Positions 1 to 53,925 of a stretch of 53,925 bases of DNA are shown here, in pieces (the first letter of the stretch is position 1; the number at the start of each line of letters is the position of its first letter). The notes below the pieces were generated by a model that was not told the DNA's origin, ran no database searches, and worked only from the letters and a program-made list of their open reading frames with translations. Made by a program: the position numbers and the translations under genes. The DNA comes from Halalkalirubrum salinum (GTDB taxonomy: Archaea; Halobacteriota; Halobacteria; Halobacteriales; Haloferacaceae): assembly GCF_005543295.1 (NCBI RefSeq), contig NZ_SRSG01000011.1:1-53925 (forward strand), given 5' to 3'.

Positions 1-1
1 A

Positions 2-1408
2 GTGGCGCGAACACGTCTTGAAACCTTAATCCCGGCCAATCTGGGTATTCCACGTGGTGTGGAAGCCCCGCCGTTCACGGCGGGCGAGGATGTCACGCAC
101 GGCGTCCCAGGTTCGGTTTCGGTCGATGCACAGCCGCCAATGGCCGTCCCATTGCGACATTTCCTGCTGGGGCTGGTGTTTCTCATTGCCGGCGGACTCA
201 CTGCAGTTATTCACGCGATCGGCTTTGGTACACCGCTGTTCCCTCTCAGCTACGCCCACCTTCTGTTGGTGGGATGGGTCTGCGTGACGATCATGGGCGC
301 GATGACGCAGTTCGTCCCCGTCTGGTCTGGCGTGACGCTTCACGCCGATCGGCTGGCGACACTCCAAGCTGTCGCGGTCGCGATCGGGGTGTCTGGGCTG
401 GCGATTGCGTTCGCGATCGGCCACGTGACGCTCGTGGCCCCGTTCGCTGTGGTGCTGTTCGGTGGATTTGTGATCTTCATCTACAACGTCGCACGGACGC
501 TCGCGGCTGCTCGTCCGTTCGACGTCACGGAGTGGCACTTCGTGCTCGCGCTCGTGTTCTTTCTTATGGCGACCCTACTTGGAGCAACGCTGGCACTTGA
601 TTACCGGTACGGGTTTGCCACGAGCACCCGGATATCGATAGTTACCGCCCACGTCACGCTTGCAGTGTTCGGCGGCGTTTTGACGACTGTGATTGGCGCG
701 CTGTTTCAGTTAGGCCCGATGTTCACCCAGTACACCGAAATGGACGTCGATCGAATGATTCAGCGGATCGAGACGGTTGTTTACCCGATTGGTGTAGTGC
801 TACTTGCTGGTGGACGGCTCACCGCAGCGGTACCGATCGCAACAGTTGGTGGACTCCTTGTTGCCCTTGGACTTGGTTTGACCGGAGTATTTCTCGGCCG
901 CTGTCTCTATCGATCGACGGTCGAAGGGACTCCCATGCTCTCGCGGTACTGGGTCGTCGCCGCCTCTATGGTCCTCTGGCCGATCACTGCCGCCGTAGCC
1001 TGGACCGACGCGTCGCTCACACGGACATTCGTGTTGGGCGACCCACACTTTGGCGTAGTCTTGCTCGTCGGAATAATTGGATTTGTCGTGCTCGGGACGC
1101 TGTATCACATCGTTCCCTTCATCATCTGGGTCCACCGCTACAGCGATCGCCTCGGGCTGGAGGACGTCCCGATGATTGACGATCTCTACGACAGTCGGAT
1201 CGCGGCGATCGACTTCTGGTGTGTCCTGTGTGGATTTGGTCTCCTCACGATCGGGATCGCGACTGCGGTTCCGACGGTTGCGGTGGGCGCGGCGATCGCA
1301 ATCGGCGGTGCGGGCCTGTTCGCGTTCAATATGATCCACACCGTCTGGACCCACAGCCCGAATTCGATCGGTTCAGTCCCGATCGCACCGTTTGGCAAGC
1401 ACGAGTAG
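2..1408 (+). CDS. Heme-copper oxidase subunit I-like (cbb3/NnrS-like) membrane protein, 5' end uncertain
   Basis: The 468-residue product is a polytopic membrane protein with about twelve hydrophobic segments from residue 50 onward. Histidines sit at helix starts (His86 in YAHLLLVGW, His217 in AHVTLAVFGG, and a C-terminal YHIVPFIIWVH). This pattern recalls heme ligands of CcoN/NorB-type subunits or NnrS, but the family call is by resemblance only. The reading frame opens with GTG at base 2, at the window edge, so the true start may lie upstream. The last 36 bases overlap the end of the convergent cupin gene. With the DUF2249 and cupin neighbours it looks like the end of a respiration or nitrogen-oxide related cluster. 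That role is inferred. Confidence 0.6.
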   Translation: MARTRLETLIPANLGIPRGVEAPPFTAGEDVTHGVPGSVSVDAQPPMAVPLRHFLLGLVFLIAGGLTAVIHAIGFGTPLFPLSYAHLLLVGWVCVTIMGAMTQFVPVWSGVTLHADRLATLQAVAVAIGVSGLAIAFAIGHVTLVAPFAVVLFGGFVIFIYNVARTLAAARPFDVTEWHFVLALVFFLMATLLGATLALDYRYGFATSTRISIVTAHVTLAVFGGVLTTVIGALFQLGPMFTQYTEMDVDRMIQRIETVVYPIGVVLLAGGRLTAAVPIATVGGLLVALGLGLTGVFLGRCLYRSTVEGTPMLSRYWVVAASMVLWPITAAVAWTDASLTRTFVLGDPHFGVVLLVGIIGFVVLGTLYHIVPFIIWVHRYSDRLGLEDVPMIDDLYDSRIAAIDFWCVLCGFGLLTIGIATAVPTVAVGAAIAIGGAGLFAFNMIHTVWTHSPNSIGSVPIAPFGKHE

Positions 1409-1681
1409 GGCGCGGCTGTCTTCGATCGCGGTCGGCGAGATGTCCTGTGCGCCGTCGAATCGTGCGACATCTCCCGCGGTGAGTTCATATGTCTCCTCAG
1501 CGACGGTCAGATCGAGCTGTCCCTCGAGTATGTAGAGGACGATCTCACGATCTGGGTGTTCGTGCGGTGGCACTGACTCTCCCGCTGTCAGATCGAGTCG
1601 AACTGTCTTCGGCTCTACGCTCGGAAAGACCACCGCGTGCGGTGTCGCCTCGAGTTCGGAGAGTGACTGTACGTCGACCAT
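1373..1681 (-). CDS. Small cupin-domain protein
   Basis: This 102-residue protein is a single cupin barrel. The first cupin motif is clear: Gly34, then His40-x-His42 and Glu46, with a Gly at 54, which are the usual metal ligands. The second motif is weak because the expected histidine is not visible in the stretch after Gly70. It starts one base after the DUF2249 gene ends, so the two are probably co-transcribed and translationally linked. Its 3' end overlaps the convergent membrane-protein gene by 36 bases. Small cupins of this size occur near haloarchaeal nitrite/nitric oxide reductase genes, but no substrate can be assigned here. Confidence 0.75.
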   Translation of the reverse strand: MVDVQSLSELEATPHAVVFPSVEPKTVRLDLTAGESVPPHEHPDREIVLYILEGQLDLTVAEETYELTAGDVARFDGAQDISPTAIEDSRALLVLAKRCDRD

Positions 1682-1682
1682 C

Positions 1683-1913
1683 TCACTCTGTTTTCGGGAA
1701 CGACGCCACGAACCTCTGTGGTTCAGGCTGTTCGACCGAATAGCCCTCGGCGTCGAACTCTGGTATCTCCGCTTGCATCTCGTAGAACAACGGCTTTGGC
1801 TCGTGATCGTTGACGATCGTCAACGTCTCGCCGGGTGCCATCTCCGCAAACGTCTTGTGGATCCGCTCGTGCCTGTTTACTGGTGGAATGTCGCGTACAT
1901 CTAACGTTGGCAT
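1683..1913 (-). CDS. DUF2249 domain protein
   Basis: The 76-residue protein matches the DUF2249 pattern. It opens with LDVRDIPPVNRHERI, continues with a helix ending in a Pro-Gly turn (MAPGETLTIVNDHEP), then PLFYEM, and has a basic/aromatic C-terminus. The fold resembles a SirA/TusA-like two-layer sandwich, but the cysteine typical of TusA is absent. It is the first gene of a two-gene operon with the cupin. DUF2249 proteins are often found near denitrification and hemerythrin-like genes, so a link to nitrogen oxide metabolism is possible but unproved. Confidence 0.75.
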   Translation of the reverse strand: MPTLDVRDIPPVNRHERIHKTFAEMAPGETLTIVNDHEPKPLFYEMQAEIPEFDAEGYSVEQPEPQRFVASFPKTE

Positions 1914-2439
1914 ACACGATCGGGTTGGCGCTCGATCGATATCGGCCTTTACCCGAATACGTTCGTCGCCGCTACGAGCACATTCTCACACCCCAAGAAT
2001 TCGTAGCCATAATTATACTGTACCGTACCGTACCCGTGGGTCGGATCAACAACCGAATCCACCGCATGCATGCGGTTTGGGCCTCAATTTTTCGCGCGCA
2101 CGGTTAGACTTCCACAATTGGACACGTTCTGGTTGTCTTTTATTCAGAAAATGGCGTGCACGCGAATGGGTAACTGATGCGTTCTCGATCGGTGTGTACC
2201 CCGACGGGTATAATACGTTACAAATGTATTGGTGTAATTTGCTTGTATTGGTATTGAAAGTAATACTTATTCTGTCCGTTATTGGTAATACTAGTATTAC
2301 TTTTTACCAGTGTTGCTCCCCAGCTTAGTGGCACCAATCAGCTAGATCGATCGGATCGTCTGTGATTGCGGGCCAGTCAATTCTTTATTAGTATAAAAAC
2401 TGTGGTGGCCTCATCATTGAGGGACCAACGGAACCGTCG
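1914..2439. other. AT-rich intergenic region
   Basis: No convincing gene is seen in this stretch of more than 500 bases. Base composition drops from the GC-rich coding level to clearly AT-rich after about 2100. It holds short direct repeats and a perfect palindrome (listed separately at 2225-2300). The first part carries the promoter of the minus-strand DUF2249-cupin operon. Confidence 0.6.
2225..2300. repeat. Iteron-like TATTGGT repeats and a 16-bp palindrome
   Basis: Three direct copies of T(G/T)TATTGGT-like sequence lie at 2225-2235 (TGTATTGGTGT), 2244-2254 (TGTATTGGTAT) and 2278-2288 (GTTATTGGTAA). The last runs into the perfect 16-bp palindrome GTAATACTAGTATTAC at 2285-2300. The region is AT-rich and lies beside the gene at 2440, whose family is often the partner of a plasmid ParA. 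It could be an old partition or replication site, or simply regulatory DNA. Confidence 0.5.
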
Positions 2440-2793
2440 CTACATGTCCGCGCCGTATTCCGATTGGACGTACGCCAGAAGCGTTAATATATCCTCAGTC
2501 CCAGATCGGTTGAGGTTGTTCAATCCCATTGCGATCAACAGGGGATAAAAATCTTGGAGCTTTTGCATGTCGTATCCGCTCTCGCGTTTGCACTCGTAGC
2601 TTGATCGTCGATACGCCAACTCAACTGCACTCTTGAGATCCGCCGGCAGGTAAATCGTCGTCGCTTCCCATTCGGATTTGATGTTGCCGAGATTTTGGAG
2701 TTGATATTCTCCGCTCGGCTCCGGGGCCGACGGACCGATTCCGTCTTCGAACCCCTCTCCCTCGCCTTCAGAGCCGCTATCGCCGTCAGTCAT
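2440..2793 (-). CDS. Small protein resembling the partner gene of haloarchaeal plasmid ParA
   Basis: The 117-residue product has an acidic Gly/Glu/Ser-rich N-terminus (residues 1-30) followed by a conserved-looking domain with ATTIYLPADLKSAVELAYRR, then FYPLLIAMGL. I recall similar short proteins next to ParA/Soj genes on haloarchaeal plasmids, where a strand-helix-helix opening like a ribbon-helix-helix suggests DNA binding. No ParA gene is present here, so this is an orphan. It may be a relic of an integrated replicon. The family assignment is from memory and moderate in strength. Confidence 0.55.
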   Translation of the reverse strand: MTDGDSGSEGEGEGFEDGIGPSAPEPSGEYQLQNLGNIKSEWEATTIYLPADLKSAVELAYRRSSYECKRESGYDMQKLQDFYPLLIAMGLNNLNRSGTEDILTLLAYVQSEYGADM

Positions 2794-2920
2794 TGATCCA
2801 CACCACCGAGCTTTCGAGGTCCGAACGTCCTACGGTTGTAGACTGTGCCCATGAGCGTGACTACGCTCAGGACTGCTCAAAACCGTTCCGGTCGATCAAA
2901 TGAAAAATAATTATAACTAT

Positions 2921-2960
2921 AGATAGTTTTAAGTAATTTCGCTCAAACTGGGAAGGTGGA
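2921..2960 (+). promoter_or_regulatory. Promoter and ribosome-binding region of the first sugar ABC operon
   Basis: A TATA-like TTTTAAG lies at about 2927-2933 in an AT-rich stretch, 36 bases before the ATG at 2969. A GGAAGGTGG at 2951-2959, about nine bases before the ATG, can pair with the 16S 3' end. The operon therefore probably has a short leader with a Shine-Dalgarno site. Confidence 0.5.
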
Positions 2961-2968
2961 CGATAGTA

Positions 2969-4315
2969 ATGACTCGAAAGTCTCTGAAGGACGCACGTCC
3001 TTCCCGACGGCAAGTGCTTCGACTGACAGGTGCGCTCGGTGTTGTTGGCCTCGCTGGCTGTACCGGTGATGGCGGCAACGGCAACGGCAACGGTGGTAAC
3101 GGCAATGGTGGCAATGGCAACGGGGACAACGGCAACGGCGACGATAGCGGCTTTGAGGAGACCCTCGAAGTCATGCACGGCTGGACCGGCGGCGACGGCG
3201 CCGACGCCGTTGAGGCGCTCACCACTGCCTTCGAGGAAGAGTATCCGGACATGGATACCTCCTTCCGTGCGATCGGCGGCGGCGGGAACGTCGAACTCGA
3301 TGCTTCAGTCGCGAGCCGTCTCCGTGACGGTGTACCACCGAGCGCGTTCGCCGGGTGGCCCGGAAAAAACCTCTCCCAGTACGAGGGCGTCCTCGGCGAC
3401 ATGGAAGCTGAGGTGTGGGAAGAGGCAGGGCTCTTCGACGCTCACGTCGAGGAGGTCGCAGAACTCTGCCGGTTCGACGGCGGGATGGCTGCGGTGCCGA
3501 TTGGTTCGCACCGGATGAACGACCTGTTTTATAATGTGGAAGTTGTTGAAGCTGCAGGCGTCGATCCGGATAGTATCGACACGTTCGATGCGTTCCTCGA
3601 CGCGCTTGAGGCCATTGAGTCCGAAACTGACGCCCAGCCATACGCGAATTCTCTTGAAGCGTGGACTGTGCTCCAGCTCTGGGCGCAGGTCATGCTCGGC
3701 GGACAGGGATTCGACGCGTACATGAACTTTATCGAGGGCGACGGAGACAGAAGTGCGGTCCAGGAGTCCTTCGAGCGGGTTGAAGAACTCCTTGACACCT
3801 ACCTCAACGACGACGCCCCTGAGATCGGTTTCACCGAAGCAAACCAGCGGATTATGACCGGCGACGCCGGGTTTATTCACCAGGGCAACTGGGCCGCTGG
3901 TGCATATGTGGCTGAGGGCCTTGAGTTCGGAAGCGACTGGGACCGGATCCAGTTCCCCGGAACCGAGAACATGTACGGCTTCCACGTCGACTCATTTATT
4001 TACCCAGCCGACAACCCGAGCCCCGATGAGACACACGCGTTCCTCCGATTTGCCGGCAGCGAAACCGCTCAGATCGAGTTCAACCGCCTGAAGGGTTCGA
4101 TCCCGACCCGCGATGTTGACACGTCGGACTTCAGTCCATACCTCACCGAGACGATCGAGGATTTCCAGAATGCCGAGCATCGACCACCGGCGATCGCTCA
4201 CGGACTGGCCGTTACCCCGTCGCTGCAGGCTGATCTTGAGGATGTCTTGGCCGACACCTTCCTCGATCCGTACGATGTTGAGGCGGCGACCGACGGCTTC
4301 ATCGACGCCCTGTAA
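2969..4315 (+). CDS. Sugar ABC transporter substrate-binding lipoprotein (CUT1 family)
   Basis: This 448-residue protein is an extracellular solute-binding protein of the carbohydrate family. It has a twin-arginine signal (Arg13-Arg14 in SRRQVLRLTG), a hydrophobic core and a lipobox LAGC with Cys31. A Gly/Asn-rich linker (residues about 36-58) tethers it to the membrane. The mature part begins with LEVMHGWTGGDGADAVEAL, the typical first strand and helix of the family. It is the first gene of a four-gene operon with two permeases and an ATPase. The low-complexity linker resembles the one at 17375. The actual sugar is unknown; nearby galactosidases suggest an oligosaccharide, but it lies outside the core island. 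Confidence 0.88.
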   Translation: MTRKSLKDARPSRRQVLRLTGALGVVGLAGCTGDGGNGNGNGGNGNGGNGNGDNGNGDDSGFEETLEVMHGWTGGDGADAVEALTTAFEEEYPDMDTSFRAIGGGGNVELDASVASRLRDGVPPSAFAGWPGKNLSQYEGVLGDMEAEVWEEAGLFDAHVEEVAELCRFDGGMAAVPIGSHRMNDLFYNVEVVEAAGVDPDSIDTFDAFLDALEAIESETDAQPYANSLEAWTVLQLWAQVMLGGQGFDAYMNFIEGDGDRSAVQESFERVEELLDTYLNDDAPEIGFTEANQRIMTGDAGFIHQGNWAAGAYVAEGLEFGSDWDRIQFPGTENMYGFHVDSFIYPADNPSPDETHAFLRFAGSETAQIEFNRLKGSIPTRDVDTSDFSPYLTETIEDFQNAEHRPPAIAHGLAVTPSLQADLEDVLADTFLDPYDVEAATDGFIDAL

Positions 4316-4335
4316 CAACGCTCACTCTGTATTTT

Positions 4336-5412
4336 ATGAAACGAATCATACACGCGATGCGATCACGGGCTCGTCACGCCCGTTCAGACGATGGCGGCTG
4401 TGACGGCCGGGCCGATCGTCCCGCAAGCCTTGCGGACGCCGCCGAAAACAGTCCGGACGCCAGCGCGCTTCGCAGCGACGGCGGTGTCGCCGGCGAAACA
4501 GCCATAACTGACGACTACGAGCGGACACGTCTCCAGCGGTGGCGCGACAGTGATTTCGTCCAGTCCGTGCCGTTTTGGCTGCCCCCATTTTTATTAATGG
4601 GATTTTTTGTCTACGCCGCGATTGGCTGGAACTTCCTTATTTCTCTGACCGAGTATTCAGGGTTCGGTGACATCGACTATTCGACAATCGGGTTACACAA
4701 CTACGTCGAACTCGTCGCGGATGCTGGATTTTGGGCGGCGACCCGGAACACGCTCGTGTTGCTCGTGGCGTTCACGCTTGCCTGTTTGGTGTTGGGGCTG
4801 TCGCTTGCGATCCTCTTGGATCGAAAAATTCGATTTGAGCGCACGTTCAGAACGATTTACCTGTTGCCGTTCGCGCTGTCGTTCATCGTCACCGCGCAGT
4901 TTTGGATGTGGATGTACAACTTCGATTTCGGCATTATCAACGGCCTCTTTGGGCTTGTCGGGCTCGGCCCCTATAGCTGGCTTGGCAGCCCGCGGCTGGT
5001 GCTCGGTTCGGTAATTTTCGCGTTAATGTGGCAGTTCAGCGGCTACACGATGGTCGTGTATCTCGCCGCGCTTCGGGCGATTCCAGGTGATCAATACGAG
5101 GCTGCTCGCGTTGACGGGGCGAACACGCTGAAGCTCTACTGGCGGGTCATTATTCCCCAACTGAAACCAGCAACAGTCAGCGCCTCGGTGGTGCTCGTGT
5201 TGTTCGCGCTGAAGGCGTTCGACTTCCTCTACGCGATCTGGGGGTTCCGCCCACGCCGCGGCGCAGACATTCTCGCAACCAAGATGGTTCGAGAGGCGTT
5301 CCAACGACAGGAGTGGGCCTACGGCGCGTCGATCGCGATCGTACTGTTTATCCTCTCGTTAGCCATCATCGCACCGTACCTCTATCAACAGTATACACAG
5401 GGTAATCTATGA
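4336..5412 (+). CDS. Sugar ABC transporter permease (MalF/UgpA type)
   Basis: The 358-residue protein has a cytoplasmic N-terminal tail of about 75 residues, then six hydrophobic helices starting at VPFWLPPFLLMGFFVY. The EAA loop that docks on the ATPase is clear at about residues 255-279 (YEAARVDGANTLKLYW, then PQLKP). It follows the binding protein by 20 bases and overlaps the next permease by four bases (ATGA). The long Asp/Ser/Ala-rich tail is unusual for MalF-like permeases without a periplasmic P2 domain. A later start is possible, but the tail is in frame with a good ATG at 4336. Confidence 0.87.
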   Translation: MKRIIHAMRSRARHARSDDGGCDGRADRPASLADAAENSPDASALRSDGGVAGETAITDDYERTRLQRWRDSDFVQSVPFWLPPFLLMGFFVYAAIGWNFLISLTEYSGFGDIDYSTIGLHNYVELVADAGFWAATRNTLVLLVAFTLACLVLGLSLAILLDRKIRFERTFRTIYLLPFALSFIVTAQFWMWMYNFDFGIINGLFGLVGLGPYSWLGSPRLVLGSVIFALMWQFSGYTMVVYLAALRAIPGDQYEAARVDGANTLKLYWRVIIPQLKPATVSASVVLVLFALKAFDFLYAIWGFRPRRGADILATKMVREAFQRQEWAYGASIAIVLFILSLAIIAPYLYQQYTQGNL

Positions 5413-6335
5413 GCACTGATACACACTCCTCAACAGACACTGATCCCACCTCGTCGTGGATCGATCGCGTGAGTGCCAGCGATGTCGGATTATACGCGCT
5501 CTTGCTCGGGCTGGTTGCGTTTTATCTGACGCCGATCCAAACCGGGCTCGTCACCTCGATCAAGACGAGTCAGGCATTGCGCGAGACGCTGCCATTCCTC
5601 CCGCCGGGTGCAGCTGGCATTACATTCGAAAAGTGGCAGGTCGCGTTCGAGGCACTCTCGAGTGGAATGATAAACAGCATGTTGTTTACAATTCCCTCGA
5701 CGATTCTCTGTGCGGTCTTCGGGAGTATGGCTGCCTACGGATTGACTCTCGCGAACTGGCGCGGCCAGGTGCTCGTCTTTGCAACGTTTATCGCAGGCAT
5801 CTTCATTCCATATCAGGCGGTCATCATTCCACTCTCGGAGTTTTGGACCGTCTGGGTGAATCTCGACGGTCGCTTAGCCTTCTTGTGGGGACTCCCACTC
5901 CTGGCTGAAAAACACGCGACGATCATCGAACTCATCATCACGCACACTGCGTATGGCATCCCGATCTGTACCGTGTTGTTCCGTGCGCAGTACCAGACGA
6001 TGTCGTGGGAGATGATCGAAGCCGCGCGCCTCGACGGTGCGTCGATGTGGCGTGTCTATCGCCGGATCGTCCTGCCGCTTTCGATCCCGATGTTCGCAGT
6101 GGTGTTCATCTTCCAGTTCACCCAGATCTGGAACGAGTTCCTGTTCTCGTTGACGCTCATCAGAAGTGTGAGCGATCCCGCGGCGTCTGTGACGCTCATC
6201 CTCTCGGGGCTCGGCGAGGCAATGGAAGGCGTTGACTTCCCACTGCGGATGGCCGGCGCGTTCGTCGCCGCACTGCCGACCCTCATCGTCTACGTGCTCT
6301 TTGCGGACGAGTTTGCCGAGGGGGTTAAGGTATGA
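5409..6335 (+). CDS. Sugar ABC transporter permease (MalG/UgpE type)
   Basis: The 308-residue protein is the second CUT1 permease. It has six predicted helices and an EAA loop at about residues 203-227 (IEAARLDGASMWRVYRR, then VLPLSIP). The start overlaps the stop of the first permease in ATGA, and its own stop overlaps the start of a 28-codon reading frame in the same way. The proteins of this operon should form a heterodimeric channel in the cytoplasmic membrane, energised by the ATPase at 6421. Confidence 0.87.
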   Translation: MSTDTHSSTDTDPTSSWIDRVSASDVGLYALLLGLVAFYLTPIQTGLVTSIKTSQALRETLPFLPPGAAGITFEKWQVAFEALSSGMINSMLFTIPSTILCAVFGSMAAYGLTLANWRGQVLVFATFIAGIFIPYQAVIIPLSEFWTVWVNLDGRLAFLWGLPLLAEKHATIIELIITHTAYGIPICTVLFRAQYQTMSWEMIEAARLDGASMWRVYRRIVLPLSIPMFAVVFIFQFTQIWNEFLFSLTLIRSVSDPAASVTLILSGLGEAMEGVDFPLRMAGAFVAALPTLIVYVLFADEFAEGVKV

Positions 6336-6418
6336 GTCATCAGACAGCACGGCCCGCCGAGACGGACAGGGTCGAATCGATCGGTATCCAACACACTCCA
6401 ATACAGGAGGCCTACTAA
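6332..6418 (+). CDS. 28-codon open frame linking permease and ATPase genes
   Basis: An ATG at 6332 overlaps the permease stop codon (ATGA) and opens a frame of 28 codons ending in TAA at 6416-6418, two bases before the ATPase start. The predicted peptide begins MSHQTARPAETDRVES and ends IQEAY. It has no recognisable domain and no hydrophobic segment. The arrangement would keep ribosomes moving from the permease to the ATPase. A strong AGGAGG at 6405-6410 within the frame serves the ATPase. Whether the peptide itself is functional is unknown. Confidence 0.4.
   Translation: MSHQTARPAETDRVESIGIQHTPIQEAY
6405..6410 (+). promoter_or_regulatory. Shine-Dalgarno site of the ATPase gene
   Basis: AGGAGG lies ten bases before the ATG at 6421. 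It supports that codon as the start rather than the in-frame upstream extension, which runs antiparallel to no known domain and overlaps the permease end. Confidence 0.65.
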
Positions 6419-6420
6419 TC

Positions 6421-7578
6421 ATGGCACGAACAACACTCGAACATATCACGAAAGTATTCACTGACGACAACGCCAACGATATCGTCGCTGTTGACGACGT
6501 CTCGATCGAAATCGAAGACGGAGAGTTCCTCGTTCTCGTCGGTCCCTCCGGCTGTGGCAAATCGACGACGCTGCGGATGGTCGCCGGGCTCGAGACAATC
6601 ACTGACGGAAGGATCCGTCTTGATGATCGCGTCATCAACGATCTCCCCGCACAGGACCGAGACATCGCGATGGTGTTCCAGTCCTACGCGCTGTATCCAC
6701 ACATGACCGTCCGGGGCAACATGGCATTCGGACTTGAGGAGTCGACTGATCTCCCGGACGAGGAAATCGACGCGCTCGTCACCGAAACCGCTGAGATGTT
6801 GGGAATCGAGGGGATGCTTGATCGCACCCCTGACGAGCTCTCTGGCGGTCAGCAACAACGGGTCGCGCTCGGGCGAGCGATCGTTCGCGATCCCGACGTG
6901 TTCTTGATGGACGAACCGCTGTCGAACCTCGACGCGAAGCTCCGCTCGCAGATGCGTATGGAGCTCCAGCGGCTCCAGGAGGGACTCGACACGACCACAA
7001 TATACGTCACACACGACCAGACGGAGGCGATGACGATGGGCGATCGGATCGCGGTTCTCAACGATGGGAAACTCCAGCAGGTCGGAACACCACTCGAATG
7101 CTATCACCGGCCGGCAAACCTGTTTGTTGCCGGATTTATTGGCGAGCCGTCGATGAACATGATTACTGGAACGATCGACGGCGACGCGTTCGTTAGCGAC
7201 GAGTTCACATATCCGATCTCTGCAGACCTGGCCGCCGAACTTGAGGGAGTCTTCGACGTGACGCTCGGGATTCGTCCAGAGGATCTCGAACTATCCACTG
7301 AAGAGCCGGAAGACTCCCGTGCACTCTCGATGATCGTCGATGTCGTTGAGCCGATGGGCGATGAAAACGTCGTGTATCTTCGATTCGACAGCGGCGATGT
7401 CGGTATCGACGACGACCAACTCGTTCTCATCGCAACAATCGATGGCATAAGCGATATCGCGGGTATTGATCGCGTTTCGGTCCGCATTCCAGAGGAGGCG
7501 CTGCACGTCTTTTCAACTGAAACTGGCAATGCGATCCGCAATCGCCGTCTCGAGGGCGACGTCGAACGCGTCGTTTGA
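6421..7578 (+). CDS. Sugar ABC transporter ATP-binding protein (MalK/UgpC/MsmX type)
   Basis: With the start at 6421 the protein is 385 residues, normal for the CUT1 ATPase family. It has Walker A GPSGCGKST (residues 41-49), the signature LSGGQQQRVALGRA (about 140-153), Walker B ending in FLMDEPLSNLD, and the switch histidine in THDQTEAM (about 197). The C-terminal 130 residues form the MalK-type TOBE/OB regulatory domain (GIRPEDLEL). It closes the operon, and a T-rich stretch follows. The sequence is paralogous to the ATPase at 20713. Confidence 0.9.
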   Translation: MARTTLEHITKVFTDDNANDIVAVDDVSIEIEDGEFLVLVGPSGCGKSTTLRMVAGLETITDGRIRLDDRVINDLPAQDRDIAMVFQSYALYPHMTVRGNMAFGLEESTDLPDEEIDALVTETAEMLGIEGMLDRTPDELSGGQQQRVALGRAIVRDPDVFLMDEPLSNLDAKLRSQMRMELQRLQEGLDTTTIYVTHDQTEAMTMGDRIAVLNDGKLQQVGTPLECYHRPANLFVAGFIGEPSMNMITGTIDGDAFVSDEFTYPISADLAAELEGVFDVTLGIRPEDLELSTEEPEDSRALSMIVDVVEPMGDENVVYLRFDSGDVGIDDDQLVLIATIDGISDIAGIDRVSVRIPEEALHVFSTETGNAIRNRRLEGDVERVV

Positions 7579-7590
7579 GCGCTGTCAATC

Positions 7591-7600
7591 GCTTTTTTGG
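7591..7600 (+). terminator. T-tract terminator between convergent genes
   Basis: A run of six T (7593-7598) lies 15 bases after the ATPase stop and just before the end of the convergent membrane-protein gene. T-tracts of this kind end many archaeal transcripts. Confidence 0.4.
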
Positions 7601-7607
7601 CGACGAA

Positions 7608-8291
7608 TCAGTTGTTGGGATCGATCGCGAGCGATCGGACGCCAACGATCAACAGATAGGCAGCGACAACAGCCGAAAGTACTCCCACGATACCTAGCGA
7701 TCGGGCCGTGATCGAGCCGAACCAGCCCGCCAGCGCCACGGCCGCAAAGCCAATGGCCCACGATCCCAGATAGTCGGTCGTTCGAAGCACGTCTCGGGAC
7801 TCTGAAAGCAACAGTGCGTCTCGGAATGATCGCCCTCGGAGCCGGACCGCGATCATCACTGGAATAACGTACAGCGTAGCGAGCATCGTCGCAATTGCTG
7901 TTGTTGATCCCAATAAAAAAGCCACAGAGGCACCACCACCGGTCGGGATCCCGTCTGCAGCAGCCAACGCCGTGAGCGCGAGTAGTCCGGCCGGGGCTGC
8001 CGTGACGACAACGGTGATGACAACCGCGTCGCGCCCGGTCATACTTATGGGTACCACACCCTCCAGCCCTGGTTGCGGATTCAGTTTATATCCAACTGCA
8101 AACAAGTATCCAATCATATATAGAATAATACTCATTACGATGAGGAGTACAATACCGCCGGCAACAGCGGGCAATAGGGCTGCGGCGTATCGCCCCGCGA
8201 TCGCAACTGCGAGTACACACGCGGTGACAATTGCGATCGACCGGATCGTCTCTGCGGATCGAAGTGGCGGCCATCGCTGATCGAATTGCAT
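7608..8291 (-). CDS. Predicted multi-pass membrane protein of unknown function
   Basis: The chosen start (ATG ending at 8291, MQFDQRWPPLRS) gives 227 residues. A longer in-frame extension upstream to 8705 would run through the transducer gene and looks non-coding. The protein has five to six hydrophobic segments, including TACVLAVAIAGRYAAALLPA and GGIVLLIVMSIILYMIGYLF, and a short cytosolic stretch RLRGRSFRDALLLSESRDVL. I do not recognise the family; a DUF4013-like relation is possible. It is divergent from the transducer gene, with only about 80 bases between starts. Confidence 0.6.
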   Translation of the reverse strand: MQFDQRWPPLRSAETIRSIAIVTACVLAVAIAGRYAAALLPAVAGGIVLLIVMSIILYMIGYLFAVGYKLNPQPGLEGVVPISMTGRDAVVITVVVTAAPAGLLALTALAAADGIPTGGGASVAFLLGSTTAIATMLATLYVIPVMIAVRLRGRSFRDALLLSESRDVLRTTDYLGSWAIGFAAVALAGWFGSITARSLGIVGVLSAVVAAYLLIVGVRSLAIDPNN

Positions 8292-8372
8292 ATCAGTTCC
8301 TGCTTGTTCCTCCCGCTCGCTCAGTATCAAACGATCGGAATCATAATGATCGTCTGTGCGCGTGGTGTGGGC

Positions 8373-10754
8373 ATGCCCCAATGGTTCCGACGCGTCGTCC
8401 CCGACGTAATCCGGCAGCGATACGCGCTGAAGTTTATGCTCGTTTTGTTGCTTATTGGCCTCTGCATCGGCGCAATGGGGCATCTCGGGACCGAGCAACT
8501 CGCCGGTGAGGTTCAAGACCGTGCGTACGCAGAACAGTCGACACTCGCCGAACAGGAAGCCAGACACGTGAGCAACTGGCACGATCGCAACTACTTCATT
8601 ACGGACGCACTCACCACCTCTGATGTCGTCGTTGCGGGTGATGTCGACGACGCGTACTTTTCGCGGACGAAGGCACAGTACGCAGGAACGGTAAACCACA
8701 TCCACTACGTTGACGTAGGCGAGCGCGAGGTAACGTACAGTACCTCTTCGGATGTGTCACGAGATCTCGATACAGTCGAGGAACCATGGGGATCACTCAG
8801 GCCACTCGACGAACGCGACGACACCACCGCGCTGGAGTTCGCAAAAACTCGATCGCTCGGTGCGTATATTTCTCATGATGGTACACCTGTCGTCGCGTAC
8901 GCAAAGCCAATCCCAAACGATCGTGGCCAGTACCTCAACTCCGAGCGGTTCTTGATTGTAACCGCTCGTCTAGACTCACTCAGCGAGGAGTTACTCAACG
9001 CAGACGGAACTATCTCGTATGTTGTCGACCCAACAGATAACCGAGTTATCGCAGATCCTGCCGGAGAATCGTACTTCGACGCGTATCCACACGGCAGTGA
9101 TATCGTTGGTACACAGGGAACGACTGAGTTCGGCGTCCCGGCTGAATCGTTGCAGCGATCGATCGCCGCGTCAAATCCTGACCGAACCAATGTCGACGGC
9201 GAATACATTGCGTCGTACGCGCGTATTCCTGGCGATGATCTGAATGGGCTCTATCTCGTCGTTCATACCCCCCAAGAGAACGTTTTTGGCTTCATTGATA
9301 CGGTACAGTTGTATGGGCGGATTATCACTGTCGTCGGGATCTTTCTCATCATGCTCGTCGGTGGGGTAATGGGACAGAATCGCTCGGCAGCGGTCAGTGA
9401 ACTCAAACAGAAAACTGAACGAATGGAGGCCGGTGATCTCGACGTTAATTTTGAGAGCGATCGGATCGACGACCTTGGCCGACTGTACGACGGACTCGGA
9501 TCGATGCGTGACGCGCTCGTCTCCCAGATTCAGCGGGCAGAACGAGCCCGAGCCGACGCGGAGGCCGAACGAGAACACGTCCAACAGCTCAACGACGATC
9601 TCCAAGCGACGGCCGACACCTACGCGCAAGTGATGCGCGCAGCCGCAGACGGAGATCTAACAGTTCGAATGGATACAAATATTTCTGACACACCACAGAT
9701 GGAGCAGATCGCAGCCGAGTTTAACGAGATGCTACAGACGACAGAGCGGACGGTCGCACAACTTAATGAGTTCGCCGAGCACGTGGCTGCGACGAGCGAA
9801 GACGTTACAACGTCGAGCGATTCGGTTCGCACAGCAAGCGAACGGGTGAGCGATTCGATCGGTGAAATCGCGGCGGACGCACAGTCACAAAACGAGCTAT
9901 TACAGGCGGCGACCACTGAGCTGTCAGACTTGGCGGCGGTAACAGAGGATATCTCTGCTTCCACCGACGAGGTCGCAACCCTCGCTGCCCAGACTGCCGA
10001 CGCAAGCGAAACAGGGCGGGTCGCCGCGGCGAACGCGATCGACGGGATGGACGAGGTCGAAACCTCTTCCAAGCAGGCCGTCGCAGAAATTATTACGTTG
10101 CAATCAGAGGTCGAACAAGTCGACGAACTCATCGATCGGATCGGCGAGATCGCTGATCAGACTAACATGCTTGCACTGGATACGACGATTGAGGCGTCTC
10201 GATCCGAGAGCGCGTCAGCGGCAAATGCCGATGGATTTGATTTCGTTGTTAACGAAATTAAATCTCTTTCGAGAGACACGAAGTCGGTCGCCGAAGAGAT
10301 CGAGACGCGACTCGATCGGATACGTGAACAGACCGGTCGATCTGTCCACGAGGTCGAACGAACGAGCGAGCAGATCGACGAGGTTAGCGATCGGGTCACT
10401 GACGCTGTAACGGCACTTGAGCGGATCGACGACTACGCCCAAGAGACGAACGACGGCGTCCAGGCAATCTCCGCATCGACGAAACAACAGGCCGAGTCGA
10501 CTGACGAAGTGGTTTCAATGGCAGCACAGGCGGCATCGATCGCCAGAGAAACCAGTGCTGAGGCCCGCGTTGTGGACGCTCTTGCGGACAAACAGGTGAG
10601 TGAACTCCACTCTGTCTCGCGATCGGCGTCGACCCTGTCGGCTCAATCGGGGGTTCTCTCGGACACGTTGTCGACGTTTGAAACGTCAGTGGAGGACCCA
10701 ACAGTCGTCTCGCCGCTCTTTGTCCGTACGGGAGGAACGCCGCCATCAGAGTGA
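8373..10754 (+). CDS. Halobacterial transducer (methyl-accepting chemotaxis protein) with atypical signalling tip
   Basis: Starting at the ATG of MPQWFRRVVPDVIRQRYALKF (alternative ATG at 8346) gives 793 residues. The layout is TM1 (about 20-40), an extracellular sensor domain of about 275 residues, TM2 (about 318-337), HAMP, and a long coiled-coil methyl-accepting domain. The conserved hairpin tip (about 596-620) begins ADQTNMLAL but continues DTTIEASRSESASAANADG and then FDFVVNEIKSLSRDT. Normal transducers read N-A-A-IEAARAGE and GFAVVADEV there. The tip is therefore about three residues longer and several contacts with CheA/CheW differ. It probably senses an external ligand, perhaps one of the nearby sugars, but this is inference. 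Confidence 0.88.
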   Translation: MPQWFRRVVPDVIRQRYALKFMLVLLLIGLCIGAMGHLGTEQLAGEVQDRAYAEQSTLAEQEARHVSNWHDRNYFITDALTTSDVVVAGDVDDAYFSRTKAQYAGTVNHIHYVDVGEREVTYSTSSDVSRDLDTVEEPWGSLRPLDERDDTTALEFAKTRSLGAYISHDGTPVVAYAKPIPNDRGQYLNSERFLIVTARLDSLSEELLNADGTISYVVDPTDNRVIADPAGESYFDAYPHGSDIVGTQGTTEFGVPAESLQRSIAASNPDRTNVDGEYIASYARIPGDDLNGLYLVVHTPQENVFGFIDTVQLYGRIITVVGIFLIMLVGGVMGQNRSAAVSELKQKTERMEAGDLDVNFESDRIDDLGRLYDGLGSMRDALVSQIQRAERARADAEAEREHVQQLNDDLQATADTYAQVMRAAADGDLTVRMDTNISDTPQMEQIAAEFNEMLQTTERTVAQLNEFAEHVAATSEDVTTSSDSVRTASERVSDSIGEIAADAQSQNELLQAATTELSDLAAVTEDISASTDEVATLAAQTADASETGRVAAANAIDGMDEVETSSKQAVAEIITLQSEVEQVDELIDRIGEIADQTNMLALDTTIEASRSESASAANADGFDFVVNEIKSLSRDTKSVAEEIETRLDRIREQTGRSVHEVERTSEQIDEVSDRVTDAVTALERIDDYAQETNDGVQAISASTKQQAESTDEVVSMAAQAASIARETSAEARVVDALADKQVSELHSVSRSASTLSAQSGVLSDTLSTFETSVEDPTVVSPLFVRTGGTPPSE

Positions 10755-10783
10755 TCTCGGTACGCTTACTCATCCCTGTTGAA

Positions 10784-10807
10784 AATTACAAATATAATGC
10801 TGTAATT
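10784..10807. terminator. Inverted repeat after the transducer gene
   Basis: AATTACA (10784-10790) and TGTAATT (10801-10807) form a 7-bp stem with a 10-base AT-rich loop, 30 bases after the transducer stop and before the 3' end of the convergent beta-galactosidase gene. It may act as a terminator or as an operator. Confidence 0.35.
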
Positions 10808-10826
10808 CCTCTTTGTGCCAGCCATT

Positions 10827-10843
10827 GTTTCTCTATACGAAAT
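10827..10843. promoter_or_regulatory. Putative IclR-type operator O1
   Basis: GTTTCTCTATACGAAAT is a partial inverted repeat (TTTCT-N5-CGAAA). It is identical, in reverse orientation, to the site at 13752-13768 upstream of iclR. It lies 13 bases beyond the 3' end of the beta-galactosidase gene, an unusual place for an operator because no gene start is nearby. Confidence 0.5.
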
Positions 10844-10855
10844 AATTCTCACAGC

Positions 10856-12868
10856 CTACTGGTCAGCCAGCTCGATTTGGAGCTGGTCGATCGGCGCGTG
10901 TTTGGCGACTGCACAGCCGAATGGTTCGAGCGCACTATCGCCAACAAGCCAGTCACCCCCGGTGTCGATCTCGTAGTCCTCACTGGTGAAGTTGACTATC
11001 CACGTGCGGTCCCCGCGAGCTCCGACTCTGACTCCGACCGGAAGCCGATCGGTGTGTGCGACGTCGCCCCGACTGAGGCACTCGGTTACAAGTTCGTCTG
11101 CGAGGTCCTCGCGAGGCCACACCCCGCAGTACGTAACCGTTCCGTCGCCGGCAGCGTGTTCGACGACCGCCGCGGCGTCTGCTCCAGGACCGTGTTCGTA
11201 CCGCATTCGGACGATCGCGTCCGTCGGTTCGAGCCACTCAGCCCACGTTCGGTACGCGAACGATCGATCGGTCTCGGTCTCGCGGACGCGCGTCTCCATC
11301 CGATTGGGAACCGATTCGTGTTGGTCGACGGTCGCGCCGACAAGCGACGCGAGCGGTCCCGGCTGTGGCTCTGCCCTAAGTGTGTTGTGGTGGTCTTTTG
11401 ATCCACTCCGCGGGCCGATAAGGAGTTCGCCACCGTCTTCGACGTAGGTGGTGAGCCGATCGGCCAACTCCTCGGTCATAAGGTACAGCGAGGGAGCGAT
11501 GACGACATCGTAGTCCGAAAGCGACGTCGCGGGATCGATAACATCGACCTGTACACCTCGGGACCGAACCGCGCCGTAGAACCCGTCGACCAGCGACCAG
11601 TAGTCGAAGTCGGGACTGTGTGGCTGTTCGGACAGTGCCCAAAGCGAGTCGTAGTCGTGTAGCACCGCCACCGGCGCATTCACCGAACCGAATTCGCTGA
11701 GGCGATCGAACTCCTCGGCTGCCTGTGCGGCGTCCGCGTAGCCGCGATCGGGACTGCCGTCCTGTTTCAACAGGCCAGCGTGGTACTGTTCTTGTCCGGA
11801 GAGACACCGCCGCCACCGAAAGTACAACACGGCATCCGCACCGTGCGCGGCCGCGTGGTGTGCCCACAGTCGCATTGCGCCCTCCGCGGGCTGCGGACAG
11901 CGCGGGGGCCAGTTTACGTCGCCGGGCTGTTGTTCCATCACCCAGAAAGGCTGGCCAAGCGCACCCCGATACAGGTCGTGGTTCAGCCCGACTTGATCGG
12001 GATCGCCCGCCCGGAGTTCGTCAACGGTCGCCTCGCCGTCGCGGCGGTCCTGGACGAATCCGGTCGGATACGAATCCCATGAAACCAGATCGAGCGCCTC
12101 GCTGACGTCGTAGGCGTTGAGGGTCGGGAAATGCCCCATGAAGTTGTGTGTCACGAACCACTCGGGGTTTGTCTCCCGAAGGACCTGTGTGTGGATCTTG
12201 TTATACTCGACGACGCTGTCGCTCGAAAATCGCGCGTACGCCAGCGTTCGGGACGGATGCTGTTCGGCCGGCGTCGGCTGGGGTGGATCGATCGCCGCAA
12301 ACGAGGGGTATCCTTGGGACCAAAACGCGTTCCCCCAGGCCTCGTTGAGGTGGTCGATGTCGTCGTACCGCTCGCGTAGCCACGTTCGGAACGCCGATGC
12401 ACACTCATCACAGTAACACCGCACCGTCCGGTGGCAGCCGAATTCGTTGTCCGTCTGCCAACCCGCAACCGCCGGGTGATCCGCGTACCGCTCCGCAAGG
12501 ATCGACACGATGCGTTCGGTCTCCGCGCGATAGCGCGCGGAATTAAAACAGTAGTGTCGCCGGCTCCCAAACCCTCGGACTGTTCCATTGAGGTCACGTT
12601 GGTGAATCTCGGGATACTCGTCGACGAGCCACTTCGGCGGCGTCGCTGTCGGGGTACAGAGAATTGCCTCCAGCCCATGATCGTCGATTAGCGACAGCGC
12701 CGTGTCGAGCCACTCGAAGTCGAACGTCCCGCGTTCAGGCTCGATCCGCTCCCACGCGAACTCCCCCATTCGGACGTACTTGATTCCCGCTTCTGCCATG
12801 CGTTCAATGTCTGTTGCCCACCGTTCGGGCGGCCAGTGCTCCGGAAAGTAACACGTTCCGATCGCCAT
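10856..12868 (-). CDS. bgaH: GH42 beta-galactosidase
   Basis: This 670-residue enzyme hydrolyses terminal beta-galactosides in the cytoplasm. It begins with the family signature MAIGTCYFPEHWPPERW. The acid/base Glu142 lies in TDNEFG and the nucleophile Glu312 in FWVMEQQPG. Cys107, Cys151, Cys153 and Cys156 match the structural zinc site of Thermus A4 beta-galactosidase. Length and motifs agree with BgaH of Haloferax. No signal peptide is present, so the substrate must be imported, presumably by the nearby ABC system. It follows iclR by 92 bases. A TATA-like TTTAGG on the minus strand (12892-12899) and an operator (12945-12961) suggest its own regulated promoter. Confidence 0.95.
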   Translation of the reverse strand: MAIGTCYFPEHWPPERWATDIERMAEAGIKYVRMGEFAWERIEPERGTFDFEWLDTALSLIDDHGLEAILCTPTATPPKWLVDEYPEIHQRDLNGTVRGFGSRRHYCFNSARYRAETERIVSILAERYADHPAVAGWQTDNEFGCHRTVRCYCDECASAFRTWLRERYDDIDHLNEAWGNAFWSQGYPSFAAIDPPQPTPAEQHPSRTLAYARFSSDSVVEYNKIHTQVLRETNPEWFVTHNFMGHFPTLNAYDVSEALDLVSWDSYPTGFVQDRRDGEATVDELRAGDPDQVGLNHDLYRGALGQPFWVMEQQPGDVNWPPRCPQPAEGAMRLWAHHAAAHGADAVLYFRWRRCLSGQEQYHAGLLKQDGSPDRGYADAAQAAEEFDRLSEFGSVNAPVAVLHDYDSLWALSEQPHSPDFDYWSLVDGFYGAVRSRGVQVDVIDPATSLSDYDVVIAPSLYLMTEELADRLTTYVEDGGELLIGPRSGSKDHHNTLRAEPQPGPLASLVGATVDQHESVPNRMETRVRETETDRSFAYRTWAEWLEPTDAIVRMRYEHGPGADAAAVVEHAAGDGTVTYCGVWPREDLADELVTECLSRGDVAHTDRLPVGVRVGARGDRTWIVNFTSEDYEIDTGGDWLVGDSALEPFGCAVAKHAPIDQLQIELADQ

Positions 12869-12944
12869 ACCCGATCGACCGCCGGCCGTAACCTAAACGT
12901 TTCTATCGCGGCGACGATGAGCGATCGGCAACGAGCCTCATGTC

Positions 12945-12961
12945 GTTTCGCATAACGAAAT
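12945..12961. promoter_or_regulatory. Putative IclR-type operator O2 upstream of the beta-galactosidase gene
   Basis: GTTTCGCATAACGAAAT contains the perfect inverted repeat TTTCG-N5-CGAAA. It lies 77-93 bases upstream of the beta-galactosidase start and about 50 bases upstream of its TATA-like box, which would fit activation. It touches the stop codon of the iclR gene. Confidence 0.6.
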
Positions 12962-13722
12962 TACTGCGAAAACAGCTGGAGTTCGATCTCGTTTGCGGTA
13001 CTGATCACGAGCCCGGCGAGGTCTTCTTCCAGCTTCTTCCCGCTCATTGTGTCGATGCTCCCGGAGACACTTACAGCTCCGATAGGACCATCCTCCGTGG
13101 TAATCGGCGCAGCGACACACTGAACAGAGGGGAGGTGTTCGCCTCGCTCGAACGCGAGTTCACGGTCACGAACGGATCGAAGCATTGCGAACAGTTCGTC
13201 GGGGTCTGTGGTCGTCTTCGCTGTCAGCTTCGGCAACCCGGTTGTCTCAATAATTGTCTCAACTGCCTCACGCGGTAACTGTGAGAGGATCGCTTTCCCG
13301 CCCGCTGTCGCATGGAGGTATATGCGCTCGCCAATCGTGGGAAGATAGCCCTGCACTGCTGCGGAGTCACCGGCGCGGTACAGATAGATCCCATACCCCT
13401 GTTCTGGGACGATGAGATTGACAATCGCCCCTGAAGTGTCCGCAAGATTGTCGATCGCCGGGCGTGCGATCCGAAATAGCTCCGATCGGTCCCGCATTCG
13501 ACAGCCCAACCCGAGAAATCGATAGCCGAGGCTGTAGCTCGTGTCCTCTTTGACGACGTAACCGAGCGATCGGAGCGTTGTGAGGTGTTTGTGCACTGAC
13601 CCCTTCGAGATCCCCGTCTTCTCGGCCAGCTCTGTCACCCCGGCTGTCCCCGCCTCCCGGAGCGCTTCGATGATCGTAAACGAGGTTCGAACCGCCCCGA
13701 CCGGGTATGTCTGATCGCTCAT
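12961..13722 (-). CDS. IclR-family transcriptional regulator
   Basis: The 253-residue protein has an N-terminal winged helix (about residues 10-70, with TELAEKTGISKGSVHKHLTTL as the recognition helix-turn-helix) and a C-terminal IclR effector domain (ending IGAVSVSGSIDTMSGKKLEEDL). The effector pocket is expected to bind a sugar acid or keto acid. It sits between the SDR gene and the beta-galactosidase gene on the same strand, with spacings of 53 and 92 bases. A copy of the inverted-repeat site overlaps the TATA-like region upstream of its start, so it is probably autoregulated. It is the likely regulator of the galactose genes. Confidence 0.9.
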   Translation of the reverse strand: MSDQTYPVGAVRTSFTIIEALREAGTAGVTELAEKTGISKGSVHKHLTTLRSLGYVVKEDTSYSLGYRFLGLGCRMRDRSELFRIARPAIDNLADTSGAIVNLIVPEQGYGIYLYRAGDSAAVQGYLPTIGERIYLHATAGGKAILSQLPREAVETIIETTGLPKLTAKTTTDPDELFAMLRSVRDRELAFERGEHLPSVQCVAAPITTEDGPIGAVSVSGSIDTMSGKKLEEDLAGLVISTANEIELQLFSQ

Positions 13723-13751
13723 ACGCGGAGCATGGACGCTTCACTATTAAA

Positions 13752-13768
13752 ATTTCGTATAGAGAAAC
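13752..13768. promoter_or_regulatory. Putative IclR-type operator O3 at the iclR promoter
   Basis: ATTTCGTATAGAGAAAC is the exact reverse complement of O1. It begins 30 bases upstream of the iclR start. Its left end overlaps a TATA-like ATTTTAA on the minus strand (about 13747-13754), which would fit autorepression. Confidence 0.6.
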
Positions 13769-13775
13769 GCACCAG

Positions 13776-14627
13776 CTACCGGTCATTTTGTTTGATCTCG
13801 CGTGCGTAGGAGACGAACGGCGCATCCTCCATGAGCGCCGATCGGCCGCCGTCGATCAGGATCGAACTCCCGGTCATGAACGATGCGTCGTCGCTGGCGA
13901 GGAACGCCGCCGCGCCCGCGACGTCTCCCGGCTGGCCGATCCGACCGATCGGGTGGAGTTCTTCGACCTCCTCGTAGCGGCCCTCCGCGAGCTCCTCGCG
14001 GGTTCTGTCGACCTCGATCCAGCCCGGATTGAGGCTGTTCGCCCGGATCCCGAGCGGACCGAGTTCAACGGCCATCGCTCGGGTCATCCCGTCAGTCCCT
14101 GCCTTGACGGCATTATACGGGAATATCTCCGGCATCGTGAGCCGCGCGTGGTTCGATGAGATGTTGATGATGCTCCCGCCTTCTGGCATGTGTTCGATCG
14201 CCTCCTTCGCGGCGAGCCAGTACCCTCGGAAGTCGGTGTCGACGACGAACGACCAGTCCTCGAGCGTTGCATCCCGAACGCCTGTCTCCGTCTGGACCGC
14301 TGCGTTGTTCACAAGTACGTCGATCGACCCGTATTCCTCGACGGTTTCCTCGATGAGCGCGGCGATCGACTCGGGTTCGCGCATGTCCACGCGAACAAAT
14401 CGTGCGTCACCGTCGTTGGCTGCGTTCGTGATCTCGCGGGCGACTGCCTCGCCGGCCGCCTCACTGCGCCCCGAAACCACAACGTTCGCGCCCTCGCCAG
14501 CGAATCGGCGAGCGATTGCCGCGCCGATCCCGCGTGTCGAACCGGTGACAATCGCCGTTCGATCGTCGAGTCTGCCCCCGCTGCCGTTGCCGTTCGACCC
14601 GCCGCCGTTCGCGTTTGGTGTCAGCAT
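13776..14627 (-). CDS. SDR-family sugar dehydrogenase, probable galactose dehydrogenase
   Basis: The 283-residue protein is a classical short-chain dehydrogenase. The cofactor motif TGSTRGIG starts at Thr28, NNAA is at 107-110, the catalytic serine is in NISSNHA (157/158), and the Tyr-x3-Lys pair is Tyr171/Lys175 in YNAVK. A Gly/Asn-rich extension of about 18 residues precedes the domain. It lies three bases after galactonate dehydratase in the same operon, which suggests oxidation of galactose to galactonolactone, the first step of the De Ley-Doudoroff pathway. The substrate is inferred from context, as SDR sequences alone do not fix it; a gluconate-type or other polyol dehydrogenase is an alternative. 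Confidence 0.85.
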   Translation of the reverse strand: MLTPNANGGGSNGNGSGGRLDDRTAIVTGSTRGIGAAIARRFAGEGANVVVSGRSEAAGEAVAREITNAANDGDARFVRVDMREPESIAALIEETVEEYGSIDVLVNNAAVQTETGVRDATLEDWSFVVDTDFRGYWLAAKEAIEHMPEGGSIINISSNHARLTMPEIFPYNAVKAGTDGMTRAMAVELGPLGIRANSLNPGWIEVDRTREELAEGRYEEVEELHPIGRIGQPGDVAGAAAFLASDDASFMTGSSILIDGGRSALMEDAPFVSYAREIKQNDR

Positions 14628-14630
14628 GGA

Positions 14631-15785
14631 TTACCACTCCGTGACGCTGCCATCGTCGTTCCGCCACACTGGGTTGTGCCAGTTGACGGTCCGTTCGGCC
14701 TGGCGTTTGACGTAGGATTCGTTGATGTCGATCCCGAGACCCGGATCGCTCGGCACATCGACGTAGCCGTCTTTGTACTCGAAGACGGTCGGGTCCGTGA
14801 GATAGTCCAGTACATCGCTCGTCTCGTTGTAGTGAATGTTGAGACTCTGTTCTTGGATCAGCGCGTTTGGCGAGACCGTATCCACGTGCACGCAAGACGC
14901 GAGCGCGATCGGGCCGAGCGGACAGTGCGGCGCAAGCGCGACGTCGTAGGCCTCAGCCATCGCGGCGATCTTTTTCACCTCCGTGATCCCACCGGCGTGT
15001 GAGAGATCCGGTTGAATGATATCAACGCTGCCGTCCTCGAACACCTCCTTGAAGTCCCATCGAGAGAACATTCGTTCGCCCGTCGCGATCGGGATTGTCG
15101 TGTGTGCGGCGATGTCACCCAGCGCGTCGTTGTGCTCGGGTAGGACGGGCTCTTCGATGAACATCGGCTCGTACGGCTCGAGCGCCTTCGCGAGCCGTTT
15201 TGCCATCGGCTTCGATACCCGTCCGTGGAAATCGACGCCAATGTCGACCTCGGGACCGACTCGTTCTCGGACCTCTGCGAGCCGATCGCGGGCAGACTGG
15301 ACCGCCGCGGGATTATCCACGCGGCGCAGTTCCGAGGTCGCGTTCATCTTGAGTGCGCTGAAGCCGTTGTCGACCTTCTCGGCAGCCGCGTCGCCCACCT
15401 CGCTCGGTCGATCGCCGCCAATCCACTGATAGACGCGGATGCGATCGCGTGCCCGCCCGCCCAACAGCTCGTAGACAGGCGCGCCGAACTGCTTGCCCTT
15501 GATATCCCACAGCGCCTGATCGATTCCCGCGATCGCGCTCATGAGCACCGGTCCTCCGCGGTAGAAGCCGCCGCGATACATCGTCTGCCAGTGATCTTCG
15601 ATTCGGTGTGGATCCTCCCGAAGGAGGTAGTTGTCCATCAGCTCTTCGACGGCTCCTTTGACGGTCTTTGCGCGGCCCTCAACGACAGGCTCGCCCCAGC
15701 CGACGGTCCCGTCGCTGGTCTCGATCCGCAGGAATAGCCATCGTGGCGGTACTTCGTACAGGTCGTAGTCGACGATCGTTGTCAT
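14631..15785 (-). CDS. dgoD: D-galactonate dehydratase (enolase superfamily)
   Basis: The 384-residue protein aligns along its whole length with E. coli DgoD: PPRWLFLRIETSDG near the start, RGGFYRGGPVLMSAIAGID, and WRNDDGSVTEW at the end. Magnesium ligands are Asp185, Glu211 and Glu237, and the catalytic histidines are His187 (DFHGRVS) and His287 (APHCPLGP). It removes water from galactonate to give 2-keto-3-deoxygalactonate. It follows the alpha-galactosidase gene by 22 bases and precedes the SDR gene by three, so they form one operon. This is the clearest marker that the island degrades galactose by the oxidative route. Confidence 0.94.
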   Translation of the reverse strand: MTTIVDYDLYEVPPRWLFLRIETSDGTVGWGEPVVEGRAKTVKGAVEELMDNYLLREDPHRIEDHWQTMYRGGFYRGGPVLMSAIAGIDQALWDIKGKQFGAPVYELLGGRARDRIRVYQWIGGDRPSEVGDAAAEKVDNGFSALKMNATSELRRVDNPAAVQSARDRLAEVRERVGPEVDIGVDFHGRVSKPMAKRLAKALEPYEPMFIEEPVLPEHNDALGDIAAHTTIPIATGERMFSRWDFKEVFEDGSVDIIQPDLSHAGGITEVKKIAAMAEAYDVALAPHCPLGPIALASCVHVDTVSPNALIQEQSLNIHYNETSDVLDYLTDPTVFEYKDGYVDVPSDPGLGIDINESYVKRQAERTVNWHNPVWRNDDGSVTEW

Positions 15786-15807
15786 TGGTCTGGATTCGGT
15801 AGAGTCG

Positions 15808-17115
15808 TTAGCTCAGCGCTGGAAGATACGGTTCATTCGCGTCGAGCAGTTCCTCGGTCATCTCGTGGATCTCTTCGAGGGTCAACGCCGCCGCGGTCAA
15901 TGGATCGAGCTTCACCGCCTGGTGGATCGATTCGCGATCGCCTTCGAGCGCGCCCTTGACTGTCAGCTGTTGGACGTGGATGTTCGATCGATTCAACGCA
16001 GCAAGCTGCGGCGGCAAATCACCAACGCTGCAGGGATGAATGCCCGTCCCGTCGACGAAACACGGCACCTCCACACAGGCCGACCGCGGCAGGTTGGTGA
16101 TCGAGGCATCTGCATTACTCACGTTGAGGTTGAACCGACGCGCCGTGTCGGTCTCCAGTGAGTGGATGATCCGCGAGGCGTACTCCTCGGAGCGTTCGAT
16201 CGTGACCGACTGGGGATCGATATCCGCGAGCGCGCGATCACGTTCTGCCGAGCGGGCTTTCCACCCTTCGAGGTACGTTGCTGTTGGCATCCGCTCGGCG
16301 TAGTCGGTGCCGGTCAGCCGCTCAATTTCTTCGGGATCAGTCCGGAAGTACGGGTGGTACTCGCTGTTGTGGTGGCTCGACTCTGTCACGAACGCGCCGA
16401 AGTGTTTGAACAGGTCGAACCGAACGGTGTCGCGCTCGTAGATCGACTCGTCGGTCATTGCCTCCCGAAGCCGCGGGTACAGGTCCTCGCCATCGTGTTC
16501 ACACTGGAGGAACCACGCCATGTGGTTGATACCGGCGACCCAGTAGTCGAGTTCGTCTTTGGGCACTCCGACATACTCGGCAATTGCCTCTGCGGTATGT
16601 GGAACGCTATGACACAACCCGATCGTCTCGATATCAGTCTCCTCAAACAGCGCCCAGCAGAGAATCGCCATCGGGTTCGTGTAGTTCATAAACAATGCGT
16701 TCGGACACAGTTCCTCCATGTCTGCGACAATGTCGAGCATCGTCGGCAGCGTCCGGAGTGCCCGGAAGATTCCGCCTGGCCCAAGCGTGTCGCCGATCGC
16801 CTGCTCAACGCCGTATTCCCGTGGGATCTCGATCTCGTTTTCAAACGGCTCGGTGCCGCCGACGTTGATCATGTTGAGCACGTAATCGGCGCCGTCGAGT
16901 GCCTCGCGGCGATCGGTTGTCGATTCGATCGTTGCCTCGACCTCGGTGTTTTCGACCATCGCAGTCGCGATCTGCGTCGTCTGTTCAAGCCGGTGTTCGT
17001 CGATGTCCATCAGCACGATCTCACTGCTGGACAGCGCCGGAAACGAGAGGATGTCACCAACGAGTTTCTTGGCGAACACCATGCTTCCGGCTCCAATAAA
17101 GGCGATACGTGGCAT
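15808..17115 (-). CDS. melA: GH4 alpha-galactosidase (MelA-like)
   Basis: The 435-residue protein belongs to glycoside hydrolase family 4, which needs NAD+ and a divalent metal. It has the N-terminal nucleotide-binding loop IGAGSMVF (7-14), MDIDEHRLE, DTLGPGGIFRALRT (109-122), the metal and catalytic GLCHS with Cys168-His169, and GINHMAW with His198, all as in MelA. It lacks a signal peptide and so acts in the cytoplasm on imported melibiose- or raffinose-type sugars. It is the first gene of the minus-strand operon. A TTTTAAG-like box on the minus strand around 17141-17148 is the likely promoter. The MITE-like element lies further upstream. Other GH4 specificities, such as alpha-glucuronidase, are less likely given dgoD next door. 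Confidence 0.9.
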   Translation of the reverse strand: MPRIAFIGAGSMVFAKKLVGDILSFPALSSSEIVLMDIDEHRLEQTTQIATAMVENTEVEATIESTTDRREALDGADYVLNMINVGGTEPFENEIEIPREYGVEQAIGDTLGPGGIFRALRTLPTMLDIVADMEELCPNALFMNYTNPMAILCWALFEETDIETIGLCHSVPHTAEAIAEYVGVPKDELDYWVAGINHMAWFLQCEHDGEDLYPRLREAMTDESIYERDTVRFDLFKHFGAFVTESSHHNSEYHPYFRTDPEEIERLTGTDYAERMPTATYLEGWKARSAERDRALADIDPQSVTIERSEEYASRIIHSLETDTARRFNLNVSNADASITNLPRSACVEVPCFVDGTGIHPCSVGDLPPQLAALNRSNIHVQQLTVKGALEGDRESIHQAVKLDPLTAAALTLEEIHEMTEELLDANEPYLPALS

Positions 17116-17190
17116 CTATTGACGTTGGGGTGCTCGTCATCTTAAAACCACATGGTCTAACGGCTCTTGTCCAGCTGTTCAGCGGTGACG

Positions 17191-17303
17191 CTATAGTAGC
17201 GTTTGCAATTATTTTCCCACTGCTGTTTAAGAACCGTCGGCTCAAACGCTCTTGGACCGTATACCGTACGACTTGTTGCAAAGCGTTGCAAACGCTACTA
17301 TAG
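17191..17303 (-). mobile_element. 113-bp MITE-like element, copy A, with perfect 18-bp terminal inverted repeats
   Basis: The left end CTATAGTAGCGTTTGCAA (17191-17208) and the right end TTGCAAACGCTACTATAG (17286-17303) are perfect reverse complements. The reverse complement of the element aligns with copies at 37617 and 38803, and all three are exactly 113 bp. It has no coding capacity for a transposase. No clear target duplication is seen. It sits in the divergent promoter region between the alpha-galactosidase operon and the second sugar ABC operon. Confidence 0.8.
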
Positions 17304-17330
17304 TTTGAGCTAGCAGAATCTGTCCAAAAC

Positions 17331-17339
17331 TATTAAATA
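17331..17339 (+). promoter_or_regulatory. TATA-like box of the second sugar ABC operon
   Basis: TATTAAATA lies 36 bases before the ATG at 17375 and about 57 bases before an alternative in-frame ATG at 17396. It is just downstream of the MITE-like element. Confidence 0.45.
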
Positions 17340-17374
17340 CGTTTGTTACAATTATCTCCACAGCGTTTCAGCGT

Positions 17375-18772
17375 ATGCCACACAACACTAACTCAATGTA
17401 CGGTCGACGCAGGGTACTGGGCGGACTAATCACAGCCGGCACGTTTGCTGCCGCAGGATGTATCGGAACGGACGATCCCGATGGAAACGGCGGCAACGGA
17501 AACGGCGATGGCAACGGGAATGGCGGCAACGGCGACGGGAACGGCAACGGCGGCAATGGTGACGGCAACGGTGGCACAGAGATGGCTGGCTCGATCGAGG
17601 GGTGGGGCTGGGATGTCGCCGCTCGATCGCTCCAGCTAACCGCCGAAGCGTACGAAGAAGAACACGACGCCAGCGTCACTGTCGAGGAGTTCGGTCGTTC
17701 AGCAATGAAAGACGATCTCCAGACGCGTCTCGCCAGTGGATCGGGTGCACCTGACGTGGCGATGCTCGAGATGGTCGATGGACACTCCTACATTGACACT
17801 GAGTCACTCGCCGACCTTTCCGGACACATCGAGGACGCGGACGTGTACGACGATTTCGTCCCTGGGGTCTGGGAGGCACTCAGTACGGAGGACGCAATAT
17901 ACGCACTTCCGTGGGACATCGGGCCGACCGCTGTGTACTACCGCCGGGATGTCTACGACGAGCACGGATTGGACGTCGATTCGATCGAAACGTGGGACGA
18001 TGTCCTCGAAGAGGGACAGAAGCTCCCCGATGACGTTTATATGCTCAACCTCCCGCCGGGAGACCTTGCGGGCGTCTGGCGGTACCAGTTCCGACAGCTC
18101 GGAAACAACCCCTTTACTGACGACGGTGCGGTAAACATCCACGACGAAGATTCGGTTACGATCGCTCGCACGATGAAAGAGTTGTATGATGCCGACATCG
18201 CGTCGATGCTTGAGGGATGGTCTTCGGCGTGGTTCGGTGCCTACGAGAGCGGCGAAATCGCGTCACTGCCCTCTGCGGCGTGGATGGAGGGAACGCTACG
18301 AGCGGAACTACCTGACACCGCCGGCGACTGGGGCGTCTACAAGATCCCGGCCTTCGAGTCGGGTGGCCCACGCGCGTCGAACTGGGGTGGTTCCAGCCTT
18401 ATGATTCCGGCACAGATCGAAGAACCCGAACGAAACCGCGGATGGGACTACATCCAGTGGTCGCTGGCAACTGAGGAGATGCAGATGCTCATGTTTGACG
18501 AGTTCGGGCTGTTTCCCGCGCTCGAAACGACGTACGACAACGAGGCATTCGACGAGGAACTCGACTTCTTCGGTGGGCAGGCCGCACGACGCCTCTTTGC
18601 GGACGTGGCGCAGGAAATCCCTGACTACCGCTTCTCGGTCGACACGCCGGAGGTTTCCGACGCGATCAACACCGAATTTGAGCGGATGCTTCGTGACGAC
18701 ATCGATCCGGAAGAAGCCGTGATGGCCGCCGCCGAAACTGTCGCTGATCGAACGGACCGCGAACTCGCCTGA
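17375..18772 (+). CDS. Sugar ABC transporter substrate-binding lipoprotein (LacE/UgpB type)
   Basis: The 465-residue protein has a twin-arginine signal (Arg11-Arg13 in YGRRRVLGGL), a lipobox AAGC with Cys29, and a Gly/Asn/Asp linker to about residue 68. The mature domain starts EGWGWDVAARSLQLTAEAY, similar to lactose/arabinose-binding proteins of family 1. An internal ATG at 17396 (MYGRRR) is an alternative start. It heads an operon with two permeases, and its opposite-strand neighbour encodes alpha-galactosidase. This context makes it the best candidate for importing galactose-containing oligosaccharides. Confidence 0.9.
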   Translation: MPHNTNSMYGRRRVLGGLITAGTFAAAGCIGTDDPDGNGGNGNGDGNGNGGNGDGNGNGGNGDGNGGTEMAGSIEGWGWDVAARSLQLTAEAYEEEHDASVTVEEFGRSAMKDDLQTRLASGSGAPDVAMLEMVDGHSYIDTESLADLSGHIEDADVYDDFVPGVWEALSTEDAIYALPWDIGPTAVYYRRDVYDEHGLDVDSIETWDDVLEEGQKLPDDVYMLNLPPGDLAGVWRYQFRQLGNNPFTDDGAVNIHDEDSVTIARTMKELYDADIASMLEGWSSAWFGAYESGEIASLPSAAWMEGTLRAELPDTAGDWGVYKIPAFESGGPRASNWGGSSLMIPAQIEEPERNRGWDYIQWSLATEEMQMLMFDEFGLFPALETTYDNEAFDEELDFFGGQAARRLFADVAQEIPDYRFSVDTPEVSDAINTEFERMLRDDIDPEEAVMAAAETVADRTDRELA

Positions 18773-18790
18773 TCTCGGGGTCCGACAGTT

Positions 18791-19822
18791 ATGTCTACAT
18801 GGCTTCCAAACGACGATCGCCCCGGCGCAGATAGCGACGCGGGCAGCCTCCGATCGCGTGCGTGGGATCGATTCCGGTTCGCCCGCCAAACGTACTCACG
18901 GGTCGTTCCGGAGGTAGGTCCAGTCGCGTACCTCTTTATTGCGCCCTTTTTTATTTTGTTCACGCTGTTTTTAGCGTTCCCGATCGCGTACACACTTTAC
19001 CTCTCATTTTTCCGATATGAAGGCGTTAGCGGCGATCGGTGGTTCTGGGTCGATCTCGGGCCGATCTTTGTGGAGGTTCCACAGATCGCCGAACTGCAGT
19101 TTGTCGGCTTCGGTAACTACGTGCGTATCCTTGGTGACGGCCTGTTCTGGCAGTCGATGTTCAACACGACGTACATTCTCGCGATACAGGTCCCGATCAT
19201 GATCGGACTCGCGCTTGCGCTTGCGATTGCGCTCAACGCGTCGTTCCTTCGCTTCAAGGGCTTTTTCCGAACGGCGATCGCGATCCCGGTCTCGGCGAAC
19301 ATCGTTGCGTACTCGACAGTGTTCTTACTGTTGTTCAACGAGCAGTTCGGGCTAGTGAACTACGCCCTAGCGACGATCGGGGCTGAACCGATCGCGTGGC
19401 TCCGCAGCGAGTTCTGGGCCCGCAAGACAATCATCGCCGCGGTGACGTGGCGCTGGACCGGCTACAACATGATCATCTTGCTCGCTGGATTGCAAAACAT
19501 CCCACAGCAACTCTACGAGGCCGCAGAGATTGACGGCGCAAGTCGGATTGAGAAGTTCCGTTACGTGACGCTACCGCAGCTCAAACCGGTGTTGCTGTTC
19601 GTGGTCGTCCTCTCGACAATTGGGACGTTCAAACTCTTCGCCGAACCGTACGTCATCACCGGTGGCGGGCCGACGAACGCAACAATCACCATCGTCCAGT
19701 ACATCTATCGCGAGGCGTTCCAGAGTTGGAACCTCGGATACGCGAGCGCCCTTACCGTGATCTTTGTTGCAATTGTGAGCGTGATCTCGGTAATCCAGAT
19801 CAGGATCGGAGGTGACAACTGA
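18791..19822 (+). CDS. Sugar ABC transporter permease (MalF type)
   Basis: The 343-residue protein has a short cytoplasmic N-terminus (about 45 residues) and six hydrophobic helices starting at VGPVAYLFIAPFFILFTLFL. The EAA loop YEAAEIDGASRIEKFRYV, followed by LPQLKP, is at about residues 240-265. It begins 18 bases after the binding-protein stop. Its stop and the next start share one base (TGATG). The gene belongs to the galactoside island by position. Confidence 0.9.
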   Translation: MSTWLPNDDRPGADSDAGSLRSRAWDRFRFARQTYSRVVPEVGPVAYLFIAPFFILFTLFLAFPIAYTLYLSFFRYEGVSGDRWFWVDLGPIFVEVPQIAELQFVGFGNYVRILGDGLFWQSMFNTTYILAIQVPIMIGLALALAIALNASFLRFKGFFRTAIAIPVSANIVAYSTVFLLLFNEQFGLVNYALATIGAEPIAWLRSEFWARKTIIAAVTWRWTGYNMIILLAGLQNIPQQLYEAAEIDGASRIEKFRYVTLPQLKPVLLFVVVLSTIGTFKLFAEPYVITGGGPTNATITIVQYIYREAFQSWNLGYASALTVIFVAIVSVISVIQIRIGGDN

Positions 19823-20658
19823 TGCGCGAACAGCGCCGAAAGGACGCAGTTTGGCGATTCCTTACGTACACGTTTGTCCTTACAGCGACCGTCGTTATGT
19901 TGGTGCCGCTGTACTGGATGGTTGTTGCGGCGTCGCTCCCACAGGAACTGTTTATTGAGTTCCCACCGCGGCTGTATCCGGGAACTTCTTTCTTCGAGAA
20001 TTTCACTGCGCTGCAGGAGCGAGCGAACTTCGTTCGCTCGATCGGCAACAGCGTATTTATTGCGGTCGTCTACACCGTTATCTCCATTTTGTTATGTTCG
20101 ATGGCCGGCTTCGCGTTCGCGAAGTACGAGTTCCGGTTCAAAGAGCCGATCTTCTACGTGATCTTGGCAACGCTCGTCTTACCGATCCAGCTGCTCGTCA
20201 TCCCGCTGTTTTTGATGATGTCACAGATCGGCTGGACTGATACCTTTCGGGCGATTATTCTCCCGTGGCTTGCGAATCCAATTGGGATCTTCCTGATGCG
20301 CCAGAACATGCAGTCGATTCCCGACGCGTTGCTCGAATCCGCACGGATGGACGGTGCAACGGAGTTCCAACTGTTCTACCGCATTGCACTGCCTGCGATG
20401 CGATCATCAGTCGCCGCGCTCGCGATTATCCTCTTTTTATTCCAGTGGGACCTGTTCTTGTACCCACTTGTCATCCTCGAGGATGCCGCGAACTACACAA
20501 TTCCGGTCGCACTTGCGGGTCTCGAAGGGACTCAACGGGTGTACTACGACCAGATTATGGTTGCAACCAGCCTTGCCATTATTCCGCTCGCCATCCTGTT
20601 TTTGTTCCTACAAAAACAGTTTGTCAGCGGTATCTTGGCTGGATCACTCAAAGAGTAA
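19822..20658 (+). CDS. Sugar ABC transporter permease (MalG type)
   Basis: The 278-residue protein has six predicted helices and an EAA loop LESARMDGATEFQLFYRI at about residues 172-190. It ends with a short basic tail, QKQFVSGILAGSLKE, typical of the MalG/LacG group. It is translationally coupled to the previous permease. The ATPase gene follows after 54 bases. Confidence 0.9.
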   Translation: MREQRRKDAVWRFLTYTFVLTATVVMLVPLYWMVVAASLPQELFIEFPPRLYPGTSFFENFTALQERANFVRSIGNSVFIAVVYTVISILLCSMAGFAFAKYEFRFKEPIFYVILATLVLPIQLLVIPLFLMMSQIGWTDTFRAIILPWLANPIGIFLMRQNMQSIPDALLESARMDGATEFQLFYRIALPAMRSSVAALAIILFLFQWDLFLYPLVILEDAANYTIPVALAGLEGTQRVYYDQIMVATSLAIIPLAILFLFLQKQFVSGILAGSLKE

Positions 20659-20712
20659 CACAATTATGCGTATCCACACACCAATATCGACACAACAAAA
20701 CTCACCGAACCT

Positions 20713-21825
20713 ATGTCAGGTATAACACTAACCGACCTCACGAAAGTATACGACTCCGGTGCTGAATCGGTCGTCGCTGTCGAGGATCTGTCGCTGTCAA
20801 TCGAGGACGGCGAGTTTCTCGTCCTCGTCGGGCCCTCTGGCTGCGGGAAGTCAACGACGCTTCGCTGCATCGCCGGACTCGAAGACGTCACCGAGGGCTC
20901 GATCCAGTTCGGCGAACAGACGGTCACTGACTACAGCGCCAGCGAGCGTGACATCGCGATGGTGTTTCAAAACTACGCGCTGTACCCACACATGACTGTT
21001 CGCCAGAATATCGGCTTCGGGTTGAAGCTCTCGACGAGCCTGCCTTCGGCGGAGATCGATCAAAAGGTCGACGCCGTTGCCGGCATGCTCGGAATCACCG
21101 AACTGCTCGATGACAAGCCGAAAGAGCTCTCGGGCGGCCAACAGCAGCGTGTCGCGCTCGGGCGGGCGATCGTCCGTGAGCCATCTGCGTTCTTGATGGA
21201 CGAGCCGCTGTCGAATCTCGACGCGAAGCTCCGCGCAGAGATGCGAACCGAACTCCAAGAACTCCAGGCCAACCTCGGGGTCACGACAATCTACGTCACC
21301 CACGATCAGACCGAGGCGATGGCCATGGGCGATCGGATCGCCGTCATGAACGGTGGTGTGCTCCAGCAGGTCGGGCCGCCGGAGGACCTCTACCGACACC
21401 CGGTCAACGAGTTTGTTGCGGACTTCATCGGCTCGCCAAGTATCAACCTTCTCGACGCGACAGTACAGTCCGGAACGCTTTCTGGTCCCGGCGGGTTCAC
21501 GTATACACTCGACGATTCCGGATCCATAGAGGGGTATGAACGGGTTCGCGTTGGTGTTCGACCAGAGGATATCACCTTGGTCGACGACGGCGAAAACACC
21601 GCGATAGTGAACGTCGTCGAACCAATGGGCAACGAGAACTTCTGTTACATGGAACTTGGTGACGTAGAAATCACTGCACGCGTGCTCCCGAGCCATCGGC
21701 CTGCGGCCGGGGACGCTGTGCCATTTTCGTTCCCCGAGGAAGCAGTCTACCTGTTCGATCCCGATACCGGAGAGGCATTGAAAACGAAGACCGACGAGGC
21801 TACAGACGTCGCTATTTCGGCCTGA
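20713..21825 (+). CDS. Sugar ABC transporter ATP-binding protein (MalK/UgpC/MsmX type)
   Basis: The 370-residue protein carries Walker A GPSGCGKST (about 39-47), the signature LSGGQQQRVALGRA, Walker B FLMDEPLSNLD, the switch His in THDQTEAM, and a C-terminal TOBE domain with VGVRPEDITLVDDG. It is a clear paralogue of the ATPase at 6421, with very similar motif blocks. It energises import through the two upstream permeases. It converges on the aldolase gene, with only nine bases between their ends. Confidence 0.92.
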   Translation: MSGITLTDLTKVYDSGAESVVAVEDLSLSIEDGEFLVLVGPSGCGKSTTLRCIAGLEDVTEGSIQFGEQTVTDYSASERDIAMVFQNYALYPHMTVRQNIGFGLKLSTSLPSAEIDQKVDAVAGMLGITELLDDKPKELSGGQQQRVALGRAIVREPSAFLMDEPLSNLDAKLRAEMRTELQELQANLGVTTIYVTHDQTEAMAMGDRIAVMNGGVLQQVGPPEDLYRHPVNEFVADFIGSPSINLLDATVQSGTLSGPGGFTYTLDDSGSIEGYERVRVGVRPEDITLVDDGENTAIVNVVEPMGNENFCYMELGDVEITARVLPSHRPAAGDAVPFSFPEEAVYLFDPDTGEALKTKTDEATDVAISA

Positions 21826-21834
21826 AAAAGCGTT

Positions 21835-22518
21835 TTATTCCACTCTCGGGCTGTCTTTTGCCGTTTCGACCGCCGCAACGAACTGCTCCGCAGTGTCGCG
21901 AACTCTCGTCATGTCATCGTCAGCAATCGCCTCGTAGTCGACGATCTCACTCCCGACGCCCACGGCGATCGCCCCCGCATCGAAGAACGCCCCGACGTTC
22001 TCCGGCGACACGCCGCCAGTTGGCATGATGTCGATGTCCCCAAGCGGGCCGCGAAGCGCGCCGACGTGTTCAGGGCCGACGACGGAGGCTGGAAACAGCT
22101 TCAGGATGTCCGCCCCGGCCGCGAGCGCGCGCGTGGCCTCGGTCGGCGTCATGACGCCCGGCGCAGAGACGACGCCATACCGGTTGCAGACCTCAATCAC
22201 GTTAGGGTTCATGTCTGGTGCGAGCACGAACGTCGCGCCCGCATCGATCACCGCAGTCGCCGTCTGTGCGTCCAACACAGTTCCTGCACCGACAACCGCG
22301 TCGTCCAACGCCTGATCGACCGCAGCAATCTTTTCCGTCACTCCTGGGCCGTCAGCGGTCACTTCGAGTGCGTCAACGCCTGCTTCATGGATCGCCCGCG
22401 CTACCGGGACGATCGTCTCGCGATCGATCCCCCGCAGGACCGCGACGACACCACTTTCGATAATCTGTTCCTTTGTCCCGTCGACGGTCTGTGCCGCCGT
22501 TTTCGTCGGGTTCGACAT
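21835..22518 (-). CDS. 2-keto-3-deoxy-6-phosphogluconate/galactonate aldolase (class I)
   Basis: The ATG ending at 22518 (MSNPTKTAAQ) gives 227 residues, normal for the Eda/DgoA family; an in-frame ATG 15 bases upstream is less likely. The Schiff-base lysine is Lys140 in ADILKLFPAS and the general base Glu52 is in ALEVT. PTGGVSPENVGAFFDAG binds the phosphate. It cleaves KDP-gluconate or KDP-galactonate into pyruvate and glyceraldehyde 3-phosphate. Its place beside dgoD and galactosidases points to the galactonate branch. An operator-like inverted repeat 56-72 bases upstream matches those of the other island genes, although the gene is physically separated from them by the ABC operon. Confidence 0.9.
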   Translation of the reverse strand: MSNPTKTAAQTVDGTKEQIIESGVVAVLRGIDRETIVPVARAIHEAGVDALEVTADGPGVTEKIAAVDQALDDAVVGAGTVLDAQTATAVIDAGATFVLAPDMNPNVIEVCNRYGVVSAPGVMTPTEATRALAAGADILKLFPASVVGPEHVGALRGPLGDIDIMPTGGVSPENVGAFFDAGAIAVGVGSEIVDYEAIADDDMTRVRDTAEQFVAAVETAKDSPRVE

Positions 22519-22573
22519 ACACTCCGTCCTCACGGCGGAGACTTAATTCATTACATGTCCGTTTCGACATTGT

Positions 22574-22590
22574 GTTTCTGAATAAGAAAC
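22574..22590. promoter_or_regulatory. Putative IclR-type operator O4 upstream of the aldolase gene
   Basis: GTTTCTGAATAAGAAAC is a perfect inverted repeat of six bases on each side of a 5-base spacer. It shares the GTTTC-N7-GAAA frame with O1-O3. It lies about 25 bases upstream of a TATA-like GAATTAAG on the minus strand (about 22541-22549). Confidence 0.55.
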
Positions 22591-22652
22591 AAACGAAGAT
22601 TACTCGATCGCCTCGACTCGGAAACGAAGATTACTCGATCGCCTCGACTCGG
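22591..22652. repeat. Perfect 31-bp tandem duplication at the end of the SMC-like gene
   Basis: Two adjacent identical 31-bp units occupy 22591-22621 and 22622-22652. Each starts AAACGAAGATTACTCG. The inner copy holds the last codons and the TAA stop (22631-22633) of the SMC-like gene, so the outer copy is a duplicated tail downstream of the stop. It looks like a recent slippage or microhomology duplication. Confidence 0.9.
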
Positions 22653-24565
22653 GGATGCTCGCCCGCGAGCGGCTCCGCATCCTCTGGCAGCAGCGCAACG
22701 ACGAGGTAGTCAGCGTATTCACCGAAGTACCCCACGATCCGTGCGATCCGTTCGGCGTCGATCGCCTCAAGCGAATCCAAAATCATGAACGGGACCGTCT
22801 CGTGAACCTCGTGGACGAGATATCCCGCAAGCGCAAACACGAGTCCGGTTACTTCTCGTTCGCTTTCTGAAAGATGGTCGATCGTGTCCTCGTAGGCCCG
22901 CCCCTCCGGCGTCGAGCGAACGATGTGGAGATCAAATCTGGTTTGGATGACGTTTTTTCGGCCCTCGCGGACCGTGGTTTCGCGGCGTTCGATCCAGATC
23001 CGATCGAGATTCTCGTAGTCAAGGATGTCCAACATGGTCTCCATGTGGTCGTTGAACGCCTCGACCGCGTTCTCTTCGATCCGATCGACCCGGGTTCGAA
23101 GCTCGGCGATTCGATCAGCCAGCGTGTCGCGCTTTTCGACGAGCGTTTCTTTCTGCGAAATCCGATCTTCGTGGTCGTCGATATCTGACTCGACGGCGGT
23201 GAGGTCAGATTCGAGTCGATCGATCCGGACGTCCACGCGGTTTCGCTCTTTGTGTAGCGACAGCGCCTTGTCGTGATCGTCAGTTTCGACGGCCTCTGCG
23301 GCCGCTTCGAGTTCTTCGAGTTCAGCTTCGGTCTCTTCGATCTGCGTTTCGAGGTCTTCGATGCGTGCTTTGCCCTGTTCGATCTTTGACGCAACCGTCT
23401 CAAGCCGCCGTTGGGCTCGATCGATCTCGTTACGACGGTTGCGAAGTGTCGATCGCCGGTCGACAAGTTCGCTGATCTCGCTATCGACTTCGTTTCGCTC
23501 TGTGAGTGTCTCTCGGCGAAGGTCGCGCAGCTGTGCGAGCGTGTCTTCGATGCTGTCGGTCTCAACTGTCGATCCACACGTCCAGCAGGTGGTGCGATCG
23601 CCGGCCATCAATTCGGCGGTCGGATCGTCGGCTTGGCTGTCGGTTTCGAGCGCAATTCCTTCACCGTCGAGCATCTCCTCGTTGAAGCTGATGATGCTGC
23701 CCAGCTGGTTGAGCCGCTCGTTGATCGACTGTTTTCGGTTCCGGAGCTCTTCGATCCGTCCGCCGAGCCGTTCTGGGCTTTCTCCAAGATCGTCGGCCTC
23801 TTTGAGTGTCGCTTCGAGCTCGTCGTGTTCGCTTTCGAGCTCCGACAACGATGTTCGTTCGGTCCGCAGATCAAACTGTAGATCGTCCAGGGTGGAGCGT
23901 GTCTCTCGAACCTTCCCGAATGCCTCTTCGAGTTCGGCTTTTTTATCTTTACTCTCGTTGACGCCTGTCTCTAGGGCCTCGATTTCGGCTTCGAGTTCGT
24001 CGCGCTCTTCGCGGGCGTCCCCCAGCTCGTTTTTGATCTCAGCCCGCTTCGACTCTAGTTTCGGAAGCTCAGATTCGAGCCGCTCAAGTCTGTTAATTTC
24101 GTCGTCGACGGCCGATCGCTCGCGCTTTTTTGCTTCGATTTCGGCGTCGATCTCGTCGGTGTCGATCGGCCGCATAATAATATCTCTGAGGTCGTCGGAT
24201 CGAGCGACGGCCAACCGCGCCTCATTGTTTTCAAGTAAGAATGCGAATAGGTCGGCAAGTTCGGGATCATCAAGGTATGGATTCCCGTCGAAGACGACAG
24301 TACCACCGCGTCGTTTGAGTGTCCGCGTGTATGTTTCCTCACCAATTGTGAGCTCAACGTGACCCTCATCTGCGTCGGCTTTCAGTGACGGTTTCTCGCT
24401 GCCAAGCCCAGCCATAATCGATTGTAAAAATGACGTCCGGTTCGTCGCGTTCCGACCGGGGAGAACAGTTACCCCCGGCGATAGCGAGACGGTTGCCTCC
24501 GAGATGCCGCCGATATTTTCTACCGACACCTCGACATCCTGTTCAACAAGTTGTTGTGATGGCAT
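22631..24565 (-). CDS. Archaea-specific SMC-related protein (Sph type)
   Basis: The 644-residue protein has ATPase halves at both ends, a long coiled coil (about residues 140-300 and 345-510) and a central zinc-hook-like CWTC (about 327-330). The N-terminal loop reads GRNATNRTS where a standard Walker A would be GxxxxGKS/T, so the usual lysine is replaced. I recall the same loop in haloarchaeal Sph proteins. The C-terminal half has FMILDSLEAID, a Walker B-like strand. In Haloferax volcanii an Sph protein (Sph3) works with RdfA in cell-shape control, and here the rdfA gene lies 77 bases upstream on the same strand. A TATA-like box precedes the start. Confidence 0.88.
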   Translation of the reverse strand: MPSQQLVEQDVEVSVENIGGISEATVSLSPGVTVLPGRNATNRTSFLQSIMAGLGSEKPSLKADADEGHVELTIGEETYTRTLKRRGGTVVFDGNPYLDDPELADLFAFLLENNEARLAVARSDDLRDIIMRPIDTDEIDAEIEAKKRERSAVDDEINRLERLESELPKLESKRAEIKNELGDAREERDELEAEIEALETGVNESKDKKAELEEAFGKVRETRSTLDDLQFDLRTERTSLSELESEHDELEATLKEADDLGESPERLGGRIEELRNRKQSINERLNQLGSIISFNEEMLDGEGIALETDSQADDPTAELMAGDRTTCWTCGSTVETDSIEDTLAQLRDLRRETLTERNEVDSEISELVDRRSTLRNRRNEIDRAQRRLETVASKIEQGKARIEDLETQIEETEAELEELEAAAEAVETDDHDKALSLHKERNRVDVRIDRLESDLTAVESDIDDHEDRISQKETLVEKRDTLADRIAELRTRVDRIEENAVEAFNDHMETMLDILDYENLDRIWIERRETTVREGRKNVIQTRFDLHIVRSTPEGRAYEDTIDHLSESEREVTGLVFALAGYLVHEVHETVPFMILDSLEAIDAERIARIVGYFGEYADYLVVALLPEDAEPLAGEHPRVEAIE

Positions 24566-24588
24566 CTATATTCAGACATCAGCCTGTG

Positions 24589-24597
24589 TATATAAAA
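24589..24597 (-). promoter_or_regulatory. TATA box of the SMC-like gene
   Basis: On the minus strand TTTTATATA lies about 25 bases upstream of the ATG ending at 24565. It indicates a very short leader and separate transcription from rdfA. Confidence 0.55.
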
Positions 24598-24642
24598 CCT
24601 TTATGTAACTGTATAATCAGCCCTCGGCATCGATCGATACTG

Positions 24643-25248
24643 CTACCCCGAGCAGTCACACCCTCCCTGTGAGAGGAACGCTCCAATCGCGTAATCGGAG
24701 CCACATGCAGAACAGATCACTCGCACGTCGACCACCGTTTCGTACTCTCGATCGGTGAGTTTGTCGGCATTGATGAGGGTGTCAATTGTCGACTCTGAAA
24801 CCGCCGACACGCGACCTTGCAGACGCTCAATTGTCTCGCGCTTTCGCTCAACGAGGCCCTCACTCCGATCGGGAAGTGTTGCGTCGCGGTACTTTGTCAG
24901 GTAGGTGTGAATCGCCTGGTGGGTTGTAAAATCCTTTGTCACGGCGTCGACATCCACATCGAGCTGTTCGAGCTCGCGGCGCTTTCGCATTCGATCAGCC
25001 TCGGAGCCATCTCCAGTGAGAATCTCGTAGGTGCTTCGGATATCGCGATCGATCACTGACCCACCTGCTCGCTCGATCGCCGCCTCCAGCACTGCCCGAT
25101 TGAATCTGTCAGCGAGATCACGTAAGCTCGTTCGCGCTCCGTTCTTCCCAAGCCATTCATCCTCGAGTTGATCGCCGAGTCCATCCAGTTCGTACCGATC
25201 GATGACTCGCGCAACCTTGCTGTTTGCGACCGAACCGTTTGTTGGCAT
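24643..25248 (-). CDS. rdfA: Rod-determining factor RdfA
   Basis: Using the ATG ending at 25248 (MPTNGSVANSKVARVIDRY) the protein has 201 residues. It begins with a short region predicted to hold a helix-turn-helix-like fold (VARVIDRYELDGLGDQLEDEWL), has a helical middle part with FTTHQAIHTYLTKY, and ends with a zinc-ribbon pattern: CSAC, then a C-D-C near the end. These features match RdfA, which in Haloferax volcanii is needed for rod formation together with an SMC-like protein. The neighbouring Sph gene supports this. Confidence 0.88.
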   Translation of the reverse strand: MPTNGSVANSKVARVIDRYELDGLGDQLEDEWLGKNGARTSLRDLADRFNRAVLEAAIERAGGSVIDRDIRSTYEILTGDGSEADRMRKRRELEQLDVDVDAVTKDFTTHQAIHTYLTKYRDATLPDRSEGLVERKRETIERLQGRVSAVSESTIDTLINADKLTDREYETVVDVRVICSACGSDYAIGAFLSQGGCDCSG

Positions 25249-25344
25249 GAATTGACGTAGGACACCCCTCATTACAAATGTATCGGTGTAAATCCGATCG
25301 CAGACACCAGTTAACGCGAAGTCATTTACGAAATGAGACCAGCA

Positions 25345-26144
25345 TCACTTGAGTGATTTACTCGCCTTTGACATATTGATACTGGCTTTGATCACGTCTG
25401 CCCGTTCGATCACGAGTTCTGGAAGTGTTTCCGAACAGAACTCGTCGGTGAATCGGCTCGTCGGTCCAGAGAGGCTCAACGCTCCGAGAACGGTTCCATC
25501 TGGGGCCATGATCGGTGTACCGACCGCCCGAATACCGACAACATCTTCATCTTCGTTGATCGCGTATCCTCGCTCGCGAACCGCCGCCAGTTCCTCACGG
25601 AGCGCCATGGGATCGGTTATCGTGTTTGGTGTTTTTGTTGCCAGTCTGTACCGATCGACGATCGAATCGACTCGCACGTCCGGCAGGTGTGCAAGCACTG
25701 CCTTGCCGGTGGCGGTGAAGTGTAGGTAGTCCGCGCGGCGGTCTTTCGCGGCGTGGTCGTCTCCGCCGACCGCATTCCTCCGGCGACCTTGTAGACGTTC
25801 CGCTCAAGCCCGTGCTGTTCGCACATGAGGTGGGCAAATTCGTCGGTTTCCTCGGCTAATTGCTCGACGACGTCTTTGCCGTGAACGAACAGTGGATTTC
25901 GGTACCGAACGGTATTTCGGAGGTAGAGAAATTCGAGACCCAGTCGATATGTGTCGCTGTTTTACACCAGATACTTGCGATTTTCGAGGGTCTTGAGATA
26001 CGAATGTGCAGCGCTTTTTGAGATATCCAACCGAGTCGCTACCTCAGTCACTCCCGCACCGTCGAGTTCGTCTAGCACAGCAATTACATCGCAGGCGCGT
26101 GAGACCGTTTTGAGGAGCCGCGGGGCGTTCGACGCGTCAGTCAT
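25345..26144 (-). pseudogene. IclR-family regulator, inactivated by a nonsense codon and a frameshift
   Basis: The frame opens with MTDASNAPRLLKTVSRACDV at 26144 and gives a normal winged helix up to LENRKYLV. A TAA stop (25962-25964) then interrupts the usual YLV-x-NSDTYRLGLEFL motif. Reading through, the effector domain continues normally to NVYKVAGG. One base is then missing near 25776-25783, after which the frame resumes as AVGGDDHAAKDRRADYLH and ATGKAVLAHLPDVRVD. The C-terminus IVDRYRLATKTPNTITD to ASKSLK is intact. Total length would be about 265 codons, normal for IclR. Its upstream DNA is fused to a remnant of another gene, so its promoter is probably gone too. Confidence 0.9.
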
Positions 26145-26373
26145 ACCAGTGCCAGCGGGCGATCGAATCCTGCTAGAAGGAACGGTTCCGATCCTGCTTG
26201 ATCCACCGAGCGGCTGTCCGTTCCACACCCACTGTCCGAAGAAAATCGGTGACGTTTGTGAAACCAACGTATCGCTCCCAGCGCCGATCGGCGGCGACGA
26301 GAGACACCAGATTGCGTGTCACCTCTCAGAAGCGGAGATGAGTACGTCGCTCTACGATAAGCCAGAGCCATGA
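26144..26373 (+). pseudogene. C-terminal remnant of a peptide ABC transporter ATPase (OppD/DppD type)
   Basis: The open frame from about base 26144 encodes IPVPAGDRILLEGTVP, then DPPSGCPFHTHCP, KKIGDVCET and HQIACHL. This is the oligopeptide/dipeptide transporter C-terminal domain, with its cysteine motif that can bind a metal cluster. Everything upstream (P-loop, signature, Walker B) is missing. The frame instead runs into antisense of the IclR pseudogene start. A deletion therefore removed most of the operon and left only about 76 codons. The last bases overlap the next remnant in ATGA, as in an intact operon. Confidence 0.85.
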
Positions 26374-26552
26374 CGTTCTCGATTTGTGCATCTGTCGACG
26401 GCTGTCATGGCCCGGCGATCGTTGTCTTCGATCCCGACACGGCACGAACCGAACACGACCTCCGTGTCGACGAGAGCGACGACGCGGTCTTGGAACTCGA
26501 ACGAATTCACGACTCGATATCCGTGGGCACCCTAAATAAATCAATAATATAG
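26370..26552 (+). pseudogene. Internally deleted DUF1028 gene
   Basis: The 60-codon frame starts with MTFSICASVDG, the hallmark opening of DUF1028 proteins. It jumps directly to GPAIVVFDPDTARTEHDLRVDE and LELERIHD, which belong near the C-terminus of a roughly 230-residue protein. An in-frame deletion of well over 100 codons explains this. DUF1028 genes commonly follow peptide ABC transporters, and here the start overlaps the ATPase remnant in ATGA. An AT-rich tail encodes the last few residues before the stop. Confidence 0.75.
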
Positions 26553-26593
26553 TATACAAAAATAGTTGATATTTTGGGTGGTAATCGAGCTAG

Positions 26594-27418
26594 TTACTGA
26601 GACGTGTGCCAGCGGTGAATCTCACTCCGTAGCGCGGACGAGAACGCGTGTTGGTCGATCGCGCCGTCATCGAACTGCGCAGGATACTCCCTGCCGATCG
26701 CGGCGATCACGCGATCGAACAGCGAGTCAACGGTCACCGCCGTTCCAGCTTGGTTAAGGGCGGTTGTCGCTCGCTCACACCGCGTCTCTACGTCGATCGT
26801 CGAGACAAACGCCTCCGTCGTGGCGGGTGCGAACTCGGCTTCAGGAACCGGTGCATCGTCGTCGGCAATAAAAGCACTCTCACCAGTCTTGTTTCGGACG
26901 ATCGTCCCGAAGGCAGGACCGTCGTACCACGTTGAGGGAGGAACCGAGTGACGATTGGGGTCGAAATCTACCGCTCTGACCTCTTTTTCGATCGGTGCGA
27001 GCGTCGTGAGCCCGAGCTCCTCGTAGATCTTGGTCGTAACATCTGGTGGTAACAACCCTCGGTCGGTAACCCGGATGTCGCTCCCAAAGAAGCCGGGAAT
27101 CCGATCGAACTCGTACGGAATCGATCGGCGCTGTGGAGCAACACCAAAGAAAGTGACCGTTTCGAGGGCTGGGACCGCCTCGAACAGTGCATCGCGGTCA
27201 ATCTGGTCGCGAATCTCCTGAACTGCGTAGCGATACGGAATTGGTACTGCTCGGAGGTCAAACGTTGTTGTCGCATCCCCAACGCGGATTGCACCGGTGT
27301 CGGTGAGCTGAAATCGCAGCGGTGCACCGTCGATCGCTTCGAACAACCAGAGGTGGCCGCGATCGAACAGCCCGTTGGGTGCGTTGCGTGCACGCGGTCG
27401 CTCTGGGTATCGGTGCAT
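26594..27418 (-). CDS. RNA-ligase-like protein with degenerate nucleotidyltransferase motif I
   Basis: The 274-residue protein resembles a haloarchaeal family with an RNA ligase/nucleotidyltransferase-like fold: HLWLFEAIDGAPLRFQL aligns with ligase motif I, and later blocks include VTFFGVAPQRRSIPYE (motif III-like), KEVRAVDFDPNRH and GTIVRNKTGESA (motif IV-like, with Lys following). At motif I, which is K-x-D-G in active ligases, the sequence is A-I-D-G, so the AMP-accepting lysine appears to be missing. It may be a pseudoenzyme or use another residue. It is co-directional with the TetR gene, 22 bases downstream of it. Confidence 0.5.
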   Translation of the reverse strand: MHRYPERPRARNAPNGLFDRGHLWLFEAIDGAPLRFQLTDTGAIRVGDATTTFDLRAVPIPYRYAVQEIRDQIDRDALFEAVPALETVTFFGVAPQRRSIPYEFDRIPGFFGSDIRVTDRGLLPPDVTTKIYEELGLTTLAPIEKEVRAVDFDPNRHSVPPSTWYDGPAFGTIVRNKTGESAFIADDDAPVPEAEFAPATTEAFVSTIDVETRCERATTALNQAGTAVTVDSLFDRVIAAIGREYPAQFDDGAIDQHAFSSALRSEIHRWHTSQ

Positions 27419-27440
27419 GGCTACGGATAGTTGTGATGGA

Positions 27441-28037
27441 TTAGGTATATATTTGTGCTCGGAGATACGCCTGTAATTCTGTTTCTACTGCGTTGATCCA
27501 CTCGGTACTATCGGTGGTTGCTCGGCGGACCATCGCGCCAATAAGCGCCGTGTGAATCGTGTCCGCTACAGCGTTAGGATCACACGACGGGTTGTACGCT
27601 CCGGTGCCAATTCCTGCCCGGATGATCGCTACAAACCGGTCGCGAAATACCTGATCGCTCCGTTCGAAGTGCGCCCGATACTCTGGATCGTGTGCTGCCT
27701 GCGCGCGAAGTTCGACAAGCGAGGATACTAACAATTGTTCCTCGCTGCTACACGCTGGGTTGAGGACGGATTCGATTATTTCCTCTATTGCATCTGACTC
27801 ATCGATGGATATCTCGCCGTGGCCGTGTTCGTACTGATCGAGCATAAATTCAAGACAAGAAATTAATACATCATCTTTATTATCAAAATGATGGTATATT
27901 AGCGAGATGCTCTTTTCGAACTCTTCGTCGATCCGATCAATCGTGAGCTCGGCGTATCCATGCGTCTGGAGCGCGCGATATGTGGCTGCGAGTATCTCCT
28001 CGCGGGTGTCGTTCGGATCGCCAAACGGTTGCGTCAT
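27441..28037 (-). CDS. TetR/AcrR-family transcriptional regulator
   Basis: The ATG ending at 28037 (MTQPFGDPNDTREEIL) gives 198 residues, typical for TetR; a longer frame upstream crosses the operator. The N-terminal helix-turn-helix is clear: TREEILAATYRALQTHGYAE, then ISLIYHHFDNKDDVLISCLE. The C-terminal domain is helical and ligand-binding. It is divergent from the COG1361-RND operon and separated from it by about 230 bases that contain a perfect palindrome. It probably represses that operon and itself, and is relieved by a transported compound. Confidence 0.9.
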   Translation of the reverse strand: MTQPFGDPNDTREEILAATYRALQTHGYAELTIDRIDEEFEKSISLIYHHFDNKDDVLISCLEFMLDQYEHGHGEISIDESDAIEEIIESVLNPACSSEEQLLVSSLVELRAQAAHDPEYRAHFERSDQVFRDRFVAIIRAGIGTGAYNPSCDPNAVADTIHTALIGAMVRRATTDSTEWINAVETELQAYLRAQIYT

Positions 28038-28072
28038 TGCCTGAGGGTGGACGTACTGTGGTAAAACTATGC

Positions 28073-28090
28073 TGATTGAATGTTCAATCA
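28073..28090. promoter_or_regulatory. Perfect palindrome, probable TetR operator
   Basis: TGATTGAA (28073-28080) and TTCAATCA (28083-28090) form an 8-2-8 perfect inverted repeat. It lies 36 bases upstream of the tetR start, in its own promoter region, and about 180 bases from the start of the divergent operon. Confidence 0.7.
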
Positions 28091-28267
28091 ACAAGGCTAT
28101 GTATCTGGCAGTTGTTGAATCGTTCATATGAAATTGGGTACTTCGACGCCTTGGACCAAACCACCCCTCGATTCTTGCCGTTCCGGTGTATCCTGTGCTG
28201 AGGGAGGGTGGGTTTGTCCAAAGGCAGTATTTAGCGTGATCACACAGTCCCCCGTAGGTGCGTCTTA

Positions 28268-30214
28268 ATGAGAGGGACAGACCACCACTGGTTGGCTGCC
28301 TGCTTATTTTTCGTTGTTGTACTTGCGGCGATGTCCATCCCTATCAGTGCTCAACAAGACGGCTACACTCGTGGAGAACCCGAACTCACTGCATACGCAC
28401 CCGATGATGAAGTCGTCCCCGGGAGCGAAACAACGGTCGGAATCCAATTACAGAACGACGGGCAAGTTGATGTTGGAACCCAAACAGAGGCTGTCACCAC
28501 TGCTCGCGGGGTATCTGTTGAAGTTCGTGATTCGGGCCCGTTCGAAATACGTGGGGGAACGATTCCGCTCGGATCGATCGCTGACGGCACGAGTACGACT
28601 GCTGATCTGCGAGTCGGTACGCCAGAGGACCTCGAGCCTGGATCGTACGAGGTCTCTCTCAACGTCCGGTACTCTCATACCCAATCAATCTCGCCAAATG
28701 ACAACCGAGTAAATGATCGCACTCGGCTGCAGCGCGTTACGGTGACACTCACCGTTACAGAGGACCCCCGCTTCGAAATCACTAACGTAACAACTGATCT
28801 TCAACCGGGAATGAGTGGAACTAGTACTGTCGAACTCACAAATATCGGTGCAACTGATGCCACCGACGTCCAGGCAAGCCTTCGCGGCAACAGCGGGTTG
28901 ACGTTCGGTGACGGAGCCGTTGACGCATCGATCAGTGATCTTGATGCGGGTGACTCCACTCGAATCAACGTCTCGACCACGCTGTCAGAGCAACTCGAGG
29001 GCGAAGCCATTCCGATCACAGCGTCGGTTCAGTATACTGACGACAATGGAATCGATCGCGATGCACCCACGGCTGAAGGCACGTTCATGACACAGCCACC
29101 CGCATCGTTCTCAGTAATGGCCCACGACTCGACGCTCGCGGTCGGTGAGCGTGGTGACCTCTCTGGGACCGTTCGTAACGACGGTACCTCGACTATTACT
29201 GACGGCGTATTGGTGGTTGAATCAACCGGTGAATCCCTCCAAGTCACCGATCCGCGATTTGCACTACCGCCGCTTGAACCGGGTGAAAGCACGGACTATT
29301 CGTTTGAAACAACAGTCTCTCCGAACGCGGACGGCGGGGCACAGCAGGCTCGGTTTGCGGTTGAATACGCGAACGGGGGTGCCGCGACGATCAGTAGTGA
29401 TCCGATCGCCTCTCGGGTTTCAATCGCAGACGCCGCATCGTTCAAGATCGAAAACCTCAGCGACACGCTCGCTGTCGGTTACAGCGGTACAATTGCCGGC
29501 GAGCTCAGAAACGACGGCGAGCGTACTGTCACTGACGGCGTGCTCGTCATCGAGCCGAGGAGTGACTCGATTTCGATCGAAGAGCGGCGCTTTGCGCTCG
29601 CACCCGTCGCGCCCGGTGAGGCGGTTCCCTTCGAGTACCAAACAGACATTGGTGGTTCGGTCGATGCTGGGCCACGACAGGTCCGATTCACTGTCGAATA
29701 TAACAACGATCGGGCCGAACCCACACAGGTTGGACCGCTCGCACACCGCGTTGAAATCGATCCACAACGCCGAGAGTTCTCCGTTAGCGGGACTGAGACT
29801 CGTGTTTCGGCCGGCGGGAGCACTGAACTCGTCTTGGAGATCACCAACGAGCGACCGGAGACGCTCGAAAATATCAACGCGAAGGTGTTCGCTGACAGCC
29901 CACTTTCGGCCGATAGCGATGAAGCGTTCATCAACAGCCTCGAACCCGGTGAGTCCGAGGAAATTGCCTTTTCGATTTCGGCTGAAAGCGACACGATGGC
30001 GAAGACCTATCCCGTCGAGATGGACTTCCAGTACGAGACCGAACGGGGCGAATCGGTCCTCTCGGATACATACCAACAGCCTGTGAGCGTAACTGAGCCG
30101 ACCGATGACGGCGAGCGATCGCCACTTATCACGGGGGCGATCGTCTTGCTCGCGATCGGACTCCTCGGTGGGCTCGCACTTGTTGGATATCGATACCGTC
30201 AACGGACCTCGTAG
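28268..30214 (+). CDS. Exported COG1361-type (S-layer-like) protein, partner of an RND transporter
   Basis: The 648-residue protein has a signal peptide (hydrophobic residues 8-28, ending ISAQQ) and a C-terminal membrane anchor (about 620-640, ITGAIVLLAIGLLGGLALVGY) with a basic tail. In between are four to five tandem beta-sandwich domains of about 110 residues, recognisable by recurring GxxxDLxxGxxRNDGxxTxxDGVLVVE-like blocks around residues 290-350 and 400-450. It is most likely anchored to the outer face of the membrane. It directly abuts the RND gene, a pairing seen repeatedly in haloarchaea. A TATA-like TATTTAG at about 28229-28235 precedes it. Confidence 0.85.
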   Translation: MRGTDHHWLAACLFFVVVLAAMSIPISAQQDGYTRGEPELTAYAPDDEVVPGSETTVGIQLQNDGQVDVGTQTEAVTTARGVSVEVRDSGPFEIRGGTIPLGSIADGTSTTADLRVGTPEDLEPGSYEVSLNVRYSHTQSISPNDNRVNDRTRLQRVTVTLTVTEDPRFEITNVTTDLQPGMSGTSTVELTNIGATDATDVQASLRGNSGLTFGDGAVDASISDLDAGDSTRINVSTTLSEQLEGEAIPITASVQYTDDNGIDRDAPTAEGTFMTQPPASFSVMAHDSTLAVGERGDLSGTVRNDGTSTITDGVLVVESTGESLQVTDPRFALPPLEPGESTDYSFETTVSPNADGGAQQARFAVEYANGGAATISSDPIASRVSIADAASFKIENLSDTLAVGYSGTIAGELRNDGERTVTDGVLVIEPRSDSISIEERRFALAPVAPGEAVPFEYQTDIGGSVDAGPRQVRFTVEYNNDRAEPTQVGPLAHRVEIDPQRREFSVSGTETRVSAGGSTELVLEITNERPETLENINAKVFADSPLSADSDEAFINSLEPGESEEIAFSISAESDTMAKTYPVEMDFQYETERGESVLSDTYQQPVSVTEPTDDGERSPLITGAIVLLAIGLLGGLALVGYRYRQRTS

Positions 30215-32779
30215 ATGGCCCCAACAGACCGTCGTAATGGTACTGATGGCGACACTTCAGGGTCAGCCGTCGATCCGCAACCGGATGCAGACGATCCAAT
30301 TACCCGCTGGGTCAACCGAGCGATTTCGACCGCGCCATGGCGGATTCTCGCGGCGTTTCTTCTCTTAACGGTGCTTTTTGCGGGTGGCATCAGCGGCATC
30401 GAACAGCAAGCCGGCTCCGATCAGTTCACTGAAGACGTCGAGGAGTCCCAAGCGTTAGAAGACATGCAAGAAGAGTTCGAGTCGAACAGCCGCGATAGTG
30501 GCGGGTCAACCGCGACGTTGTTTATTAGTGACGATCGCAATGTGCTTTCGAAGCCGGTATTGCTTCGGGTCCTTGACGCCCAAGACCGGCTTGAAACGGA
30601 ACCACGCCTCCGCGTCGAACAGACGGGAAGTCCGGCCTCGAACATCGCCCGCCAGATCGATCCAACGGCGACGACGGCAGAGGCTCAGCGGCGAGCGATT
30701 GAGCGTGCCTCGGTGCGCGAGATCGAGTCGGCAATCCGCCGCGCTGATGAGACGGATTCGCTCGGTCCGGTCAGCGAGGACTTCAGTCCTGCTGGTCCTG
30801 ATGCGTCGGTGATGCAGGTCTTTGTCTCCTACGACGTTCCTGCGAGCGCAGGCACGAGCGACGTTAGCGAGATCCAGTTTGAGACAGTCGAGATTGTCGA
30901 GGAGGTCGAAGGCTTCGAATCTGGTGAGAACGTTGTCGTCTTTGCCGATGCGATCCTCGAAGACGAGATCCTCGATCTTCTGACCGATACCGCCATTATC
31001 GTCTTTCCGACAGCTGTGTTTTTGATCCTCTTTTTCCTCGTCATTGCCTATCGAGATCCGATCGACCTCGCACTTGGCATCGTTTCGCTGGTTATGACCC
31101 TTGTCTGGACGTTCGGCTTCATGGGTTATGCCAATATTCCCTTCTCAGATTCGATGGTCACGGTGTTTCCGCTGTTGTTGGCGGTCGGGATTGACTTCGG
31201 AATTCACACCATTAACAGATACCGTGAAGAGCGTAGTCATGGAGCGTCGATCGACAAGGCCATGTCGTTGACGACGACTCAACTCACCGCGGCGTTTTTG
31301 ATCGTCACGCTGACGACCGTTTTCAGCTTCGCTGCGAACCTCACGAGTTCTCTGCAGTCGACCCGCGAGTTCGGTATTGTTTCCGCGTTCGGTATCCTGT
31401 TTACGTTTCTGATCTTCGGGATCTTTTTACCGGCCGGCAAGATTGTTGCCGACCGGCTTCGTGCGGAATCGCGGATTCCACAGTTTGGGTCGAGCCCAAT
31501 CGGCAGCGAGGGATCGATCCTCGGGACAGTGCTTCCAATCGGCGCAAAGGCAGCGGCGATCGCGCCGGCGGTAATTCTCATCTCAGCGCTCGTTCTTGGC
31601 GCGGCCGGCGGTGCGTACGGCAGCGGCGTCGACACCGAATTCTCTCAGGAAGCGTTCTTCCCCGATCAAGAGCGAATTGAACAGTACGGCGCGTTGCCCG
31701 GGCCACTTGCCCCGAGCGAGTACACATTTATGCAGGTACTCGATCGCCTAGAGAACGACTTTGGCGAGGGCTTTGTCGGCTCCGTTACGGTGTATATTGA
31801 CGATCCAGACGTCCGGTCGGATATGGCGTTACGTGACATTGACAGAGCACTTCAATCGACTCCCGAGGCGCTGGAGTCGAGCGATCGCCGCGCGAACGCC
31901 GATAGCATCATCGGCGTAATGAACAATCATGCGGCCGAAGACCCAGAGTTCGCTCAACTGGTTGAGCGCTCAGACGCGACTGGAGACGGCATCCCAGATC
32001 GCAACGTCGATCAGGTCTACGCGGAGTTGCAGGACTCGCCGCGGTCTGACGAGGCAGCGACGTATCTCACCGCCGACCGGAGGGCAACACGGATTCAGTA
32101 CACCGTCAATGTCGACGCTGAACAGGACGAGATCACCACGGCTGCCCAGTCGATCGCTAATTCGATGGAGCTGGACGCGGTCGCAACAGGTGACCTCGTC
32201 GTCAATCAGGTCGTAATCGATCAAATAACCGAATCGTCGATCCGGAGTCTCTTTGTCGCATTTTTCCTCACTGGCGCGTTCCTCATGATCGCGTACTGGT
32301 GGCTCGAATCCCGGGCCATTTACGGCGTTATCAACCTGATCCCAATACTCGTCACCGTTGGTGTGTTGGCGGGATCGATGCGGTATCTGGGTATCTCGTT
32401 GACACCGATCAACGCGCCGATTCTCGGGGTATCTATCGGGCTCGGAGTTGACTACACAGTCCACTTCATGCATCGATTTGTTGATGAGTTCGATTCCGGG
32501 CGAGACGTCCACGCGGCGCTGCTCGTCACTGCCCGTGGAACGGGGGGAGCGCTCACCGGAAGCATGATCACGACGGTCACCGGGCTTGGAACTCTCTATC
32601 TCGCGTTGATCCCGCTGATTCAGGACTTCGGACTGTTGCTTGCGCTCGGGGTGTTGTACGCGTACCTCGCGTCGATACTAATCCTTCCGTCGACAATCGT
32701 GATCTGGCATGGGATGGATCCAGCTATCCAGACTATCGTCAAAACCATCACAGACCGAACACTTGCTTTCCGATCCTAA
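30215..32779 (+). CDS. RND/MMPL-family transporter
   Basis: The 854-residue protein has the two-fold RND design: TM1 (about 45-65), a first extracytoplasmic loop of about 200 residues, five helices with a sterol-sensing-like region (FPLLLAVGIDFGIHTINRYRE), a second TM7 and loop, and five final helices (GVSIGLGVDYTVHFMHRFVDE). The conserved GIDFGIH and GVDYTVH segments carry the aspartates linked to proton coupling. It begins the base after the COG1361 stop codon. It probably exports lipids or hydrophobic compounds, with the upstream protein as an external partner. The divergent TetR gene is the likely regulator. Confidence 0.9.
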   Translation: MAPTDRRNGTDGDTSGSAVDPQPDADDPITRWVNRAISTAPWRILAAFLLLTVLFAGGISGIEQQAGSDQFTEDVEESQALEDMQEEFESNSRDSGGSTATLFISDDRNVLSKPVLLRVLDAQDRLETEPRLRVEQTGSPASNIARQIDPTATTAEAQRRAIERASVREIESAIRRADETDSLGPVSEDFSPAGPDASVMQVFVSYDVPASAGTSDVSEIQFETVEIVEEVEGFESGENVVVFADAILEDEILDLLTDTAIIVFPTAVFLILFFLVIAYRDPIDLALGIVSLVMTLVWTFGFMGYANIPFSDSMVTVFPLLLAVGIDFGIHTINRYREERSHGASIDKAMSLTTTQLTAAFLIVTLTTVFSFAANLTSSLQSTREFGIVSAFGILFTFLIFGIFLPAGKIVADRLRAESRIPQFGSSPIGSEGSILGTVLPIGAKAAAIAPAVILISALVLGAAGGAYGSGVDTEFSQEAFFPDQERIEQYGALPGPLAPSEYTFMQVLDRLENDFGEGFVGSVTVYIDDPDVRSDMALRDIDRALQSTPEALESSDRRANADSIIGVMNNHAAEDPEFAQLVERSDATGDGIPDRNVDQVYAELQDSPRSDEAATYLTADRRATRIQYTVNVDAEQDEITTAAQSIANSMELDAVATGDLVVNQVVIDQITESSIRSLFVAFFLTGAFLMIAYWWLESRAIYGVINLIPILVTVGVLAGSMRYLGISLTPINAPILGVSIGLGVDYTVHFMHRFVDEFDSGRDVHAALLVTARGTGGALTGSMITTVTGLGTLYLALIPLIQDFGLLLALGVLYAYLASILILPSTIVIWHGMDPAIQTIVKTITDRTLAFRS

Positions 32780-33328
32780 CTACAGTTGTTTGTCGATCTG
32801 TCGATATAACGCCTCGAGTCCCCCGGAGTTGTCGATCACGAGGTGTGGTATCTCGATCGGTTCGAACTCAGATTTGATTTGTTTGTGAATTGTGAAATCA
32901 GCGTCACTTACGTCTTCTCGCTGATCTATCCGTGCTTTGATCACTGACTCGTCACACGTTACGTTTACCAGCGAAAACGGGACGTCCTGGAGCTCGGCCC
33001 GCTTTCGAGCCCGGGTCCGAATTGTCCGTGTTCTGAACGTTCCGTCGACAACGGCCGACCGTCCGTCCTCAACGACTGCGTTCATTCGCTCGAAAAGCGC
33101 CTTGTATGTCTGATCGGTCTCATTATTGGTGTATTCGGGATCTTCGAATAATTGCTTTCTCAGTACGTCAGTTCGAAATACGTCCGCATTGAGTCGATCG
33201 GCGATTCGCTTTGCAACAGTCGATTTCCCGACGCCCGGGGGACCGCAGACGACGACAATCTGTGGACCCGCACCTGTGCACTGTTCGTTCGATTCTGCCG
33301 GTCCAGCTCGATCGGTTGGTTCGATCAC
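32780..33328 (-). CDS. P-loop kinase-like ATPase (AAA_33/gluconate kinase-like)
   Basis: The 182-residue protein carries Walker A GPPGVGKST (29-37), then FRTDVLRKQLF and VVDGTFRTRTIRTRARKRAEL, features of small zeta-toxin/kinase-like proteins (COG0645). A lid region lies in DQREDVSDADF. The substrate is unknown. It converges with the RND gene with no base between the two stop codons, so neither has room for a separate terminator. Confidence 0.75.
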   Translation of the reverse strand: MIEPTDRAGPAESNEQCTGAGPQIVVVCGPPGVGKSTVAKRIADRLNADVFRTDVLRKQLFEDPEYTNNETDQTYKALFERMNAVVEDGRSAVVDGTFRTRTIRTRARKRAELQDVPFSLVNVTCDESVIKARIDQREDVSDADFTIHKQIKSEFEPIEIPHLVIDNSGGLEALYRQIDKQL

Positions 33329-33480
33329 GATTCACCCCGTCTGCGATCGGTTCGAATTCTCATCGTGTTAGCTCACCATTCAACGGCTGTAAGTTAGAAA
33401 TTCGCATTTTGCACCACGGCATGTGCAATCCACTGTCGTCCCTGTATGGTAAACTGTCTGGAGCGCGTAGACACGACAAT

Positions 33481-34500
33481 ATGAGCCAAGCACAGCAACT
33501 CCATGAACTTCTCAAGGAGGGGAGCGAGCTCAATATCGTCTGTCATAACAATCCCGACCCCGATTGTCTTGCGAGCGCACTCGCATTGGGTCGAATTGCG
33601 GCTGCGGCTGGCATTGACGAACGGCAAATTCTCTACAGCGGCAATATTTCTCACCAACAGAACCGAGCGTTCGTGAATCTGCTCGATATCGATCTGCAAC
33701 CGTTCGAACCCACGACAATCCAGAACCAGCAATCGGACTCGTTACTTGCATTCGTCGATCACTCTATTCCGGGTAAAAACAACACGGTTCCCGTGGACAC
33801 GGCTGTCGATATCGTGATCGACCACCATCCCGCCGAAGACATCGACGCTCGGTTCGTCGATCATCGTGAGGAATTAGGCGCAGCAGCGACGATTCTTACC
33901 GAATACGTCCGCGCACTCGAGATTGAACTGGAGACAAATCTTGCTACAGCACTCCTGTTTGCGATCCGATCGGATACGCTTGATTTCCTTCGGGGAGCGA
34001 CTGACGGAGAGTATGAGGCGGCAGGGCACTTACACGAGTATGCCGATCAGGAGATGCTCCGGCAACTTTCGACGCCGTCCGTGTCTGGGGGAACGCTCGA
34101 TGCGATTTCGACCGCGATCGATAATCGAACAATCCAACAAGCGGTGCTCATTTCTCATGTCGGTCGGACGACCGAACGAGATGCACTCCCCCAAGCGGTC
34201 GATTATTTGGTGCGATTAGAGGGCGTTCAAACCGTGATCGTGTTTGGCCTCGTCGACGACGCGATCCACATCAGTGCTCGGTCACCAGACGCACGCGTGA
34301 ACGCCGGTAGGATACTGCACAAGGCGTTCAAAGATGTCGGAAGCGGCGGTGGACATCACGACGTTGCGGGCGGTGAAATTCCACTTGGCATCTTTGCTGA
34401 CTACCGGTCTGACGATGCACAGTTGCTTGAGATGGTCGAAGAGACTATCACCGCACGCCTCGTCGCGGAACTCAATCTGTCTGAGAAGACAAACGAATAG
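33481..34500 (+). CDS. DHH-family phosphoesterase (NrnA-like)
   Basis: The ATG at 33481 (MSQAQQLHELLKEG) gives 339 residues; the longer upstream frame overlaps the kinase gene. Motifs are CHNNPDPDCLASALAL (metal site I), VDHS, IDHHP (DHH motif) and the DHHA1 block GSGGGHHDVAGGEIP. Such proteins degrade short RNA or remove the phosphate from pAp. The product is cytoplasmic. No N-terminal regulatory or membrane domain is present, which distinguishes it from GdpP. Confidence 0.85.
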   Translation: MSQAQQLHELLKEGSELNIVCHNNPDPDCLASALALGRIAAAAGIDERQILYSGNISHQQNRAFVNLLDIDLQPFEPTTIQNQQSDSLLAFVDHSIPGKNNTVPVDTAVDIVIDHHPAEDIDARFVDHREELGAAATILTEYVRALEIELETNLATALLFAIRSDTLDFLRGATDGEYEAAGHLHEYADQEMLRQLSTPSVSGGTLDAISTAIDNRTIQQAVLISHVGRTTERDALPQAVDYLVRLEGVQTVIVFGLVDDAIHISARSPDARVNAGRILHKAFKDVGSGGGHHDVAGGEIPLGIFADYRSDDAQLLEMVEETITARLVAELNLSEKTNE

Positions 34501-34770
34501 GCGACGCGCTTTCACGACTGGTGAGACGCCCACGTTATTCGAGAGGCTACCCAGGATATACAATTTCTGTCTGTTATATTTCTGGAAACTAACTGGGGTA
34601 TTCCCTGTAGATCAGTTTGCTATACCAGATATTATTGGTATAATATACAATATTACCCTGTATTAGCTTGTCGTTTTTATTTAATTGATAGTGATCCGAT
34701 GTGTGATCGTCCACGATCGAGTCCGCGCACAACGATACACTGATACCTGTGGATGTGTACCGATAGCACG
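34501..34770. other. AT-rich intergenic region with an inverted repeat
   Basis: No gene is seen. TATACCA (34621-34627) and TGGTATA (34636-34642) form an inverted repeat with an 8-base spacer in an AT-rich stretch. It lies about 130 bases upstream of the TRAM gene and may be an operator or the upstream promoter region. Confidence 0.45.
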
Positions 34771-35193
34771 ATGAACATTTCAGACGATCTTCTCTGTTTG
34801 TATACTGCAACGGCCGAACGCGACGGCGAGGAAATCGTCCTCACGATACCTGATCGAGAGGTCTCGCTTGGCTCCATCGACGCGGGGACGACCGTCCGCG
34901 TTGCGTTGTTAGACGGCCGCGATCACACCGAAATCGAAGATCGATCGCGGGATGATCGATCGCGGGATAGTCGATCCGTGCACGAGCCAGTTGACGAACC
35001 ACCCGTCGAGGCAGGAGAGGTGCGCCGTGTCGAGATCGAATCGATCGGCGATCAGGGTGACGGGATCGCAAAAGTCGATCGCGGCTATGTGCTTGTCGTC
35101 CCGAACGGTGAGCCGGGCGATCTGCTCACCGTCCGCATCGAGACTGTAACGCCGACAGTCGGCTTTGCAGAGATTGTCGCTGGCCAAGAGTAG
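34771..35193 (+). CDS. TRAM-domain protein
   Basis: The start at 34771 (MNISDDLLCLYTATAERDG) gives 140 residues. The N-terminal part is a small beta-domain (EEIVLTIPDREVSLGSIDAGTTVRV). After a charged linker the C-terminal TRAM domain occupies about 75-137 (VEIESIGDQGDGIAKVD, then VPNGEPGDLLTVRI and VGFAEIV). TRAM proteins bind RNA, and short stand-alone ones are common in haloarchaea, where they may act as RNA chaperones. The linker contains a 15-bp tandem duplication that encodes DRSRD twice. Confidence 0.85.
   Translation: MNISDDLLCLYTATAERDGEEIVLTIPDREVSLGSIDAGTTVRVALLDGRDHTEIEDRSRDDRSRDSRSVHEPVDEPPVEAGEVRRVEIESIGDQGDGIAKVDRGYVLVVPNGEPGDLLTVRIETVTPTVGFAEIVAGQE
34939..34968 (+). repeat. 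15-bp tandem duplication in the TRAM gene linker
   Basis: GATCGATCGCGGGAT occurs twice without a gap (34939-34953 and 34954-34968). It keeps the frame and encodes DRSRD twice in the linker. Confidence 0.9.
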
Positions 35194-35222
35194 CGGTCAT
35201 ACAATCCGGGTATCTGCTGGAA

Positions 35223-35233
35223 AGGACTAAATA
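35223..35233 (+). promoter_or_regulatory. TATA-like box of the ribbon-helix-helix gene
   Basis: AAGGACTAAATAG lies about 28 bases before the ATG at 35258 and suggests a nearly leaderless transcript. Confidence 0.4.
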
Positions 35234-35257
35234 GTCATCAAAATAATCAGTTTAGTA

Positions 35258-35692
35258 ATGGTCAAAAGCACTGTTCGGTTCTCTGAAGATGTCGTCTCGG
35301 AGGTTGAATCGCTCGTCGCTGACGGCCACTTCGAGAGCAAATCCGAGTTCTACCGGTTTGCGTCGGATTACGTTCTCGAACAGCTTGTCGACTCCTACGA
35401 GCCGGTTTCGATCGACTACGAGGAGATCAAACGAGAGATCGCTCCGAGTGCCACGCCAACGGGTGGAAGTGTTGACGGTGACGTCCCCTTTTTCGAGTCC
35501 GTCGTCGTGTTGCGCAAGTATGCGCTACGGGGGAACTTCTCTGACGCCGAGGACTTCATTGATCATCAGTACGAACCAAACCATCCACACGCGATCGTTC
35601 TCGAAGACATGCTCGAACTCTACCGGAGCCGTGCGGCAGATGTGGAGTCCAGCCAGCCTACCCAGGCACCCGTCCATGATCGACATCGGTAA
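35258..35692 (+). CDS. Ribbon-helix-helix (CopG-like) DNA-binding protein
   Basis: The 144-residue protein starts with a ribbon-helix-helix domain: the strand KSTVRFSEDVVSEV, helix 1, and a second helix in ESKSEFYRFASDYVLEQLV. A helical C-terminal domain (about 75-125, VPFFESVVVLRKYALRGNFSDAEDFI) may mediate dimer or ligand contacts. It precedes the pspA gene by about 90 bases in the same direction. A separate T-rich/TATA-like box in that gap suggests individual transcription. The target genes are unknown. Confidence 0.8.
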   Translation: MVKSTVRFSEDVVSEVESLVADGHFESKSEFYRFASDYVLEQLVDSYEPVSIDYEEIKREIAPSATPTGGSVDGDVPFFESVVVLRKYALRGNFSDAEDFIDHQYEPNHPHAIVLEDMLELYRSRAADVESSQPTQAPVHDRHR

Positions 35693-35753
35693 TGCTCAGT
35701 CTCCCTGCACGACCCAGCGTTCCTCTCAGCGGTGTGTCCATCGTCCCAGACGA

Positions 35754-35763
35754 TTTTTTATTC
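35754..35763 (+). promoter_or_regulatory. T-rich box before the pspA gene
   Basis: A run TTTTTTATTC lies about 25 bases before the ATG at 35784. Its spacing fits a TATA box for a leaderless transcript. The same T-tract could also end the upstream transcript. Confidence 0.4.
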
Positions 35764-35783
35764 TTCCCGTTCTTTGTTGAGGT

Positions 35784-36503
35784 ATGGGACTGTTCTCGCG
35801 CGCATCCGACGTACTCGGCTCGAAGGCGGCTGCGATCCTCGAATCTCAGGAAGATCCCGCTGAGGCAATCGATCTCGTCCGCGAGCAGCTGCGTGATGAG
35901 CGTTCCACCGTCGAAAATCGCCTGACCGACTTCGTGACCCAAAAGAAGCGCCTGGAGGCGACACGCGAGGAGGTAGAAGACGAGATCAGCACGTACAACA
36001 GTCGGGCCCGTGAGGCAGTCGTGGACGGTCGCGAGGATGACGCCCGATCGATCCTCGAAGCGAAACACCGACGCGTTGCCCGCCTCGACGAACTGACCGA
36101 CCGTATCGCCGAATTCGAAGACATCCAGGCGGAACTGATCGAGAAGCGAAACGAGCTCCGATCGCGGATCGACGCCTTCGAGAGCGAAGCCGAAGTGCTC
36201 AAGGCTCGTCTCACCGCGCAAACGGCGCAGGAAACGATCGATCGCACCGGTTTCACGAATGAAATCACTACCGTACTCGACCGAGTTGCGGAACAAACCG
36301 AGGAAGAGACTGCCCGCGCACGTGCGATGGAGGAACTTCGATCAGCTGGCGTCTTCGACGAGTCGGATTCGATCGACGACGAGTTGGAGTCCACCCGCGA
36401 GGCGGACGCGATCGATGACGAACTGGACGCGATCAAACGTGGTGATATCGGTGATCACGGCGAACGCGATACGACCGGTGACACAGGCGATGACCGCGAT
36501 TAG
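35784..36503 (+). CDS. pspA: PspA/IM30-family membrane-stress protein
   Basis: The 239-residue protein is almost entirely helical and forms a coiled coil over residues 25-190, starting [20 protein letters not shown] as in PspA/Vipp1. Members bind membranes as ESCRT-III-like polymers and protect them under stress. The C-terminal 50 residues are acidic and repetitive ([20 protein letters not shown]), as in many haloarchaeal homologues. The gene converges with the dihydrofolate reductase gene and overlaps it by four bases. Confidence 0.88.
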
Positions 36504-36982
36504 CCGTTTCGGACCCACTCTTCGAGCGTAAACCCGTTGTCTGGCGTCTTTGAGACCAGCGTCCACTCGGTGTCGTCCCACGACGGGTAGTACGTGTCTC
36601 CCTCGTAGGTTCCGGGAATGCGGCTCAACACCATCCGATCGACGTGCGGTTGAAACAGCTCATATATTGTGCCGCCGCCGATGACGTAGGCGGTATCGCT
36701 GAGTGTACCCGCGGTCTCGATCGCCTCTTCGACGGAGCTAACAACCTGAGTGTGTTCGAGCGATACCTCATCGCCATCCATCGATCGACTCACGACGAGC
36801 TGTGCGCTTCCTGGGAGATCGTCGAGCATCGACTCGAACGTAACTCGGCCGAAGATCACGGGATCGTTTGCGATTCGCGCTCGGTACTGTCGCTTATCAG
36901 CCGGAACGCTCGGCCACGGCAACTCTCCATCGCGACCGATGACACCATTCTCAGACAGCGCAGCGACTGAAACAAGTTCCAT
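36500..36982 (-). CDS. folA: Dihydrofolate reductase
   Basis: The 160-residue protein reduces dihydrofolate to tetrahydrofolate with NADPH. It has [23 protein letters not shown] with the usual active-site acidic region, [16 protein letters not shown], and the NADPH-binding [12 protein letters not shown]. Length is typical of the chromosomal enzyme. The 3' end overlaps that of the pspA gene by four bases. There is no partner thymidylate synthase gene in the window. Confidence 0.92.
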
Positions 36983-37081
36983 AGTGATATCTGGGCTGCT
37001 GCGAACAAAAATTGCCCGTCGTTGAGTGTCCGCTGTGTTGATCGATCAAATGAGCGTATCTTGTACACAACTTACAAAAAT

Positions 37082-37089
37082 ATTTATTT
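37082..37089 (+). promoter_or_regulatory. TATA-like box of the wHTH gene
   Basis: TTTATTTC lies about 27 bases before the ATG at 37114, with A-rich sequence upstream. Confidence 0.45.
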
Positions 37090-37113
37090 CTGGCACTGTT
37101 ATTATCGGTACCA

Positions 37114-37518
37114 ATGAGTAAGTCACTTGCAGAGATGCTACGGAACGATATGCAGTGTGAAAGCCTGCTTGAGTGTTTCCACGGGCTCAAAGACCTGGAT
37201 AAGCGATGTTTTGAGTCACTTATCACGAGCGCTGAACCGCTGACAATTGACGAAATTGCCGAGAATGTCGACAGAGAGCGATCGACGGTGTACCGTGCGG
37301 TCCAGCGGCTACTCGAGGCGGGGTTCATTGAAAAAGAACAGATCAACTACGAGCAAGGTGGGTACTACCACGTCTATCGGCCGACTGATGCCGGAGAAGT
37401 CAGAGAAGACATGCAACGGATGCTCAACGACTGGTACGCCAAAATTGGGCAACTTATCCAGGAGTTTGAGGACAAATACGGCGAACAGCAGCCGCCTACT
37501 GCCTCTGCTGAGCAGTGA
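37114..37518 (+). CDS. Winged-helix regulator (TrmB/MarR-like)
   Basis: The 134-residue protein has a winged helix at about 30-95 (LDKRCFESLITSAEPLTIDEIAENVDRERSTVYRAV, wing GGYYHVYRPTDAGEV) followed by a short helix (MLNDWYAKIGQLIQEFEDKY) for dimerisation. It lacks the sugar-binding C-terminal domain of full-length TrmB. Cysteines at 15 and 22 near the start might respond to redox or metal, but this is speculative. It stands alone between the DHFR gene and a MITE-containing gap. Confidence 0.8.
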   Translation: MSKSLAEMLRNDMQCESLLECFHGLKDLDKRCFESLITSAEPLTIDEIAENVDRERSTVYRAVQRLLEAGFIEKEQINYEQGGYYHVYRPTDAGEVREDMQRMLNDWYAKIGQLIQEFEDKYGEQQPPTASAEQ

Positions 37519-37616
37519 TCTCTCTCTGTACTGTGTGTCGACCGCTCAGGTTTTGTTGACGTTTTTGACTGTACTCTCAAAGTGCAAGTAGACTCTGTAC
37601 ACTGTGCCACGGCTCA

Positions 37617-37729
37617 CTATCGTAACGTTTGCAACGCTTCGCAACAGGCACCTCGAAATTCAGTCCGAGAGAGTGTGAACCAGTCGTTGCTGAATCGAAG
37701 TGGAAACATCATTGCAAACGCTACTATAG
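37617..37729 (+). mobile_element. 113-bp MITE-like element, copy B
   Basis: The left end CTATCGTAACGTTTGCAA differs from the right end's complement by two bases; the right end TTGCAAACGCTACTATAG (37712-37729) equals that of copy A. Interior sequence aligns with copies A (reverse complement) and C, with more changes in the centre. It is followed by about 300 bases without a gene, up to the small membrane-protein gene at 38027. Confidence 0.75.
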
Positions 37730-38026
37730 AACAGGCTGCTCTCCTGTTTTGTGGGGTGTGCAACTGGATGTCGAGTGCTGATTATCTGGTTGTCGATCAT
37801 CGAAGACGTGAACTCAATCGGACATGTGATCTGCCGATGACCGCTATTTTAGAACCAAACGACAGATAGGTGACTGGGTACGGTCAAGTATACCGGTAAT
37901 ATTTAATTTATACCATATTATTTATACTTAATGGGAATGGTTCTGATTACAATCGTGTTTTACTTTATCAGTAAGATATTATTTTAGGGTACCTTTCAAA
38001 TTTCACTGTAATCTACATATAACAAT
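37730..38026. other. AT-rich intergenic region upstream of the DUF1328-like gene
   Basis: No supported gene is seen. The last 160 bases are very AT-rich, with several possible TATA boxes (for example TTTATAC around 37921) and an 18-codon hydrophobic frame starting at 37931 that is too short to support as a gene. Confidence 0.45.
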
Positions 38027-38284
38027 ATGTCTGTAGCCACTACTATACGTATGGCACTAATTGAATCGGCGGTATCCAGCAGCTCGGTACGCAGCGTAGA
38101 ACTACTGCAACTGATCCCATTACAGTTCTCCGGCGGGTTCATCGAATTGGCGATCATATTCTTCGTCCTCGCGATTATCGCGGGCGTTGTTGGCGCAAGT
38201 GGTGTTGCCGGCATCAGTATGACGATCGCAAAGTGGTTTGTGATCATCTTCATCGTGCTCGCGGTGATCTCACTCGTTCTGTAA
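38027..38284 (+). CDS. Small DUF1328-like membrane protein
   Basis: The 85-residue protein has two transmembrane helices, [22 protein letters not shown] and [19 protein letters not shown], joined by a short glycine-rich turn. This matches the DUF1328 pattern of small bacterial and archaeal membrane proteins. The first 35 residues are a serine-rich, less conserved extension. An internal ATG at 38051 (MALIESAV) could be the real start. It is flanked on both sides by copies of the MITE-like element, within about 1.2 kb. Confidence 0.75.
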
Positions 38285-38802
38285 CTCCTTTTGCGGTCTC
38301 ATTCGGCCAGTAACGCACGTATTCTGCAGCCGCTGGCATCGAAACACTCAGAGAGACATTTCTCAGAGGCAACGTTTCAAACCTCCATTGAAATAGTGGC
38401 TGAGAGTGCCCATCCGGTCCATTCGACTGAATGATACGACCCGGAAGCACTACAGCTGAACGACCCTATTGACTGGGTAGCCGATCGACGGTGCCACGGC
38501 CAAACGTCGATCGTGACCTTCGTTCCAGTTCGATCGTCTGAGTAGTGATCCACGATATATCGATATACTATAAAATATATACGAGTATTCGTAACTGTCT
38601 TCTTACAATATATTATTTTTTATATATTTATATCTTAGATAGTTTAGTCAATATTGACAAATATTTGTTGTTATATGGGTGCGATTCAAGCGAATCGAAA
38701 TCCCCATCCTCTGCACAATCGTGGTAGCCATCTCGGGTGATTTTAATTCGACCGAGGCTGCTCGTTGTTGTCTCTCGTTGGTGGCACTACAGCGTTTGAG
38801 AC
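38285..38802. other. Very AT-rich intergenic region
   Basis: No gene is supported here. It includes a stretch around 38555-38670 that is mostly A and T, a perfect palindrome GTCAATATTGAC (38647-38658) and a small inverted repeat CGATTC-AAGC-GAATCG (38682-38697). These could be regulatory signals, or they may mark DNA that collected insertions. A non-coding RNA cannot be excluded. Confidence 0.45.
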
Positions 38803-38915
38803 TTATAATAGTGTTTACAACGCTTTGCAGCAAATAGAACACTATTCGGTCCAAGAGCGTTTAAGCAGACGAATATTGCATAGCAGAGGGAAAATAATTG
38901 CAAACGCTGCTATAC
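38803..38915 (+). mobile_element. 113-bp MITE-like element, copy C
   Basis: The left end TTATAATAGTGTTTACAA differs from copy A's end at four sites, all of them C-to-T or G-to-A changes. The right end TTGCAAACGCTGCTATAC differs at two sites. The interior CGGTCCAAGAGCGTTT and GGGAAAATAATTGCAAACG match the reverse complement of copy A closely. Same length and orientation as copy B. Confidence 0.78.
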
Positions 38916-39086
38916 TTCTGCCCGGATTCGACGCAGTATCGCGAGCGCAGCAGGATACACTGTGCTTACCGATCGTACGATGCGCCTAACAAATTGTCTT
39001 AGCGTGTTCGTTTGTATCATCTCGGTTAAATCTGTCCAGACGGTTTCGGAGACGTACAAATCTCGAACACGCTGTCCACCAACGGT

Positions 39087-39998
39087 ATGTCGAACACAAT
39101 AATAATCCAGAATCCGCAAAGTGGGACCGGAGACCACGTGGATGCGGTACAAGACCGCGCAGAGTTACTCGGCTATACGATTAAACGAACAGAGAACGCA
39201 GGCGATGCGATCTTGTTGACACAAGAGGCCGCAGAAGCCGGATTCGACACGATCGTTGCTGCCGGCGGGGACGGAACAGTGAACGAGGTCGTTCGTGGTA
39301 TTTATCAAGCCGAGGCCTTCGCTGACGTGACGTTCGGGGTCGTACCGGTTGGGACAGGCAACAACTTCGCCGAACAGCTTGGCATTACTGATCTGGATGC
39401 CGCGTTTTCTGTCTTAAAAAAGAGTGATCACCGCCGAATCGATCTCGGTCGGGCCAACGATCGACTCTTTGTGAATTCCTGTGTTGCCGGCTTGACTGCT
39501 AATTCGAGCAGTGAGACGTCTGCAGACATGAAAAATCGGATGGGAACCTTGGCATACGTAATTACGGCTCTTCGATCTATTTCGGATTTCGATTCGCTGC
39601 CAATCACGATCGACAGCTGCAAAACCAAACCGGGAACAAGAGCTTGGAGCGGTAAAGCCCTCAGCGTATTGGTGGGCAACGGGCGACGGTTCACGACCGC
39701 GGGAGACAGCCAGGCCAACATGGAAGACGGACTGTTCGACGTTGCGGTCATCAAAGACGCAGATACGCTTGATCTGATGAGCGATCGGATCGTCGAGCGG
39801 CTTTTCGGTCGAGATTCAGCGCACATCGATCGGTTCCAGACCTCCTCACTGAACATAACTGTCCATACACCGGACACAATCAGATTCAGTCTCGATGGCG
39901 AGATCATCAAATACAACGAACTCTCTCTCGACGTTTGTCCGCAGACGCTCACGGTAGCGGTTGGGGACACGTACGATCCTAACCCTGATCACGTATGA
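39087..39998 (+). CDS. Diacylglycerol/sphingosine kinase-family lipid kinase (YegS/BmrU-like)
   Basis: The 303-residue protein carries the DAGK catalytic signature: IIIQNPQSG near the start, AAGGDGTVNEVVRGI with the glycine-rich phosphate loop, and VPVGTGNNFAEQLGI. The C-terminal beta-sandwich domain includes IRFSLDGEIIKYN. It is a cytosolic or membrane-associated lipid kinase; the archaeal substrate may be a polar-lipid precursor, which is inferred. The end is followed within 60 bases by the PHP gene on the same strand. Confidence 0.85.
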   Translation: MSNTIIIQNPQSGTGDHVDAVQDRAELLGYTIKRTENAGDAILLTQEAAEAGFDTIVAAGGDGTVNEVVRGIYQAEAFADVTFGVVPVGTGNNFAEQLGITDLDAAFSVLKKSDHRRIDLGRANDRLFVNSCVAGLTANSSSETSADMKNRMGTLAYVITALRSISDFDSLPITIDSCKTKPGTRAWSGKALSVLVGNGRRFTTAGDSQANMEDGLFDVAVIKDADTLDLMSDRIVERLFGRDSAHIDRFQTSSLNITVHTPDTIRFSLDGEIIKYNELSLDVCPQTLTVAVGDTYDPNPDHV

Positions 39999-40053
39999 TT
40001 CTACCAGTCTCATATCCGCTTCGAGTTTGTTCCGGTCACGGCCCGAGGCTCAC

Positions 40054-40701
40054 ATGTACACCGTAGATCTCCATACGCACACGCGCTTTTTTCATCCACC
40101 GCGAGGGAAACCGACCGCCTTCGATCCGATCGGGGCCCGACTACTGTCGCTGTGTGCTCGCCGACAGAACCTTGACGGTGTGGCACTCACGAACCACGAT
40201 TATTACCCAGATGTCGACACAACGGGACCGCAGCCACAGTTCATCCCGGGGATCGAAGTTTCAACGACGATAGGCCACATCTTGGTCGTGGGAGCCAACC
40301 CCCCGATCCGAACAACGCCTCAAACGCACACTCCAGAAGAGATTGTCTCACTGGCGCATGAGCGTGGCTGTGCCGCGATCATTGCCCATCCGTTTCGGCG
40401 GAGCCGTGTTCGTGAGAGCGACGCCGACTTCGACGCGGTCGAAATAAATGGCAAACATCCAGACAACGCTGATCGCGTCCGGAAGTTGGCGGCGTCTCTG
40501 GATCTCCCGATCGTCGCCGGGAGCGACGCGCACTACCCATTCGAAGTCGGACGGGCGGTAACGCGCATCCAAGCGACAGCGTTGACACCCGATGCAGTCG
40601 TTGACGCGATCCGGGATGGCAACGTCGAACCGTGTATCCGGACGACGCCTCTCGATGCGGCCATGCGAACCGCATACCGGTACATTCACGCTCTTCGGTG
40701 A
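40054..40701 (+). CDS. PHP-domain metal-dependent phosphoesterase
   Basis: The start at 40054 (MYTVDLHTHTRFFHPPRG) gives 215 residues. Metal-binding motifs of PHP are present: His7 and His9, TNHDYYPD, PGIEVST, AIIAHPFRRS and GSDAHYP. The C-terminal VEPCIRTTPLDAAMR resembles PHP-associated C-terminal regions. The substrate is unknown; this type is often a general phosphatase or nuclease. It is probably co-transcribed with the lipid kinase. Confidence 0.85.
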   Translation: MYTVDLHTHTRFFHPPRGKPTAFDPIGARLLSLCARRQNLDGVALTNHDYYPDVDTTGPQPQFIPGIEVSTTIGHILVVGANPPIRTTPQTHTPEEIVSLAHERGCAAIIAHPFRRSRVRESDADFDAVEINGKHPDNADRVRKLAASLDLPIVAGSDAHYPFEVGRAVTRIQATALTPDAVVDAIRDGNVEPCIRTTPLDAAMRTAYRYIHALR

Positions 40702-40928
40702 GAATTTAGGGCTGGTAAATCTAGTGTCTTTGTTATCAGTGCCACGATGCCGAGAAATCAATCGAATGCCTCTCGAATAGAAGGATCTGCGCCTCGCTGC
40801 ACATTTTAGATCCGTTTTCCATCTAATATTTCGATCACAGAGAGTGTACTGCACTCATGAATGTTAGATGTTATTTCAATAAAAACAACATTTTACTCTC
40901 TGGACCTCATTTGGCGAAACGAGTGACA

Positions 40929-41471
40929 ATGAAACGATTATCATTTAGAGATTCGTCTGGCTCATCGGCGTCTGACGACGACGAGCAGATTACAGAGGCG
41001 ATCGTCGATGCAATCGAGGGATCGAACGACAAGGTCGTCGAAATCAGGCCCGTAAGCAACTCGAGCGGCTGGAGGCGAATCCCTGGGTTGTTGCTTCTGG
41101 CTGGCGCGGTTGGTGGCCTCCTCTGGTGGAGAAAATCCCAGACATCCAGCGAATTCGTCCAGGACGCAGCCGAAAAAACCGCTGAGCGAACCCAAGAAGT
41201 GACCGAACAGGCCGCTGAAACGGTCCAAAGCAGCGGCGAGGCGATCGCCGATCAGGTCGAAACAGAGTCGAAGAAAGCTGGCGATCACGTCGAGCAACTG
41301 GGTTCAGACGCGGCCGAAAAAACGGAGGCCGCTGGCGAAGAGGTTTCGAAGCGAACGACTACAAACGGCGACTCGGACACAACCTACGCCGAGAAAACCG
41401 ACGAGTCGAGCGACTCCTCGGAGCATGACACAGAAACCGCTGACAAAACTAGCAGTTCCTCAAGCAGTTAA
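40929..41471 (+). CDS. Single-pass membrane protein with alanine/glutamate-rich helical tail
   Basis: Using the ATG at 40929 (MKRLSFRDSSGSS) the protein has 180 residues. It has an acidic N-terminus, one membrane helix (about 53-67, IPGLLLLAGAVGGLLWW) and a long tail of alternating Ala, Glu, Thr and Lys (KTAERTQEVTEQAAETVQ and similar) that would be a helix like LEA/YtxH proteins. It ends with a Ser run. Such proteins are often stress-related, but no enzyme function can be given. An upstream in-frame ATG at 40857 is less likely. Confidence 0.7.
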   Translation: MKRLSFRDSSGSSASDDDEQITEAIVDAIEGSNDKVVEIRPVSNSSGWRRIPGLLLLAGAVGGLLWWRKSQTSSEFVQDAAEKTAERTQEVTEQAAETVQSSGEAIADQVETESKKAGDHVEQLGSDAAEKTEAAGEEVSKRTTTNGDSDTTYAEKTDESSDSSEHDTETADKTSSSSSS

Positions 41472-41499
41472 TCTGACGGCGTGAGCGCCCAAATCGGTA

Positions 41500-41505
41500 T
41501 TTTTT
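41500..41505. terminator. T-tract between convergent genes
   Basis: A run of six T lies 29 bases after the stop of the plus-strand gene and 39 bases before the end of the minus-strand gene. Confidence 0.35.
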
Positions 41506-41543
41506 GAGATCAGCTCGAACCGATTTGAGACCCCTGTCCGCGT

Positions 41544-42059
41544 TTACTTGTAGACGTCGCCGCTTTGTTCCCGCGAGCACAACCACGTCCCAAGCGTTAG
41601 CCCGTAGATGACGTGGCCAACGTGAAAGATGGTCGCCTCGTCGGGATCGAGTTCTTGATCAAGGAGGTGTTTGAAAATAACACGTGTCCCAAAGACAGAA
41701 AGCACGAGGCTATACCCAAAAGAGAGACCGATCGCCGCGAACCGGCGGGTACGCTCGGTTCGAAACCCAAGTAGACTGAACCCGGATCCAAACAGGCCAC
41801 CGGCAACCCCACCATACACGAAATGTAACACAAGCCCTGCTCCGGTGGACGCTTCAGGAGCACCACCGCTAATGTACGTTGCCCAGAAATCCGCAGTCGG
41901 CGGAACGGCGCGAAAGAGCGGGAACCGGTACAGAGTCATCAATGCTGTGGCGAGGAGGCCGCCGCCGATGCCTCGAATCAATCCGCGGAACACGTCCAAT
42001 CCGCGGGTACCGATCCGATGACGACCTCGCTGGGTTGGGTCTGGACTACGAGCAGCCAT
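41544..42059 (-). CDS. Predicted four-helix membrane protein
   Basis: The ATG ending at 42059 (MAARSPDPTQRGRHRIG) gives 171 residues; an ATG 27 bases upstream is also in frame. Four hydrophobic segments are visible, including IRGIGGGLLATALMTLYRF, HFVYGGVAGGLFGSGFSLLGF and AAIGLSFGYSLVLSVFG, then a His-containing final helix (FHVGHVIYGLTLGTWL). It may belong to a family like DUF6789, but I am not certain. It stands alone, convergent with the tail-rich protein. Confidence 0.6.
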   Translation of the reverse strand: MAARSPDPTQRGRHRIGTRGLDVFRGLIRGIGGGLLATALMTLYRFPLFRAVPPTADFWATYISGGAPEASTGAGLVLHFVYGGVAGGLFGSGFSLLGFRTERTRRFAAIGLSFGYSLVLSVFGTRVIFKHLLDQELDPDEATIFHVGHVIYGLTLGTWLCSREQSGDVYK

Positions 42060-42232
42060 GTCAACACATTTGCTCGAAACCGGCATAATACTGCCCCCCG
42101 TATTTCATTGTTGTCTGCTTCAAGCGCTAACTCGACACGAAACTCATAATCACCCTGATTGTCGTGGCCCTATTTTGCGTACTGGTTTCCTGTGAACGGG
42201 CTCCTACCTGCCATTTTATCCCGTCTTTGCGG

Positions 42233-44344
42233 TCATTTACCGTCGTCATCCGCCGCAGAGAGCGTAACTGAAACGGTCGTCCCCTCGCCGGGGACAGACT
42301 CGATGTAGATCTCTCCCTCGTGGCGTTCGATAATCCGTTTACACAACGCGAGACCAACTCCGGTGCCACTAGACGAGCTACTGTCGGCCGCCCGCTGGAA
42401 TACCTCAAAGATGCGATCTTGATTCTCGGGCGCGATCCCGATCCCCTCGTCGTGAACTGAGACAATCCAGGTATCGCCACGACGGCGTGTGGAAATCTGT
42501 ATATTCGGTGGCTCCGCACCGCTATAATTAATCGCGTTCTCCAGTATGTTCTGAAACACCTGTCGTAACTGATCGGGATCGCCCCTGACTGTCGGGAGTT
42601 GTTCTGTTGTAATCGTCGCGTCGCTGGCTTCGATCGTGAGCTGCAGATCTGCGTACACTTCCTCGAAGACAGCCGTCAAATCCACCTGTTCGAACGGGTT
42701 TCCTTTCGTCTCCACGCGGGAGTAATCGAGGAGCCCGCCAATCATCGACCGCATTCTGTCGGCCCCGTCGACGGCGAATTCAAGAAATTCAAGTCCCTCT
42801 TCGTCGAGATCGTCGGCATATCGCTGCTCGATGAGTTGGAGATACGACGAAACCATTCGAAGTGGCTCTTGGAGGTCGTGTGAGGCCGCATACGCAAACT
42901 GCTCTAAGCGCTCGTTGGACTCCTCTAACTCTGCGATCGACCGTTCGAGATCTCGGTGGTACCGGTCGCGCTCGATCGCCTCCGCGAGGATGTTGGCAAC
43001 ACTTTGAACGAAATTAACGTCCGCTTCGGTGAACGTCCGGGGTTGCGTGTCGTGGGTGCTCAGGATCCCCCACGGTTCATCGAAGGACCCGATGATCGTA
43101 CTGATGCCGCTTTTGACGCCGTGGCTCGTCAGTAATTCCGGGCCGTGAAATCGGGTTTCCGTCGTGAGGTCCTGGACGACGATCGGATGGTCGTTCTCGA
43201 GAGTATATGCCGCCTGCGAGTCCGTTTCGACGGCGGATACGGTTACGGTACCCACGGATCCCTCCTTCCAGCCGACTCCATGCTTGAGCAGGAGTTCTTC
43301 GCCCTCATCGTCGAGGGCGAGCACTTTACAGTACTCGTTTTCCATGATATCTGCGACCCGTCGGGTGGCCTCATACATGAGTTCTTCGAGATCGTCGGTA
43401 TTGAGCGCAAGTTGACCGAGATCGGATATCGCCTCCTGTTGTCGGGCCCGCTGTTTGAGTTCTTGTTCGTGGGCGGTGTTCTCAGAAATATCCCGACCGA
43501 TTCCTGCCAGTACCGTCGTGTCTTCTGGCGTTTCCAGCGTCGACGCGACAAATTCGTAGGGGATCCGCTCGCCGTCTTTAGTTCGGAGTTTCGCTTCTAC
43601 TTGTGTGCTCCCGGTTTCGAATCCAACGTCGACTGCCTCCGCGATCGACTCTTGATCTGCCGAATCGAATAATGTTCCAATACTCATCGACGAGATCTCT
43701 GTCTTGGCGTAGCCAGTCACCTCACAGAGGCTCGTATTCCAGCGTTTGACTGTTCCGTCTCTGGCGAGCACATAGAGGATATCATCGATGGCATCTAGCA
43801 TGTCACCGGTGTACGTTTTGTAGTGTTCGAGACGATCGTTTGCGTTCTTGGACTCAGCCACCGTCGCTTCAAGGGCTCGTTGGACTTCTTCGAGTTCTTC
43901 TGTGCGTTGTTCAAGTTGACGGGTTCGGGTTTTTTCGAGGGCGTCGTAGATGCCCACGGTGAGGCCCCCCACACTGCTCAGTGCCGTGAGGATCTGGAGG
44001 GACGACAGTGGCCGTGCCACACTCTCTCCGGGCTGAATATGATAGAGCAACAGTACGCCTGCCAGCGCCCCCAATCCGGCGAGACACCAGCCGGCGATGT
44101 CTGGATAGAACTCGGGGTCGATATCGGCCTGTGATATCCAGTGGGCGCCATACAGGAGCAGGGCGCCAGGAGTGGCGATTAGAAGCCCGATAATTGCGAT
44201 GCTCACCGGCGGCACACCCTGGGCGAACTCAGCGAGCGCTCTCCCGACCGCAAGCGTAAGGTACAGAATGCCGAGCGTTCCGATGACACGTCTCGAGCCA
44301 ACGACCGAGAGCACGTGCCGCAAGAACACGACTGGACTACTCAT
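42233..44344 (-). CDS. Membrane-bound PAS-GAF sensor histidine kinase
   Basis: The 703-residue protein has four N-terminal membrane helices (about 18-135), a short coiled coil, a PAS domain (about 185-295, with DDILYVLARDGTVKRWN), a GAF domain (about 305-455), a HisKA domain with the phospho-acceptor His at about 489 (YAASHDLQEPLRMVSSY), and an HATPase domain (about 580-700, DEGIGIAPENQDRIFEVF, then GTGVGLALCKRIIERH). The HDLQEPLRMVSSYLQLIE block is shared with bacteriophytochrome-type kinases. It is the last gene of a three-gene operon with two regulators; the REC-GAF-BAT protein is a likely partner. Confidence 0.92.
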   Translation of the reverse strand: MSSPVVFLRHVLSVVGSRRVIGTLGILYLTLAVGRALAEFAQGVPPVSIAIIGLLIATPGALLLYGAHWISQADIDPEFYPDIAGWCLAGLGALAGVLLLYHIQPGESVARPLSSLQILTALSSVGGLTVGIYDALEKTRTRQLEQRTEELEEVQRALEATVAESKNANDRLEHYKTYTGDMLDAIDDILYVLARDGTVKRWNTSLCEVTGYAKTEISSMSIGTLFDSADQESIAEAVDVGFETGSTQVEAKLRTKDGERIPYEFVASTLETPEDTTVLAGIGRDISENTAHEQELKQRARQQEAISDLGQLALNTDDLEELMYEATRRVADIMENEYCKVLALDDEGEELLLKHGVGWKEGSVGTVTVSAVETDSQAAYTLENDHPIVVQDLTTETRFHGPELLTSHGVKSGISTIIGSFDEPWGILSTHDTQPRTFTEADVNFVQSVANILAEAIERDRYHRDLERSIAELEESNERLEQFAYAASHDLQEPLRMVSSYLQLIEQRYADDLDEEGLEFLEFAVDGADRMRSMIGGLLDYSRVETKGNPFEQVDLTAVFEEVYADLQLTIEASDATITTEQLPTVRGDPDQLRQVFQNILENAINYSGAEPPNIQISTRRRGDTWIVSVHDEGIGIAPENQDRIFEVFQRAADSSSSSGTGVGLALCKRIIERHEGEIYIESVPGEGTTVSVTLSAADDDGK

Positions 44345-44398
44345 ATCGACTCATCCCGATCCGTGCGGGGTCTGAGCGTGAGAATAGGCTTCATCCAC

Positions 44399-46096
44399 TC
44401 ATCCCTCGGGAGGTACCTCCAAGTCGCTCTCATTCATGTCTGGCGATTTTCCCTCAAATATCCGCTCGAAGACCTTTCGTTCGGCAATACGGAGATGCTG
44501 CGTGAACGTCGCTGAGCTGATTCCCAGTCGCTCGGCCATCTCGTTAGCGTTGCTCGTTCGTGGCCAGTTGAAATATCCCGCAGTGTACGCCTTTTCGATC
44601 GCCTCGTGTTGTTTCTGAGTGAGGCTTTCCAGTACCGGCTCGGCGACCCCGCGAACGCTGGATCGCTGTCTCGTTCGCTTGGAGACGAGCGTCGCCTCCG
44701 AGACGTGGTCTTGCACCAGCCCAACCATCTCGCGGGTGTCGTTTCCTCTTGGAAACTCCATAACGATCCGAAGCTCGCCGCCGGTCATGGTCATCGATTG
44801 GATCCGGCCACTGTGGACTGTGGCCGCGGTAACCAGCGGACGAGCGGCTGCGAGAGCGAGTTCGAATTTGAACTCGTCTCCCTCTGAGTTCGTCGGCAGC
44901 TGGCAGTAGTCTTTGACAGAGTCTGCCCCTGCAACTATCTCAGAAAACGCTGGTTCAGAGAACCCGGACGCTGTCCCGTATCCATATATTTCGTCGCCGA
45001 ACTGCATCACATTCTCGATTCGAATCTCCCCCAAATTTGTGGCAGTAAATGCGATCAGCTCCGCAAAGATTCCCGTAATTTTGAACTCGAGTTCGAGAAC
45101 GACGTCGCTGACAAGTGCGGCTTTCCGCTCAATGGCGGAGATTGCGTGGCCGATACTCTCTCCAAGTCGAGTGAACACCTCCTGTTCTGGCGCTGAAAAT
45201 GCATTTTTTGACCCCGAATAGACGTTTAACACGCCGTAGAGAACCCCCTCGTGGGTGATCGGAATCGCGATCGATGCCCGGTATCCGTGCTGTTCGGCCA
45301 GTTCTTGCCACGGTTCGTAGTTTGGATCCGTCTGGATATCCTGGACGACCTGTACCTCGTGTGTCTGCAGTGCTGTTCCGGTCGGTCCTCGCCCAGTCTC
45401 GGTACCGTCGATGGTAATCGAGATCGACTCGAGGTAGCGTTCACCGGCGCCCGCCGCCGCGTGTGGTTCGACCTCATTGGTTCCTCGTTGGGTTTCTCCA
45501 ATCCAGGCAAACCGATAGGCGTCTGACGCGGCAAGCCGATCGCAGATTTCCCGCTCGATCTCTTCGCGTGTCGAGGCCGTGATAACGATATGAATGATGT
45601 CTTGAGCGATCTCGTTGAGGTCGTTGAGAACCTCCAGCTGCTCCCGGCGCCGAACCTCGTTTCGTTCTAGTCGATTGCGCTCGAGCGCGTGGCGAATCGT
45701 CCAAAGCAGCATGTCGCCCGTTACTTCGTCTTTCACGAGATAATCCTGTGCGCCCTGCTTGATCGAGTCGATTCCGAGCTGCCGATCGTCGAGTCCGGTG
45801 AGCACGACGATAGGAAGTAGTTCGGTGGCATCGGATATCGTGGTCAGCGTATCGATCCCGCTGCTATCGGGGAGATTCAGATCGAGTAACACGAGGTCGA
45901 CATCGTTCGCGTCGAGATACTCGAGGCCAGTCGATAGTTTCCCCTCGCGATGGAGCTGTAGTCGGCTGCCAGCCGAGGTGTCGTCAGAGCCGAACTGGAG
46001 GATCCGCTCGGAATCGCGAATCATCTCCTCGATCAGCCGCACGTCGCCGGGATTGTCTTCGATCAACAGGATGTGGGGGGTTTTGTCGAATATCAT
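44399..46096 (-). CDS. REC-GAF-BAT (bacterio-opsin activator-like) response regulator
   Basis: The 565-residue protein starts with a receiver domain (residues 8-125; acidic pocket Glu13-Asp14, phospho-acceptor Asp72 in LLDLNLPD, Lys in YLVKD). A GAF domain lies at about 170-310, followed by a middle bacterio-opsin activator region. The C-terminal HTH_10 (about 505-560, LTQKQHEAIEKAYTAGYFNWPR, then LGISSATFTQHLRIAE) binds DNA. It thus joins signal input to transcription in one chain. It overlaps the upstream response-regulator gene by four bases and precedes the kinase gene by 54. Confidence 0.9.
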   Translation of the reverse strand: MIFDKTPHILLIEDNPGDVRLIEEMIRDSERILQFGSDDTSAGSRLQLHREGKLSTGLEYLDANDVDLVLLDLNLPDSSGIDTLTTISDATELLPIVVLTGLDDRQLGIDSIKQGAQDYLVKDEVTGDMLLWTIRHALERNRLERNEVRRREQLEVLNDLNEIAQDIIHIVITASTREEIEREICDRLAASDAYRFAWIGETQRGTNEVEPHAAAGAGERYLESISITIDGTETGRGPTGTALQTHEVQVVQDIQTDPNYEPWQELAEQHGYRASIAIPITHEGVLYGVLNVYSGSKNAFSAPEQEVFTRLGESIGHAISAIERKAALVSDVVLELEFKITGIFAELIAFTATNLGEIRIENVMQFGDEIYGYGTASGFSEPAFSEIVAGADSVKDYCQLPTNSEGDEFKFELALAAARPLVTAATVHSGRIQSMTMTGGELRIVMEFPRGNDTREMVGLVQDHVSEATLVSKRTRQRSSVRGVAEPVLESLTQKQHEAIEKAYTAGYFNWPRTSNANEMAERLGISSATFTQHLRIAERKVFERIFEGKSPDMNESDLEVPPEG

Positions 46097-46545
46097 TGTT
46101 CGTCATAGGGTGGGAGCACGACCACCGAAAGCCAAAATTGTTGAAAGGATCTGATGGTCTCGATGAATTCTACTGGATCGACGGGTTTTGTCAGGTATGC
46201 ATTCGCCTGCAGCTCATATGACTTGATGATATCTTCCTCGGCCGAGGAACTTGTGAGGACAATGACGGGGAGATTCTTGAGCTTCGAATCGCCACGAATT
46301 GTCTCAAGGACTTCATCCCCGTTCATTTTTGGGAGATTGATATCTAGTAGGATGATGTCTGGACGTGGTGCGTCGGCGTGCTCGTTGCGCTGGCAGAGGA
46401 AATCGATCGCTTCGACGCCGTCGGTTGTAACGTGCACTGTATTGTTGATTTGTCCCTGTTTGAACGCTTCCCTCGTCAGCCGGACATCCCCTGGATTATC
46501 CTCAACCAACAGAATATCCACGGGTTCGCCATGGCGGTCAATCAT
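46093..46545 (-). CDS. Single-domain response regulator (Rcp1-like)
   Basis: The start at 46545 (MIDRHGEPVDILLVEDNPGD) gives 150 residues; an ATG at 46566 (MVIPQPPMIDRH) is an alternative. The phospho-acceptor is Asp68 in IILLDINLP, with conserved Lys in YLTKPVD. It has no output domain, so it probably passes phosphate between kinase and other partners. It is the first gene of the operon and overlaps the BAT-type gene in ATGA. Confidence 0.88.
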   Translation of the reverse strand: MIDRHGEPVDILLVEDNPGDVRLTREAFKQGQINNTVHVTTDGVEAIDFLCQRNEHADAPRPDIILLDINLPKMNGDEVLETIRGDSKLKNLPVIVLTSSSAEEDIIKSYELQANAYLTKPVDPVEFIETIRSFQQFWLSVVVLPPYDEQ

Positions 46546-46908
46546 CGGCGGCTGGGGGATGACCATCCGAGAGCGCCATTCCGGCTCTGGAGCGTTGCTC
46601 TGACAGTCCCTTCCTTTCAGCACGCACGAGATATTTTTGACGGGTTCGAAGGTACTGTAGCATCCAGTCACGAGGGCCGTTCATACGGGCCTCAGGTTAC
46701 AGAGCGGCATAAATCCTCGTTACACGCGAAGAGGAGCCCAGCTGTGTGATATACTCTAAAAAAAGATTGTTTATTTAACATATGTTGGCTAATTCGGCGG
46801 CAGCGGCGGGAGATCTGGAAAAATACAGATTCAAACGAGTCGCGACCCAATTATATTAGACACAGGCTTCAACCATTGTCTCTGGGTATCCTTCCATAGG
46901 GAAACAGC
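46546..46908. other. Intergenic region between divergent signalling and GCS2 operons
   Basis: No gene is supported. AT-rich segments around 46755-46785 and 46845-46860 (AATTATATTA) are possible promoters for the operons on the two sides. Confidence 0.4.
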
Positions 46909-47274
46909 ATGTCCAGCAACACACCGCAGGTGCAAGTCAGTATCGCCAACGATGACAGCCCCCCGATGGTGATCGACACTGAAGGCAAACTTGATCAGGT
47001 ACACCGAATTCTGGCAAACAAGTGGCGTCGACAGGTTCTCTGTGCGCTGCAGCGCGAATCACTGCCGATCGACGTGCGAACGCTGGCCAGACAGGTGACC
47101 ATTCAGGACGCGTGCGAGAACTCGAAGATGGTGACTGATGACTCAATTACAGGATTAGAGACCGCACTGTACCATCAACATCTGCCGATGATGGCGAACA
47201 TCGGCCTCATCGACTACAGCACGGATGAGACGATCGACGGAACCTCCGGCACGGTCGACGCGATCAACGTATAA
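46909..47274 (+). CDS. DUF7344-like helix-turn-helix protein
   Basis: The 121-residue protein shows the pattern of small haloarchaeal HTH proteins: HRILANKWRRQVLCALQRESLPIDVRTLARQV (first helix and HTH), and LYHQHLPMMANIGLIDYSTD (LYHxHLPxLxxxGxIxYD, the typical wing entry). It lies five bases before the GCS2-family gene and so is probably its operon mate and regulator. There is no membrane segment. Confidence 0.8.
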   Translation: MSSNTPQVQVSIANDDSPPMVIDTEGKLDQVHRILANKWRRQVLCALQRESLPIDVRTLARQVTIQDACENSKMVTDDSITGLETALYHQHLPMMANIGLIDYSTDETIDGTSGTVDAINV

Positions 47275-47279
47275 CAACT

Positions 47280-48386
47280 ATGTGTGACATTAAAACCGGC
47301 ATCGAACTGGAGCTGTGGGTCATAGACCAGACGGGACAGTTGTGTGACGGACGTGAGATCGCCGATGCGCACGATCGAATCGAGCCCGAATTCATTGGTC
47401 CGCTCGTGGAGGTACAGACAAAGCCTCACGAAAACGAAAAGCGGCTGAGAGGCGACCTGAAAGCGATCCTGCAGACCGCGATACGGGCAGCAGATGCCAG
47501 CGGCAAACAGCTTGTGCCCCTGGGAACGCCTCTGACCGAATCGGACACGCCGGCAAACTGCGAGCGAGGTCGGCTCTTCGAAACAATCTATGGAGACGAT
47601 GTACGGAGCGCAAAGAACTGCGCAGGGACGCACATCCACTTCGAAAACAAGAACGTTGTGGATCAGCTCAATCTCTTGACGGCACTCGATCCAGCACTGG
47701 CATTGGTGAGTTCCTCACCGTACTACTGTGGCACGCGCGAGGAATACTGCTCTCGGGCACGAGCCTACCGAAAGAAGTGTGGTGCCGAGTTTCGTGGCTA
47801 CTGCGATCTCTGGAACTATACTGATAGCCTCGACGAGTGGCAACAGCGTACCGAATACATGTACGCCGCGTTCAAACGATTAGCAGGCGATCGCGGTGTT
47901 TCCGAGGAGGTCGTTGCGGAGTACTTTACTCCCGGAGATACGGTATTAAATCCCGTTCGGCTCTCGGAGTGTCACCCGACCGTCGAGTGGCGTGCCCCCG
48001 ATGCAGCGTTGCCGAGCCAGGTCATTCAACTAGCGCTCGATGTCGGGAGGCTGGTCTCACAGGCGCAGACAAAATCGTTAACATACGGCGTCCCAGGCGT
48101 TAGACGAGACTGTATTCAGGTTCCGAAGTTCCCGGCGATCCAGAAACTCAGCCAACAGGCGATCGACTCTGGGCTCGCAGACCCCAAAGTTCGAGAGTAC
48201 CTCCAGCGGCTCGGATTTGACCTCTCGCAGTATCAGCCGCTTTCGCCGCAACTCAGCGGGCCGTCGACACTCAGCGATCGGGATGCTCGGTCGATGCGGA
48301 TCGAACAGGCACGCCGGCTCCGCGCCGACGTGCACACGTTGACTACCGGATCGGCCGCGCCAACGTCGACTGTTCCTTCAATATAA
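47280..48386 (+). CDS. GCS2-family carboxylate-amine ligase (GshA-like)
   Basis: The 368-residue protein belongs to glutamate-cysteine ligase family 2. It has GIELELWVID at the start (the metal-binding Glu pair), VEVQTKPHENEKRLRGDL, CAGTHIHFEN and ECHPTVEWRAPDA. Haloarchaea use gamma-glutamylcysteine as main thiol, and the standard enzyme is GshA. This gene differs noticeably from the Haloferax GshA as I remember it, so it may be a paralogue that joins another amine or amino acid to glutamate. It is transcribed with the HTH gene five bases upstream. Confidence 0.8.
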   Translation: MCDIKTGIELELWVIDQTGQLCDGREIADAHDRIEPEFIGPLVEVQTKPHENEKRLRGDLKAILQTAIRAADASGKQLVPLGTPLTESDTPANCERGRLFETIYGDDVRSAKNCAGTHIHFENKNVVDQLNLLTALDPALALVSSSPYYCGTREEYCSRARAYRKKCGAEFRGYCDLWNYTDSLDEWQQRTEYMYAAFKRLAGDRGVSEEVVAEYFTPGDTVLNPVRLSECHPTVEWRAPDAALPSQVIQLALDVGRLVSQAQTKSLTYGVPGVRRDCIQVPKFPAIQKLSQQAIDSGLADPKVREYLQRLGFDLSQYQPLSPQLSGPSTLSDRDARSMRIEQARRLRADVHTLTTGSAAPTSTVPSI

Positions 48387-48472
48387 TAGTTCCATCTAGC
48401 CGATGAGTTCGTCTTTTCATCCAGTGGACCAGCGGGAACAGTGACGACACAGCGTGTCCCCGCTCAATTGCT

Positions 48473-48928
48473 TCAGACGTTGCGGTACTCTTTCCGGAAG
48501 CCCTGGAACTCCGTCCGGTGGGCCTCTTCGTCACTGAGAATTGTCACGGCGAGGTCCTCGGTGACCGGATCGTCTTCGGCTTCAGCGGCGTTGATTAAAT
48601 CCCGATAGGTTTCGATCGCCTCGTTTTCAGCTTCGAGAACGCCCTCGATAACCGCGAGCACGTCCGTCGAGTCTTCCGGCGGTTGGAGCGACTCCTGTCG
48701 CGCAGTAAACGCTGCGGATCCGGGAGGCCGCGCGCCCAGTTGCTTGAGGCGCTGGCCGAGTTGATCGGCGTGGCCCAGCTCCTCTTGGACGTCTTCGCGA
48801 AGACTGTTTTTGATCTCCTCGGCGCTGACGCCGTCGAGTACGATCGCGTTCGTCTGGTAGTTCATCACTGTTTCTATCTCCGCGGTGTAGGCTCGCTGCA
48901 ATAGCTCGATAACCTGCTCAGAAGGCAT
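48473..48928 (-). CDS. Ferritin-like diiron protein
   Basis: The start at 48928 (MPSEQVIELLQRAYTAEIE) gives 151 residues forming a four-helix bundle. Diiron ligands fit: Glu in AYTAEIETVMNYQ, the ExxH of EELGHADQL, Glu in EAENEAIETYRDL, and the ExxH of DEEAHRTEF. It resembles haloarchaeal ferritin-like/DPS-like proteins that handle iron or peroxide. It stands alone, convergent with the GCS2-family gene, which may suggest a shared redox theme. Confidence 0.82.
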   Translation of the reverse strand: MPSEQVIELLQRAYTAEIETVMNYQTNAIVLDGVSAEEIKNSLREDVQEELGHADQLGQRLKQLGARPPGSAAFTARQESLQPPEDSTDVLAVIEGVLEAENEAIETYRDLINAAEAEDDPVTEDLAVTILSDEEAHRTEFQGFRKEYRNV

Positions 48929-49050
48929 AACGCATTGTACTTCGAGACGTACCAATAAGTATGTTCGGGGCTCTCGCCGGGCATCCTCGTAGACGAACCT
49001 CCGATGGGATCAACACAAAAATGGATCGAACCGTCGCTTCGATTCTTCGA

Positions 49051-49407
49051 TCACGCGGCGATCATCTTTCGACAGCTCTCCGCACACGTCTTGAGCACTT
49101 TGGCACAGACTTGACAGTGCTCTGCCTGATGTCTTTCGCACTCCTCCGCACAGGCCTCGCACGCCTCGGCGCACACTCCCGCAAGGGAAGTACTGTACGC
49201 CGAATCGCGGGCCATGAATCGGGCGTGCAGCGACGTGAGATCTGCAACGTCCCGGCAAAGCCGGGCACAGCCTTCCATCTCTGGATCGCCGAGACACTCA
49301 TCAGCACACCACTCACACGCCTGTGCGGCTTCGGTACAGTTCTCGATACACTCTCTTTGTTCATCACTGAGGCGACCGATTTCGGAAACAGTTTCTGCTA
49401 GACTCAT
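49051..49407 (-). CDS. Cys-rich four-helix bundle copper-binding protein (Csp/DUF326 type)
   Basis: Starting at 49407 (MSLAETVSEIGRLSDEQ) the protein has 118 residues and about sixteen cysteines, spaced along helices (CIENCTEAAQACEWCADEC, CARLCRD, CAEACEACAEECERHQ, CQVCAKVLKTCAESC). This matches the DUF326/copper storage protein family, in which cysteines line the core of a helical bundle and bind many copper(I) ions. There is no signal peptide, so it is cytosolic. The upstream in-frame extension is basic and atypical. Confidence 0.88.
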   Translation of the reverse strand: MSLAETVSEIGRLSDEQRECIENCTEAAQACEWCADECLGDPEMEGCARLCRDVADLTSLHARFMARDSAYSTSLAGVCAEACEACAEECERHQAEHCQVCAKVLKTCAESCRKMIAA

Positions 49408-49608
49408 TGTGTTTCTTGAGAGGCTAACAGGCTGAATAAGAGTTGTGCTTGCCAAAACAAGGCGTATAACCGCCCTCCGATATTCACGATCGTATCGATT
49501 GCAACGCTTTCGAACGGCGCTGGACGGTCGCTTCGACCGGGCGTACACTGATCGTCTCTGCAAACGCGTCTGAACCTTATTGTAACTGCGACGATGCTCG
49601 TTCGTCGA

Positions 49609-49779
49609 TCACCTGATGATCTTCGCTAACGCGGGATGGTTTTCTGCGAGTCGGGGACCGAGATATACGTAGCCAACGGCAGCCACAGCCGCGACGACGA
49701 GCCCCCCGATTGGGCCTAACCGCTTGGCTGCGAACTTCCAGGCCGTCCAGGCGACACCGAGTAGTTTTGTGAATGACAT
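49609..49779 (-). CDS. Short single-helix membrane protein (56 residues)
   Basis: An ATG ending at 49779 opens a 56-codon frame starting MSFTKLLGVAWTAWKFAAKR and ending in a TGA at 49609. One hydrophobic helix follows (LGPIGGLVVAAVAAVGYVYL), then a short tail ending HPALAKIIR. It begins 12 bases after the stop of the membrane-protein gene at 49792, so the two are probably one operon. The function is unknown. Confidence 0.6.
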   Translation of the reverse strand: MSFTKLLGVAWTAWKFAAKRLGPIGGLVVAAVAAVGYVYLGPRLAENHPALAKIIR

Positions 49780-49791
49780 GCTATCTTCCCG

Positions 49792-50148
49792 CTATACTCC
49801 CGGAATCCCAAAGGCACCGATTCCTAGTCCGAGGATCGAGTTCACCACGAAGAGGATCACGAGCGCGGATACCCACGCGGCCAATCCGATGATCGCGGCT
49901 TTGCCCCAGCCGCCGGGATACCGCCAGTTGATCACGCCGATCCACACAATCAGTGCGATGACGGGGCCGATCAACGGAATCCACGCGGTCAACGCCCACG
50001 CAATCGCCCCCACAAATGCGGTGACGACGGCGTGACTGTAGTCATCGATATCGGAGACGACGCGCGCGCTAATGTAAATCGCGAGCCCGCCGATCAACAG
50101 CGCAATCACGAATGCGACTACCGAACCAACAAGTCCTGTTACTGCCAT
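49792..50148 (-). CDS. Small four-helix membrane protein
   Basis: The ATG ending at 50148 (MAVTGLVGSVVAFVIALL) gives 118 residues with four hydrophobic helices: GSVVAFVIALLIGGLAIYIS, AVVTAFVGAIAWALTAWIPL, PVIALIVWIGVINW and AAIIGLAAWVSALVILFVVN. It is a compact integral membrane protein without polar signature residues. The longer frame upstream (to 50424) contains unlikely, low-complexity-free antisense sequence and was not used. It is probably co-transcribed with the 56-residue protein. Confidence 0.65.
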   Translation of the reverse strand: MAVTGLVGSVVAFVIALLIGGLAIYISARVVSDIDDYSHAVVTAFVGAIAWALTAWIPLIGPVIALIVWIGVINWRYPGGWGKAAIIGLAAWVSALVILFVVNSILGLGIGAFGIPGV

Positions 50149-50302
50149 GATTGTACATGACCGAGGAAACGCAATAAAGTATCGATCTGACATGTGGGAC
50201 TGGTACTGAGACTCGTTGTCGGAGTGCTCGATCGTTGTTGACGTCGCGAACATTCCCGACGGGTTGTCCGTGTCCCAGACCGTGATGTAACTCACAGAGC
50301 AG

Positions 50303-51313
50303 TCACCGATCATTCTGTTTCGTGTCGATCGGCTCGATGCTATCGGATTGTCTCCCTGTATGAGCCGCCCGGTAGGCGACCCGGTATCGATCGATTTTGC
50401 GATAGAGCAGATATCCAAAGCCACCGACGTACAGCAGAATGTAGATGAAGAATGCGGCGATGCTCGGAAGTCCAGTGACCGTCTGTATTAGTGAGCTTGC
50501 GATTCCCACGGTTGCGTTGTAGGTCGCATGAATCAGGGCAGCGATGATAAGCCCCTTCACGATAATCGGGCCACGGTTCTCGGGGTTGAATTTCGCCAAC
50601 CCGAGGTAGTACCCCGCAAATGCGGAGTAGACCACGTGGCCGGGGCCGGCCAAGGCACGAGTGGCAGTAATATCGCTCCCGATCCCAATCAATCCGAGCC
50701 CGATCACCATGCCACCGATATCGCCGACGGCCCGACTGATGTAGATGGCATTTTCGATGGTCGCGAATCCAAGGCCGGCGACAGCCCCGTACACCGCGCC
50801 GTCGATCACGGCCGCAAACCGATCGTCGTTGTACGCGTACAGCCGCACGGCGAGTACTTTGACCGATTCCTCGACCGGCCCGACCACGACATAAAAAAAG
50901 AGAACCATCCCGAGTGCGCCAAGTGCCGAAAAGTACGGCTGAAGCACGCTGTTGAGAATTGCCGCGTATCCCGCCGTGAGCACGCCGAGCAAGAAGGTGA
51001 TCGCTAACAGTGAGAGTGGTTCGTTCTCCGTCACGTCGCTGTGCCAGACGTATCCTGCCAGGATCAACGCGGGAATAATCGAGATGGCTGTCAGCAGTCC
51101 GATCGGGGGATCGAGGAGAATGGTCGCTCCGCCGACGGCCAAGAATAGCCCCAGCGCAAGGACGACGATCACTGCCTGGCCAGTTCGGATTGCCACCCAG
51201 TACAGCGCAACCGAGAGCCGATCGAGTACCGATCGCTCTTCCCACGAAGTGATCCCGTACAAATCTTTCTCGGGGTCAGCATCCTCTATCGGATCGATAT
51301 CTGTGTTACCCAT
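50303..51313 (-). CDS. PrsW-family intramembrane metalloprotease
   Basis: Starting at 51313 (MGNTDIDPIEDADPEKDL) the protein has 336 residues and about eight helices. Family motifs are visible: VEESVKVLAVR (EExxK zinc/catalytic block), FATIENAIYI (FxxxEN) and LIHATYNATVGI (final HxxxN). PrsW-like proteins cleave membrane-bound anti-sigma factors in bacteria; the archaeal target is unknown. It faces the divergent hydrolase gene. Confidence 0.87.
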   Translation of the reverse strand: MGNTDIDPIEDADPEKDLYGITSWEERSVLDRLSVALYWVAIRTGQAVIVVLALGLFLAVGGATILLDPPIGLLTAISIIPALILAGYVWHSDVTENEPLSLLAITFLLGVLTAGYAAILNSVLQPYFSALGALGMVLFFYVVVGPVEESVKVLAVRLYAYNDDRFAAVIDGAVYGAVAGLGFATIENAIYISRAVGDIGGMVIGLGLIGIGSDITATRALAGPGHVVYSAFAGYYLGLAKFNPENRGPIIVKGLIIAALIHATYNATVGIASSLIQTVTGLPSIAAFFIYILLYVGGFGYLLYRKIDRYRVAYRAAHTGRQSDSIEPIDTKQNDR

Positions 51314-51461
51314 ACGCACACGTGGTGGGTGTGAAATAAAAGTACTCTGGCAAGTCATCCCTTCGGGTGGGCCGTGGATTCACCTTTGTTGGGATATCAG
51401 CCCGGGATACTTGCGAGTACAAGCACCCCCGCTTTATGTCGACATCTGCTATGACACACCA

Positions 51462-52016
51462 ATGGTAGATATTATGGGCCACATCGCGTTCGGACTGCTG
51501 TTTGCGGTTCCGGCGTGGTTTTTATGGAGCGATCGAGCAAGCGTCGGGTTCCTTGCTCTCGCGGTTGGCAGTTCGCTCATTCCGGACATCGATCTGTGGC
51601 TCACGATACTATTTCCCGCGGAGGTGCATCACCACGGCGTGACGCACACAGTCTTGTTCGTCACGGCAGTGAGTCTGGTTGGCAGCGCGATTGTTGCTGG
51701 GCTGTTCACGGCTCGGATCGACGACTGGATCGAAAGCGACCAGTTCGACGTATCCCGTTTCTTCGTGTTTTCATTCTTCGGGCTCCTGGCTGGCGGTCTC
51801 AGCCACCTCGTCGCGGACACGCTCTCAGCGCCTGACATTTCGACGCCGATCGAACCGTTCTGGCCCTTTTTTGCGGCACCGTGGTCGATCGACCTCGTCT
51901 GGTATAACGCCGCGTGGATCAACGTCGGATTCCTCTCGGTGATGATCGTGGTTCACCTCGTGCTCGCATATCTGACTACACCGGCGGAACACCGTCATCG
52001 ACTGCTTCCAATATGA
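51462..52016 (+). CDS. YdjM-like (DUF457) inner-membrane metal-dependent hydrolase
   Basis: The ATG at 51462 (MVDIMGHIAFGLLFAVPAWF) gives 184 residues; an ATG 12 bases later is also possible. Conserved histidines and aspartates are present: His7, SLIPDIDLWLT, HHHGVTHTVLF, and LSHLVADTLSAPDI, followed by FWPFFAAPWSIDLVWYN, typical of DUF457/YdjM membrane hydrolases. It has four to five membrane helices. It may act on lipids or phospho-compounds. Confidence 0.83.
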   Translation: MVDIMGHIAFGLLFAVPAWFLWSDRASVGFLALAVGSSLIPDIDLWLTILFPAEVHHHGVTHTVLFVTAVSLVGSAIVAGLFTARIDDWIESDQFDVSRFFVFSFFGLLAGGLSHLVADTLSAPDISTPIEPFWPFFAAPWSIDLVWYNAAWINVGFLSVMIVVHLVLAYLTTPAEHRHRLLPI

Positions 52017-52197
52017 CTCCGCGACGAATCGGGATCGACTCCGCTCGTCGAGATCGCCGTCAGGTCGGGGGAGGTGATCTCTCCACAACTGGAGTGAGCA
52101 GTTACGTTCTGGCTCGGGCCGTTTGGCTCTGGTGGTACTCTAATTTGGCGGATACTGCCTCCCGATCGCAGGGTCGGGATCGAATGAGGGGTGAAAT

Positions 52198-53379
52198 ATG
52201 ACTGCTCTGCGTCGAAACGACGTTTTCTGGTGGCTCTACGTGGTTGCTCTCGTGGCTGCGGCGCTGTACATTGCGTACTCCTTCGTCGGTATTCTTGTGC
52301 TTGGCCTGTTCGGCTACTACGCAATCAGGCCAATCTGTACTCGGTTTCAGACGGTCATCGAATCGAAATCGCTGGCGGCTGCGCTGACAGTATCGATCGT
52401 ACTGGTCCCAGTACTGGTGCTTAGCTTCTATGCGGGATTTCGGGTGTTCCAACAGCTCGAACCACTGCTCGGGGAGCGTACGGTCTCGATGCTCACCTCG
52501 CAGTTCCCATGGCTGGATGCCCTGCAAGGGAGCACTGGGGGTGATTTCACGTCGCTGCTGCAAAACCCACCGTCGCTGGAGCAAGTAACAAACGTGTTGT
52601 TTGGGTCAGCACTGCAGACCGGATTGGATATCGTTGACGTGATCCTCGGCGCGCTCCTCTTGGTTGCTCTTGCTGCGACCCTCTCGTACGCCTTACTCGT
52701 GTACGACGAGGCGATCGCAACGGCGTTTGCCACCCTGGCCGGCGATCGAGAGACGACCGTGTATTCGTACGCGCGTGCGGTCGACAGCGATCTCGAATCA
52801 ATCTTCTTCGGCAACTTCCTGTTTATCCTCGTCATGTCGGTTATCGCAACAGCGACGTACGCGGCAACAAATCTCATTGTCTCACCGGAGATGCAGATCC
52901 CGATGGTGTTCACACTCGGCGTGCTAACCGGTGTCGCCAGTCTCATCCCGCTCGTTGTCGGGAAGATCATCTACCTGCCTGTGATTGGGTACCTCGCGGT
53001 CGCAGCGGTCCAACAGGGCAGCGGGCAGCTCCTCTTTGTCGGTGGCCTCCTCGCGGTCTACGTCTTCGTGTTAGATATCCTTCCACAGTCGTTTCTGCAG
53101 CCGTATATTTCCGGACGACAGATCAACGCGATCTTACTCCTTTTTGCGTACATCCTGGGACCGATCCTCTTCGGCTGGTACGGGTTCTTTTTTCTCCCGA
53201 TTGTCTTCGTCTTGATACTCGAGGCAACTCGGATCGTTCTTCCAGCGCTGCTCCACGGCGAAGCGATCGATCCAGATCCAGATATCGCCACTGAAACGGG
53301 TGCGAAAAGCGAAGAGATACGCGAAGACACTCCCACCGACGAGACAGCCGCAGAAGCGGACGAAGCAGATTCTGCCTGA
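52198..53379 (+). CDS. AI-2E family transporter (PerM-like)
   Basis: The 393-residue protein has seven to eight helices, with FGYYAIRPICTRF in the first cytosolic loop and the conserved central part GVLTGVASLIPLVVGKIIYLP, where GxxxxIPxxG matches the family. The C-terminal helices include YGFFFLPIVFVLILEATRIVL, and an acidic tail follows (EEIREDTPTDETAAEADEAD). Members are membrane transporters, some of them Na+/H+ antiporters, and the substrate in haloarchaea is unknown. Confidence 0.87.
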   Translation: MTALRRNDVFWWLYVVALVAAALYIAYSFVGILVLGLFGYYAIRPICTRFQTVIESKSLAAALTVSIVLVPVLVLSFYAGFRVFQQLEPLLGERTVSMLTSQFPWLDALQGSTGGDFTSLLQNPPSLEQVTNVLFGSALQTGLDIVDVILGALLLVALAATLSYALLVYDEAIATAFATLAGDRETTVYSYARAVDSDLESIFFGNFLFILVMSVIATATYAATNLIVSPEMQIPMVFTLGVLTGVASLIPLVVGKIIYLPVIGYLAVAAVQQGSGQLLFVGGLLAVYVFVLDILPQSFLQPYISGRQINAILLLFAYILGPILFGWYGFFFLPIVFVLILEATRIVLPALLHGEAIDPDPDIATETGAKSEEIREDTPTDETAAEADEADSA

Positions 53380-53493
53380 CCGTGAGACGTACCGAGTGAT
53401 CGAGACGGACCCACGATATCGAAGTTTCTGTGGCAGTCGAATTCCTATTCACTTTGCCGCCGTTCTGCCCAGTGCGATCGGGGTGCATGGATG

Positions 53494-53566
53494 GGAACCA
53501 GCGATCGCCCCGGTGATCGAAACCAGCGATCGTCCCGGTGATCGAAACCAGCGATCGTCCCGGTTA
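53494..53566. repeat. Three tandem 25-bp repeats with CGATCG cores
   Basis: Units of GAAACCAGCGATCG followed by (C/T)CCCGGTGATC occupy 53494-53518, 53519-53543 and 53544-53566 (the last incomplete). Copies 2 and 3 are identical over their first 22 bases; copy 1 differs by two. The array lies between the end of the transporter gene and the small membrane-protein gene. Confidence 0.85.
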
Positions 53567-53815
53567 TTTAAGCGAAAAGATCGCGCCGGAGGAGGTAACT
53601 TGCGCGACAGTCGAGAGCCGGAGCATGTAGGACGTCAATACGAGGTACGGAGCCAACGAGATCGTGAATGAGACGGCTACGAACACCTGCAGGGTTGGGA
53701 GGCCCAAAATCTGGAATTCAGGGAGAATCTGCTGGTTGATCGCAAGGATTGTCGAGGCATTAAACAGAATTGCGGGAAGCGCGACAATAAGTAGCGTCTG
53801 CGATAGTTTGGACAC
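53564..53815 (-). CDS. Small two-helix membrane protein
   Basis: The 83-residue frame starts MSKLSQTLLIVALPAILFNA and has two to three hydrophobic stretches (ILGLPTLQVFVAVSFTISL, and APYLVLTSYMLRL). It resembles no family I can name. The frame ends in the tandem repeat array and begins just beside the predicted insertion sequence at the window edge, so it could be a real small gene or be cut by the insertion. Confidence 0.45.
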   Translation of the reverse strand: MSKLSQTLLIVALPAILFNASTILAINQQILPEFQILGLPTLQVFVAVSFTISLAPYLVLTSYMLRLSTVAQVTSSGAIFSLK

Positions 53816-53858
53816 TTCCCTGGTGTAGTATCAGTCGATCACATCGGATTAGAGGAAG

Positions 53859-53898
53859 TGTCTGCTTGGACGTAGTGTGAAACCAAACCAAGCAGACA
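53859..53898. promoter_or_regulatory. 11-bp stem-loop at the start of the edge transposase gene
   Basis: TGTCTGCTTGG (53859-53869) and CCAAGCAGACA (53888-53898) are perfect complements with an 18-base loop that contains the putative GTG start at 53877. Such structures at insertion-sequence ends can block translation of read-through transcripts. Confidence 0.6.
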
Positions 53899-53925
53899 AT
53901 CAGATCGAAGAAGAGCATCTCCTTA
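53877..53925 (+). CDS. Probable ISH3-type transposase, 5' end only
   Basis: The frame from GTG at 53877 reads VKPNQADNQIEEEHLL and runs off the window. I recall ISH3-family (IS4-like) transposases opening with KxxQADxEIxEDxLLNFL, which this resembles. No upstream ATG is in frame (TAG at 53850-53852). Only 16 codons are visible, so the call depends on the unseen continuation. Confidence 0.45.
   Translation, partial: MKPNQADNQIEEEHLL

Follow-up and report, generated by a model that had tools for sequence, protein, structure and literature searches.

Few stretches of signalling proteins are as conserved as the hairpin tip of chemoreceptors, and the asparagine at the trimer contact is considered intolerant of change. 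Every replacement of this residue in Tsr (N381) was reportedly non-functional in work by Gosink from 2011, with charged replacements the worst, and most of the mutants are said to have lacked complexes with CheA and CheW. One study places N496 of Bacillus subtilis TlpA at the trimer contact and describes N496R, following Tsr, as stopping trimerisation (PMC4632190); a second source credits trimer-contact residues of the outer subunit with a presumed role in promoting CheA and/or CheW binding (PMC4692393). The Htr proteins of Halobacterium salinarum are archaeal transducers feeding CheA and CheW, as the protein described here would be. Of these, 15 of 18 fall into four interaction groups, with the expected complex in one group only (PMC3579733), which is a precedent for transducers that differ in their association with CheA and CheW.

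Halalkalirubrum salinum encodes an intact transducer (MCP/Htr) of 793 amino acids at positions 8373 to 10754 of the forward strand, with an open frame throughout. Coordinates are those of the window, the whole stretch of 53,925 nucleotides that was analysed. The mechanical ORF begins at a TTG at 8286, and the ATG at 8373 is the likely start: compared with the ortholog from the halophilic archaeon SHRA6, the longer ORF differs at 10 of its first 27 residues and is identical at residues 28 to 73, and the ATG is residue 30. The layout is TM1, an extracytoplasmic sensor, TM2, a HAMP domain, and a hairpin signalling domain, all encoded on the forward strand. No Pfam family scores above its cut-off in the sensor region (8463 to 9317, residues 31 to 315), which is 44% identical to that of the nearest relative, L186, and 24 to 29% identical to those of the more distant L193, L204, L016, and L024. 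The relative L204 has a sub-threshold match to dCache_1 (E of 0.003), so that a Cache-like fold is no more than conjecture. The HAMP domain (9393 to 9521, residues 341 to 383) scores 32.9 bits against a cut-off of 25, and the MCP signalling domain PF00015 (10005 to 10538, residues 545 to 722) scores 77 to 81 bits against a cut-off of 34.6. Residues 701 to 710 (ASTKQQAEST; 10473 to 10502) form the one predicted CheR/CheB methylation motif under a strict consensus, and L186 and L193 have QQ pairs at the aligned place. A weak AlphaFold2 model built from a two-row alignment (pLDDT averaging 43 overall, close to 70 around the hairpin tip, and 51 at the turn) has two long helices and a turn at residues 611 to 615, consistent with a hairpin and nothing further.

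The initial annotation proposed an altered hairpin tip behind an intact ADQTNMLAL flank. Indeed, the exact peptide, ADQTNMLAL-DTTIEASRSESASAANADGFDFVVNEIKSLSRDT, lies in frame at this place. The tip reads DTTIEASR-SESASAANAD-GFDFVVNEIK, where relatives have NA(S/N)IEAAR, six residues, and GFAVVADEVK, and the altered stretch spans 10179 to 10262. Its N-terminal arm, D603 to R610 in 793-residue numbering (10179 to 10202, with D603 at 10179), has DTTIEASR for NA[S/N]IEAAR, the extended turn SESASAANAD (10203 to 10232) has 10 residues instead of 6, and the C-terminal arm (10233 to 10262) has GFDFVVNEIK for GFAVVADEVK. In Tsr numbering, D603 is the equivalent of N381, and the changes in the C-terminal arm are A397D, V398F, and A400V. 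E. coli Tsr and B. subtilis TlpA have the same hairpin architecture as this transducer but carry asparagine at the D603 site (N381 and N496, respectively; PMC4632190). Unchanged in the tip are I, E, and A of IEA, the equivalents of R388, G, F, V399, E402, and K404, and also that of E385; we take Tsr E385, R388, and E402 to be the residues most important for kinase coupling.

Two details of the initial annotation need correction. It counted an insertion of about three residues, whereas the turn has gained four: 10 residues lie between R610 and GF, compared with 6 in 90 of 123 unique tips. This insertion is the sole hairpin indel relative to L001 and the main one relative to L186 and L193, which otherwise lack one residue near 436. 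It also described a change in charge, but the net tip charge of -4 is ordinary, the 158 other tips averaging -4.5 and lying between -7 and -2; charges are merely redistributed.

Transducers were collected from 20 genomes, including that of H. salinum (15 of them with transducers), and from the loci of best homologues. With a profile built without this transducer and its SHRA6 ortholog, the position-specific score over 18 tip columns is 7.9 bits, the lowest of 167 haloarchaeal transducers and tied with the ortholog. The next-lowest scores are 16.6 and 17.7 (L152 and L150), followed by values from 53 upward. The flanking domain ranks only 31st lowest (53rd for the ortholog), and the departure of the tip is thus beyond chance. 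Nine of the 18 tip columns match the consensus NAxIEAAR..GFAVVADEVK, against a median of 16. The substitutions hit near-invariant positions: N381 and A382 are each kept in 165 of 167 rows, A400 in 164, and V398 in 152. The statement that nearly all transducers share the tip holds as far as the first two of these positions go. Aspartate at N381 and A397, threonine at A382, phenylalanine at V398, and valine at A400 are shared by just two rows of the 167, this transducer and its ortholog. The initial annotation had named beforehand, as evidence against its claim, the presence of the same tip in many normal transducers; none of the other 165 rows carries it. Within the genome, the nine other transducers all begin the tip with N and have V/A at the Tsr V398/A400 positions.

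A longer turn or an A-to-S change after IEA is common, chiefly in genomes of the Natrialbaceae type described below. The turn extension was rejected as an unusual feature in its own right: 29 of the 123 unique tips, including those of this transducer and its ortholog, have turns of more than six residues. Turn lengths come from 140 rows (123 unique). The pattern used for them was unfit for L097, L147, L150, L151, and L152, of which L097 comes close to the canonical tip, L150 and L152 are strongly deviant, and L147 and L151 each extend over more than one frame. The 167-row set restores L097, L150, and L152; it omits L140 (short), L147, L151, identical rows, two Treponema loci, the CheA/CheW loci, and duplicate copies of the altered-tip transducer and its ortholog, and 30 variable Natrialbaceae-type tip rows stand outside it. 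The tips of L150 (G173) and L152 (G172) are almost as deviant (NAKIESSR... and NAKVEATR...), with poorly conserved flanks as well. The transducer matches L147 (G174) and L151 (G009) are broken across frames and represent disrupted genes or assembly errors.

The pattern (L/F)A(L/F)DxxIEA, which misses tips without L/F-A-L/F ahead of the D, occurs at 38 places in 34 of the 391 genomes sampled from the class. The codons at each of these places show the LALDTTIEA arm only in H. salinum and SHRA6. Twenty-two places were read in context (20 loci plus G102 and G371), and two of these lie within transducer sequence, namely this transducer and G004. Another 15 were read by codons alone, none with DTTIEA, and the SHRA6 place (G006), which has no locus of its own, is the ortholog read as L015/L044. 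The G004 match (L166/L275) is a stand-alone tip remnant of about 30 residues, LALDASIEAARADEAGDGFAVVAE, which has the N-to-D change and no flanking signalling domain. Haloarchaeal tip variants do not figure in the titles and abstract openings of the literature searched, a body of text that mostly excludes subscription papers, and a literature search on SHRA6 found no paper.

A tip of this kind could have arisen by ordinary tolerated drift, with the protein working like the other nine in mixed trimers through compensating changes and without any new property. Natrialbaceae-type genomes show a wide variety of tips (e.g., NASVEAGRGDNTQGTLKVIAEEVQSFA), turn extensions are as frequent as noted above, and L009 in the same genome has a five-residue extension on canonical arms. 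Similarly, an alignment places TIEA, LS after the C-terminal arm, and a non-AVV C-terminal arm in receptor chains 3g6b/3g67, which we take to be Thermotoga-type. However, the variable Natrialbaceae-type tips keep the first-position asparagine in 30 of 30 cases among the matches listed (30 loci of 50 places), and the tied-lowest tip score is not paralleled in the flanks. Further, tip identity of this transducer to 56 full-length relatives is 0.50 to 0.61 (flank mean of 0.46), compared with a minimum of 0.67 and a mean of 0.81 in 854 comparison pairs with flank identities of 0.42 to 0.60. The part that is normally slowest to change has therefore diverged here almost like its surroundings, and we consider drift somewhat unlikely. 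The glycine-rich extension of L009 (ASGSTEGGAGD) has a counterpart in L144 (ASGSGEGGAGD), also on canonical arms, and is kept in SHRA6.

The SHRA6 ortholog (genome G006, locus L044) is intact and 92% identical over 793 residues; its tip arms are identical and its turn sequence is different. The nearest relatives outside the genus have normal or less altered tips. Between the two species, the 43 tip codons contain 20 synonymous differences, 4 of them in the turn and 16 elsewhere, and 7 non-synonymous differences, all in the turn. The dN/dS ratio (NG86) is 0.067 for the gene, 0.056 for the signalling domain, and 0.51 for the fast-evolving turn (11 codons); in the last 63 codons it is 0.013, with 21 synonymous differences and 1 non-synonymous. 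The transducer is maintained by purifying selection, and its tip arms strongly so. SHRA6 has 6 transducers to the 10 of H. salinum and still keeps this one.

These comparisons bear on whether the gene is decaying or its sequence in error. The PF00015 score is the lowest among the genome's ten transducers, and the bare remnant in G004 indicates that the same N-to-D change is possible in a dead transducer gene. Against this stand an intact protein in two species, the low dN/dS of the whole gene, and the nearly pure synonymous change at the C terminus. Tip arms shared with SHRA6 across diverged DNA exclude a sequencing error and argue against decay, making this explanation extremely improbable; a pseudogene was rejected on the open frame and dN/dS. 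The altered tip is real and specific to this lineage; it is rare in the sample and has been kept by selection.

The initial annotation suggested that the protein may signal through a different partner, for which we find no support at the level of genes. In the genome, which is 99.8% complete, contig C8 carries the only CheA and the only stand-alone CheW. Domain searches of this genome gave one match to the CheA dimerisation domain and two to the CheW domain, one of them inside CheA, and no second CheA or second stand-alone CheW was found. In SHRA6, the CheW domain is matched twice, by a stand-alone frame and by a frame of CheA size, the same layout. The H. salinum CheW is 93% identical to that of SHRA6, 64 to 83% identical to the best match in six other genomes of the family and 50% in a seventh, and 42 to 61% identical in five genomes of other families. 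The values are 27 to 38% in seven f5 genomes, 40% in G172 (f4), and 45% in G287 (f5), with several f4/f5 alignments partial and the G287, G172, and G173 loci each giving the same best frame twice. By these identities, the H. salinum CheW is ordinary for its family. In g21 genomes, clade members with nearly normal tips coexist with the same kind of CheW. Since no dedicated variant partner was found, the Che-family partner of the altered tip is likely that of the nine canonical transducers.

The receptor might instead be uncoupled, binding neither CheA nor CheW and either addressing another partner, such as the divergently encoded membrane protein or a regulator of the sugar locus, or only titrating CheR/CheB. 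Its substitutions fall on the trimer/CheA/CheW surface, and a charged residue at the N381 site blocks trimers (PMC4632190). In H. salinarum, the full receptor-CheA-CheW-CheY set was seen in only one of the four transducer groups (PMC3579733). In addition, the gene for the membrane protein adjoins the transducer in both species. Against an uncoupled receptor stand the strong purifying selection on the tip arms and the retention of the E385, R388, and E402 equivalents and the methylation motif. Further, a scan of ten neighbouring proteins recognised no signal-transduction domain in any of them. We regard this alternative as quite unlikely.

Aspartate at the trimer contact, combined with strong selection, leaves three possibilities: a compensated private interface, disuse of the interface, or a tolerance on grounds that the data do not show. 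We tentatively prefer the first, a working transducer on the shared CheA and CheW with a remodelled, compensated private trimer interface, as a serious possibility that falls short of being probable. This reading is favoured by the retention of the presumed coupling residues and a methylation motif, and by there being no CheA or CheW other than the shared ones. The protein would be a working transducer whose subfamily is best represented among haloarchaea of the Natrialbaceae type, and its signal, perhaps related to the galactoside locus, would reach the cell's one CheA and CheW by way of HAMP and the hairpin. Rewriting of the tip in this lineage (Asp at the N381 and A397 sites, Phe at V398, Val at A400, and four more residues in the turn) may have remodelled the dimer-dimer interface, giving the receptor its own or weaker trimers and little mixing with the nine canonical transducers, while the equivalents of E385, R388, and E402 would keep the contact with CheA and CheW. 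The second idea of the initial annotation was a distinct array; here, altered mixing with other receptors is plausible because the changed positions include the trimer-contact asparagine. If the result reported by Gosink for Tsr holds here, the altered-tip receptor would not couple, which counts against the preferred explanation.

In a stricter version, the transducer would trimerise only with itself, forming an insulated unit that still drives the shared CheA and CheW. The aspartate on the trimer axis would then be offset by the Phe and Val of the opposing arm, with cations of the molar-salt cytoplasm perhaps contributing. We hold this version to be rather unlikely. Coupling, trimer behaviour, and ligand are all features that we infer. 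A natural aspartate receptor kept by selection in two species in which a single CheA and a single stand-alone CheW are seen raises the question of whether a few substitutions can rewire trimers of dimers. Its rewritten, selection-kept tip offers a natural test of receptor grouping and signal relay, and the transducer is a ready-made test protein for insulating receptors within one cell.

Among 392 genomes of the order, the f5 genomes G326 and G256 hold the best full-length relatives outside the genus (48%); other f5 and f4 genomes come next. Named plasmid matches of like kind come from Natronosalvus, Halosolutus, and Haloterrigena, which their records place in Natrialbaceae, and by inference family f5 is Natrialbaceae. 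The Natrialbaceae-type transducers L186 to L192 (f5) resemble the altered-tip transducer in full-length homology (44 to 48% identity) and, in L186 and L189, in domain order, but their tips differ, with NANIEA[A/S]R..GF[S/A][V/A]VA.EVK. As the tips of the nearest relatives (28 loci) are normal or only mildly altered, the changes most simply arose on the H. salinum/SHRA6 lineage. The g21 transducers of the same family (L016 to L025; about 40% identity) share IK, LS, and an acidic residue at A397 and have a turn one residue longer, but differ in keeping canonical N381, A382, V398, and A400 equivalents.

In a signalling-domain tree with the tip removed, the altered-tip transducer, SHRA6, and eight f4/f5 rows form a 10-row set (SH-aLRT of 96). 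The full-length tree, also without the tip, groups the transducer with 28 f4/f5/f13 rows at 100, as their sister, with long branches flagged and a support of 71.7 for the branch that makes it sister. A clade of the altered-tip transducer and g21 alone was rejected (AU p of 0.014). Recent transfer from Natrialbaceae is possible from these placements, although the full-length tree gives the sister position instead; GC3 of the gene, 0.61 compared with 0.67 to 0.79 in nine neighbours, is a weak hint only of transfer.

In five of the eight best-scoring genomes outside the genus (G326, G256, G303, G202, and G172), the homologue lies at most about 12 kb from CheW-domain matches in stand-alone and CheA-sized frames; such proximity is absent in G287, G190, and G311. 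In G202, this transducer is the only PF00015 match. Among L252 to L272 (G326, G256, G303, G190, and G311) are several strongly divergent tips, such as NASVEAGRGDNTQGTLKVIAEEVQSFA and NANLEAKRSGGGEGFNVVADEFKYLS, and the CheW proteins of these genomes are only 27 to 36% identical to that of H. salinum, possibly reflecting a co-diverged receptor-adaptor system. A locus on plasmid PL131 of Natronomonas pharaonis (L217, 54900 to 57290), whose annotation is urea ABC transporter substrate-binding protein, has a 47% match to the signalling half of the altered-tip transducer. We read it either as a transducer with a binding-protein-like sensor fused to it or as one misnamed after such a sensor.

The transducer gene is flanked by a divergent membrane-protein gene (7608 to 8705, reverse strand) with a weak, below-cut-off match to DUF4013. 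Its counterpart in SHRA6 is 85% identical, and it was not found in the roughly 1.5-kb flanks searched at the loci of other relatives. A sugar-type ABC transporter (binding protein, two permeases, and a MalK-like ATPase; 2969 to 7578, forward strand) adjoins the transducer in H. salinum and is not present in the 5.3 kb upstream of the transducer in SHRA6. On the other side, a convergent block (10856 to 17115, reverse strand) encodes a GH42 beta-galactosidase, an IclR regulator, an SDR, a member of the MR/MLE enolase family, and a GH4 protein, and is collinear in SHRA6 as far as 16644, the end of the compared locus. Because galactoside-utilisation genes lie beside the transducer, its signal is perhaps galactoside-related, which is a guess from two species of one genus that do not share the ABC transporter. 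Nucleotide identity to the SHRA6 locus is 88% over positions 7632 to 13784 and 96% over 13775 to 16644, a jump that suggests recent recombination between the two species.
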